Of a stretch of 38,402 nucleotides of DNA, positions 1-38,402 are shown piece by piece (the first letter of the stretch is position 1; every line of letters begins with the position of its first letter). The stretch spans positions 1-38,402 of the forward strand of contig CALFNG010000083.1 of assembly GCA_937902985.1 (NCBI GenBank), written 5' to 3'. This DNA is from an uncultured Myxococcales bacterium. GTDB taxonomy: Bacteria > Myxococcota_A > Polyangia > Polyangiales > Polyangiaceae. The notes under the pieces were generated by a model, which did no database searches, was not told where the DNA came from, and was given only the letters and a program-made list of their open reading frames with translations. The translations under genes were made by a program, and so were the position numbers.

Positions 1-88
1 CCCCGCCGAGACGGACCCGTTTGGCTTAGCCGGCGCCGGCTCTAGCAAAGCTACGCTAGCTACCGTCGTTCGCGACTCGCGCGAGGCG

Positions 89-1252
89 TCAGCGCGCGTT
101 CGAGTCGGTCGGGGGCGTCGGGCTGCCCTGCGGGTTCGAGTGCTCGTGCCAGGCGAAGAACCCGAGCAGGCCGACCATCATGGCGATGCCCAAGACGAGG
201 CCGGCGAGGAGCGCCGTTCTCGGGGACATGGGCGCGGGCGGCGGGAGGCTGTCCATGTCGTCGGCGTCGGTCTTGGGACGCATGACGTACTGGATCTGAT
301 CTTCGTCGAGCGTGGCCATGCGGATTCGTCCGAGGCCGCAGACGCCGGCGAGCGCTTGCGCCAGCTCGTCGGCGGTCTGAAAGCGGCGCGTGGGGTCGCG
401 GGAGCACGCCCGCGCGAACCAGGCGTCGAAGCCCTGCGGCACGCGCGGGTTGATCTTCGATGGCGCGGGCATCTGGCTGGCGCAGACTTTGAGCACGATG
501 TCCCCGAGGACGTCGCCTTCGAACGGCAGGCGGCCGGTCATGGCCGCGAACGTGCACGCGCCGAGCGACCAGAGATCGGTCAAGGGCCCCGGCGCGCCAC
601 CGACCGTGAGCTGCTCCGGCGCCATGAAGTTCGGTGTGCCGATGACGGTGCCCTCGCGCGTCGGCCCGCCCATGGGCGACGGAGAGCGCCCCGACGGATC
701 CGCGGGCTCTTCTTCGAACATCTTCGCGATGCCGAAATCGACGAGCTTGACCACGTAGGGCAACCCTTCGATCGGCTCCTCGGTCGTGGCGAGGAAGATG
801 TTGTCGGGCTTGAGATCGCGGTGCACGATCCCCGCCGCGTGCGCTCTCGACAGCGCGCGCGCCGCCTGGGTGATGATCCTCGCGACTTCGGGCGCGGCCA
901 GCGGTCCCCGCGAGATGATGGCGTCCGAGAGCGATACGCCCTCGAGGAACTCCATGACGATGTACGGCAGGCCCTCGGGGCTGACGCCATAGTCGAAGAC
1001 GTGCACCGCGTGCTTGGTCTTGAGCTTGGCCGCGGCACGCGCCTCGATCTCGAAGCGCGCCCGGGCCTCGACCTGCTCCGAGAACCTGGGCTTGATGAAC
1101 TTGATCGCGACGCGGGTGCCGAGCGCGACGTGTACTCCCTCCCACACCGTGCCCATGCCGCCGCTCCCGATGGTCCGGAGCACGCGGTATTTCCCGCCGA
1201 CGATCGCTCCGGCCAGCGAGGGCCCGTCGCTCGCGAGGCTCGTGTCAAGCAT
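89..1252 (-). CDS. Membrane-anchored Ser/Thr protein kinase
   Basis: Hanks-type Ser/Thr kinase of 387 residues that phosphorylates proteins at the inner face of the membrane; substrate unknown. Seen: glycine loop GSGGMGTVWEG (29-39), catalytic Lys51 in VAIKFIK, catalytic loop HRDLKPDN (144-151), DFG (172-174), FMAPEQ (about 210-215), then an acidic/proline linker, one membrane segment at about 346-368 and a short outer tail without sensor domain. The start is the ATG at 1252, just before the kinase fold; the open frame extends 39 residues further upstream to 1369, but that part is Ala/Arg-rich and a promoter-like pair lies inside it. No strong ribosome site is visible. Divergent from the lipoprotein at 1428. 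The FHA domains of the transporter at 29946 are the kind of module that reads such phosphothreonines, but a link is only a guess. Confidence 0.93.
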   Translation of the reverse strand: MLDTSLASDGPSLAGAIVGGKYRVLRTIGSGGMGTVWEGVHVALGTRVAIKFIKPRFSEQVEARARFEIEARAAAKLKTKHAVHVFDYGVSPEGLPYIVMEFLEGVSLSDAIISRGPLAAPEVARIITQAARALSRAHAAGIVHRDLKPDNIFLATTEEPIEGLPYVVKLVDFGIAKMFEEEPADPSGRSPSPMGGPTREGTVIGTPNFMAPEQLTVGGAPGPLTDLWSLGACTFAAMTGRLPFEGDVLGDIVLKVCASQMPAPSKINPRVPQGFDAWFARACSRDPTRRFQTADELAQALAGVCGLGRIRMATLDEDQIQYVMRPKTDADDMDSLPPPAPMSPRTALLAGLVLGIAMMVGLLGFFAWHEHSNPQGSPTPPTDSNAR

Positions 1253-1276
1253 GGGAGACCATCGGCCGGCCGGGCC

Positions 1277-1306
1277 AGCGTAGCGACCGGCGGCGGCGAA
1301 TGCCAA
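1277..1306 (-). promoter_or_regulatory. Probable sigma70-like promoter of the Ser/Thr kinase
   Basis: On the minus strand TTGGCA (1306-1301) and TACGCT (1282-1277) are separated by 18 nt, 24 nt upstream of the chosen kinase ATG. This fits a housekeeping promoter and supports the internal start at 1252 over the longer open frame. Confidence 0.5.
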
Positions 1307-1427
1307 GGCCCGTTGCTGCGCGGCGGCCGATCGGGCGAGGATGCGCGCCAGAATGCCCCTACCGACCACCTCTTATCGTCCGCATCCTCCGCGTCCTCCG
1401 CGTCTGCCCGGTCCGCTTGCGACGTTT

Positions 1428-2192
1428 GTGTCACCTTCCGCGAGCCTCGCGCGCGCTCTCGCCGCGACGGGCGCCGTTTTGGCGTTCGTGGCCGTGGCCG
1501 CGTGCGACAGCCCCTCGGGGGATACGGGCTCCCCGGCGACTCCGGCCGTCAGCGCGGCGCCGCGCGCGCCGCCGCCGCCGCCCGCGCCGGTCGTCGTGCG
1601 CGCGCCGGAGATCATCGTCGACCACGCGAACGTCGCCATCGGTGCCGATCACGTGGCGACGGGCGAGCCGGCGTTCGCCGACAAGGTCGCCGCGCTCGTG
1701 ACGGGCAAGCCCGGAATCGACGGCCAGGGGGTGGACGTCGTCGCCATGCGAAACGCGAAGCCGTCGCAGGTCGCGGGCATCGTCGCGGCGCTCCGCGGGG
1801 CCAGGGCGAGCGCCGTGACCCTCAAGACCAACGGGCGCGATGACACGACGCAGAAGGTCGCGCTCGCGTTCGGCCCGACGTTGCCGGACTGCACGGTCGT
1901 CGCGTGGATCGCCAAGGACGGCGTGATCGACGTGTGGCCCGCGGGAGGGGGCGCTACGAAGCGGGTGGGGCGCGGGCTCGCCGGCCCCGACATGACCCTC
2001 GCGATGGATGCGATTCGCGCGCAATGGGTCGGGTGCGGCGCGCCGACCATCGCCGTCGGGGCAGACGATGCGATGAGCTGGGGCCTCGTCTTCGACCTGG
2101 CCACGTCGGCGCTCCAGGCGCCGGGTTCGCGGGCGAACACCATGACGCTCATCACGACCGCGAACCCTGGAAAGAAGCTGGCCCTTCCGTAG
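1428..2192 (+). CDS. ExbD-like periplasmic lipoprotein
   Basis: Predicted lipoprotein of 254 residues. The GTG at 1428 is chosen because it gives a clean lipoprotein signal: short n-region, hydrophobic stretch, then AVAAC with the lipidated Cys at 26; the open frame reaches back to 1341 but that part is Pro/Arg-rich. After a Pro/Ala linker (about 40-58) comes a globular part without membrane helices. Residues about 150-250 recall the periplasmic fold of ExbD/TolR: a variable strand region, PTIAVGADDAMSWG, then a helix. That resemblance is weak and from memory, and the N-terminal membrane helix of true ExbD is replaced by a lipid anchor. No TonB/ExbB partner is in the window. Role unknown. Confidence 0.75.
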   Translation: MSPSASLARALAATGAVLAFVAVAACDSPSGDTGSPATPAVSAAPRAPPPPPAPVVVRAPEIIVDHANVAIGADHVATGEPAFADKVAALVTGKPGIDGQGVDVVAMRNAKPSQVAGIVAALRGARASAVTLKTNGRDDTTQKVALAFGPTLPDCTVVAWIAKDGVIDVWPAGGGATKRVGRGLAGPDMTLAMDAIRAQWVGCGAPTIAVGADDAMSWGLVFDLATSALQAPGSRANTMTLITTANPGKKLALP

Positions 2193-2210
2193 GGGGGGAG
2201 AGGGGGGAGA

Positions 2211-2251
2211 GACCGCAAAGGCGCAGAGGCGCGAAGTTGGAGGGTTCGAGA
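2211..2251. repeat. Dispersed repeat, copy A (single arm)
   Basis: Contains ccgcaaaggcgcagaggcg, a variant of the core shared with the copies at 33713 and 37051, followed 30 nt after the core start by GGTTCGAGA, which also follows the core in the other copies. The opposite arm is missing here. It lies between the converging lipoprotein and transporter genes. Confidence 0.6.
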
Positions 2252-2276
2252 CCGACCGGTTGTCTCGGCCCCGGAA

Positions 2277-3497
2277 TCAGGTTTCGGCGCGTTTCGGTGG
2301 CGTCCGGAAGGTGGGGGCGAGCAGCGCGGCGGCGGCGACCGCGGAGACGAGAAGTACGTAGAAGACTGCGTTCCATCCGAACGCGTGGCTGACCCCGCGC
2401 GTGATGAACTCCTGCGACACGGCGCCGACCGACCCGAGCCCGTTGATCATCCCGATCGCGAGGGCCGCGGCCTGGCGGCCTCCCAGGTCTTGCGCCGCCG
2501 CTCCCGACAGCAGCGCGTCGGGCCCGTAGAGCAGCGCTCCGACGAGCGCCATCACGGTGAAGTTCGCTGCGTGGCTCGACCCGCCGACCTTGGTGTACGC
2601 GAAGAGCGCCGCCGCGAGGCCGAGGAGCGACGCGGCGCACAGGACCGATCGCGGCACGCCGCGCAGGCGATCCGAGAGAGCGCCCAGCGCCATCGTTCCG
2701 CATACGCCGCCGATCTCGAACGACGTCGAGAAGTAACCGGCCTCGCCTGCGCCGTACTGGAGCACCGTCTCGAGGTAGTAGGGGAGCCAGAAGAGGAGCG
2801 AATAGCGAATGAGCTTGATGAAGAAGTAGCTGCCTCCGTACCACCAGACCGTCGCGCTGAGCGCCACCGCGCGGCGCTCGGCCCCGGCGCTTTCGGCGTA
2901 CTCTCCGGGCCGCGGCGCGCTCGGACCGGGCCGGACGAACACGAAGACCGCGATCGCGACCGCCGCGAGCACGGCCGCTGGACCGAAGTACGCGGCGCGC
3001 CAGCCGTAGTGACCGAGGAGCCAGGCGGCGAACGCGGTCGCCGCGATGCCTCCGACCTGATAGCAGGTCGCCCACACGCCCATGACCCGGCCGCGGCTCT
3101 CGACCGACGTCCACTCCTGCATCGCCTTCACGTTGCCCGGCCACCCCGTCGACTGCGCGAAGCCGTTGACCGTGGCGGTCACGAGGAAGAGCGCGCCCGC
3201 GCTCCAGAGCCCGAACGCGAAGCTCGCGCCCGCCGCTGCGAGCATGCCGAACCCGACCAGCCTGCGCGCGCCGACGCGATCGCCGAGCCACCCGCTCACG
3301 TACTGGCCGGCGGCGTACGCGGCGAGGTATGCCGTCTCGACGCCGTAGAGCGCGTGCGTGCCGAGCGCGCGGCCGATCGCCGCCTTGGTCACGCTGAGGT
3401 TCTTCCGGCCGAAGTAGTAGGTGGCGTACGAGAGCCACGTGACCGCCCAGACGGTCCATGGTCGGCGCGCGGTCGGCTCGGTCACGCCCGCGAGCAT
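2277..3497 (-). CDS. MFS transporter, organophosphate:phosphate antiporter (GlpT/UhpT-like) family
   Basis: Inner-membrane transporter of 406 residues with about 12 hydrophobic segments, a normal size for the major facilitator superfamily. Seen: YYFGRKNLSV in the first helix region, matching the conserved Arg-containing helix 1 of GlpT/UhpT, and a GWPGNVKAMQEW segment followed by RGRVMGVWATCYQVGG, matching the family's helix 4-5 region. Known: these carriers exchange phosphate for sugar phosphates or glycerol-3-phosphate. Which substrate is used cannot be read from the sequence, and no metabolic gene adjoins it. The ATG at 3497 starts just before the first helix. It stands alone on its strand, facing the lipoprotein at 1428 tail to tail. 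Confidence 0.88.
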   Translation of the reverse strand: MLAGVTEPTARRPWTVWAVTWLSYATYYFGRKNLSVTKAAIGRALGTHALYGVETAYLAAYAAGQYVSGWLGDRVGARRLVGFGMLAAAGASFAFGLWSAGALFLVTATVNGFAQSTGWPGNVKAMQEWTSVESRGRVMGVWATCYQVGGIAATAFAAWLLGHYGWRAAYFGPAAVLAAVAIAVFVFVRPGPSAPRPGEYAESAGAERRAVALSATVWWYGGSYFFIKLIRYSLLFWLPYYLETVLQYGAGEAGYFSTSFEIGGVCGTMALGALSDRLRGVPRSVLCAASLLGLAAALFAYTKVGGSSHAANFTVMALVGALLYGPDALLSGAAAQDLGGRQAAALAIGMINGLGSVGAVSQEFITRGVSHAFGWNAVFYVLLVSAVAAAALLAPTFRTPPKRAET

Positions 3498-3592
3498 ACA
3501 GGGGCCCGCGCCTCGGAGGGCCCCGCGGCCTTCGCTTCACTGTCCCGCCACATGCCCGGAACGCGCGCGCCGCGATGCGCTAGAACGCCCGG

Positions 3593-3937
3593 ATGGTCGT
3601 GCTGCTGCGTTTCCTGAAGGTGCTCGCGGTCGCCGGGGTCTTCACCGGCAGCATCGGCGCGTTCGTGCCGCGCGATCTTCGCGACCGTCGGCTGTTCGCG
3701 TACGCCATCGCGGGTCCGTCGTACGGCCTGGCGTGGCTATGCGGCTTCGGCCTCGTCGCGCAGGAGGAGCAGTCGTTTCTCCAGGGCTGGATCCTCGGCG
3801 GTCTCGCGCTCTCGTTCTTCGCGCTCCAGGCCGTGCTCTTCGCGGTCGGCAAGGACGAGAGGCGCGGGCCGGGCGTCGCGATCGCGATTCTCGCGCCGCT
3901 CGTCGCGACCGTCGCGCTCATGGTGTGGAAGCCGTGA
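3593..3937 (+). CDS. Small integral membrane protein of unknown function
   Basis: 114 residues with about four hydrophobic segments (roughly 5-25, 37-56, 64-84 and 95-111) and short charged loops such as RDLRDRR and GKDERRG. I do not recognise the family. The ATG at 3593 is preceded by TAGAAC ending 6 nt before it, the same arrangement seen at several other starts in the window. Divergent from the transporter at 3497 and convergent with the ABC operon. Codon use has the strong G/C third position of neighbouring genes, so it is likely real. Confidence 0.7.
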   Translation: MVVLLRFLKVLAVAGVFTGSIGAFVPRDLRDRRLFAYAIAGPSYGLAWLCGFGLVAQEEQSFLQGWILGGLALSFFALQAVLFAVGKDERRGPGVAIAILAPLVATVALMVWKP

Positions 3938-3952
3938 GCTGCCGGGTTGGCT

Positions 3953-3989
3953 CCGTTCATCGCGGGCGCGCCCGGCGTGCCGCGAACGG
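3953..3989. terminator. Possible hairpin terminator between convergent genes
   Basis: ccgttc...gcgg (3953-3965, with a 3-nt bulge) pairs with ccgcgaacgg (3980-3989), giving a 10-bp stem. There is no T run on either strand, so termination is uncertain. Confidence 0.3.
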
Positions 3990-4003
3990 GCGGAGGTGCG
4001 CGC

Positions 4004-4031
4004 GCGCCGAGCGCCGAGCGCCGAGCGCCGA
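4004..4031. repeat. Four perfect tandem copies of GCGCCGA
   Basis: The 7-mer gcgccga is repeated at 4004, 4011, 4018 and 4025, just past the stop codon of the ABC permease. It is a short tandem repeat that could vary in copy number between strains; no function is evident. Confidence 0.8.
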
Positions 4032-4034
4032 TCG

Positions 4035-5168
4035 TCAGATCGCCTGATTCTTGAAGTTTCGGACGCTCAGCGTGACCATGACGATGCTGATCGCCACGAG
4101 CGCGGCCACGTTGGGCCAGAGCTCGAGGGGGCCGGCGTCGCGCAGCACCACCCCGCGCATGATCTCGATCATGTGCGTCGCCGGGAGCACCCGCCCGATC
4201 CACCGGAGAACGAACGGCAGCCCGTTCTGCGGAAAGATGTAGCCGCTCAGGAAGATCGAGGGGAGAAGGAACATCTGCGCGATCTGCTGGGCGGCCGCCT
4301 GGGTCTGCGCGCGCGTCGAGATGACCAGGCCGATCGACAGGACGGTGAAGAGGTACACGAGCGCCATCGAGAAGAGGAAGACCAGGCTCCCGCGGATAGG
4401 GACGCCGAACCCGAAGCGCATGGCGAAGAGGATCATCGACATCTCGAAGAGCCCCACGAAGAGATAGGGCGCTAGCTTGCCCAGCATGAGACCGAGCGGA
4501 TGGATCGGCGTGACGAGGAGCTGCTCGAGCGTGCCGTTCTCGCGCTCGCGGACGATCGACACCGCCGTGAGCACCATCGCCACGATCTGGAGAAGGATGG
4601 CGACGAGCCCGGGAATGATGAAGTTCGCGGTCCGGCCGTCGGGGTTGAAGAGAATGATGGGCTGGACCGAGAGCGCGGGCTCGGGGGCCTTGGCGCCGAC
4701 CTGGAGCTGCTCGGTCGTCGCCTGGTTGTTCTCGTCGGCAGCGACTCCGTTGACCGAGGCGAGCGCCTGCGCGCTCACGTTCGAGTCGCTCCCGTCGATG
4801 AGAACGAGGATCTTCGCGCCGCCGCCGTGGGCACGGGTGTCGTGGAAGTCGGGGGGAATGACGACGCCGATGCGGGCTCGCCCGGACGTGATGTCGTCGC
4901 GCCCGGCGCGCGGATCGGGAGTGACGTGCTTGATGGCGAAGGTGTGTGTCGCGCGGAGCTTGTCCATGAGCTCGCGGGCGTAGCGAGTGCCGTCCTGGTC
5001 GACGACGACCGTCGGCAGATCCGAGACGGTCTGGTCGATGAACCCGAAGAGAACGAGCTGGAAGATGGGAATCATGAGGGCGATGACCAGGGTCGACCGG
5101 TCACGCCGCATGTGGACGAACTCCTTCTGGAAGATCGCCACGAAGGAGTTCCAGAACCCGCCGGTCAT
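4035..5168 (-). CDS. ABC-2 type transporter permease (YhhJ/YbhR-like)
   Basis: Membrane subunit of an export system, 377 residues. Seen: a cytoplasmic amphipathic start ([14 protein letters not shown]), a first membrane helix at about 26-46, a large outer loop of about 130 residues, then five clustered helices at about 182-370 containing [15 protein letters not shown], the hallmark segment of ABC-2 permeases. Known: YhhJ/YbhR family proteins work with an ATPase and an HlyD-type adaptor to expel drugs or other small molecules. Its ATG overlaps the ATPase stop as ATGA, so the two are translationally coupled. Related E. coli systems often have two different permeases; only one is present here, so it probably forms a homodimer. 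Confidence 0.92.
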
Positions 5169-6211
5169 CCCGCGTCCGACGCCCCCGGCGCGATCGGCGT
5201 CGACACGGCGAGAGGTCTCGACGACGCCGACCCCCCGACCGCCTCTCCACGCGCCGCGGCGGCTTCCTCCGTGAGCGTCACGAACACGTCCTCGAGCGAC
5301 GGCGCGATCGCGCGGACCACGGCGTTCGGGAAGCCGGCCCGGTGCATCCGCTCGATGATGTCCTCGTCGCGGGTGCCGGCGAGGACCACGGTGTGGATCG
5401 CCGTGCCGAAGATCGTGGGACTCTCGCTGAAGTCCTCGCCCTGCATCCAGAGCATCGCGCGCGCGGGCTCTCCGGTCTCGATCTCTACGCGCCGCGTCCC
5501 CGCGCGGTTCACCGCCGGCAGCGCCTTCAGCGTCTGCGGCGTACCGCTGACGATCATCTTCGAGAGGTACAGATAGCCGACCTCGCCGCAGCGCTCGGCC
5601 TCATCCATGTAGTGCGTGGTCACGAGGAGCGTGATCCCGTCGGCCGCGAGCCGGAACAGGAGATCCCACAGCTCGCGCCGCGCCACCGGATCGATGCCGG
5701 CGGTCGGCTCGTCGAGGAAGACGACGCGAGGCTCGTGCATGAGGGCCGTTCCTAGCGCGAGCCGCTGCTTCCACCCCCCCGACAGGAGCCCGGCGCGGCG
5801 GTCGACGTAGGGCCCAATGTGCGTGAGATCGATCGCCGCCTGACGTCGCTCGGCGAGCTTCGCGCCCGACAGGCCGTACACCCGCGCGTAGAAATCGAGG
5901 TTCTCGCGGACGGTGAGATCGTTGTAGAGCGCGAACTTCTGGCTCATGTACCCGATGCGCCGGCGGATCTGATCGCCCTGCGTGGCCACATCGAGCCCGA
6001 GGACCGAGGCCGAGCCCGCAGTGGGAGCCAGGAGGCCGCAGAGGATCCGGATGAGGGTCGACTTGCCCGACCCGTTCGGGCCGAGGAGCCCGTAGATGGT
6101 CCCCGGCCGGACCGCGAGGTTCACGCCATCGAGCGCCTTGAACGCGCCGAAGGCCCGGGTGACCCCGCGCACTTCGATGGCGAGCTCGCTCGAAGCCGCG
6201 GCTGCGGTCAT
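5165..6211 (-). CDS. ABC transporter ATP-binding protein
   Basis: ATPase of the same export system, 348 residues. Seen: Walker [10 protein letters not shown] (44-52), Q-loop near MSQKF (89-93), signature LSGGWKQR (143-150), Walker B VVFLDEPT (163-170) and switch His200 in TTHYMDEAE. The C-terminal extension of about 100 residues includes [13 protein letters not shown], typical of DrrA/YbhF-type ATPases, then a Ser/Ala/Pro tail. It powers the permease encoded immediately downstream and is coupled to the adaptor upstream by another 4-nt overlap. All catalytic residues are present. Substrate unknown; drug or lipid export is the family expectation. Confidence 0.95.
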
Positions 6212-7428
6212 TTCGGCACGTGGATGAACGCGGCCATGCCCGCCCGGAGCTCGTCGGTCGCGGACGCCGCGGCGCCTGGCGCGGCCTCGCCCCGCCCTTC
6301 GCGGAGACCGATCCGCGCCGCGAACACCTGGTCGGCCCGTTCGTCGGCGGTCTGCAGGTTTCGCGGCGAGTATTCGCCGACGCCGTTGATGTGCTCGACG
6401 ACTCCGCGGAAGGTGCGCGCGGGGAACGAGTCGACGCTGACCGGGACCTCCTGACCGAGCTGGATGCGGCCGATCTGGGTCTCCGGGACGTAGATGCGCA
6501 CGTAGAGCTGCTCGTCTTCGAGGAGCGTCGCCGCCGTGGCGTTCGGCGCCAGGATGTCGCCCGGCCGGAGGTCGAGCGACTCGACACGGGCGGCGACCGG
6601 CGCGCGAATCGTGAGCTCGTCGAGCATGGTCCCGATCTGATCGAGCCTCCCCTTCGCGGCGTCGACCTGGCCCTGCCCGGCGCTGATGTCCTCGACGCGC
6701 GACCCCGCGAGGACCAGCTTCGCGCTCGCCCGCGCCTCGGAAGCGCGAGCCTGCGCCTGCGCGATGTCTTCGCGCCGCGACCCGTTCTTCAGCTCGTCGA
6801 GCACCTGGGCGGCGGCTTCGCGCTGCGCGATGGCCCCCTCGAGCGCGGTGTTCGCGTCGTCGAGCTCCGATTGCGAGATCGCTCCCGTGGCCATGAGCTT
6901 CCGCGCGCGATCGTCGTCGAGCTTCGCCTTGTCGGCCGTGACCTGCGCCGCCACGAGGCGCGCGCTGGCCTCGGCGATCTCCTCGCTGCGCGCCCCGGTC
7001 TTCGTCTCTTCGAGCGCCGCCACCGCGGTCTGCGCGCGCGCCCTGGCCTGGTCAATCTCCTCCGGCCGCGCGCCGCGCACGAGCTTGTCGAGGTTCGCCT
7101 GCGCCTCCGCGAGCTGTCCTTGCGCCATCAGTCGCTGCGCCTCGAGGTCCCCCGGCTCGAGGATCAAGAGCCGCGCTCCCGCGGGCACGCGCTGACCTTC
7201 ACGCGCCAGGACCTCCTTGATCCGGCCCCCCACGCGTGACCCGACGGCGATCGTCCGCGCCTCCACGGTGCCGCTCCACTCGTACGGCCTCCGACCCTCC
7301 CAGACGCGGTAGCCGCCGTAAGCCAGCGCGGCCGCCACGGCCACGGCGAGCAACACGAAGGGGCGCGCCGACGGTCGAGGGCCGGTCTTCTCGGCGGAGG
7401 GGGCGGTGATGGGGGCCGTCGCGGTCAC
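6208..7428 (-). CDS. HlyD-family membrane fusion (adaptor) protein
   Basis: Periplasmic adaptor of the ABC exporter, 406 residues, first gene of the operon, GTG start. Seen: one membrane anchor at about 23-42, a biotinyl-lipoyl-like half domain ([16 protein letters not shown] region), a long helical hairpin (about 95-265), the second half ([13 protein letters not shown]) and a beta-barrel end with [14 protein letters not shown]. The hairpin carries four copies of a G-[AS]-R-x-E-[ED]-I motif at 119, 145, 216 and 242. Known: such proteins bridge the inner-membrane pump and an outer-membrane channel; no TolC homologue is in the window. The last codons overlap the ATPase start. A TACGAT -10-like element lies about 50 nt upstream. 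Confidence 0.93.
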
Positions 7429-7513
7429 GTTGCCTCGGGAGCCGATTTCGCGGGGAGCGCGGAAGGGTGTGAGCCCATCGTAGATGCAACCGGGGTCGCG
7501 ACGGTTCCCTATC

Positions 7514-7550
7514 GCCGGGAAACGGCGAGCCGTTGCGAGCGCTTCCCGGC
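7514..7550. promoter_or_regulatory. Inverted repeat in divergent promoter region
   Basis: gccgggaa (7514-7521) and ttcccggc (7543-7550) form a perfect 8-bp inverted repeat with a 21-nt spacer, between the divergent exporter operon and the CXXCH protein gene. It could be a regulator binding site. No regulator gene is adjacent. Confidence 0.35.
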
Positions 7551-7561
7551 ACTAACGATCC

Positions 7562-9697
7562 GTGAAGGCTGGCCCCACCGCCGAATCCTCGAGACCGGCC
7601 CGCGCCGTCGGCCTCATCTACGCGCTCCTGGCCGCGCTTGCGGTCTCGGCCGCATGGGGTGGCTGCGCGATCAAGGGATCCTCCGCCCCACCGGGCGGCG
7701 CCGACAACGGTCAGACGTTCACCCCCAACGGCGACGACGGCGGCGCCCCGACTTTCATGGGCGACTGCGCGGGGATCCTGCAGAGCATCCGCATCTCGCC
7801 GGCCTCCGTCACCGCGCAGGTGACGTATCCGGAGACGCCCCAGCCGGTGACCTTCACCGCCGAGGGGACGTTCGCGGGCGCGCAGACGACGGACGTGACC
7901 GGGTGCGTCGCGTGGAATGCCAGCCCCGGCCTCGGCAGCATTGCGGGCGGGACCTTCAAGCCCGCGGGCGGCGGCGTGTTCACCGTGACCGCGACCAACG
8001 GCTCCGTCGTGGCCACGGCGACGCTGGCGGTCAAGGTCACCGGCGTCGCCAACCAGGGCGGCATCGACACCGCGAAGCTCGGCGGCACCCCGGGCGGCTC
8101 GGCGCCCGCGATCGCCTATCCCCTCGACGGCGCCCTCTTCCCTTACCACTTTGGCGATCTCGCCTTTCAGGTCGTGCCGACCTCGCCCGCGCAGACGATC
8201 GCGCGCGTGAACTTCGCGGGCGACGCCATCGATCTCGACGTGTACGCGCCGTGCACGCCCATCCCGTCGGCTGCGGTCGCCGGCGCGTGCTCGATCGCGC
8301 TGCCCGCGGACCTCGAGGCCGACCTCGCGGGCGCCAGCGCCGCGCCGAACCTGCACGAGACGGTGCGCCTCGCCGCGCCCGACGGCTCGAACCTCGCGGA
8401 GAGCGCGCCCATCGATGCGCGCTGGTCTTCGACGCCGCTCTCGGGGACCGTCTACTACTGGAGCTCGCCCCCGCAGGGGAACACCGGCGCGAGCGAGATC
8501 GTGCGCATGAACCTGACCGCGGCGGGCACCCCGCCCGAGGTCTACTACACGAACCTCGACGCCGTGCCTTACGCGCCGCCGCTCAGCGGCGGCTGGGCCT
8601 GCGTCGGGTGCCACGCGATCTCGCGCGACGGCTCGAAGATGGGCATCACGGTCGCCGGCTCGTCGATCAACGCGAACGGCGACGGCTACGGATCGCTCTT
8701 CGCCCTGCTCGACGTCGCGAAGAAGATGCCCACCGCGACGCGGATCACCGAGGCCGGCGGCCAGCAGCTCCTGAACGCCGGGTTCGCGACGCTCAGCACG
8801 TTCGCGCCCGACGGCAACAGCATGGTGCAGGAACTCCAGGGTCAGCTCTACCTCCGCGCCGCGGACGCGACGCTCGCCTCGCAGGGTCCCTTGTTCCCGA
8901 CGATGACCGAGCGCCTCACGCAGCCGGCGTGGTCGCCCACGGGCGATCGCATCGCCTTCGCGAGCTGGGTTCCGTCGCTGAACATCCCGCACGCCTACGA
9001 CTCGAAAGATCTCAACGGCAACGAGACGCCGAACGCCCAGATCTGGACCGCGCCCGTCAACGGAAGCGCCGCGGGCACGCCGTCGCTCCTCGTTCCGCGC
9101 GTTCCGAACGCCACCGAGTACTACCCCGCCATCTCCGACGACAGCGCGCTCGTGGTCTTCAACGAGTCCTCGTGCGCGGGGCCCCAGTCGCCCGGCGCCG
9201 ACGGCTACGGCCAGAGCCCGTGCGACAGCTACGACGATCCCTCCGCGCGCCTGCGACTCGTCGCGGCCGGCGGCGGCACACCTGTGGAGCTCGATCGCGC
9301 GAGCGGTCGCACCAGCGGGTGGCCGACCGCCGACACCTGGACGAACTCGTGGCCTCGCTTCGCGCCCAGCCACGGGACCTTCCGGGGCAAGAATCTCTAC
9401 TGGGTCGCCTTCTCGTCGCGCCGCGCCTACGGTGCGACGCTCGCAGGCTCGGCGAACGGTTCGACGCCGCCCCAGCTCTGGTTCGCCGCCGTCACCGTCG
9501 ACGCGAGCGGAGCGCTGACGGGCGATCCGAGCTTCGCGCCGGCGTGGCTTCCGAAGCAGAACAGCGCCACGCCCGAGATCCTCGCCGACGGGGGTCTCGC
9601 GCAGACGCTCGGCGGCTCGGGCACGCCGACCGGGAACCATATTCCGCAGTGGGTCGTGCAGTACGTGCCCTACGTGCCGCCGCCGCCGCCGAAGTGA
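7562..9697 (+). CDS. Secreted beta-propeller (PD40/TolB-like) protein with a CXXCH haem-type motif
   Basis: Exported protein of 711 residues, GTG start. Seen: signal peptide with AWGGC, a possible but non-standard lipobox at Cys35; an Ig-like region at about 60-165 rich in Val/Thr strands; a second beta region to about 330; then CVGCH (347-351), the covalent haem c attachment pattern; then propeller-type repeats including WSPTGDRIAFASW and YYPAISDDSALVVF. The C-terminus ends in a Pro run. Inferred: a cell-surface or periplasmic protein that may carry one haem. The distal Met ligand cannot be assigned, so the motif may be structural. Large Cys/Gly-rich lipoproteins of this kind are typical of Polyangia. 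Intergenic spacing suggests it may be cotranscribed with the gene at 9850. Confidence 0.82.
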   Translation: MKAGPTAESSRPARAVGLIYALLAALAVSAAWGGCAIKGSSAPPGGADNGQTFTPNGDDGGAPTFMGDCAGILQSIRISPASVTAQVTYPETPQPVTFTAEGTFAGAQTTDVTGCVAWNASPGLGSIAGGTFKPAGGGVFTVTATNGSVVATATLAVKVTGVANQGGIDTAKLGGTPGGSAPAIAYPLDGALFPYHFGDLAFQVVPTSPAQTIARVNFAGDAIDLDVYAPCTPIPSAAVAGACSIALPADLEADLAGASAAPNLHETVRLAAPDGSNLAESAPIDARWSSTPLSGTVYYWSSPPQGNTGASEIVRMNLTAAGTPPEVYYTNLDAVPYAPPLSGGWACVGCHAISRDGSKMGITVAGSSINANGDGYGSLFALLDVAKKMPTATRITEAGGQQLLNAGFATLSTFAPDGNSMVQELQGQLYLRAADATLASQGPLFPTMTERLTQPAWSPTGDRIAFASWVPSLNIPHAYDSKDLNGNETPNAQIWTAPVNGSAAGTPSLLVPRVPNATEYYPAISDDSALVVFNESSCAGPQSPGADGYGQSPCDSYDDPSARLRLVAAGGGTPVELDRASGRTSGWPTADTWTNSWPRFAPSHGTFRGKNLYWVAFSSRRAYGATLAGSANGSTPPQLWFAAVTVDASGALTGDPSFAPAWLPKQNSATPEILADGGLAQTLGGSGTPTGNHIPQWVVQYVPYVPPPPPK

Positions 9698-9849
9698 CGC
9701 GGCTCCGAGCGGGACATCGCGATCAGGGCGCGGCACGGTCCGCCCGGGTCGGTCGGGCGATCCGCGCGATGAATCCCTCGGGTTCTCCGATTGGCACGAG
9801 GGGTGCTCTTCGCGCTTCTGCGCGGAGTGTTGGCCGCGAGGAGGGCTCC

Positions 9850-10449
9850 ATGACGGCGAGAGCGATCGGGTGGCTGGCGGGATTGCTTGCCTTTGCTGTG
9901 GTCGGTTCGGTACGAGCGCAGGAGTGTCCGACCGCCCAGATCGGGCAGGCGTGCAGCGGCGGCACGTGCCTCCAGGCGACGTGCTCCAACACCGACGTCG
10001 ACGGATCGACAACGACCGGCAGCTGCGGCGCCTGCGTCGAGCTCGAACCGAATTACTGCCCTCCCGAGACGGCCGGACAGCCGTGCGGCGACGCCGGAGG
10101 TGTTTGCGACGTGGTCGGAGCGGGAGGAGGAGGGGGCTCGACCACGGGCGCCGGGCCCTCGTCCATGATCTCCTATTCGCTGGGGGTCTGCGTGATCCAG
10201 AGCGACGCATCGGTGGCGGCAGCCGACGACGCCGCCACGCGTGAAGGCATCGGCGACGACGCGAGCGGGACGCTCGGGGCGAGTGACGAGGACGCGGCCG
10301 CGCACTCGAAGGCTACGACCGACACGACATCGTCGGGTTGCGCGATCGCTTCGCGAGACACCGGCGGGCTCGAGCCCCTGGCCCTGTTCGGCGTCGCCGC
10401 GGCGCTTCTTCGACGGAGAACGAAATCGGGCGTGCGGCGGGCTGGATAA
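9850..10449 (+). CDS. Cys-rich secreted protein with MYXO-CTERM-like sorting tag
   Basis: Exported protein of 199 residues. The ATG at 9850 has an excellent ribosome site, GAGGAGGG at 9838-9845. Seen: signal peptide ending about VRAQ (24); a Cys-rich region (26-114) with ten Cys residues, probably disulfide-bonded; an acidic linker (115-160); then GC at 163-164, a hydrophobic segment (about 174-187) and RRR (188-190). Known: Cys plus helix plus Arg cluster at the extreme C-terminus is the layout of MYXO-CTERM tags processed by a myxosortase and anchored at the cell surface. The tag here is slightly atypical (GCAIAS) but fits. It is open further upstream in frame, but that part is Arg-rich noise. 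Function unknown. Confidence 0.85.
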   Translation: MTARAIGWLAGLLAFAVVGSVRAQECPTAQIGQACSGGTCLQATCSNTDVDGSTTTGSCGACVELEPNYCPPETAGQPCGDAGGVCDVVGAGGGGGSTTGAGPSSMISYSLGVCVIQSDASVAAADDAATREGIGDDASGTLGASDEDAAAHSKATTDTTSSGCAIASRDTGGLEPLALFGVAAALLRRRTKSGVRRAG

Positions 10450-10536
10450 AGCCGAGACGAGAGGCCCGGTGAGCCCGGTGATGGCGGGCGGATCCGTACG
10501 CGCGCAGGCGTCGGAATTCGGATAAGACTCCGGAGC

Positions 10537-11703
10537 ATGAATCGTACGGTCATCGGGTCGGGGGTCGCGATCGCCGTCGTCGCCATAGCGGCCGCCTGCG
10601 GGGCCCCACAGGCTGGGCCCGTCACGAACGAGCCGCCCGCCGCGAGCGCGATCGCTCCGGCGACGTCGAGCGTGACGGCGAGCTCCTCGACGACGCCGGT
10701 GGGCTCGGCGATGTCGCCGGACAACAGCGACGCCGGAGCGGCGAGTCCAGCGCGCCTGACGAGCCAGTCGGTCCCGCTGCCGGGCGTAGAGGGCGCGGCG
10801 TCGCTGGACTTCATCACCTACGAGCGCGCGAACGCACGGATCTGGGTGCCGGTGGGCACGACCGGGAGCGTGGACGTGTTCGACACGGCCCATGGCAGCT
10901 TCACGCGGGTCGACGGGTTCGCGACCGCCGAGAAGGAGATGCACGGCAAGAAGCGAACGATGGGTCCCAGCGCGGCCGCGATCGGCGAAGGGGTCGTCTA
11001 CGTCGGCAACCGGGGCTCCAGCGAGATCTGCCCCGTCGACACGAAGACGCTGAAGCCGGGCCCCTGTATCAAGCTGTCGTCGCCGCCCGACTGCGTCGCC
11101 TACGTCGCGTCGGCGCGCGAAGTCTGGGTCACGACGCCGAAGGACCAGACGTTGACGATCCTCGACGCGTCGAAGCCGGCGTCGCTCAAGGCAAAGACCG
11201 TCGTGAAGACGGACGGCGCACCCGAGGGCTACGCGCTCGACGAGGGCCATGGCCTCTTCTTCACGAACCTCGAAGACAAGGGCGGGACCCTGGCCATCGA
11301 CGTCAAGACGCGCAAGGTGAAGGCGACGTGGAACGCCGGATGCGGCGCCGACGGACCTCGCGGGGTCGCGTTCGACGCGGCGCACGATTTCGTCGTCGTC
11401 GCCTGCACCGACCACCTTCAGGTTCTCGACGCGGGGCACGACGGAGCTCCGCTCGGCAAGCTCGATACGGGAGCAGGCGTCGACAACCTCGATGTCGTCG
11501 ACGGAACGGCCTACGTGGCCGCCGGGAAGGCCGCCCGGCTCACGACAGCGAAGATCGACGACAAGGGTCAGCTCGCGATCGTCGCGACCGGCGAGACCCC
11601 GGAGGGGGCGCGCAACGCGGTCGCCGACGACCGCGGCAACGTGTACGTCGCCGACTCGCAGACCGCCCGTCTCTTCGTCTTCGCTCCGCCACCAGCTCGA
11701 TGA
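10537..11703 (+). CDS. Beta-propeller (YncE-like) lipoprotein
   Basis: Lipoprotein of 388 residues. Seen: signal peptide with lipobox IAAAC (Cys21), a Ser/Thr/Ala linker to about 75, then repeats of about 40-45 residues with the patterns VYVGNRGSSEICPVDT, VWVTTPKDQTLTILD, LAIDVKTRKVKATW and VYVADSQTARLFVF, the rhythm of a YncE/NHL-type beta-propeller. Cys pairs at ICPVD/GPCIKL and GCGAD/VACTD may form disulfides. Known: such propellers bind ligands or partner proteins and are rarely enzymes. TAAGAC lies 8 nt before the ATG. The stop is only 6 nt from the stop of the converging TraB-like gene, leaving no room for a dedicated terminator. Confidence 0.86.
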   Translation: MNRTVIGSGVAIAVVAIAAACGAPQAGPVTNEPPAASAIAPATSSVTASSSTTPVGSAMSPDNSDAGAASPARLTSQSVPLPGVEGAASLDFITYERANARIWVPVGTTGSVDVFDTAHGSFTRVDGFATAEKEMHGKKRTMGPSAAAIGEGVVYVGNRGSSEICPVDTKTLKPGPCIKLSSPPDCVAYVASAREVWVTTPKDQTLTILDASKPASLKAKTVVKTDGAPEGYALDEGHGLFFTNLEDKGGTLAIDVKTRKVKATWNAGCGADGPRGVAFDAAHDFVVVACTDHLQVLDAGHDGAPLGKLDTGAGVDNLDVVDGTAYVAAGKAARLTTAKIDDKGQLAIVATGETPEGARNAVADDRGNVYVADSQTARLFVFAPPPAR

Positions 11704-11709
11704 CCACGA

Positions 11710-12447
11710 TCAGAGTCGCGTGAAACCGTATCGGTCGACGAGGAGGCGGTCGTACCCGGAGACGTGCGCGCGGCCCATGACGACGACCGCGGCCCTCGCG
11801 GCCGGATGGTCCTCGAGCATTCGCACGGTGCCCGCCGCCATCTGCTCGTCGCGAAGGGTCAAGATCCCGAGGAAGGGATGAATCAGCCAGCTCCAGTGGT
11901 ACCGTCGGAGGAGGATTCCCGGCGCGAGCGCGAGCATGTGCACCTGGAACGCGAAGGCGAGGAGCGTGATCACCGCCGCGAGAGCGGGCGCGATCACGAC
12001 GAGGAGAGGCGCCGACCACGCGAGGAGAGCGACGACGAAGAACGCGGTCATGTAGAGAGAGGCCACATGCAAGCCGAGCGGCACGTGCTTCGCGCGTTCG
12101 AGCTCTACGGTGTGACCGGACGGGAGCTGCTTCGCTTCGGTGATCGTGCTCCCCTTGATCGCGCCAAACGACAGCGCGCGAAGCAAGGTCCGCGGCGCAG
12201 TGATCACGACGCCGAGGGCGCGACCGCCGATGACCCGTTTTCGCTGGAAGGTCTCGACACCGCGCAGCTCGAATTGGCTCACGACGTCTTTGCCAATCTC
12301 GGCCGCCTTCGCGAGCTTCAGATGGGCCTCACCGAGCACCACGACCAGGCGGCCATCGGGGGCGCACAAGATGCGCACGGCGTAGCTGAGCGGCTCGGCG
12401 CGGGCGCGCTCGAGCGCACGACGCGCGCCTTCGGGAAGCTCCTCCAC
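11710..12447 (-). CDS. TraB/GumN-like (Tiki superfamily) membrane protein
   Basis: 245 residues from a GTG. Seen: GEAHLK (39-44) near the N-terminus, an acidic QFELRGVE segment (58-65), two or three membrane helices at about 126-180, then RDEQMAAG (199-206) and GRAHVSGY (225-232). The pair of G-x-x-H motifs with an R/D-rich helix between matches the TraB/PrgY/GumN metal-dependent hydrolase family, in which these residues line the active site. Known members degrade pheromones or other peptides, or act in signalling. Unusual here is a membrane insert between the two half-sites. The assignment rests on motifs alone. TATGCT lies 8 nt before the start codon. Confidence 0.65.
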   Translation of the reverse strand: MEELPEGARRALERARAEPLSYAVRILCAPDGRLVVVLGEAHLKLAKAAEIGKDVVSQFELRGVETFQRKRVIGGRALGVVITAPRTLLRALSFGAIKGSTITEAKQLPSGHTVELERAKHVPLGLHVASLYMTAFFVVALLAWSAPLLVVIAPALAAVITLLAFAFQVHMLALAPGILLRRYHWSWLIHPFLGILTLRDEQMAAGTVRMLEDHPAARAAVVVMGRAHVSGYDRLLVDRYGFTRL

Positions 12448-12455
12448 TCCCGCGC

Positions 12456-12461
12456 AGCATA
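12456..12461 (-). promoter_or_regulatory. -10-like TATGCT close to the TraB-like start
   Basis: TATGCT ends 8 nt before the GTG at 12447 on the minus strand, a distance that would place transcription start at or next to the start codon. No convincing -35 element was found. Confidence 0.35.
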
Positions 12462-12479
12462 GCGCATCGATCCGGCTCG

Positions 12480-12728
12480 GGGGGCGACGGCCGCGGCATC
12501 ATCAAGCAGGCCCTCATTCAGCCGAACGCCACCCACGAGGACATTCGCGAGGCGAGCCCCCTGTGCCCGGGCTACCCCAACTTCGGCAAAGGGACGCTGG
12601 TCGATCTCGCGGCTGCGGAGCGCGACGGCATCGAGGTGAAGATCACCGAGCGCGAGGACGGGGCACTCAAGTGGGAGATTTTGCCTAAAGCTAATCGACC
12701 CGGCGGCCCGGGCCGAAGACGTTACTGA
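12480..12728 (+). pseudogene. 5'-truncated gene remnant
   Basis: An open frame of about 80 codons ends at the TGA 12726-12728. It has strong G/C third positions and protein-like composition (IIKQALIQPNATHEDIREA, then PGYPNFGKGTLVDL and EVKITEREDGALKWEIL). There is no ATG or upstream GTG in frame, so it lacks a start and looks like the 3' end of a lost gene. Its last bases overlap the stop codon of the opposing gene at 12722. I do not recognise the family. It could instead be a short gene using a rare start; the lack of a ribosome site argues against that. Confidence 0.45.
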
Positions 12729-13984
12729 CACGTATCCAACCAGAGTCCCGCCTCGGTCTGGCAACCCGACGGGGGTGGGCTGACGCTGTAGACGGTGCCG
12801 AGCTGCGCAGGTTCAGCGGTGAAACCGAGGCTCATGGAGAGCGCGTCGCACTTCGCCATCGTGTTGTCGGAGCTCTGGACACGCGCGATGTCTTGCAACG
12901 AGCAGACGTACGTCTTTATGGCTTGGTAGAGCGACGCCGCCTGCGGATCGGTTCCGCACAGGTAGGACCCGTCGACGTTCGCGTTCGGAAGCGTCGCGAG
13001 GTTGCTGAGAAGTTGCGCGCTCTCCCAGCGACCTGAGATCGAGCCGTTCGTGATCCCCCAGAGCTTCTGGCCTCCCGCCGTCTGCAGTGGCTGCAGCGTG
13101 CCTGAGATGACGGCGTCGTTCAGTTTCATCAGCGCCCCGCCGATGTTCGCGCGGTAACCGAACGTGAGCGGCAGCGTGGCGGACGGTCGCGACACCAGCA
13201 CGCCATTGGCGACATAGGCGCCGTCGTCGACGTAGATGGGCTGGCACGCAGTCGTGCTGTTGCACTGGGTGCCATCCGGGACCGTCTCGCCCCTCTGCGT
13301 CGTCGCAAGGTAGTGCGTGTCGACGGTCCAGAGGTCCGTCCCGTCGTGCCGAGGCGTCACGGTTCCGCCGTCCTGGACGCCGACCAGCCCGTTCGACACA
13401 TAGAGGGCCACGGTCACGTTCGTGTCGTTGAGCGCGCCGCTGTAGCCGCTTATCTGCAGGATGATGCTGAACTCGCCCGCCTGCATTCCAGCATTGGCGG
13501 CCGCGCTTGCGTTCGGCAGCACGCGGAAGATGTTCAGAGCAATGTGATCGCGGCCGGCGTTGTCGTCGCAGATCACACTTGATCCGATGCAGCTCCCACC
13601 TGTCTGGCAGACGCTCCTTGGCGCCGTGGTGCAGCAGGTGCAGTCGTTGTCCAGGTCGAATCCGATCGGCGGCAGGGGCGCGGTCGCATCGGATACGATG
13701 ACAGCGGCGTCTGCGCTACCGCCGACGTCGACCGTCTGCATCGCGACGAACCCGGAGTACTCGGTACCGCTCCCTGGATCATCCTGAGCCGGTGGCGGCG
13801 GCCATTTCGCGAGGCACGAGGACTCATCGGCGGCGTCGCCGGAGCCGCCTCCGCCATCTCCAGGTAAGAGCAGGCTTGAGTCGTAAATGTTGCACCCCTG
13901 CCAGTAAGCGGAGAACAAGGCCAGCGCCGGTCCTACCCCGAGCACGCCCGCCGCAGCTCCCCGGCCAAGTCGTCGAGACCTCAA
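12722..13984 (-). CDS. Cys-rich secreted lipoprotein of unknown function
   Basis: 420 residues, TTG start. Seen: basic n-region RSRRLGRG, hydrophobic stretch and YWQGC with the probable lipid-modified Cys31; an acidic Gly/Asp linker; a segment GFDLDNDCTC followed by several Cys and CDDNAGRDH (about 108-146); then beta-rich sequence with further Cys pairs to the C-terminus. I recall GxDLDxxCTC and GRD elements in a paralogous set of Polyangia lipoproteins, but the function of that set is not known. Base composition is visibly less G+C-rich than in neighbouring genes. TAGGCT lies 8 nt before the start codon. Confidence 0.75.
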   Translation of the reverse strand: MRSRRLGRGAAAGVLGVGPALALFSAYWQGCNIYDSSLLLPGDGGGGSGDAADESSCLAKWPPPPAQDDPGSGTEYSGFVAMQTVDVGGSADAAVIVSDATAPLPPIGFDLDNDCTCCTTAPRSVCQTGGSCIGSSVICDDNAGRDHIALNIFRVLPNASAAANAGMQAGEFSIILQISGYSGALNDTNVTVALYVSNGLVGVQDGGTVTPRHDGTDLWTVDTHYLATTQRGETVPDGTQCNSTTACQPIYVDDGAYVANGVLVSRPSATLPLTFGYRANIGGALMKLNDAVISGTLQPLQTAGGQKLWGITNGSISGRWESAQLLSNLATLPNANVDGSYLCGTDPQAASLYQAIKTYVCSLQDIARVQSSDNTMAKCDALSMSLGFTAEPAQLGTVYSVSPPPSGCQTEAGLWLDTCQ

Positions 13985-13992
13985 GCCGCGTG

Positions 13993-13998
13993 AGCCTA
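13993..13998 (-). promoter_or_regulatory. -10-like TAGGCT close to the lipoprotein start
   Basis: TAGGCT ends 8 nt before the TTG at 13984 on the minus strand, consistent with leaderless or near-leaderless initiation. It supports this start over internal ones. Confidence 0.35.
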
Positions 13999-14087
13999 CA
14001 GCAAGATAAGCCGAACGCCGACCGGAGCGCTGTACGATGGCCCTCGATCGCAGCTCAGCGTCCTGCGCGTGCTACGCTCCGTGGGCC

Positions 14088-14292
14088 ATGAAGGTTGTTC
14101 ACGGACGGGTCGAGCACGGTCGTCGACGAGCCCCCTTGCCGAGGGAACGGAGGTCACCGTCGTCGTCGCTGCCGGTGACGAGAGCTTCGACCTCGACGAC
14201 GAACAGATCACCGCTCTACTCTACGTGAGTCCATCGACGAGGCGAATCGGGGAGGGCTCCTCCCGCTGGACGAGGTGCTGAGCGGACGCGCG
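14088..14292 (+). pseudogene. Frameshifted antitoxin-like gene
   Basis: No single frame is open, but three frames read in succession give a coherent small protein: MKVVHGRVEHG (from 14088), VVDEP (14119-14133), LAEGTEVTVVVAAGDESFDL (from 14135), then ESIDEANRGGLLPLDEVLSG (14227-14286). Known: MKVV-GRVENGR-VVDEP--LPEGTEV-VVV followed by an acidic helix and an E/DEVL helix is the pattern of a common antitoxin-like family usually paired with a ParE/RelE toxin. At least three single-base shifts separate the pieces, so the gene is dead unless assembly errors are involved. TACGCT lies 9 nt before the ATG. Confidence 0.6.
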
Positions 14293-14488
14293 ATGTGCGA
14301 TGTGCACGGGTCGGAGGCCAGCATGGGGGCTCACCGCGCACCAGCGTACTCCACCCCGATTCCGATTCGCCGGTGACAAGGCGGCCGGGGTCACAAGCCT
14401 CGCCCTCCGCCTCGGCTGCACAATAAGCTCAGGACTCCCGGATGGTCCAGGGCCCACCGCATTTCCCTGCATGCCCGGGGGCCAATGA
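14293..14488 (+). pseudogene. Possible decayed ParE/RelE-like toxin remnant
   Basis: Directly after the antitoxin remnant, an ATG at 14293 and then, in a shifted frame from about 14324, sequence reading WGLTAHQRTPPRFRFAGDKA, a helix, and a short GCTISSGLPDGPGP segment to the stop at 14486. The order Trp, helix with D/E and A, then G and a turn roughly follows ParE-type toxins. The match is loose and rests mainly on position next to the antitoxin remnant. Confidence 0.3.
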
Positions 14489-14557
14489 AGGCTTCAACCC
14501 AAGGTGAAGGGCATTGCGACTCCTCCGAGGCTCGGAGCGAGCCCGGGCGCACCCTCG

Positions 14558-17280
14558 TCAAGGCGTCTTCACCGCCGAAGCCAGCAGCCGGGCCATGCCT
14601 TGGAAGAGGGCCACCAGCGATCCCGCGGCCTCGGGTGGGGCTTCGATGCGAACCCCGCCGTCTGCCGTCCGCTCCACACGAACGAGGTCGAACGCCGCCG
14701 CCACCGGGTCGTTCGTGGCCGGCGAGACGTCGCTCGCGACCGCCGGCGTGACGTCGCTTGCTACGGCATCCGCGGCCCTCGATGTATCCTCGTCCGCGTC
14801 GCTTCTCACGAGGGACGCCGGTGCCACGGGCAACTCATCGGCCAGCGCTGCGTCGTCGAGCCGCGCCTGGACCTCGACAGCGGCGGAGTCGCCGTCCCCG
14901 TCTTCGACAGGGGGCCCCGCAGCGGAGACCGGCGCTTCGGGCAACACTCCAGGATCGACCATGCGCTCGACGCGTGTGAGGAACGAGGCGGCCGCGTCGA
15001 AGCGGATCTCGTCGCACGTCCCGTCGAAGAGGCCCGAGAAGAGCGCCTGCTTGGCGCCGACGAGGCTCGCGATGCGCGCCTCGATGGAGCCCTCGGAGAC
15101 GAGGTTGTACACGTCGATCGGCCGCTTCTGTCCAAGCCGGTAGATGCGTCCGATTCGCTGTTCGAGCACCGCCGGGTTCCACGGCAGCTCGAGGTTGATG
15201 CACGCGCTCGCTGCTTTTTGCAGGTTCAGACCCACGCCGCCGGCGTCGCTCAGGAACATGACCCGCACGCGCGGGTCGTCGTGAAAATCGACGATGTTGC
15301 GCGTGCGCTGCGACTGCTTCTCGGCGCCCGTGAAGAACACGGCGCGCACGTCCCCGTCGCCGAGCACGTCGCGAACGCTCCATTCGGCCAGTCGAAGCAT
15401 CCGTCGCCACTGGCTGAAGACGACGACCTTGCGGCCCTGGTCGATGACGAGATCGGTCAGCAATCGCCGTAGCTCCAGGAGCTTCGGCGCGAAGAGCCCC
15501 TCGAGCAGGCTCGGGTCAGGGCGCGCCTTGCTGTACGCGGGCCAGATCTCCTCGAACCGCAGCTGCCCCAGGCCGTTCGCGATGATGCGCTGCTGGGTGA
15601 GAAGCTGCATCAGCTTCAGGAACTCCGCCTGACGCAGCGGTCGTCGCTTGCCCCTCTGCACGAGCCCCGCGATGGGGGCCGAGAGCTCGTCGTGCTCGAC
15701 CGCCTGCTGGGGGGTCAGGTCGACCGGGACGCGCGTGTCGGTGCGGGAAGGGAGCTGCCCGAGGACGTCCCTTCGCAGTCGCCGGACGAGACACGGCGCG
15801 AGGCGCAGGCGGAGCGTGTCGAGGTTGCGCGCGCCCGCCTTGCCCTTGCCGCCGTCGCCCTCCCAGCGCGTGTACCAGGGAACGAGCCGCCACTTGGGCG
15901 AGAGCGCCACGTCGTCGATCCAGTCGAGGATCGACGCGAGCTCCTCGAGCCGGTTCTCCATCGGCGTCCCGGTCAAGACGAGGCGGTACTCGGGCTGCAG
16001 CGCCTTGACGTAGATCGCCGACTTGGTCGCATAGTTCTTGATGCGCTGCGCTTCGTCGAGCACGACGATGTCGGCGCGAATCGCCTGAACGCGCTCGGCG
16101 TCACGGAGCAGCTGCTCGTAATTGAGAATGAGAAAGCCCGAGCGAAACTCCCGGTACTGGCGCGCACGCTCTTGCGGAGTCCCTTCGACGACCGCGGCCG
16201 GTACGGACGTCGTTTCCTGCCATTCGCGAAGCCATTGAGGCTTGAGGCTCGACGGCGCGATGACGAGACCGCGCGTGACCCGTCCAGACCCGAAGAGCGC
16301 GTGGCACGCGGCGATCGCCTGCGTGGTCTTGCCGAGGCCCATGTCGTCGGCGAGCAGCAAGCGTCCCGCAAACAAGAAGCGCTCCACGCCTTCCCGCTGG
16401 TAGGGGTAGAGGCGACGCTTGAGCGTACGCAGCTCGCTGATGGCCTCGAGGGCCGCTTGCTCGTTGCGCCGATGTCTCTCGGCCCGTTCGAGCTCTTCGA
16501 GCACGAGCGCGCGCGCCGACGGCGTCGAATCGAGGAGGCCACCGTCCCTTGCCACGAGCACCTGGAGCGAGGAGAGCAGCTCCCGTCGTCGCTCTGGATC
16601 GACGCGCGCGGAGGGCTCGAGCGCCTCGTGCGTGAACGCACCTCGCACGCGCGTCACGTGAGCGCGCGCCCCTGACGCGCTCCTCGTGCCGAGAAGGGCG
16701 GCGGCGTGTTTTGGCCATTCGAGCCGGAGTCCGGACAGTCGGTCGAGCTCACCCGCGAGGGGCAGATCGGGATTCCATACGAGCCTCGCCCCGCGGGCGA
16801 CCGTCGCGGCACTCTCGCGCACGGCGAGGGCGAAGCGCCGGCGGCTTCGGCCGATATCGTCCATCACGACGAGCACGTGCTTGCAGATGCCGAGCGAGCT
16901 GCGGAGGAAGTCCGGACAGTCGCAGCTGGCGATCAGAGGGTCGATGTTCTCGAGCTCGGTCGCGTACGGGCGCGCGCCGCGTCCGCGAGGCAGGCGGCGG
17001 GCCGTTGCGTAGCTGCCGAGTACGCGACCCTGCCCCGGTCGCCGGGCGACGACCAGGCCGTCCCGCTGCGCGAAGCCCCAGCGGCGAACGAGCGCGCTTC
17101 GAGCGCCGCCTCTCGGACCGCGAAGTCCGAGCCGTCCGTGCGTCGGAGAACGTGATCGACGAGAGCGTCGGTGGCGATCGCGCCGAAGCGACGCCGCGCG
17201 GAGTCGACGAGGGTCTGCCGGGTCTCTTCGAGCGGCACGACCGGCGCCGCGACGGGGGCCATGAGCGCGATCGCCATCAT
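14558..17280 (-). CDS. SWIM-domain SNF2/SWI2 helicase with an apparent frameshift
   Basis: DNA-dependent ATPase of the SNF2 family, about 905 residues if joined. Seen in the main frame: SWIM zinc motif CDCPDFLRSSLGICKH (about 16924-16877), motif I DDMGLGKTTQAI (about 16345), DEAQRIKN (motif II), LTGTPMENRLEEL (III), SDAGGVGLNLQKA (V), QRIGRIYRLGQKRPIDVY (VI), then an acidic Asp/Val/Ala tail. The natural N-terminus (MMAIALMAP, LVDSARRRFGAIATDALVDH) lies in another frame, from 17280 to about 17095; reading must shift by -1 near 17090-17100 to reach SALVRRWGF. The uninterrupted main frame to 17389 begins with about 95 Arg-rich residues that look non-coding. Known relatives remodel protein-DNA complexes. 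No slippery site is visible. Confidence 0.85.
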
Positions 17281-17814
17281 GAGCCCGGTAGCCGAGTCGC
17301 AGCGAGAAGTGAAGGGTGAACTGTCGTGCGCCTCGGCTCCGCTGTGGTTCACGGACCTCGCGGACCGCGGCTCGCTCCGCTCGCATCAATTTCCGCCAAG
17401 GATCCGTCCCGGCCGTCCGCCCGCCGCCCGGTTACCCGTCGAGCCTCGGCGCCGTTCGCATGATCCTACTCTTCGCGGGCTCTGCGTCGCCCGGCGGAGG
17501 CACGGACAGCAGACGCGGCAGATCGGGCCGCGTCGGTCTCTCCTTCTCCCAGCGAGCGCCATACGCGCGAGCTTCGTTCCTTGCTTGCGTTGTCATTGCC
17601 CCACCCCCCCCACGACCCGAAGATTCCGTCGGGAAAAGCACCTACCGGGCCAAGGGTCGACGCGAACAAAAGCGCGGCCACCGTGGACTAAACGCTGCAG
17701 AAAGCGCGACCTCGCGAAAATCTTGCGTCACTTGCGCGGTCGAAGTCTATTTCACGTCGCCTGCAGGCACGCGCATTCGATCACCCATGACTGATATATG
17801 GTGCGGACCACCGG
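17281..17814. other. Gene-poor stretch
   Basis: About 530 nt with no frame I can support. It contains a C8 tract (17604-17611), some less G+C-rich sequence around 17690-17810 and a gatatat motif near 17795 that could be a -10 element for the small gene at 17815. A minus-strand open frame at 17432-17641 has mixed codon use and no recognisable motif. Confidence 0.5.
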
Positions 17815-18060
17815 ATGGCGTCCGAGCGCAAGTCATCAGCCTCTCGCCGTCAGAAAGCCAGAGCACGCCTGGTTCTCAAGGGCCCGCCCGTCAACCCCGC
17901 CTCCCGTGGCGCCGACGAAGGGCGCTCGGCAAGTCCTGGTGATGATGATGACCTGGAAGCTCCAGAAAGTGCCACGCGTCGAGTCGACGCCGAGCCTCGT
18001 ATCGAGGTGGTCGACGTCGTCACGGCGGATCTGCGAAACGACCCTCGGTACGAGAAATAG
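17815..18060 (+). CDS. Small orphan protein (uncertain)
   Basis: 81 residues from the ATG at 17815: a basic N-terminus (about 1-20), a Ser/Asp-rich middle with DDDD, and a more ordered end IEVVDVVTADLRNDPRYEK. Third positions are only moderately G/C-rich. TATAT-like sequence lies about 15 nt upstream. No family recognised. It could be a real small gene, a remnant or chance; the ordered C-terminus favours coding. Confidence 0.35.
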   Translation: MASERKSSASRRQKARARLVLKGPPVNPASRGADEGRSASPGDDDDLEAPESATRRVDAEPRIEVVDVVTADLRNDPRYEK

Positions 18061-18300
18061 CTTGCGGTTCGCGCACGACGGCGCACTGACACCTAGAGAC
18101 CGCAATTGAGGTCAGGGCCGTCACCGAACAAGCAACTCCCGCAGTCGCACGCATGAACGCTGGCAGGCAAGGGAAAGACGAGCAGGCGGTGGTGTTCGTG
18201 CAGGCCGTCCACGCGCTCGCCGCGGCCGTCCGCGCCGAGCTGCGGCTGGTCGACGCGGCACGGAAGCGCGTACCCTCGCCGTCCGAAAAGGAGTTGAGCG

Positions 18301-18978
18301 ATGAGCAAGCACATCGAGTTCGAGGCGGGGAGCACGACGGGCGGCGGGGAGCTCGCCGCGCCGGCCGGAAACGAAAAGGTCGGCGCGATCGTCGTCGTTC
18401 AGGAGTGGCACGGGATCAACGACGAGATGCGGGCGAAGGTCGATCGCTTCGCGCGCGAGGGGTTCCTCGCGCTCGCGCCGGACCTCTATCACGGCAAGGT
18501 GACGACCGATGATGCGGAGGCGAGCAAGCTCATGGCGACTCTCGACTTCGCGGGTGCCGTCCGTGAGATCGGCGCCGCGGTGCAATGGCTGAAGGGCCAG
18601 CCGCGCTCGAACGGCAAGGTGGCCGTTCTCGGCTTCTGCATGGGGGGCGCCCTCACGCTGGCAGCCGCGGCGACCCTTCCGGGAATCGCCTGCGCCGTGC
18701 CGTTTTACGGGATTCCGGACCTCTCGAAGCTCGACCTGAGCAAGGTCACCGCGCCCATTCAGGCGCACTTTGCCGAGCACGACGACTGGGCGAGCCCGCA
18801 GAAGGCGCGTCTCATCGAGGCCGAGCTGAAGGCCAAGGGCAAGTCGATCGAGCTCCACGTCTACGAGGGCGCCGGTCACGCCTTCATGCGTGACAGCGAC
18901 ACGACGAAATACCACGAGCCGAGCGCCAAGAAGGCCTGGCCCCGGACCGTCGCGTTCCTGCGCGAGCACGTGGGCTGA
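18301..18978 (+). CDS. Dienelactone hydrolase family protein
   Basis: Cytoplasmic alpha/beta hydrolase of 225 residues, the usual length for the family. Seen: the nucleophile elbow GFCMGG with Cys113, Glu35 in VVQEWHG, an acid at Asp161/162 (AEHDDW) and His193 in GAGHAF, so the Cys-His-Asp triad and the Glu that activates the Cys are intact. Known: true dienelactone hydrolases open the lactone ring in chloroaromatic breakdown, but most homologues act on other esters or lactones. No catechol pathway genes are nearby, so substrate is open. The ATG at 18301 has a strong ribosome site, AAAGGAG at 18287-18293. It appears monocistronic. Confidence 0.95.
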   Translation: MSKHIEFEAGSTTGGGELAAPAGNEKVGAIVVVQEWHGINDEMRAKVDRFAREGFLALAPDLYHGKVTTDDAEASKLMATLDFAGAVREIGAAVQWLKGQPRSNGKVAVLGFCMGGALTLAAAATLPGIACAVPFYGIPDLSKLDLSKVTAPIQAHFAEHDDWASPQKARLIEAELKAKGKSIELHVYEGAGHAFMRDSDTTKYHEPSAKKAWPRTVAFLREHVG

Positions 18979-19100
18979 GCCCTGCGACGTCGCCGCCCAG
19001 AACTCCAGGCTCGTGCAGCGCCGGACCGAGGAGGCCATCGCCTTTCGCCCGGGGCGCTGCGACGGTACCCGCCGGGTTCCGTGGTGCTACGCTCCATGGG

Positions 19101-19652
19101 TTGATTCAGAGCAAACCCCGCGCGGCGCTGCAGACGTTCCACGCGCTGCAGGCATCGGAGCTCGCGACTGCGTTCAACGACGCCCTCAAGCGCGTTTGCA
19201 TCCAGCCCGGCGACTACACCGCCGAACTGACGGCTCCCGCGGGGCCATCGACCGCCGGCGGCGTGCAGGCGATGCAGCATCTGCGGTTGGTCTCGAGCCA
19301 GCCGGGAACGCCCACCCTCGTCGTCGGTCACGCGAACCACGCCGAAGGGCGGGCCGAGCTCCGCACGTTCGAGCACCTCGACGCGGTGCACAGGCAGCGC
19401 TTCCGCCGGCCGCTCACGATCGATCGAACGCAGTACGACGACTTCGTTCGCCTCGCCAAGCAGCTGCTCGACGCTCTGCACCTCCAGACGATCCTCACGG
19501 GTCCGCCGCTCGACCTTGAGATGGACGACGACGGGCCGTCCGCGAGCTCGGCCGGGCGGTGGTTGCTCGCCTTTCTGGTGGGCGTCGCGCTGGTGGCGGC
19601 CGCGGGGCTGGGCATGTGGCGGCTCGGTCTCCTGAAGACGCTCACGGGCTGA
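19101..19652 (+). CDS. Tail-anchored protein of unknown function
   Basis: 183 residues from a TTG at 19101; no ATG fits better, since the ATG five bases earlier is out of frame and stops at once. Seen: a soluble N-terminal part (1-140) with alternating helices and strands, an acidic stretch DLEMDDDG, and a single C-terminal membrane segment (about 153-175) followed by a short basic tail, i.e. a tail anchor with the body in the cytoplasm. No catalytic motif and no recognised family. TACGCT lies 7 nt before the start codon. Third-position G/C is high, supporting coding. Confidence 0.68.
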   Translation: MIQSKPRAALQTFHALQASELATAFNDALKRVCIQPGDYTAELTAPAGPSTAGGVQAMQHLRLVSSQPGTPTLVVGHANHAEGRAELRTFEHLDAVHRQRFRRPLTIDRTQYDDFVRLAKQLLDALHLQTILTGPPLDLEMDDDGPSASSAGRWLLAFLVGVALVAAAGLGMWRLGLLKTLTG

Positions 19653-19724
19653 CTCTAGGCTCGAATTGGGCTCGAACGCGCGCGCTGGCCGGGCGTGGTG
19701 GCCAAGAAGCGACGCCGCGATAGA

Positions 19725-19751
19725 TTGACGCGCGCGTGCGCGCGTTACAAA
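19725..19751 (+). promoter_or_regulatory. Possible promoter of the oligopeptidase gene
   Basis: TTGACG (19725-19730) matches a -35 box closely; TACAAA (19746-19751) follows after 15 nt, a short spacing. The ATG is 22 nt further on. The spacer is an alternating CG/GC palindrome. Confidence 0.3.
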
Positions 19752-19773
19752 AGCGCCGTTCCGAGCCTCTCCC

Positions 19774-21852
19774 ATGGACAACCCCCTTCTCGCGTCTCCT
19801 TCAACCGCCCCGCTGCCCGCCTTCGAGCGCATCCGGCCCCATCACGCCGAGGCCGCGCTCGATGCGGTGCTCGCCGAGAACCGCGCGGAGCTCGACGCGC
19901 TCCTCACGGCCGCCGGCCGCGCCGACTGGGAGCCCCGCTGGGAGACGCTCATCGAGCCGCTCGAAGAGATGACCGATCGCGTGTCCCGCGTGTGGGGTCC
20001 GCTGTCGCATCTCTTCGGTGTCACGAGCACGACCGAGTGGCGCAAGGCGTACAACGCGTGCCTCCCGAAGATGACGGTGTACTCGCTGGAGCTCTCGCAG
20101 AACGAGAACCTCTTGCGCGCTTACGAGCGTCTGGCCGCGAGCCCCGCGTTCGCGACCTTCTCGCCGGCCCGAAAGAAGGTCGTGGCCGACGCGCAGCGTG
20201 ACTTTCGCCTCTCGGGCATCGGCCTGCCGGCCTCGGAGAAGGAGCGCTTCACGGCGATCGAGCTGCGGCTCTCCGAGCTTCACTCGAAGTTCGAAGAGAA
20301 CCTCATCGATTCGGTGCAGGCATACAGCAAGCCCGTGACCGACGAGACGGCCCTTCGCGGCATGACGCCGCAGGGCAAGGAGCTGGCGCGAGAGAAGGCG
20401 CGGGCCAAGGGCCTCGACGGCTTCGTGATCGCGCTCGACTTCCCCAGCTACGACGCGGTCGTCAGCTACGCCGACGATCGCGATCTGCGCCGCGAGCTCT
20501 ACGAAGCGTACGGCACCCGCGCGTCCGACCGCGGTCCGCTCGCCGGCAAGTTCGACAACACGCCGCTCATGGACGAGATCCTCGCGCTGCGACACGAAGA
20601 GGCCAGGCTCCTCGGGTACGCGAGCTTCGCCGAAGTCTCGCTCGCCACGAAGATGGCCGACACGCCCGACGAGATCGAGCGCTTCTTGCTCGACCTCAAC
20701 GTCCGCTCGCGAGCGCGCGCGCTGTCGGAGCTCGACGAGCTCCGCACGTTCGCGCGCGAGCGCGACGGCGTGACCGATCTCCAGCCGTGGGACATCGCGT
20801 ACTACTCCGAGAAGCTCAAGGGGCAGAAGCTCGCCTTCTCGGAAGAGGAGCTCCGCCCCTACTTTCCGGCGCCGGCGGTCGTCCAGGGGATGTTCGCGCT
20901 CGTCGAGCGCATCTACGGGGTCACCATCGAGAAGATCGACGGCGTGGCCACCTGGCACCTGGACGTCACGACCTACGCGCTCCGCGACGCCGCGGGGGCG
21001 CGCATCGGCGCTTTCTATCTCGACCCCTTCGCGCGGCAAGACAAGCGGGGCGGCGCCTGGATGGACGAGTGCGTCACGCGTCGCCGCACCGCCGGCGGCG
21101 TGCAGCGCCCGGCCGCTTACCTCACGTGCAACTTCACGCCGCCGCTGCCGGGCCAGCCGGCGCTGCTCACGCACGACGAGGTGGTCACGCTGTTTCACGA
21201 GTTCGGGCACGGCCTGCACCATCTCTTGACCCGCGTCGACGAGGCGGCGGTCTCGGGGATCCACGGCGTTGCGCGGGACGCGGTGGAGCTCCCCAGCCAG
21301 TTCATGGAAAACTGGTGCTACGATGGCGAGACGCTGCGGGGCTTCGCGCGGCACTGGCAGACCGGCGAGCCCCTGCCGCAGGCGCTCCTCGAGAAGCTGC
21401 AAGCGAGCCGGACGTTCCTGTCGGCGCTCGCCACGGTGCGTCAGCTCGAGTTCGCGCTCTTCGACCTCCGACTGCATCGCGACTTCGATCCGGCGCGGGG
21501 CGCGCGAGTGCTCGAGACGCTCGATCAAGTACGTAAAGAGGTCAGCGTGCTCCGGCCTCCGGCCTTCAATCGAATGCCCAACAGTTTCGCGCACGTGTTC
21601 GCAGGCGGGTACGCCGCCGGCTACTACAGCTACAAATGGGCCGAGGTGCTGTCCGCAGACGCGTTCGCCGCGTTCGCCGAGACCAGGTTCGCGCCGGAGA
21701 CCGGCCATCGCTTCCGCGACACGGTCCTCGCGCAGGGAGGCTCGCGCGACGCCATGGATCTCTTCGTCGAGTTCCGTGGTCGCAAGCCCAGTCTTGAGCC
21801 GTTGCTACGCCAGCACGGCCTTCTGCCACCGTCACCGACGCCAACGACCTGA
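19774..21852 (+). CDS. prlC: Oligopeptidase A, M3 family zinc metallopeptidase
   Basis: Cytoplasmic peptidase of 692 residues, the normal length for PrlC/OpdA. Seen: zinc motif HEFGHGLHH with His475, Glu476 and His479, and the downstream VELPSQFMENW segment that supplies the third zinc-ligand Glu and is conserved in the family; near the end FAHVFAGGYAAGYYSYKW is the substrate-binding GxY region. Known: the enzyme degrades peptides including cleaved signal peptides and proteolysis products. All active-site elements are intact. The ATG at 19774 begins immediately before the conserved PAFERIRPHHAEAAL; no strong ribosome site is visible. It may run with the DUF3047 gene 80 nt downstream, but a separate promoter is as likely. 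Confidence 0.96.
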   Translation: MDNPLLASPSTAPLPAFERIRPHHAEAALDAVLAENRAELDALLTAAGRADWEPRWETLIEPLEEMTDRVSRVWGPLSHLFGVTSTTEWRKAYNACLPKMTVYSLELSQNENLLRAYERLAASPAFATFSPARKKVVADAQRDFRLSGIGLPASEKERFTAIELRLSELHSKFEENLIDSVQAYSKPVTDETALRGMTPQGKELAREKARAKGLDGFVIALDFPSYDAVVSYADDRDLRRELYEAYGTRASDRGPLAGKFDNTPLMDEILALRHEEARLLGYASFAEVSLATKMADTPDEIERFLLDLNVRSRARALSELDELRTFARERDGVTDLQPWDIAYYSEKLKGQKLAFSEEELRPYFPAPAVVQGMFALVERIYGVTIEKIDGVATWHLDVTTYALRDAAGARIGAFYLDPFARQDKRGGAWMDECVTRRRTAGGVQRPAAYLTCNFTPPLPGQPALLTHDEVVTLFHEFGHGLHHLLTRVDEAAVSGIHGVARDAVELPSQFMENWCYDGETLRGFARHWQTGEPLPQALLEKLQASRTFLSALATVRQLEFALFDLRLHRDFDPARGARVLETLDQVRKEVSVLRPPAFNRMPNSFAHVFAGGYAAGYYSYKWAEVLSADAFAAFAETRFAPETGHRFRDTVLAQGGSRDAMDLFVEFRGRKPSLEPLLRQHGLLPPSPTPTT

Positions 21853-21933
21853 ACGACCCCGGCGCGACGCGGTCGGTCATGCTTGCGTGACGGGCGGCGG
21901 ACTCGGCGCTCTGCTAACACCAAGATCACCACC

Positions 21934-22602
21934 ATGAAGCGCGCGTCGCTCGCGGCCGTCGCCGCCTTCGCATTCCTGCTTTGTCCCGAGGCCGGCCGGG
22001 CCCAGGGGGCGCCGCCGGGTCCGTTGAACCTCGACGTGACCCGGTGGAAGGTCGTGGGCCGGGAATCGGGGCCGGTGAATTACTATACCGCGGTGAACGA
22101 TCCGGCGCTGCCCTTCGTTCGTGCCCACTACACGCCGCCGGAGGCGACCACCGTGCTCGGCTTCGAGGTCAACGACGGCGATCGAAAGCGAGCAACCGCC
22201 GTGTCGTGGCAATGGCGAGCGGAGACGCTACCCGCGGGTGGCGACGAGTGCGCCGATGGCAAGGGCGATTCCGCGGCCGTCGTTTACCTGACGTGGAAGC
22301 AAACGCTTCGCTGGTACACGCTGAAATACGTGTGGAGCGCCGTTGGCAAGCGCGGCGCCGTATGCGGCCGCAAGCGCAACCCGTTCGTCGCGCAAGACAC
22401 CATCATCCTCGAGTCGGGCGCGCCGCTCGGCGTGTGGCACGCCGAGCAGATCGATCTTCGCCGCGAGTTCCGCGCGCACTTCGACAATGGAGACCCCAAC
22501 GGCGACGTGCCCGACTTCGTCGGCATCGGCATCATGACCGACGGCGACCAGACGAAGAGCGAGAGCGCGGCGGACTACGCGGGGTTCGTCCTCGAGCGAT
22601 AG
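21934..22602 (+). CDS. DUF3047 family exported protein
   Basis: 222 residues. Seen: a signal peptide with cleavage about AGRAQ (24), then the features I associate with DUF3047: a Trp-rich WQWRAETLP segment, VVYLTWKQTLRWYTLKYVWS, SGAPLGVWHAEQIDLRREF and a C-terminal GIGIMTDGDQTKSESAADYAGF. The family is predicted periplasmic with no known activity. The ATG at 21934 is preceded by TAACAC; the open frame extends 17 codons upstream without a signal-like start. It converges on the TPR gene with a 7-nt gap. Family call by motif memory, reasonably firm. Confidence 0.83.
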   Translation: MKRASLAAVAAFAFLLCPEAGRAQGAPPGPLNLDVTRWKVVGRESGPVNYYTAVNDPALPFVRAHYTPPEATTVLGFEVNDGDRKRATAVSWQWRAETLPAGGDECADGKGDSAAVVYLTWKQTLRWYTLKYVWSAVGKRGAVCGRKRNPFVAQDTIILESGAPLGVWHAEQIDLRREFRAHFDNGDPNGDVPDFVGIGIMTDGDQTKSESAADYAGFVLER

Positions 22603-22609
22603 CCGCCGG

Positions 22610-25135
22610 TCACGGCCCGATTTGCAGGCTGCTCGACGACGGCGACGGCGACGGCGACGGGAGGGGCGACGGATGCACGCTCTCGGGAGCGGTCATCGTG
22701 AAGCGGACCCGCATCCCGGCGTGCGTGCGCGAGGCGCAGAAGGCGATCAGATCGCCGAGGCGGACCTCGACGGGCACGACCGGGACGTTCCGCGCGTCGT
22801 GCGACTCGGCCCGGATCTGCGAAGTGGCCGTCGCCAGGTCGCCCGCGAGCAGGAGCCCGGCGCGCGACGCCGTCAGCTCGACGCTCCTCATCCACGCGCC
22901 AAGCGCGGCGTTGCCGCCACGAGCGTCGAGGTCGCGAACCGCGCGGTCGAGCGCGGCACGTTGTTCCGGCTCGAGGAGTCGCGCCAGCCGGTGCCGCAGA
23001 GCGCGCACGGCCCCGTCGTCGGATTGCGCAGCGGCCTTCGGCATCGAGATCTGCGCGGCCGCGAGGAGCAGGGTCGTGAGCTCGTCGCGCCCCGTATAGT
23101 GGAGGAGCACCTGGTGCCCGGGTCGGTAGTACGCGAGGTGCCGGCCCGCGAGGAACGCGAGCTCCTTCGCCGAGGGGCCGGATACGACCGACGGGCCGAG
23201 GCCGATCGAAGACTCGCGCGCCGGGATCGACGCGATCCCCTCGTGTACGTCGTCTCTCACGTAGAGATGCGGACAGGCCACGGAGAGAACGCGCGCCGCC
23301 CACTGGAACGTGCGGCCGATCGACGCGGTGCTCGCCTCGCTGAGACGCTCGGCCGGGTCGAGCGCGACGAGCTTGCGCTGCTCGCGGAGCTCCTCGACGC
23401 GCGCGGCGATGGCGGCGCTCTCGATGGCCGCGAAGAGCGACGTGAGGACGTCATCGGACCCGGGCGCGCGGAGATCGGCCCACGCCGCGTCGTCGAGCGA
23501 CGAGCGAACGCGGGTCGGCGCCACGGATCGGAACTGGTCGATGAGCACTTGCTCGTCGACGCCGGCAGCGTCGAGCGCTTCGAGGGCAAACGCCGCGAGC
23601 AGGGCCGCGTCGGTCCGGCCGGCGCGGCGATGCGCGGCGAAGCACCTCTCGTAGATCGAGACGCGCATGGGTTCACGCGCGGCGGCAGATTCGAGCTCTT
23701 CGAGGGCGGCGTCGTCGATCCCCTCGGCGAAGAGGCGGTCGGCCAGGCGCTCGTGCGCTGCGGCGTCGGGCTCCGGCTCGGGCGGTCGCGAGGGCGGGAC
23801 CGACAGCGAAGGCATCGGAGGCGGCATGTGCGCGGCCGGGAACGCCGGCGCAGGCACCGGCGAGGCCGGCGGTGGCGACGCGAGGTAGTCGATCGGCGAC
23901 GGACGCGCGCGGAGGTGGCTGAGCGCGTCGAGCGCGTCGCGGTTGGCGGGGTCCGCCGTGAGGGCAGCATCGAACCAGGTAACGGCGCCGTCGGGGTCGG
24001 CCATTCGCTCGAGCGCGATGCGCGCGCACGCGACGTGAAGCTTCGCGCGATCCGTGGACGCGTCGGCGAGCTCCGCGAGCGCCGCGGTCACTTCGAGCGC
24101 GTTGGGCCAGCGTTCGAGCCGCTCGTAGCCGCGGCGGAGCGCCTGCAGCACGCTCACGCGTCCGGGGTCCATCGCGCGCGCCATCTCGAGCGCCTCGATG
24201 GCCCCCTCGGCGTCGCGGAACTCGGCGTGCAGGATCCTGGCAATGGCGACGAGCTCCTTCGACTTCTGGCGCGGCGACGCCAGCTCGTGCAGGCGGAGGC
24301 GGCGGAGTTCGAGGGCGCGCGGCCAGTTGCACTGCTCGGTCGCCTCGGCGATCAACGAGTGAATCGACAGATCCATCGAGCTCACCGGCCTCGACGAAGC
24401 CGAGACGTTTTCGACCGCCTGGATAGCGTCGTCGGCGACCGGCTCGGCGATCTCCGGCCCCCGCCCGTTGGAGTAGATGGCGCTGGCCCTCGCGAAGGCT
24501 GCAGGCGGCGGCGCCATCGACGCCCCGCCTCGCGAGAACGTGAAGCTCTGGGCGACGGCGCGGCTCTCCTCGGTTGCCGACGCGGCCTCGTACATGCTCG
24601 CGACGATCGCCTCCGTCGGCGGCGGACCGGCGTGCTCGCTGACGGTCGGCAGCGCCAGCCGCGTGAACGCCACGCGATCGACGTTCATCGTGAGCGGACG
24701 CACCGCGGCGAGGACGGGATAGCCCCGCGGCTTCGCCCGCAGCGCGTGCAACGCCGACTGCAGGATCTCTGCCGCGACGAGGGCGTCGTCGTCTTCTTCT
24801 TCGTGAGTCAGCTCGAGGACGAACGACACGTGCGCCGGCGCGCGCGCGGCGAGCGCTTCGGTGATGGCCCCGAACTCGATGAGCCCCGCGTCACCGAAGG
24901 CGATGGCCTTGCGACCCGCGAGGCGCCCGCTCGCGTGGACCAGGACGGTGTCGCCCGCGGACACCCGGCCGATCGCGCGTTCGATGTCGGCCTGCGGATC
25001 TTGCGCCCCGCCGACGATGACGACGTGGAACCCGAAGCGCGCCAGCCGACCCCGAAGCCACGCGAGGGCCTCGCGCCGCAACGCCGCGTCCCCGGAGCGC
25101 GAGTCAGACGGTGCGATGACGAGCGCGAACCTCAT
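22610..25135 (-). CDS. TPR protein with inactive caspase-like N-terminus and degenerate metallopeptidase-like C-terminus
   Basis: 841 residues, cytoplasmic. Seen: residues 1-150 follow a bacterial caspase fold (MRFALVIAP, GFHVVIVGG, GDTVLVHASG, FVLELTH), but the expected SGHG reads SGRL (69-72) and the expected DxCHSG reads ELTHEE (108-113), so both catalytic positions are lost. TPR-type helices occupy about 255-400; a Pro-rich linker with PPSRPPEPEP follows, then more helices with ADRLFAEGIDDAALEELESA. Residues 657-674 include ELAFLAGRHLAYYRPGH, which resembles the GHELAH zinc helix of M48 peptidases with its ligands replaced. The tail is SPSPSPSSSS from a microsatellite. Inferred: a scaffold or regulator. 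TAGATT lies 13 nt before the ATG. Confidence 0.78.
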   Translation of the reverse strand: MRFALVIAPSDSRSGDAALRREALAWLRGRLARFGFHVVIVGGAQDPQADIERAIGRVSAGDTVLVHASGRLAGRKAIAFGDAGLIEFGAITEALAARAPAHVSFVLELTHEEEDDDALVAAEILQSALHALRAKPRGYPVLAAVRPLTMNVDRVAFTRLALPTVSEHAGPPPTEAIVASMYEAASATEESRAVAQSFTFSRGGASMAPPPAAFARASAIYSNGRGPEIAEPVADDAIQAVENVSASSRPVSSMDLSIHSLIAEATEQCNWPRALELRRLRLHELASPRQKSKELVAIARILHAEFRDAEGAIEALEMARAMDPGRVSVLQALRRGYERLERWPNALEVTAALAELADASTDRAKLHVACARIALERMADPDGAVTWFDAALTADPANRDALDALSHLRARPSPIDYLASPPPASPVPAPAFPAAHMPPPMPSLSVPPSRPPEPEPDAAAHERLADRLFAEGIDDAALEELESAAAREPMRVSIYERCFAAHRRAGRTDAALLAAFALEALDAAGVDEQVLIDQFRSVAPTRVRSSLDDAAWADLRAPGSDDVLTSLFAAIESAAIAARVEELREQRKLVALDPAERLSEASTASIGRTFQWAARVLSVACPHLYVRDDVHEGIASIPARESSIGLGPSVVSGPSAKELAFLAGRHLAYYRPGHQVLLHYTGRDELTTLLLAAAQISMPKAAAQSDDGAVRALRHRLARLLEPEQRAALDRAVRDLDARGGNAALGAWMRSVELTASRAGLLLAGDLATATSQIRAESHDARNVPVVPVEVRLGDLIAFCASRTHAGMRVRFTMTAPESVHPSPLPSPSPSPSSSSLQIGP
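22638..22660. repeat. GACGGC microsatellite within the TPR gene
   Basis: The hexamer gacggc is repeated nearly four times in tandem, coding for alternating Ser-Pro near the C-terminus of the TPR protein. Slippage would change the tail length by two residues per unit without breaking the frame. Confidence 0.85.
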
Positions 25136-25219
25136 TCCAGCAGTGGAGAATCTACGCTCGACCTACACCCTCCGACGAGGCGCCGGAGCCATCTACGGTC
25201 ACTTTCCTGGTCACCCTCG

Positions 25220-25247
25220 AAAAATTGCAGTATTTGACGCCTGCAAT
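25220..25247 (-). terminator. Rho-independent-type terminator of the peroxiredoxin gene
   Basis: On the minus strand ATTGCAG (25247-25241) pairs with CTGCAAT (25230-25224) around a 10-nt loop and is followed by a short T run (to 25220). It lies 19 nt past the bcp stop codon and is strikingly A+T-rich for this genome. It could also act as an operator for the TPR gene downstream. Confidence 0.55.
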
Positions 25248-25265
25248 ATTCCTGTGATGGTGGAT

Positions 25266-25727
25266 TTACGACACCTGAAGGGCCGTGATGTCTTTGAGGA
25301 GGACCCCTTCGTGGCCCTGCGGGTTCACGTTCGCATACACCTTCCGGAGCACGCCCTTCGGATCCACCACGAACGTCGTTCGGTTCCAGTAGAGGGTCCC
25401 CTTGTACTCGCTCTGCGGGACGCCGAGGGCCTTGAGGAGCGCAGCATCCGGGTCGGCCAGGAGCTCGACCGTCAGCGAGAACTTGGAGCAGAAGTCCTTG
25501 TGGGACGCGACGTCGTCGGCGCTGACGCCGGCGACGTGAATCTGGCGCTTCTCGAACTCGGTCTTGGTCGCCGTGAAGGCCTCGCCCTGGATGGTGCAGC
25601 CAGGCGTGTCGTCTTTCGGGTAGACGTAGACCACGAGCCACTTGCCGGCGTAGCTCGCGAGGGTCTGGGTCTTTCCGTCTTGATTCTTGAGCGAGAAGTC
25701 AGGGAATCGCTGTCCGGCCTCGAGCAT
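25266..25727 (-). CDS. bcp: Thioredoxin-dependent peroxiredoxin, Bcp/PrxQ type
   Basis: Peroxidase of 153 residues that reduces hydrogen peroxide and organic hydroperoxides in the cytoplasm with thioredoxin as donor. Seen: N-terminal FPDFSLKNQDGK, then the peroxidatic site YPKDDTPGCT with Cys44. The E. coli-type resolving Cys five residues on is absent (Glu49); Cys80 in HKDFCSKF sits in the next helix, where another known subclass of PrxQ has its resolving Cys. The conserved Arg appears in YWNRTTFVVD. The start has a good ribosome site, AGGAGG 10 nt before the ATG. Followed by a hairpin terminator; transcribed alone. Confidence 0.95.
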   Translation of the reverse strand: MLEAGQRFPDFSLKNQDGKTQTLASYAGKWLVVYVYPKDDTPGCTIQGEAFTATKTEFEKRQIHVAGVSADDVASHKDFCSKFSLTVELLADPDAALLKALGVPQSEYKGTLYWNRTTFVVDPKGVLRKVYANVNPQGHEGVLLKDITALQVS

Positions 25728-25916
25728 CGCGGTGTGCCTCCTGATCGGTGAGGGCGGGCATGCTCGTATGCCGCGCCCCGCAGTGCAATAGCCCGCATCG
25801 GCCCCGCGCGTTTCCGCGGCGCCCCATAGGTCTCCATGGTCCCTGGTCGCGTTCTCCTGCCAACCCGGCTCTAGTACCGGCTAGCCTTTGCATCCGGAGC
25901 CGGACCGCGCTTGTCT

Positions 25917-26192
25917 ATGGAAGACATGCCCGCCGACCTTCCCGTGGAGATCACCGTCGGCGTCGGGTCCCGCCGGGTCGGGATCGACGACATCAACGAC
26001 CCTCGGGTGGCTGGCCCTCTCCGGAGCGCCGGTGAGGACATCGGTCGCAAGCTCGCCAATGTTCTCTGCCCGGTCCACAAGAAGACCGCGCAGCGAGTTC
26101 GCGTCCATTTCGACAAGCGCGGCGGCGCGGACCTCCAGTACGACTCGTGCTGCGAGCAGCTCGGCACCCGGATCGGTGCCGAGCTCGGTTGA
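25917..26192 (+). CDS. Small Cys/His protein of unknown function
   Basis: 91 residues from the ATG at 25917 (a TTG two codons upstream is also possible). Seen: PVEITVGVGSRR near the N-terminus, then an ordered second half with LCPVHKK (C-x-x-H) and YDSCCEQLG, giving one His and three Cys in positions that could bind a metal; between them is RVRVHFDKRGGADL. No family recognised. It is followed by the hydroxy-acid oxidase after 25 nt, so the two are probably cotranscribed. TAGCCT lies about 30 nt upstream. Alternative: a small DNA- or redox-linked accessory protein; nothing in the sequence decides. Confidence 0.68.
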   Translation: MEDMPADLPVEITVGVGSRRVGIDDINDPRVAGPLRSAGEDIGRKLANVLCPVHKKTAQRVRVHFDKRGGADLQYDSCCEQLGTRIGAELG

Positions 26193-26217
26193 AGGACGCT
26201 TGAAAGACACGCGAGCG

Positions 26218-27345
26218 ATGCGCGAAAAACGCCTTGAACGACGCATGCTGCCCTCGGGCGCCTTGAACCTCCGCGAGCTCGAGGAGCTCGCCCGCGAGAA
26301 GCTCTCTCCGATGGCCTACGCGTACTACGCGAGCGGCGCGCTCGAGGAGGTCACGCTTCGGGAGAACGTCGCGGCGTGGGCCCGCCTCCCGCTTCACTAC
26401 CGCGTCCTCGTCGACGTGTCGGAGCGCGACCTCTCGACGACGGTCCTGGGCGCGCCCGTCTCGATGCCCATCCTCGTGGCCCCGACTGCGTTCCACAAGC
26501 TCGCGTGCGAAGCGGGCGAGCTGGCGACCGCTCGCGCCGCCGCTGCCGAGGGGACGGTGATGTGCTTGTCGTCGCTCTCGAACACTCGCGTCGAAGACGT
26601 GTGCGCGGCAACGGCGGGCCCCGCCGCGGGCCGACCGCCCGTCTGGTTCCAGCTTTACGTGTACCGGGACCGGGCCGCGACCGCCGCGCTCGTGGCTCGC
26701 GCCGAGGCGGCGGGCGCGGGCGCCATCGTGCTCACGGTCGACGCGCCCGTCCTCGGGCGCCGTGAGCGTGACGTCCGCAACGAGTTTCACCTGCCCGACG
26801 GCCTTCGCGTCGAGAACATGAGCGCGGTGAGCGACCTCGGCGACGTGTCGCTCCGGTCGTCGGCCAGCAGCCTCGCGGCTTACTTCGCGGAGAAGCTCGA
26901 CCCGTCGCTGTCGTGGAAAGACGTGGCGTGGCTACGCTCGGTCACGCGTCTGCCCGTGGCCGTCAAGGGCATCGTTCGTCCCGACGACGCGCGCCGCGCC
27001 GTCGACCACGGCGCCGCCGCCGTCATCGTGAGCAACCATGGCGGGCGCCAGCTCGACGGGTCGCCCGCGACCGCGACCGTCCTCGGCCCCATCGCCGACG
27101 CCGTTCGAGGGCGCATCGAGGTCCTGGTCGACGGCGGCGTGCGCCGCGGCGCCGACGTGCTTCGCGCCTTGAGCCTGGGCGCCCGGGCGGTGCTCATCGG
27201 ACGGCCCATCTTGTGGGGCCTGGCGACCGGCGGCGAAGACGGCGCGCGCGCCGTGCTCTCGACGTTCCGCTTCGAGCTCGACCAGGCGATGACCCTCGCC
27301 GGATGCCCGAGCGTGGTCGACGCGACCCGCGATCTCGTCGGTTGA
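26218..27345 (+). CDS. FMN-dependent alpha-hydroxy-acid oxidase/dehydrogenase
   Basis: 375 residues, the usual length of the glycolate oxidase/lactate dehydrogenase family, which oxidises L-2-hydroxy acids to keto acids on FMN. Seen: YYASGA (36-41) with the substrate-binding Tyr, APTAFH (88-93), FQLYVYRD (144-151), LTVDAP (172-177), VKGI with Lys250, catalytic SNHGGRQLDG (His274, Arg277), DGGVRRG (305-311) and GRP for phosphate binding. All catalytic residues are present. Substrate (lactate, glycolate, mandelate) cannot be assigned. Start choice is uncertain: ATG 26218, ATG 26245 or TTG 26200; family N-termini favour one of the first two. No membrane segment, so soluble. Confidence 0.94.
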   Translation: MREKRLERRMLPSGALNLRELEELAREKLSPMAYAYYASGALEEVTLRENVAAWARLPLHYRVLVDVSERDLSTTVLGAPVSMPILVAPTAFHKLACEAGELATARAAAAEGTVMCLSSLSNTRVEDVCAATAGPAAGRPPVWFQLYVYRDRAATAALVARAEAAGAGAIVLTVDAPVLGRRERDVRNEFHLPDGLRVENMSAVSDLGDVSLRSSASSLAAYFAEKLDPSLSWKDVAWLRSVTRLPVAVKGIVRPDDARRAVDHGAAAVIVSNHGGRQLDGSPATATVLGPIADAVRGRIEVLVDGGVRRGADVLRALSLGARAVLIGRPILWGLATGGEDGARAVLSTFRFELDQAMTLAGCPSVVDATRDLVG

Positions 27346-27395
27346 CAGCGCCTCTCTCCGGCCCGCCCGCTAGCTCGTCTCGTCGGGTCCAGCGG

Positions 27396-27440
27396 TAGAG
27401 CAAGCGGCGGCTAAGTTCCACGACGCCGCCGCTTGGTCTA
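27396..27440. terminator. Bidirectional hairpin between convergent genes
   Basis: tagagcaagcggcgg (27396-27410) and ccgccgcttggtcta (27426-27440) form a 15-bp stem with one mismatch and a 15-nt loop, between the oxidase and egtD ends. The right arm includes the egtD stop codon. No T run, so it may act with Rho or as a 3' mRNA stabiliser. Confidence 0.5.
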
Positions 27441-28442
27441 GGCCTTCTTGGCGACACAGAGGGCGAACATTCCCTGGGCGTCGGGGATCCACTCGAGGAG
27501 CTCCATGCCCCCCCCGATGAGCGTTCGCTCGGCGCTCGCGCGCGTGAACTTGCGGCTGATCTCCGTGAGGATTCGCTCGCCCCCGCCGAGGTCGATGCGC
27601 ACGTCGGCCGCGCGGAGCGTCAGCGGCTGCGCCCGCGTCGACACCAGATGCATCTCGATGCGCTGGAGGGGCTCGTTGTAGAACGCGAGGTGCTCGAACG
27701 CGGCTTCGTCGATCTCGCCGTCGAGCTCGCGCGAGAGCACGCGGAGCACGTTCTTGTTGAAGGCGGCGGTGACGCCCTGCGAGTCGTTGTAGGCGGCGTT
27801 GAGGATGCGCGAGTTCTTCACGAGGTCGATGCCGAGAAGGAACCGATCCGCGGGCACCATGATGTCGGCGACCGAGCGCAAGAGCGCCGGCGCCGCTTCT
27901 TCGTCGAGGTTGCCGATGGTACTGCCGAGGAACGCGAAGAGCCGCGTGCCGTCGGCCGGTGGGGCATGGACCGCGAGGCGCCCGAAGTCGCGCCCGAAGT
28001 CGCCCACGACGCCGCGCACTCGCAGGCGCGGGTGCAAGTCGAGCAGGGCCCGCGCCGACGCGTCGATCGCCTCGGGGGCGATGTCGAAGGGAATGTAGAT
28101 GGGCGACGCGTTGCGATCGCAGAGAGCCTTGGTCAGGAGCGACGTCTTTCGCGCCATGCCGCTGCCGATTTCGACGAGCGCGCGAGCACCGGCGAGGCCG
28201 ACGATCGAATCGGCGTGCTCTTCGAGGAGCGCCCGCTCGCTGCGCGTCACGTAATAATCGGGCAGCTCGCAGATGGCGTCGAAGAGATCCGAGCCGATCG
28301 CGTCGTAGAAATACTTGGGCGAGATGGCGCGCGGGTTTCTCGACAGGCCGGCGCGCACCTCGCGGGCCATGGCCGCGACGGCAGAGCGCCGGTCGGCGGA
28401 CCGGCGACCACGAACGAGCTCGAATCGTGCATTCGTTTCCAC
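27438..28442 (-). CDS. egtD: L-histidine N-alpha-methyltransferase EgtD
   Basis: 334-residue SAM-dependent enzyme that trimethylates histidine to hercynine, the first step of ergothioneine synthesis. Seen: SPKYFYDAIGSDLFDAICEL, PDYYVTRSERALLEEHA, the SAM motif VEIGSGMARKT, FAFLGSTIGN and KNSRILNAAYND, and a C-terminal EISRKFT and GMELLEW region, all family landmarks. The start is taken as the GTG at 28442; the frame is open much further up, but that part overlaps the small gene at 28481. A perfect hairpin sits 14 nt upstream. Known pathways use EgtB, often adjacent; it is not in this window. The neighbouring peroxiredoxin and oxidase fit a redox setting but are not evidently linked. Confidence 0.95.
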   Translation of the reverse strand: METNARFELVRGRRSADRRSAVAAMAREVRAGLSRNPRAISPKYFYDAIGSDLFDAICELPDYYVTRSERALLEEHADSIVGLAGARALVEIGSGMARKTSLLTKALCDRNASPIYIPFDIAPEAIDASARALLDLHPRLRVRGVVGDFGRDFGRLAVHAPPADGTRLFAFLGSTIGNLDEEAAPALLRSVADIMVPADRFLLGIDLVKNSRILNAAYNDSQGVTAAFNKNVLRVLSRELDGEIDEAAFEHLAFYNEPLQRIEMHLVSTRAQPLTLRAADVRIDLGGGERILTEISRKFTRASAERTLIGGGMELLEWIPDAQGMFALCVAKKA

Positions 28443-28455
28443 GGCGTCTCTCCGT

Positions 28456-28479
28456 GCTCGCCCCGTGCCAGGGGCGAGC
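28456..28479 (-). promoter_or_regulatory. Perfect hairpin in the leader of egtD
   Basis: gctcgcccc (28456-28464) and ggggcgagc (28471-28479) form a perfect 9-bp stem with a 6-nt loop in the 38-nt gap between the small upstream gene and egtD. It could lower or modulate egtD translation, or protect the processed mRNA. Confidence 0.45.
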
Positions 28480-28480
28480 G

Positions 28481-28753
28481 TCAGCGCGCGAGATCGTCGT
28501 GTCGAGCGATCTTGCGATCGATGGGCTCCCGCGATAGCTGCCAGACGCCAGTAGCATCCATGACGAAGTCGATCACCTCGTCGTTTTCGTCGCGGAGGTG
28601 CACGCGAAGGGGCGGCCCCGCGCCCCAGGTCCACTCGATGACCGACCACGAGCGCGGATCGTCTTCGATTTCTCGCGCCGCAGACGTGGCAAAAAAGCGC
28701 TCCAGATTCTTCTTTGCGTCGCGAGTCAGCGCGCGGCTGGGCATTCGCAGCAT
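28481..28753 (-). CDS. Small conserved-looking protein upstream of egtD
   Basis: 90 residues, soluble. Seen: a basic N-terminus (RALTRDAKKNLERFF), then a compact alternating pattern with WSVIEWTWGAGPPLRVHLRD, ENDEVIDFVMDATGVWQL and a charged end RKIARHDDLAR. No family recognised. It ends 38 nt before the egtD start on the same strand, so cotranscription is likely. The ATG at 28753 has TACGTT 6 nt upstream and a TTGCCG -35-like box, supporting it; an ATG three codons in is the alternative. Whether it acts in ergothioneine synthesis is unknown. Confidence 0.65.
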   Translation of the reverse strand: MLRMPSRALTRDAKKNLERFFATSAAREIEDDPRSWSVIEWTWGAGPPLRVHLRDENDEVIDFVMDATGVWQLSREPIDRKIARHDDLAR

Positions 28754-28759
28754 CGGAAG

Positions 28760-28787
28760 AACGTATGTTCGAAAGACCGGGCGGCAA
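28760..28787 (-). promoter_or_regulatory. Probable promoter of the small gene-egtD operon
   Basis: TTGCCG (28787-28782) and TACGTT (28765-28760) are 16 nt apart on the minus strand, with the ATG 6 nt beyond the -10 box. That geometry predicts a leaderless transcript. Confidence 0.5.
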
Positions 28788-28889
28788 GCCCTATTGCAGA
28801 CGGCAAGGTGGTTTCGTTAGCGTGAACTCTTCGCGTGGGGTTCGCGAGGACGATGGCGCCACCCGCACGCGAGAAAAGAGGTCTCCGAC

Positions 28890-29414
28890 ATGCTCTCGCT
28901 TCGCTCGCCTCGTTGGCTTCGTTCGTACTCCGTCGCGCTCCTCCCCTTCGGGCTCCTCGCGTGCAGCGGCTGCCATGACGGCGGAGCGCCACCTGTAAAC
29001 AGCGCCGACACCAGCCCGGCGAGCAGCCCGAACGCCCCCGACGCGGGCTTCGCGAGCGCACCGACGGCCACCGCCTCCGCGGCCCAGCAGACGGTGGTCC
29101 ACGCAGACGACGACGGAAAGTCGTTCGACGTGCCCCGGGGCTCCATCGTGACCGTCTCGCTGGCGAGCAACGCGGGCACCGGGTACCGCTGGGTGCCGAC
29201 GAAGGTCGACGCCGGCGTGCTCGCGCAGCAGGGCGACCGCACCGTCGAGAGCTCGTCGGCCGGCGCGACGGGCGTGCCCGGCGGCCCCACCAACGAAGTT
29301 TACCATTTCACCGCGGTGAGCCCCGGAACGGCGTCGCTGGAAATGTCTCTCAAGCGCCCGTTCGGGAGCGGCGAGCCGGCGCGCACGCTGCGTGTCACCG
29401 TTAACGTGCACTAA
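28890..29414 (+). CDS. Chagasin-type (I42) cysteine protease inhibitor lipoprotein
   Basis: 174-residue lipoprotein expected to block papain-family proteases at the cell surface. Seen: signal peptide with lipobox GLLAC (Cys25), a Ser/Pro/Ala linker (30-66), then the inhibitor fold with its three binding loops: NAGTGYRW (94-101, matching N-x-T-T-G-x-x-W), GVPGG (128-132) and RPF (156-158, usually RPW), plus FTAVSPGTASLEMSL. The loops are intact apart from small substitutions, so activity is plausible. A ribosome site (AAGAGG, 8 nt upstream) supports the ATG at 28890. Known: chagasins protect cells from their own or foreign cysteine proteases. No such protease is in the window. Divergent from the egtD operon. 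Confidence 0.88.
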   Translation: MLSLRSPRWLRSYSVALLPFGLLACSGCHDGGAPPVNSADTSPASSPNAPDAGFASAPTATASAAQQTVVHADDDGKSFDVPRGSIVTVSLASNAGTGYRWVPTKVDAGVLAQQGDRTVESSSAGATGVPGGPTNEVYHFTAVSPGTASLEMSLKRPFGSGEPARTLRVTVNVH

Positions 29415-29481
29415 TCACGCGATTTCGGCAGGGGCGCGCGGGACCACGGTCGCGCCGCCTACCGGGGCATCGAGGTGAGCC

Positions 29482-29512
29482 TTGCCTTCGTGTGTGGTCA
29501 CGCGGTTATCAT
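29482..29512 (+). promoter_or_regulatory. Possible promoter of the HTH regulator
   Basis: TTGCCT (29482-29487) and TATCAT (29507-29512) are 19 nt apart; the ATG at 29519 follows 6 nt after the -10 box and no ribosome site is visible, consistent with leaderless translation. Confidence 0.4.
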
Positions 29513-29518
29513 CTCCCT

Positions 29519-29986
29519 ATGGGGGGATCGAAGACGTCCGTGGCCTTGGGTCGACGGATTCGCCTGTCGAGGAGGCGCGCGAACCTGCCCCTCGGTCGCG
29601 TCGCCAAGGAGAGCAAGCTCTCGGCGTCCCAGCTCGAACGTATCGAGTCGGGCCATGCGCGGCCCACCCTCGCGGTCCTCGATCGAATCGCGCGGGCCAT
29701 GGGGATGAGCCTGGTCGAGCTGGTGCTCGATCCGAACGGGGTGGCCACGACGCGGCTCGGGTTGCCCGAGATCGCGCGGGCCATCCTCGAGCTGCCCGAC
29801 GAGGTCGGGCCCAAGCTCGACGCCGCCGAAGCCGCCGCGATCCTGGTCGCGATGACCGCGTGCCGCGAGAACCAGAGCGCCGCGGCGCGCCTGCTCGGAA
29901 TGGAGCGCAAAGCGTTCACGCGGAGGCTGTCGTGGGCGCGCCGATCTAAACTGGATCCTGCCGCTTTAGCGAGACGAGCAGAATGA
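29519..29986 (+). CDS. Transcriptional regulator with XRE and Fis-type HTH domains
   Basis: DNA-binding protein of 155 residues. Seen: an XRE/Cro-type helix-turn-helix (about 8-66) with LGRRIRLSRRRANLPLGRVA, SASQLERIESGHARPTL and LDRIARAMG; then a linker and a second, Fis-type HTH (about 103-137) with AAAILVAMTACRENQSAAAR followed by LLGMERKAFTRRL, as at the C-terminus of NtrC-class activators but without their AAA+ domain. Two different DNA-reading folds in so short a protein are uncommon. The ATG at 29519 is preferred over the GTG nine codons upstream, which would sit before the promoter-like -10 box. Its 3' end overlaps the transporter gene on the other strand by 41 nt, so the two may interfere with each other. 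Confidence 0.85.
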   Translation: MGGSKTSVALGRRIRLSRRRANLPLGRVAKESKLSASQLERIESGHARPTLAVLDRIARAMGMSLVELVLDPNGVATTRLGLPEIARAILELPDEVGPKLDAAEAAAILVAMTACRENQSAAARLLGMERKAFTRRLSWARRSKLDPAALARRAE

Positions 29987-32984
29987 CGAACATCCCGAGC
30001 GTCGTTCCGAAGAGGACGGCCGAGGGAAGCCACAGCGTGTCCCACTCGGTGAAGCCCCACGCGCCCGCGAGGGTGCCGCTCGCCACCTGGGCGACCGCGC
30101 AGTGGAAGACGCCGTTCTGAACGAAGTCGGGGAGGCTCGTGAGGGTGGTTTTGTGCAGATCGATGTTCCACGCCGGGTCCCCGGCGATCGCCATCCGTTC
30201 GCTGGCGATGGCTCCCTCGAATCCCCAGCGGGAGGGCATGAGGTACATGAGCGGCTTCAAGTTCGGGTTCGTCGTCATGGGCACCATCAGCCCGCCGAGC
30301 ACGACCTGGGGAATGAGCGCGATCGGCGTCAGCGCCATGGCCGCTTCGGCCGACGCGACGAGCGCCGACACCAGGAGCCCGAGCGCGGTGGCGTTCATCG
30401 CCAGCGCGATCACGTTGGCGAGCTCGAGGAGGAACGCCAGCGGGCCGCCGTCGAAGCCGCAGGTCACGAAGACGATACCGAGGAGCATCGTGCACTGCGC
30501 CACGCAGAAGAAGCTGAGCAGGATGTACTTCGAGAGCAGGTAGTTCAGGAGGCGCAGGTTGACCATGCGCTCGCGCAGATAGATGGCCCGCTCGGTGACG
30601 ATCTCGCGTGCGGCGTTGCTGGTGCCGAACCAGATGCAGCTGACGACGACGAAGAACATCGCCGCCGTGTGATCGGTCGTCGGCCGCATCGAGTTGAGCA
30701 GGTTCGTCGTCGCGCTCTGATCCATGTTGTTCTTGGTCGACAGCTCCTGGAGCGCGCCGAGACACCAGAACGGGACCGCGGCTTTCTGGCCGCCGAACAC
30801 GAGCCACAGGAGAACGCCGATGATCGGCGCCTGCAAGAACATGATGGCCGCGCCCATGCGGTCGCGAATCTTGATTCGCCAGTAGCGCGACAGGAGGAGA
30901 CCGAGCTGGCGCACCACGGCGACGTCCGAGTGATGCGGCACCCCCTTCGCCGAAAGGGCCGTGCCGATGGCGCGGCGCGCCGAGTACATCTGCTGGTAAA
31001 CAGGGTTGCCGGGGCGGAAGAACTCGGCCCGCCAGCCGCGAGCCGCCTCCATGCGCGCCTTGACCCGCGGCGTCTGCGGATCGGATTTTCGCATCTCGTC
31101 GAGCACGAGGCGCTCGCGCACGTTGAGCATGTCGAACATGTCGCGCGGATTGTCGACGCGCTTGTGGGCGTGACCCGCCCGCTCCGCCACCGAGCCGAAG
31201 AACGCATACGCGGGCTCGCCGGTGGGCCCGAAGTACGTGGGGATCCCGCCGTATCCCATGATGAAGCAGAGATTGAATTTCTCGAACTCGTCCTTCGCCG
31301 GCTGGTGGATCGTCATCACGATCGTCTTGCCGGTCTTCTTCGTGAGCTCGGCGAGCAGGTTGATGAGCGCGGTCGTGTCGTCGGCCGCGAGGCCGCTCGT
31401 CGGCTCGTCGAGGAAGAGAATGACCGGATCGGTCACGAGCTCGAGCGCGATGTTGACGCGCTTGCGTTGCCCGCCCGACAGCACCTTTTTTTCGGGCTTG
31501 CCGATCTGCAAATTCTTGAGGGCCTCGAGGCCGAGGTCGCGGAGCGTCTCGTCGACGCGGCGGTCGATCTCTTCTTCGGAGTAGTCGGGCGGCAGGCGAA
31601 AGCGCGCCGAGTATTTCACCGCCTCGAAGACGGTGAGCTCGGGGTGCACGATGTCGTCTTGCGGGACGTAACCGATGCTCCCGCGGAGCGCGTCGTAGAT
31701 GGTGTAGAGGTCTTCGCCGTTGATGCGCACCTGGCCGCTCGTCGGCGGCAAGTAGCCGTTGAGCGCGAGCAAGAGCGTGGTCTTGCCCGCGCCGGAGGGG
31801 CCCATCAGCGCGATCATGTCTCCAGGCAGCGCCTTGAAGGAGACGTGATCGAGGAGCACCTTCATCTCCCCCTTGTGGTCGCGGTCGGGCACCTCGAGAA
31901 AGAGGTCCCAGCCCTCGATCTCGTAAAGCGGCTTGCCGGCCCAGTCGGCCTGGTCTTCGACCACGACGTTGACGCGGCTGTCTCCGATGTGGATGAGCAG
32001 CGGCATCGGGCCGACGAAGACCTTCTCGCCGTTCGAGACCTGCATCCGCTGGCCGGACGCGAGGCGCTGCCCGCGAACGAACGTGCCGTTGGCGCTGCCC
32101 CGGTCTTCGAGAAAGAGCTGATCGCCTACCTTGACGATCTGCGCGTGCTTCGAGCTGATTTGCGGGTGGTTGATGACGATCTGGTTGTCGGGCGTGCGGC
32201 CGATCGAGATGACGCTCGACTGGAGCTGGTCGAGCGAGAGCTCGCCGATGACCGTGCGATGCTTTCGCGGCGCGTCGCCGCCCGGCGCGTGCGGACCGGG
32301 CGCCCCCGGTCCGCCGACGGGAGGCATGGGAGCAGGCGCCGCCGCTGCCTGGACCGACAGCGCCTGCTGACCGACCGTGGACCCGAGGACGGGCCCCGGG
32401 CCCGCGGGCCCTCCCGCGGGGGCTCCCTGGGCCAGGTGGGCGAGCATGCCGACCGGCACGGGCACGGGACCGAACGCGATGATGCCGTTGGGGTCGATCG
32501 GCATCGGCTGGTTCGGCTGCGCCTTGTGCCCCCCCACCCAGGTGCCGCTCGTGGACCCGTGGTCGACGACCATCATGCGATCGAGCATCACCGTCGCGTG
32601 CTGACCGCTGACCGCCGCGTGTGCGATGACGAGGGACGCCCGCGCGGCGTCGCGGCCGACGACGATCTGACCCCGCGGCACCTGCAGTTGCCCGGACGAC
32701 ATGAGCATCGCCGACAGGGCCGGGTGCGAGAGCGGCACCGCCACGCCGTTCAGCGCGAAGATCGTTCGAAAATCGAAGGGCACGGGCTGCTGCGGCGCGA
32801 GCGGGGCTCCGTTCGCCGTCGACGCGCCGGCGCCGAGGTCGACGAACATGAGCTGACCGCCCTGCCGGAGGACGCGGGCGTGGTGCGGCGCGACGCCCGG
32901 CGCGGGGATCACGACGTCGTTGTCCGGAGCGCTGCCAATCGAGACGAGGTCCCTACCGAGGGCGACAGTCATATGGTCGGCCAT
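29946..32984 (-). CDS. ABC transporter fusion: three FHA domains, ABCG-type ATPase and ABC-2 membrane domain
   Basis: 1012 residues from the ATG at 32984 (ATG 32972 is also likely because TAAGAT overlaps the first). Seen: FHA1 (about 8-85; GS instead of the GR core), FHA2 (about 105-170; VVGRD, SGQH, SGT), a Pro/Gly linker, and FHA3 (about 245-330; canonical IGR, SSKH, NGT). Then Walker A GPSGAGKTT (395-403), LSGGQRKRVNIALEL, VILFLDEPTSGL and TIHQPA; then a membrane domain with about six helices including MLLGIVFVTCGF. Known: FHA domains bind phosphothreonine, and FHA-ABC fusions of this order exist in myxobacteria, cyanobacteria and others. Inferred: a kinase-controlled exporter. Substrate unknown. 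Convergent with the HTH regulator. Confidence 0.92.
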   Translation of the reverse strand: MADHMTVALGRDLVSIGSAPDNDVVIPAPGVAPHHARVLRQGGQLMFVDLGAGASTANGAPLAPQQPVPFDFRTIFALNGVAVPLSHPALSAMLMSSGQLQVPRGQIVVGRDAARASLVIAHAAVSGQHATVMLDRMMVVDHGSTSGTWVGGHKAQPNQPMPIDPNGIIAFGPVPVPVGMLAHLAQGAPAGGPAGPGPVLGSTVGQQALSVQAAAAPAPMPPVGGPGAPGPHAPGGDAPRKHRTVIGELSLDQLQSSVISIGRTPDNQIVINHPQISSKHAQIVKVGDQLFLEDRGSANGTFVRGQRLASGQRMQVSNGEKVFVGPMPLLIHIGDSRVNVVVEDQADWAGKPLYEIEGWDLFLEVPDRDHKGEMKVLLDHVSFKALPGDMIALMGPSGAGKTTLLLALNGYLPPTSGQVRINGEDLYTIYDALRGSIGYVPQDDIVHPELTVFEAVKYSARFRLPPDYSEEEIDRRVDETLRDLGLEALKNLQIGKPEKKVLSGGQRKRVNIALELVTDPVILFLDEPTSGLAADDTTALINLLAELTKKTGKTIVMTIHQPAKDEFEKFNLCFIMGYGGIPTYFGPTGEPAYAFFGSVAERAGHAHKRVDNPRDMFDMLNVRERLVLDEMRKSDPQTPRVKARMEAARGWRAEFFRPGNPVYQQMYSARRAIGTALSAKGVPHHSDVAVVRQLGLLLSRYWRIKIRDRMGAAIMFLQAPIIGVLLWLVFGGQKAAVPFWCLGALQELSTKNNMDQSATTNLLNSMRPTTDHTAAMFFVVVSCIWFGTSNAAREIVTERAIYLRERMVNLRLLNYLLSKYILLSFFCVAQCTMLLGIVFVTCGFDGGPLAFLLELANVIALAMNATALGLLVSALVASAEAAMALTPIALIPQVVLGGLMVPMTTNPNLKPLMYLMPSRWGFEGAIASERMAIAGDPAWNIDLHKTTLTSLPDFVQNGVFHCAVAQVASGTLAGAWGFTEWDTLWLPSAVLFGTTLGMFVILLVSLKRQDPV

Positions 32985-33085
32985 CTTAGGCGGACCCGCG
33001 TTCGTGGTGCAGAAGATCGCGTCGGTCGCTGCGACCAACCGGGCCGTTCGCGCCGGCGCGTCGCAACCACTGGTAAGCTGTCGTC

Positions 33086-33577
33086 GTGAACGCCCGGCCC
33101 CTCATCAACCGCCTCGCCGAGGCGTTGGGGCGCGCGAAGCTCGAGGCCGTGCTCGTCGGCAACGCGGCAGCCGCGCTCCAGGGGGCGCCGGTGACCACCC
33201 TCGACTTCGATTTCATGTTCCGGAAGACGCCCGTGAACCTGCGCAAGCTGAAGGCGTTCGCCCGCGACCTCGACGCGACGGTGCTCCGCCCGTACTACCC
33301 GGCGTCGGACATGTTCCGGGTCGTCAACGACGACCTCGGCCTCCAGGCCGACTTTCTCGTCGTGCTCCACGGGGTTCGCTCGTTCGAATCCCTGCGTAAG
33401 CGCGCGTTCCCGCTAGCCCTGGGTCGCGAAACCTTGCTCGTGGCGAGCCTCGCGGACATCATCAAGAGCAAGCGGGCCGCCAATCGGCCGAAGGATCGCG
33501 CCGTGCTCGACGTTCTCGAAACGACGCTCGACGAGAGAGATGCGAAAACCGAGAGAGAGAAGACCGACCCGCGCTGA
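33086..33577 (+). CDS. Nucleotidyltransferase-fold protein (MNT/AbiEii-like)
   Basis: 163 residues, GTG start. Seen: VLVGNAAAALQGAPVTTLDF with the D-x-D pair Asp40/Asp42, a long helix, and a third acid at Asp89 in LQADF; then SLADIIKSKRAANRPKDRAV, the helical end of the minimal nucleotidyltransferase fold. The usual GG/GS before the helix reads GN, so transfer activity needs checking, though the metal-binding acids are there. Known: relatives act as toxins or antitoxins (MNT-HEPN, AbiE) or as orphan enzymes. TAAGCT lies 6 nt before the GTG. The next small gene overlaps its 3' end by 38 nt, so the pair is translationally coupled. Divergent from the FHA transporter. Confidence 0.82.
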   Translation: MNARPLINRLAEALGRAKLEAVLVGNAAAALQGAPVTTLDFDFMFRKTPVNLRKLKAFARDLDATVLRPYYPASDMFRVVNDDLGLQADFLVVLHGVRSFESLRKRAFPLALGRETLLVASLADIIKSKRAANRPKDRAVLDVLETTLDERDAKTEREKTDPR

Positions 33578-33710
33578 GCGCCTCGCCGCCCTCGGGCTCG
33601 AGACCGAGGCCGCGCTCCGAGACCAGATTCGCCGGCTGCTCGCGCGCCCGATGGAAGAGCGAACCCACTTTCTCCGCGTGCGGATCCCGGGGGGCGGGAC
33701 CGCGCTCTGA
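33540..33710 (+). CDS. 56-residue partner protein of the nucleotidyltransferase
   Basis: A short open frame from the ATG at 33540 to the TGA at 33708-33710. Seen: a basic N-terminus (RKPRERRPTRAERL), a helix LAALGLETEAALRDQIRRLL, then RPMEERTHFLRVRIPGGG. High G/C third positions and the orderly helix-turn pattern support coding. It overlaps the end of the nucleotidyltransferase gene by 38 nt in another frame, with GAGAG just before the ATG. Inferred: an obligate partner in a two-gene module such as toxin-antitoxin; small proteins with a similar R/K-rich end are, from memory, found beside this enzyme type. It could not be confirmed without comparison. Confidence 0.6.
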   Translation: MRKPRERRPTRAERLAALGLETEAALRDQIRRLLARPMEERTHFLRVRIPGGGTAL

Positions 33711-33712
33711 GA

Positions 33713-33881
33713 GAGATTGGCCGCAGAGGCGCAGAGGGCGCGGAGCAGAGAGGGGGGGTTCGAGAGGGTCTACACGCAAGTCAGTCGGCCTTCACAACCG
33801 CTCCGGCTCTTCGAAGGCACGTTCCGGAGAGACCACCAAACCCTCTCCCTTGGCGCCCTCTGCGCCTCAGCGGCCAATCTC
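33713..33881. repeat. Dispersed repeat, copy B (long inverted repeat)
   Basis: The 29-nt arms at 33713-33741 and 33853-33881 are inverted copies with a single mismatch; both contain the core ccgcagaggcgcagagggcg or its complement (one substitution in the right arm). A GGTTCGAGA element follows the left arm, as in the other copies. It lies between the converging partner gene and the NUDIX gene, where it may also end transcription. Confidence 0.85.
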
Positions 33882-33910
33882 CTCTCCCTCTCTCCTCTCC
33901 TCGAGAGAGG

Positions 33911-34327
33911 TCAGGGCGGGCTTCCGAGAAGCCTCGCCCGCACCTTCTGGAGGACGGCGACGTCGGCGGGTGGAAAGAGGGCGGGGTCGAGGGCGCCGGC
34001 ACCGGCCCACTTGAAGGCAGCGACGTCGACGGCGCGGGGTTCAGGAGAGCTCGCGTCGCGCACGGCCTCGAAGAACATCAGGAGCACCGCCTTGCCGGCG
34101 TCTTCGTAGCGGTGGAAGGCTACGTCGAGGATCTCGCCGGCGTGCGCCTCGATGCCGAGTTCCTCGGCGAGTTCGCGACGGAGGGCCTCGCGCGGGTCCT
34201 CGCCCGTCTGGACCTTCCCTCCCGGAAACTCCCACGCGCCGGCCAGGTGGGTGCCAGGCTTGCGCTGGGTGAGGAGGACCCGGCCCTCTTCGACGAGCAC
34301 AGCCGCCGCCACGAGCACGGTATCCAT
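33911..34327 (-). CDS. NUDIX hydrolase, MutT-like (8-oxo-dGTP diphosphatase family)
   Basis: 138-residue cytoplasmic enzyme. Seen: a complete NUDIX box at about 37-59 (GKVQTGEDPREALRRELAEE then LGI), preceded by LTQRKPGTHLAGAWEFPGG, the typical MutT substrate region (the family usually has R and WEFPGGK). Known: MutT hydrolyses oxidised guanine nucleotides to prevent mutation; other NUDIX enzymes have different substrates. The ATG at 34327 is chosen because it begins the fold and lies 7 nt after TACACT; the open frame runs 13 codons further up without merit. All metal-binding Glu residues of the box are present. Confidence 0.94.
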   Translation of the reverse strand: MDTVLVAAAVLVEEGRVLLTQRKPGTHLAGAWEFPGGKVQTGEDPREALRRELAEELGIEAHAGEILDVAFHRYEDAGKAVLLMFFEAVRDASSPEPRAVDVAAFKWAGAGALDPALFPPADVAVLQKVRARLLGSPP

Positions 34328-34334
34328 GGCCGCG

Positions 34335-34365
34335 AGTGTACCTCGCCTGCAATCGTGCGATGTCA
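34335..34365 (-). promoter_or_regulatory. Possible promoter of the NUDIX gene
   Basis: TGACAT (34365-34360) and TACACT (34340-34335) are 19 nt apart on the minus strand, 7 nt before the ATG. The -10 box is a good match; the -35 box is weak. Confidence 0.35.
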
Positions 34366-34470
34366 CTCTACAGTGGCGCCGCGTCGTACCGCGTCAACGG
34401 ACGGACCGCCGCCGTTTGCCGGCTTGAACTCGGTTTCCTTGCGGTATCGTCCCCCGCCAAAGGACCCGCC

Positions 34471-37035
34471 ATGAACCACCCGGCTTTCCCGTCAGAAGAC
34501 GGCAACTTCAAGCGCGGGGCATTCAAGCCCATCGCCATCGTCATCGGCGTCCTCCTCGTCGCCGGCGCCGGCGCCTTCGCGTTCCTCGGCGTCCACACCG
34601 ACGCGCAAACGCTGAACAAGGAAGACGTCAACAAGGAGATCCGCGAGATCCAGCTCTTGCCGAAGGCCGAGCAGACGCCCCGCTGGCGCAAGTGGGCGAG
34701 CGTCGAGAACGAGCCGCGCCTCGAGCAGGAAGCCTTCGTGCACCTCGCGTGGGCCAAGGACAAGGCGAGCATCCCGTCGATGATCCAGGGCCTCGCGAGC
34801 CCCGATCACGCGGTTCGTGGCACCGCGGCGATGGCTCTTGTCGACTTCGGCTCACCCGATGCGGACGCGGCCAAGCCGGTGCTGTTGAAGGCGCTCCCCG
34901 AGGCCGACAGCAGCGACAAGCCCCAGATCTGCTGGGCGCTCGTGGCGCTCAAGGAGTCGTCGGCGTTCGAGCCCATCCTCGCCGAGTACAAGATCGGGCA
35001 CCTGGCGAGCGTGCAGCGCCTCGACGGTTTTCCCGCCTTCGACGCCAACAAGCTCGCGGCGCTCGTACCCATCGAGAAGATCGCAACGCTCGCCGGCGAC
35101 GAGAGCGAGAGCGTACGCCAGCTCGTGGCCTCCACGCTGTCGAACGACGCCGACCCCAAGTGGACCGACACGCTGATCACGCTGGTGCAGGACAAGAGCG
35201 TCGAGATCGCGCGCGAGGCCGCGGTCGGCCTCGGCAAGATCGCGAGCGAGAAGGCGATGCAGCCGCTGGTCGACGCGCTCAGCAAGGCCGACAAGGAGTC
35301 GCGAGAGAAGTTCTTGCAGGCGCTCCGCGACGGCGTCGGAGCCAACGGCCTCGTCCTGGCGCTCAAGACCGTCAAGCACGACAAGCCCGACACCGAGAAG
35401 TTCCAGACCAAGCAGATCTTCGACATGCTGAAGGAGCTCGAAGACCCGCGCGGCGGCGACGCGCTCTACGCGTACATCCAGACGAACCCCAAGCCCCACT
35501 GGAAGAACGAAGCCGCGATGCGCATGGCGGAGATCGGCGACGTGCGCGCGGCCGAGGCCCTGGGGCAGCGGATGTCCCAGGATCCGATGAAGCTCTACAA
35601 CGACATCGACTGGCCCGAGCTCCGCCGGGACGACAACGAGCGCGTGTACGGGGCCCGCATGCTCGCCGACCTCGCGGCGATCCACCCCGAGAAGCGCGAC
35701 TACCTGCTCAAGGTCGCCGAGCCCGGCGTTCTCTCGTGGATCGATCCCGAGAACAAACCGCAGCCGCACGCCAACGGCATGCGCTTCCTCGCGATCGTCG
35801 GATCGCAGCGGGCGGTCCCGATGCTCAAGAAGTGGGCGGACCCGAAAGACAAGCTCCCGGCCGAGGGCGCGCAGCCGCCGTTCCCCGAGAACTGGGCCAC
35901 GGCGCAGAGCGCGCTCCGTTACCTGGGGTGGACCCGCGCCCCCGGCGCCTGGGGCATCCTCGAGAAGCAGCTTCATCGCCGCATCCCGAAGCTCGACGTC
36001 TCGTGGGACTCGCTCATGCAGGGCGGCCTCACGATCGTCGGAATGACGCTCCGTGCCCTCGGCGTGGGCGCGTCCGACGGGTTCGCGCAGTGGGGCGACC
36101 CGAAGGCCTTCGACGACCTCACGAAGTACATCGAGGAGCCCAAGGAGAACGAGCAGGCGCGCATGGGCGCGTGCTTCGCCCTCGCGTGGGTCGCCACCGA
36201 TGATCAGATGAAGACCGTGGTGAAGAAGGTGCACGACGTGACGGGCACGGACCCGAAGTCGAACCTGCTCCGCCAGTGCTACCTCGAGACGCTCGTGCAC
36301 AAGCCGGTGCCCGACGCGACCGCGGGACTCGTCGACCTGCTCGTCCCCGCCGTCACGGACATCGAGACGCGGCATCAGGTGGCGCGCGCCATCGGCATGG
36401 GCGGCATCACGGAGAGCATGGTCCCCCAGGTGTTCGGCAAGCTGAGCGACGTGAGCCTCAAGGCCGACGCCGAGCTCGCGCTGATCCTCGGCGCCGACTC
36501 CGATACCGCGTCGCGCGCGCTGGCGACGTACAACGACACGGGCGTGACGGCCGAGGCCATCGAAGAGTTGAAGGACGTGTACAACAAGACCTTCGGCTAC
36601 TGGAGCGACAAGAACTACGACAACGGCGACATCGCGCGCTGGGTCGCGAACGCCGAGGCGCTGGCCCACGTGAAGATCCACGATCAGCTCCAGGACTGGC
36701 CGCGAATCATCCTCGGACGCAACCTGATCGAGTCAATCGAAGTCGACAACGGTCCGCACTCGATGACGCGCGTGCACCTCCGGGCCAAGCTCCTCGCGGA
36801 CGCCAAGGGGACCAACGACGTGAAGCGCACCGAGGCGATCGCCCTCCTCAAGTTCACCAAGGAGAAGGGCGTGCTCATGGCGCTCCGCAACGAGCCCGCC
36901 CCGCTGGGCGATCTCGCGCGCCAGGCGTTCTTCGAAGTGATGAACCCCAAGGCCAACGGCGAAGCCATCCCCGAGTACGCCAAGGCCCCCGTGACGGGCG
37001 GCGCTCCGGGCGGCCCCGGCGCGCCCGGTCACTGA
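34471..37035 (+). CDS. Membrane-anchored HEAT-repeat protein
   Basis: 854 residues. The ATG at 34471 has a ribosome site (AAAGGA, 7 nt upstream); the frame is open for 45 codons earlier without support. Seen: a short cytoplasmic N-terminus, one membrane helix (about 19-41), then a long repeat region made of paired helices of about 30-40 residues, for example IPSMIQGLASPDHAVRGTAA, VEIAREAAVGLGKIASEKAM and ARMGACFALAWVATDDQ, typical of HEAT repeats; the end is Gly/Pro-rich. Inferred: a periplasmic scaffold for protein-protein contacts. First gene of a probable operon with the lipoprotein and hydrolase downstream (gaps of 16 nt and a 4-nt overlap). Confidence 0.85.
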   Translation: MNHPAFPSEDGNFKRGAFKPIAIVIGVLLVAGAGAFAFLGVHTDAQTLNKEDVNKEIREIQLLPKAEQTPRWRKWASVENEPRLEQEAFVHLAWAKDKASIPSMIQGLASPDHAVRGTAAMALVDFGSPDADAAKPVLLKALPEADSSDKPQICWALVALKESSAFEPILAEYKIGHLASVQRLDGFPAFDANKLAALVPIEKIATLAGDESESVRQLVASTLSNDADPKWTDTLITLVQDKSVEIAREAAVGLGKIASEKAMQPLVDALSKADKESREKFLQALRDGVGANGLVLALKTVKHDKPDTEKFQTKQIFDMLKELEDPRGGDALYAYIQTNPKPHWKNEAAMRMAEIGDVRAAEALGQRMSQDPMKLYNDIDWPELRRDDNERVYGARMLADLAAIHPEKRDYLLKVAEPGVLSWIDPENKPQPHANGMRFLAIVGSQRAVPMLKKWADPKDKLPAEGAQPPFPENWATAQSALRYLGWTRAPGAWGILEKQLHRRIPKLDVSWDSLMQGGLTIVGMTLRALGVGASDGFAQWGDPKAFDDLTKYIEEPKENEQARMGACFALAWVATDDQMKTVVKKVHDVTGTDPKSNLLRQCYLETLVHKPVPDATAGLVDLLVPAVTDIETRHQVARAIGMGGITESMVPQVFGKLSDVSLKADAELALILGADSDTASRALATYNDTGVTAEAIEELKDVYNKTFGYWSDKNYDNGDIARWVANAEALAHVKIHDQLQDWPRIILGRNLIESIEVDNGPHSMTRVHLRAKLLADAKGTNDVKRTEAIALLKFTKEKGVLMALRNEPAPLGDLARQAFFEVMNPKANGEAIPEYAKAPVTGGAPGGPGAPGH

Positions 37036-37050
37036 CCGCTCTCGAGCGGA

Positions 37051-37146
37051 GATGAGGGAGCCGCAGAGACGCAGAGACGCAGAGGGAGCAGGTCCGAGAG
37101 GATCTGGGCCCTCTTACGTCTTCGCCCTCTGCGCCTCTGCGGCCAT
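37051..37146. repeat. Dispersed repeat, copy C, inside a signal peptide
   Basis: The left arm (37051-37086) carries ccgcagagacgcagagacgc and the right arm (37121-37146) the complement cgccctctgcgcctctgcgg. GGTCCGAGAGG lies between them, 30 nt after the core start as in copy A. Both arms lie within the first codons of the lipoprotein gene at 37052. Confidence 0.8.
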
Positions 37147-37720
37147 CGCTCTCCTCTCGTGCGTGCCGCCGGCGCCGGCGAAGCGCGTGGCGGTCGATTT
37201 CGTGGCATCGAATCTGGCGGCTCCGGCGGGGGCTGCGCTGGAGCAGGCCTGCACGCCCACGGGGCCGGAGATGTGCTTCAACGCCGTCGACGACAACTGC
37301 AACGGCGTCATCGACGAAGGGTGCGGCCTCGAGACCGGGCTCCTGCAGTTCACGATCGCCTGGAGCGCGGCGGCCGCAGACGTGAACCTGTCGATCACCA
37401 CGCCGGGCGACGAGCACTTGCCCAACGGCCGCGAGCGCTCGACGAAGAGCGGATTTCACCTCGATCGCGACTGTCCCGGCGAAGACGGCTGCGGTGGCCA
37501 GAACGTCGAGAACGTCTACTTCGACGGCGCCGAACCTCCGCGCGGCTCGTACTCGGTCGACATCACGCTGGCTGATCTGCATGGCGCCGAGTCGCCCGTG
37601 CAGGTGCACTTCGGCGCGCGCCTGGGGTCGCGAACCGTCGGGTTCGACGTCACGCTCGGTCCGGGCGCCTCGGGCGAAGACGCCGCGAAGAAGAAGACCT
37701 TCACGTTCGTGCTCGCGTGA
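37052..37720 (+). CDS. DUF2135-like lipoprotein with a D-x-D-C metal-binding-type motif
   Basis: 222 residues. Seen: an Arg-rich n-region, a hydrophobic stretch VFALCASAAIALLSC with lipobox LLSC (Cys37), then MCFNAVDDNCNGVIDEGC (74-91), a motif resembling the Cys-flanked Ca/metal-binding repeats of MopE-like proteins; then a beta-domain (FTIAWSAAAADVNLSITTPG, GSYSVDITLADLHGAESP) resembling the YfaP/DUF2135 fold. The signal peptide sequence coincides with the dispersed repeat. The gene starts 16 nt after the HEAT gene stop, and its TGA overlaps the GTG of the next gene (GTGA). Inferred: an outer-leaf lipoprotein working with the HEAT protein. Confidence 0.8.
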   Translation: MREPQRRRDAEGAGPRGSGPSYVFALCASAAIALLSCVPPAPAKRVAVDFVASNLAAPAGAALEQACTPTGPEMCFNAVDDNCNGVIDEGCGLETGLLQFTIAWSAAAADVNLSITTPGDEHLPNGRERSTKSGFHLDRDCPGEDGCGGQNVENVYFDGAEPPRGSYSVDITLADLHGAESPVQVHFGARLGSRTVGFDVTLGPGASGEDAAKKKTFTFVLA

Positions 37721-38402
37721 GCCTCGCCTGCCTGTCCCGGCTCGCGGTCGCGGTCGCGGCGGTTCCCTTTGCTCTGCCCGTCCTCCTCGTCTTCGGGTCG
37801 CCGCGCGCGCGCGCGCAAGGCGACTGGGGCGTCGCCTACGCGCCGGCCGATGCACGCTCCACGCGACCGGCCATCGTCTTCCTGCACGGAATGTGGGCGA
37901 GCCCGGAAGACTCGTGCGAGCCCTTCGAGGCCGCCGCGACGCCCTTCGGGTTCCTCGTCTGCCCGCGCGGCAACGCGCGGCTCCGCGTACCAGGCGACGC
38001 CGGCGGCTGGGTCGACGACGACAGCGACGCCGGTCTCAAGATGTGGTCCGGGTCCGCGGCCGACGCGGCGCGCTCGATACACGCCGCGCTCGACGCCGCC
38101 GAAGGGCTCGCGCCGGGGAGGCGCGCCCGTCAAGGGGGAACGCTCATCGGCTTCTCGAACGGCGCCTACTTCGCCGCCGAGGTGGCATGCGCGGAGCCTG
38201 GGAGGTGGACGGGGCTCGTACTGATGTCGATGAAGCTCGACCTCGACGCCGGCCGATTGCGGCAGGCGGGGGTCTCCCGCGTCGTCTTCGCAGCGGGCGA
38301 CCGCGACGAAGCCCGCCCGTCGATGCAAGCGCTCGCCGCACGGCTCGCCGCCAGCCCGGCCAGCGCGGGCGCCGGCGTAGGGGGCGCGGCCGGCGCGGGC
38401 GC
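37717..38402 (+). CDS. Secreted alpha/beta hydrolase (3' end beyond the window)
   Basis: Partial: 228 codons from the GTG at 37717 to the window edge with no stop. Seen: a signal peptide ending about ARAQ (34), AIVFLHGMWASPED (53-65) with the HG oxyanion element, nucleophile elbow GFSNGAYF (Ser147) and RVVFAAGDRDEARP with a candidate acid at Asp195. The catalytic His would lie past the edge. Known: the fold covers esterases, lipases and peptidases; the PHB-depolymerase/feruloyl-esterase type is possible. The GTG overlaps the previous stop, so it belongs to the HEAT-lipoprotein operon. The last visible codons turn into a Gly/Ala-rich run. Confidence 0.85.
   Translation, partial: MSLACLSRLAVAVAAVPFALPVLLVFGSPRARAQGDWGVAYAPADARSTRPAIVFLHGMWASPEDSCEPFEAAATPFGFLVCPRGNARLRVPGDAGGWVDDDSDAGLKMWSGSAADAARSIHAALDAAEGLAPGRRARQGGTLIGFSNGAYFAAEVACAEPGRWTGLVLMSMKLDLDAGRLRQAGVSRVVFAAGDRDEARPSMQALAARLAASPASAGAGVGGAAGAG

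Follow-up and report, generated by a model that had tools for sequence, protein, structure and literature searches.

The start of a lipoprotein gene in a soil bacterium coincides with a member of a dispersed family of palindromic repeats (copy C), which raises the question of whether this copy supplies the export signal of the protein. The window analysed here is the whole contig C83 (38,402 nucleotides) of an 8.3 Mb draft genome (G000; 563 contigs, 96% complete); among named relatives, those closest to it are Myxococcales/Polyangiaceae MAGs, including one labelled Labilithrix. For comparison, we mainly used the closer sister species G001 and the congener G002. A chimeric contig is unlikely, since the lipoprotein gene and the HEAT-repeat gene upstream of it adjoin in relatives too. 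All feature coordinates are listed in Table 1.

Table 1. Coordinates of the repeat copies, genes and signal peptides discussed in the text.
Feature	Position	Strand	Remarks
Single arm, CGCAAAG subfamily	2205..2236	+	Subfamily also in LptE-like gene
Copy B, intergenic	33713..33881		29-nt arms, 97% complementary
Upstream HEAT-repeat gene	34336..37035	+	PF13646, 1.5e-28; syntenic neighbour in relatives
Copy C, palindromic repeat	about 37045..37153		Consensus of 112 other arms, flank comparison, fold z = -4.2; outer ends approximate
Lipoprotein gene	37052..37720	+	Conserved in the order; product of 222 aa with a weak MopE-like motif
Predicted type II signal peptide	37052..37159	+	36 codons; lipobox pattern, hydropathy up to 2.48
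Left arm core, copy C	37061..37085	+	Arg-rich n-region, codons 4-12
Right arm core, copy C	37120..37142	+	Most of hydrophobic stretch, codons 23-31; outer end TCGCTCTC to 37153
Unrelated 102-bp palindrome in sister species	L032:1448-1549 (G001:C252)		GAGCCCCC...GGGGGCTC; over orthologous signal peptide
LptE-like lipoprotein	L172:2979-3638 (G000:C170:21657-22316)		Behind class I tRNA synthetase gene
Conserved lipoprotein	L223:60-315 (G000:C496)		Start and n-region apparently in repeat copy, five CTGCGCCCT units (PLRPLR...)

As the original prediction had proposed, the arms of copy C, which are 86-94% complementary to each other, lie over the 5′ codons of the lipoprotein gene. The left arm forms the Arg-rich n-region (PQRRRDAEG), and the right arm, forming most of the hydrophobic stretch, reads FALCASAAIAL together with its outer end TCGCTCTC. 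This outer end is the right end of the copy, has a 3-nt deletion compared to the consensus, and carries the residues I-A-L, while the left flank (GAGAT extended to GAGATG) holds the ATG start codon. With a conserved arm of about 39 nt (GAGAGgGAGATTGGCCGCAGAGGCGCAGAGGGCGCAGAG, the consensus of 112 other arm sites), the repeat runs further out than had been assumed: the first 34 codons are almost wholly one repeat copy, and only about LSC of the lipobox and the mature protein lie outside it. The lipobox LLSC is present as described, although it does not follow VFALCASAA at once, because the residues I and A intervene.

The open reading frame begins MREPQRRRDAEGAGPRGSGPSYVFALCASAAIALLSC..., and the MopE-like motif of its product falls below Pfam's cut-off. 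CASAAIALLSC matches the lipobox pattern, the n-region is positive (net charge +2), and a hydrophobic core is present. Codon 37 (37160-37162) encodes the lipobox Cys, at a position conserved among orthologues; as such a Cys is usually found at 15-35 (PROSITE rule), it is late. The D and E residues in the n-region also count against a working signal derived from the repeat. No well-spaced Shine-Dalgarno sequence was found for the start codon at 37052, which is paired within the hairpin predicted for 37036-37165 (z = -4.2), and this hairpin may lower translation of the lipoprotein. A real start beyond 37146 was considered too, and the sole downstream in-frame ATG, GTG or TTG codon is GTG 37163, past the conserved Cys. 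Translation presumably starts at 37052, and judged by its sequence the protein would be exported via the predicted repeat-derived signal.

Roughly a hundred copies of the repeat occur in G000, as paired arms around a variable middle, together spanning about 80-200 bp. Throughout this genome, a 17-nt arm occurs 244 times compared to 18 times for the reversed control, and a longer 23-position arm pattern 209 times compared to once. Within the window, GCAGAGRCGCAGAG is found seven times at ≤2 mismatches (1.84 expected; seven was reached by no shuffle), and copy C (37109-37145) matches copy B (33718-33754) by 84% over 37 nt. The arms are strand-asymmetric in composition. Purine-rich arms give RR-containing peptides, and the pyrimidine-rich arm reads LCALCASAANL in one frame (mean hydropathy 1.40; 0.26 and -0.18 in the remaining frames), the consensus of this hydrophobic frame of the right arm being LCALCASAANLAL. 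GAGATG with a correctly placed ATG is carried by 31 of 181 arms.

Many dispersed copies with inverted terminal arms and without coding capacity of their own make the family MITE-like. The sequence CTCTCG at both 37039-37044 and 37154-37159 is a possible target duplication, of low complexity and seen for copy C only; the ends of the other copies, inspected for the same feature, are variable purine/pyrimidine tracts. REP elements, which are mobilised by RAYT (Y1) transposases, are likewise high-copy intergenic palindromes located chiefly near gene 3′ ends. However, the G000 elements are longer with a variable middle. Mobilisation by a RAYT was rejected, since the Y1_Tnp profile (PF01797) has no match in G000 (96% complete) while matching 5 of 14 control genomes. 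G000 holds about a hundred REP-like palindromes, preferring convergent junctions, yet no Y1/RAYT transposase. The arm sequence was not found in relevant open-access papers, which were searched for a published name of the repeat.

For a census of element positions, 123 elements were sampled in 588 kb of G000 using a home-made codon-usage gene caller. As this caller trims the start of the window gene itself, overlaps with gene starts were sought separately via open frames. Between two genes, 101 elements could be placed (62 convergent, 34 tandem, 5 divergent); four overlap a called gene and 18 lie at contig or fetch edges. With most copies intergenic, chiefly between convergent genes, a dedicated export function of the repeat is not indicated, and the 62 of 101 placeable intergenic elements at convergent junctions led us to reject it as a general export cassette.

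Orthologues of the lipoprotein were found in 55 of 58 related genomes. In several relatives the gene lies directly behind the same HEAT-repeat gene, its start overlapping or abutting the HEAT stop codon. Beyond the window gene, the N-terminus is readable in 28 orthologues; every one of them shows a hydrophobic stretch that ends in Cys, their signal peptides differ from that of the window gene, and none matches the repeat (arm scores of 12-31 compared to 63 for the window gene). Because these orthologues already have the hydrophobic stretch and the Cys, the repeat replaced or rebuilt an existing signal; of the proposed alternatives that the insertion created or replaced an export signal, only replacement holds. 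The distance from HEAT stop to Cys is 124 nt in G000 and 44-116 nt in relatives without the repeat. Subtracting copy C leaves about 15 nt, compared to at least 44 nt in the measured repeat-free relatives, so the event was more than a clean insertion and ancestral signal sequence was lost. The signal peptide of G002 is non-repeat; a dispersed repeat there was rejected, since the sequence is single copy. Across 60 genomes of the family, the arm is near control level except in G000 and G018; G001 lies outside this sample and has a few related copies. In G018, which is not closely related at genus level, the same arm is expanded (89 compared to 20 for the control), possibly by independent amplification or transfer. 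These sequence comparisons show that the lipoprotein gene is old, as is its type II signal peptide, whereas the repeat is not; it was amplified in this species.

The G001 orthologue (71% identity) carries a different palindrome over the same segment, between a GTG start by the HEAT stop and the tail LCVSLSVSC. One 91% copy and several weaker ones occur elsewhere in G001; a significant counterpart was found in neither G000 nor G002. Its length of 102 bp is a multiple of three. A remnant of the GCAGAG repeat, the family of copy C, was rejected for the G001 signal peptide, as its arm score of 27 falls among those of orthologues lacking the repeat. That unrelated repeats lie over the same signal peptide in the two closest species points either to separate captures at a permissive site or, with lower probability, to a shared older insertion with later nesting; the chance of a repeat at this single G001 site need not be tiny.

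The second of these histories, in which the GCAGAG repeat predates the G000/G001 split and the G001 palindrome was nested into it later, would turn two captures into one older exaptation. It could draw on the few related repeats in G001 and on the segment CTCTGCG..TCGCTCTCCGTCTCCTGC, which resembles the end of the G000 right arm. Given the arm score just mentioned, and since pyrimidine-rich signal peptides look like the arm anyway, we regard it as unlikely. Both palindromes also form strong hairpins between the HEAT and lipoprotein genes despite their unrelated sequences, as would be expected if the junction hairpin were kept for a role in RNA (attenuation, mRNA processing or translational control) and coding were a side effect. 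However, no hairpin of similar strength occurs in G002 and the farther relatives (values of -0.33 to -0.56 kcal/mol per nt, with one relative equal to G000), and most of them have no spacer at all, which makes such a role very improbable.

A different objection is that the repeat simply damaged the gene, leaving it poorly translated or started at GTG 37163 without export, with an open frame that is accidental in GC-rich DNA. The pairing of the start codon and a long, atypical n-region would fit this, and random open frames are common in G000. Against it, the frame, the hydrophobic stretch and the lipobox are all intact, the lipobox is kept in all 28 readable relatives, and the mature frame is intact and under purifying selection compared to G001 (dN 0.187, dS 0.63, dN/dS about 0.3, a pairwise value not specific to the time after insertion). 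Damage of this kind therefore seems quite unlikely.

The explanation that we favour, and consider probable, is that a MITE-like palindrome was inserted and replaced the lipoprotein gene's 5′ end, with the resulting signal tolerated and partly co-opted. A repeat amplified in the G000 lineage would have landed at the boundary between the HEAT-repeat gene and the old lipoprotein gene, displacing the 5′ end of the latter. The start codon would then come from GAGATG at its left end, the Arg-containing n-region from the left arm, and the hydrophobic core from the single hydrophobic frame of the right arm, with about LSC and the mature protein as the ancestral remainder. A signal peptide depends on charge and hydrophobicity and requires no fixed sequence; therefore a repeat of this kind would be one of the few elements able to land on a gene start and still leave a plausible signal. 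Function may be retained here because Sec recognition calls for charge followed by hydrophobicity ahead of the lipobox. The repeat spans the start codon and the signal peptide, and the signals of homologues are unrelated, as is characteristic of a repeat-derived signal peptide. Tolerance, rather than selection for the repeat, presumably fixed the insertion; it accounts for the data. The proposed direct exaptation is not borne out in its adaptive form, as the G001 palindrome fits a permissive site as well as co-option.

A genome search for repeats over further signal peptides, as suggested by the original prediction, yielded one convincing and one weaker case. In the LptE-like lipoprotein, a related palindrome of the CGCAAAG subfamily (about 110 bp) lies in frame within the signal peptide. 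The G000 protein reads MPRSIGRTAKAQRRE...LRAFVPLRFLPLVLAVVAALALAAC, compared to MIERRFFVAALVTLALPSC in G012 and MSVAGARGRGAIALAALVAAC in G002, all beginning at the upstream stop codon, and in G002, G006 and G012 the orthologous signals are short and contain no palindrome. Translation might alternatively begin at a GTG within the repeat arm. The gene has no confident family match and is labelled by its position and CGYR start. The weaker case is the conserved lipoprotein on C496, whose n-region is probably repeat-derived, because the single start downstream of the repeat leaves no n-region. At a GH6 lipoprotein (L133:1726-3020, minus strand; G000:C241), a repeat arm offers an in-frame ATG further upstream, preceded by a purine-rich stretch; this gene was rejected as a further case, as a good GTG start is available downstream of the repeat and use of the start in the repeat is uncertain. 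Lipoprotein genes are weakly enriched beside elements (6/35 compared to 25/430, p = 0.02, counting the window gene), and p is 0.39 when only distances up to 110 nt are considered.

The closest known parallel is the Yersinia RU-2/YAPL repeat, which forms residues 1-30 of the YPO1552 signal peptide while the signals of homologues are unrelated (Delihas 2007, PMC2759123; review PMC2229807). In both genes a dispersed palindrome gives the start and most of the predicted signal peptide, and the window gene belongs to the same class of event. It differs in the unrelated repeat sequence, the lipoprotein signal, the second unrelated repeat over the orthologous signal of the sister species, and the further lipoproteins in G000. 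Rickettsia palindromic elements (about 100-150 bp) are also read in frame inside protein-coding genes (Ogata et al. 2000, as cited in PMC2229807 and PMC10969869). They often lie inside genes, whereas the G000 family is almost always intergenic, with the coding cases found at signal peptides. Set against the open-access literature, the new elements are the setting in a lipoprotein, the sister species' unrelated repeat over the orthologous segment, and the second convincing case in G000. A broader reading, in which dispersed palindromes are recurrent raw material for lipoprotein signals and independent repeats rebuild the same class across genes and species, is tentative and rather doubtful. In this reading, the pyrimidine-rich arm would be a hydrophobic core by nature and the purine-rich arm an Arg-rich n-region, in some copies bringing its own ATG.

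The origin of a signal peptide can seldom be traced, and such sequences diverge rapidly. For the window gene, relatives reveal the ancestral state, the DNA that served as source can be identified, and the corresponding segment of the sister species holds an unrelated palindrome. Thereby, the notion that repeats readily serve to rebuild export signals becomes directly testable.
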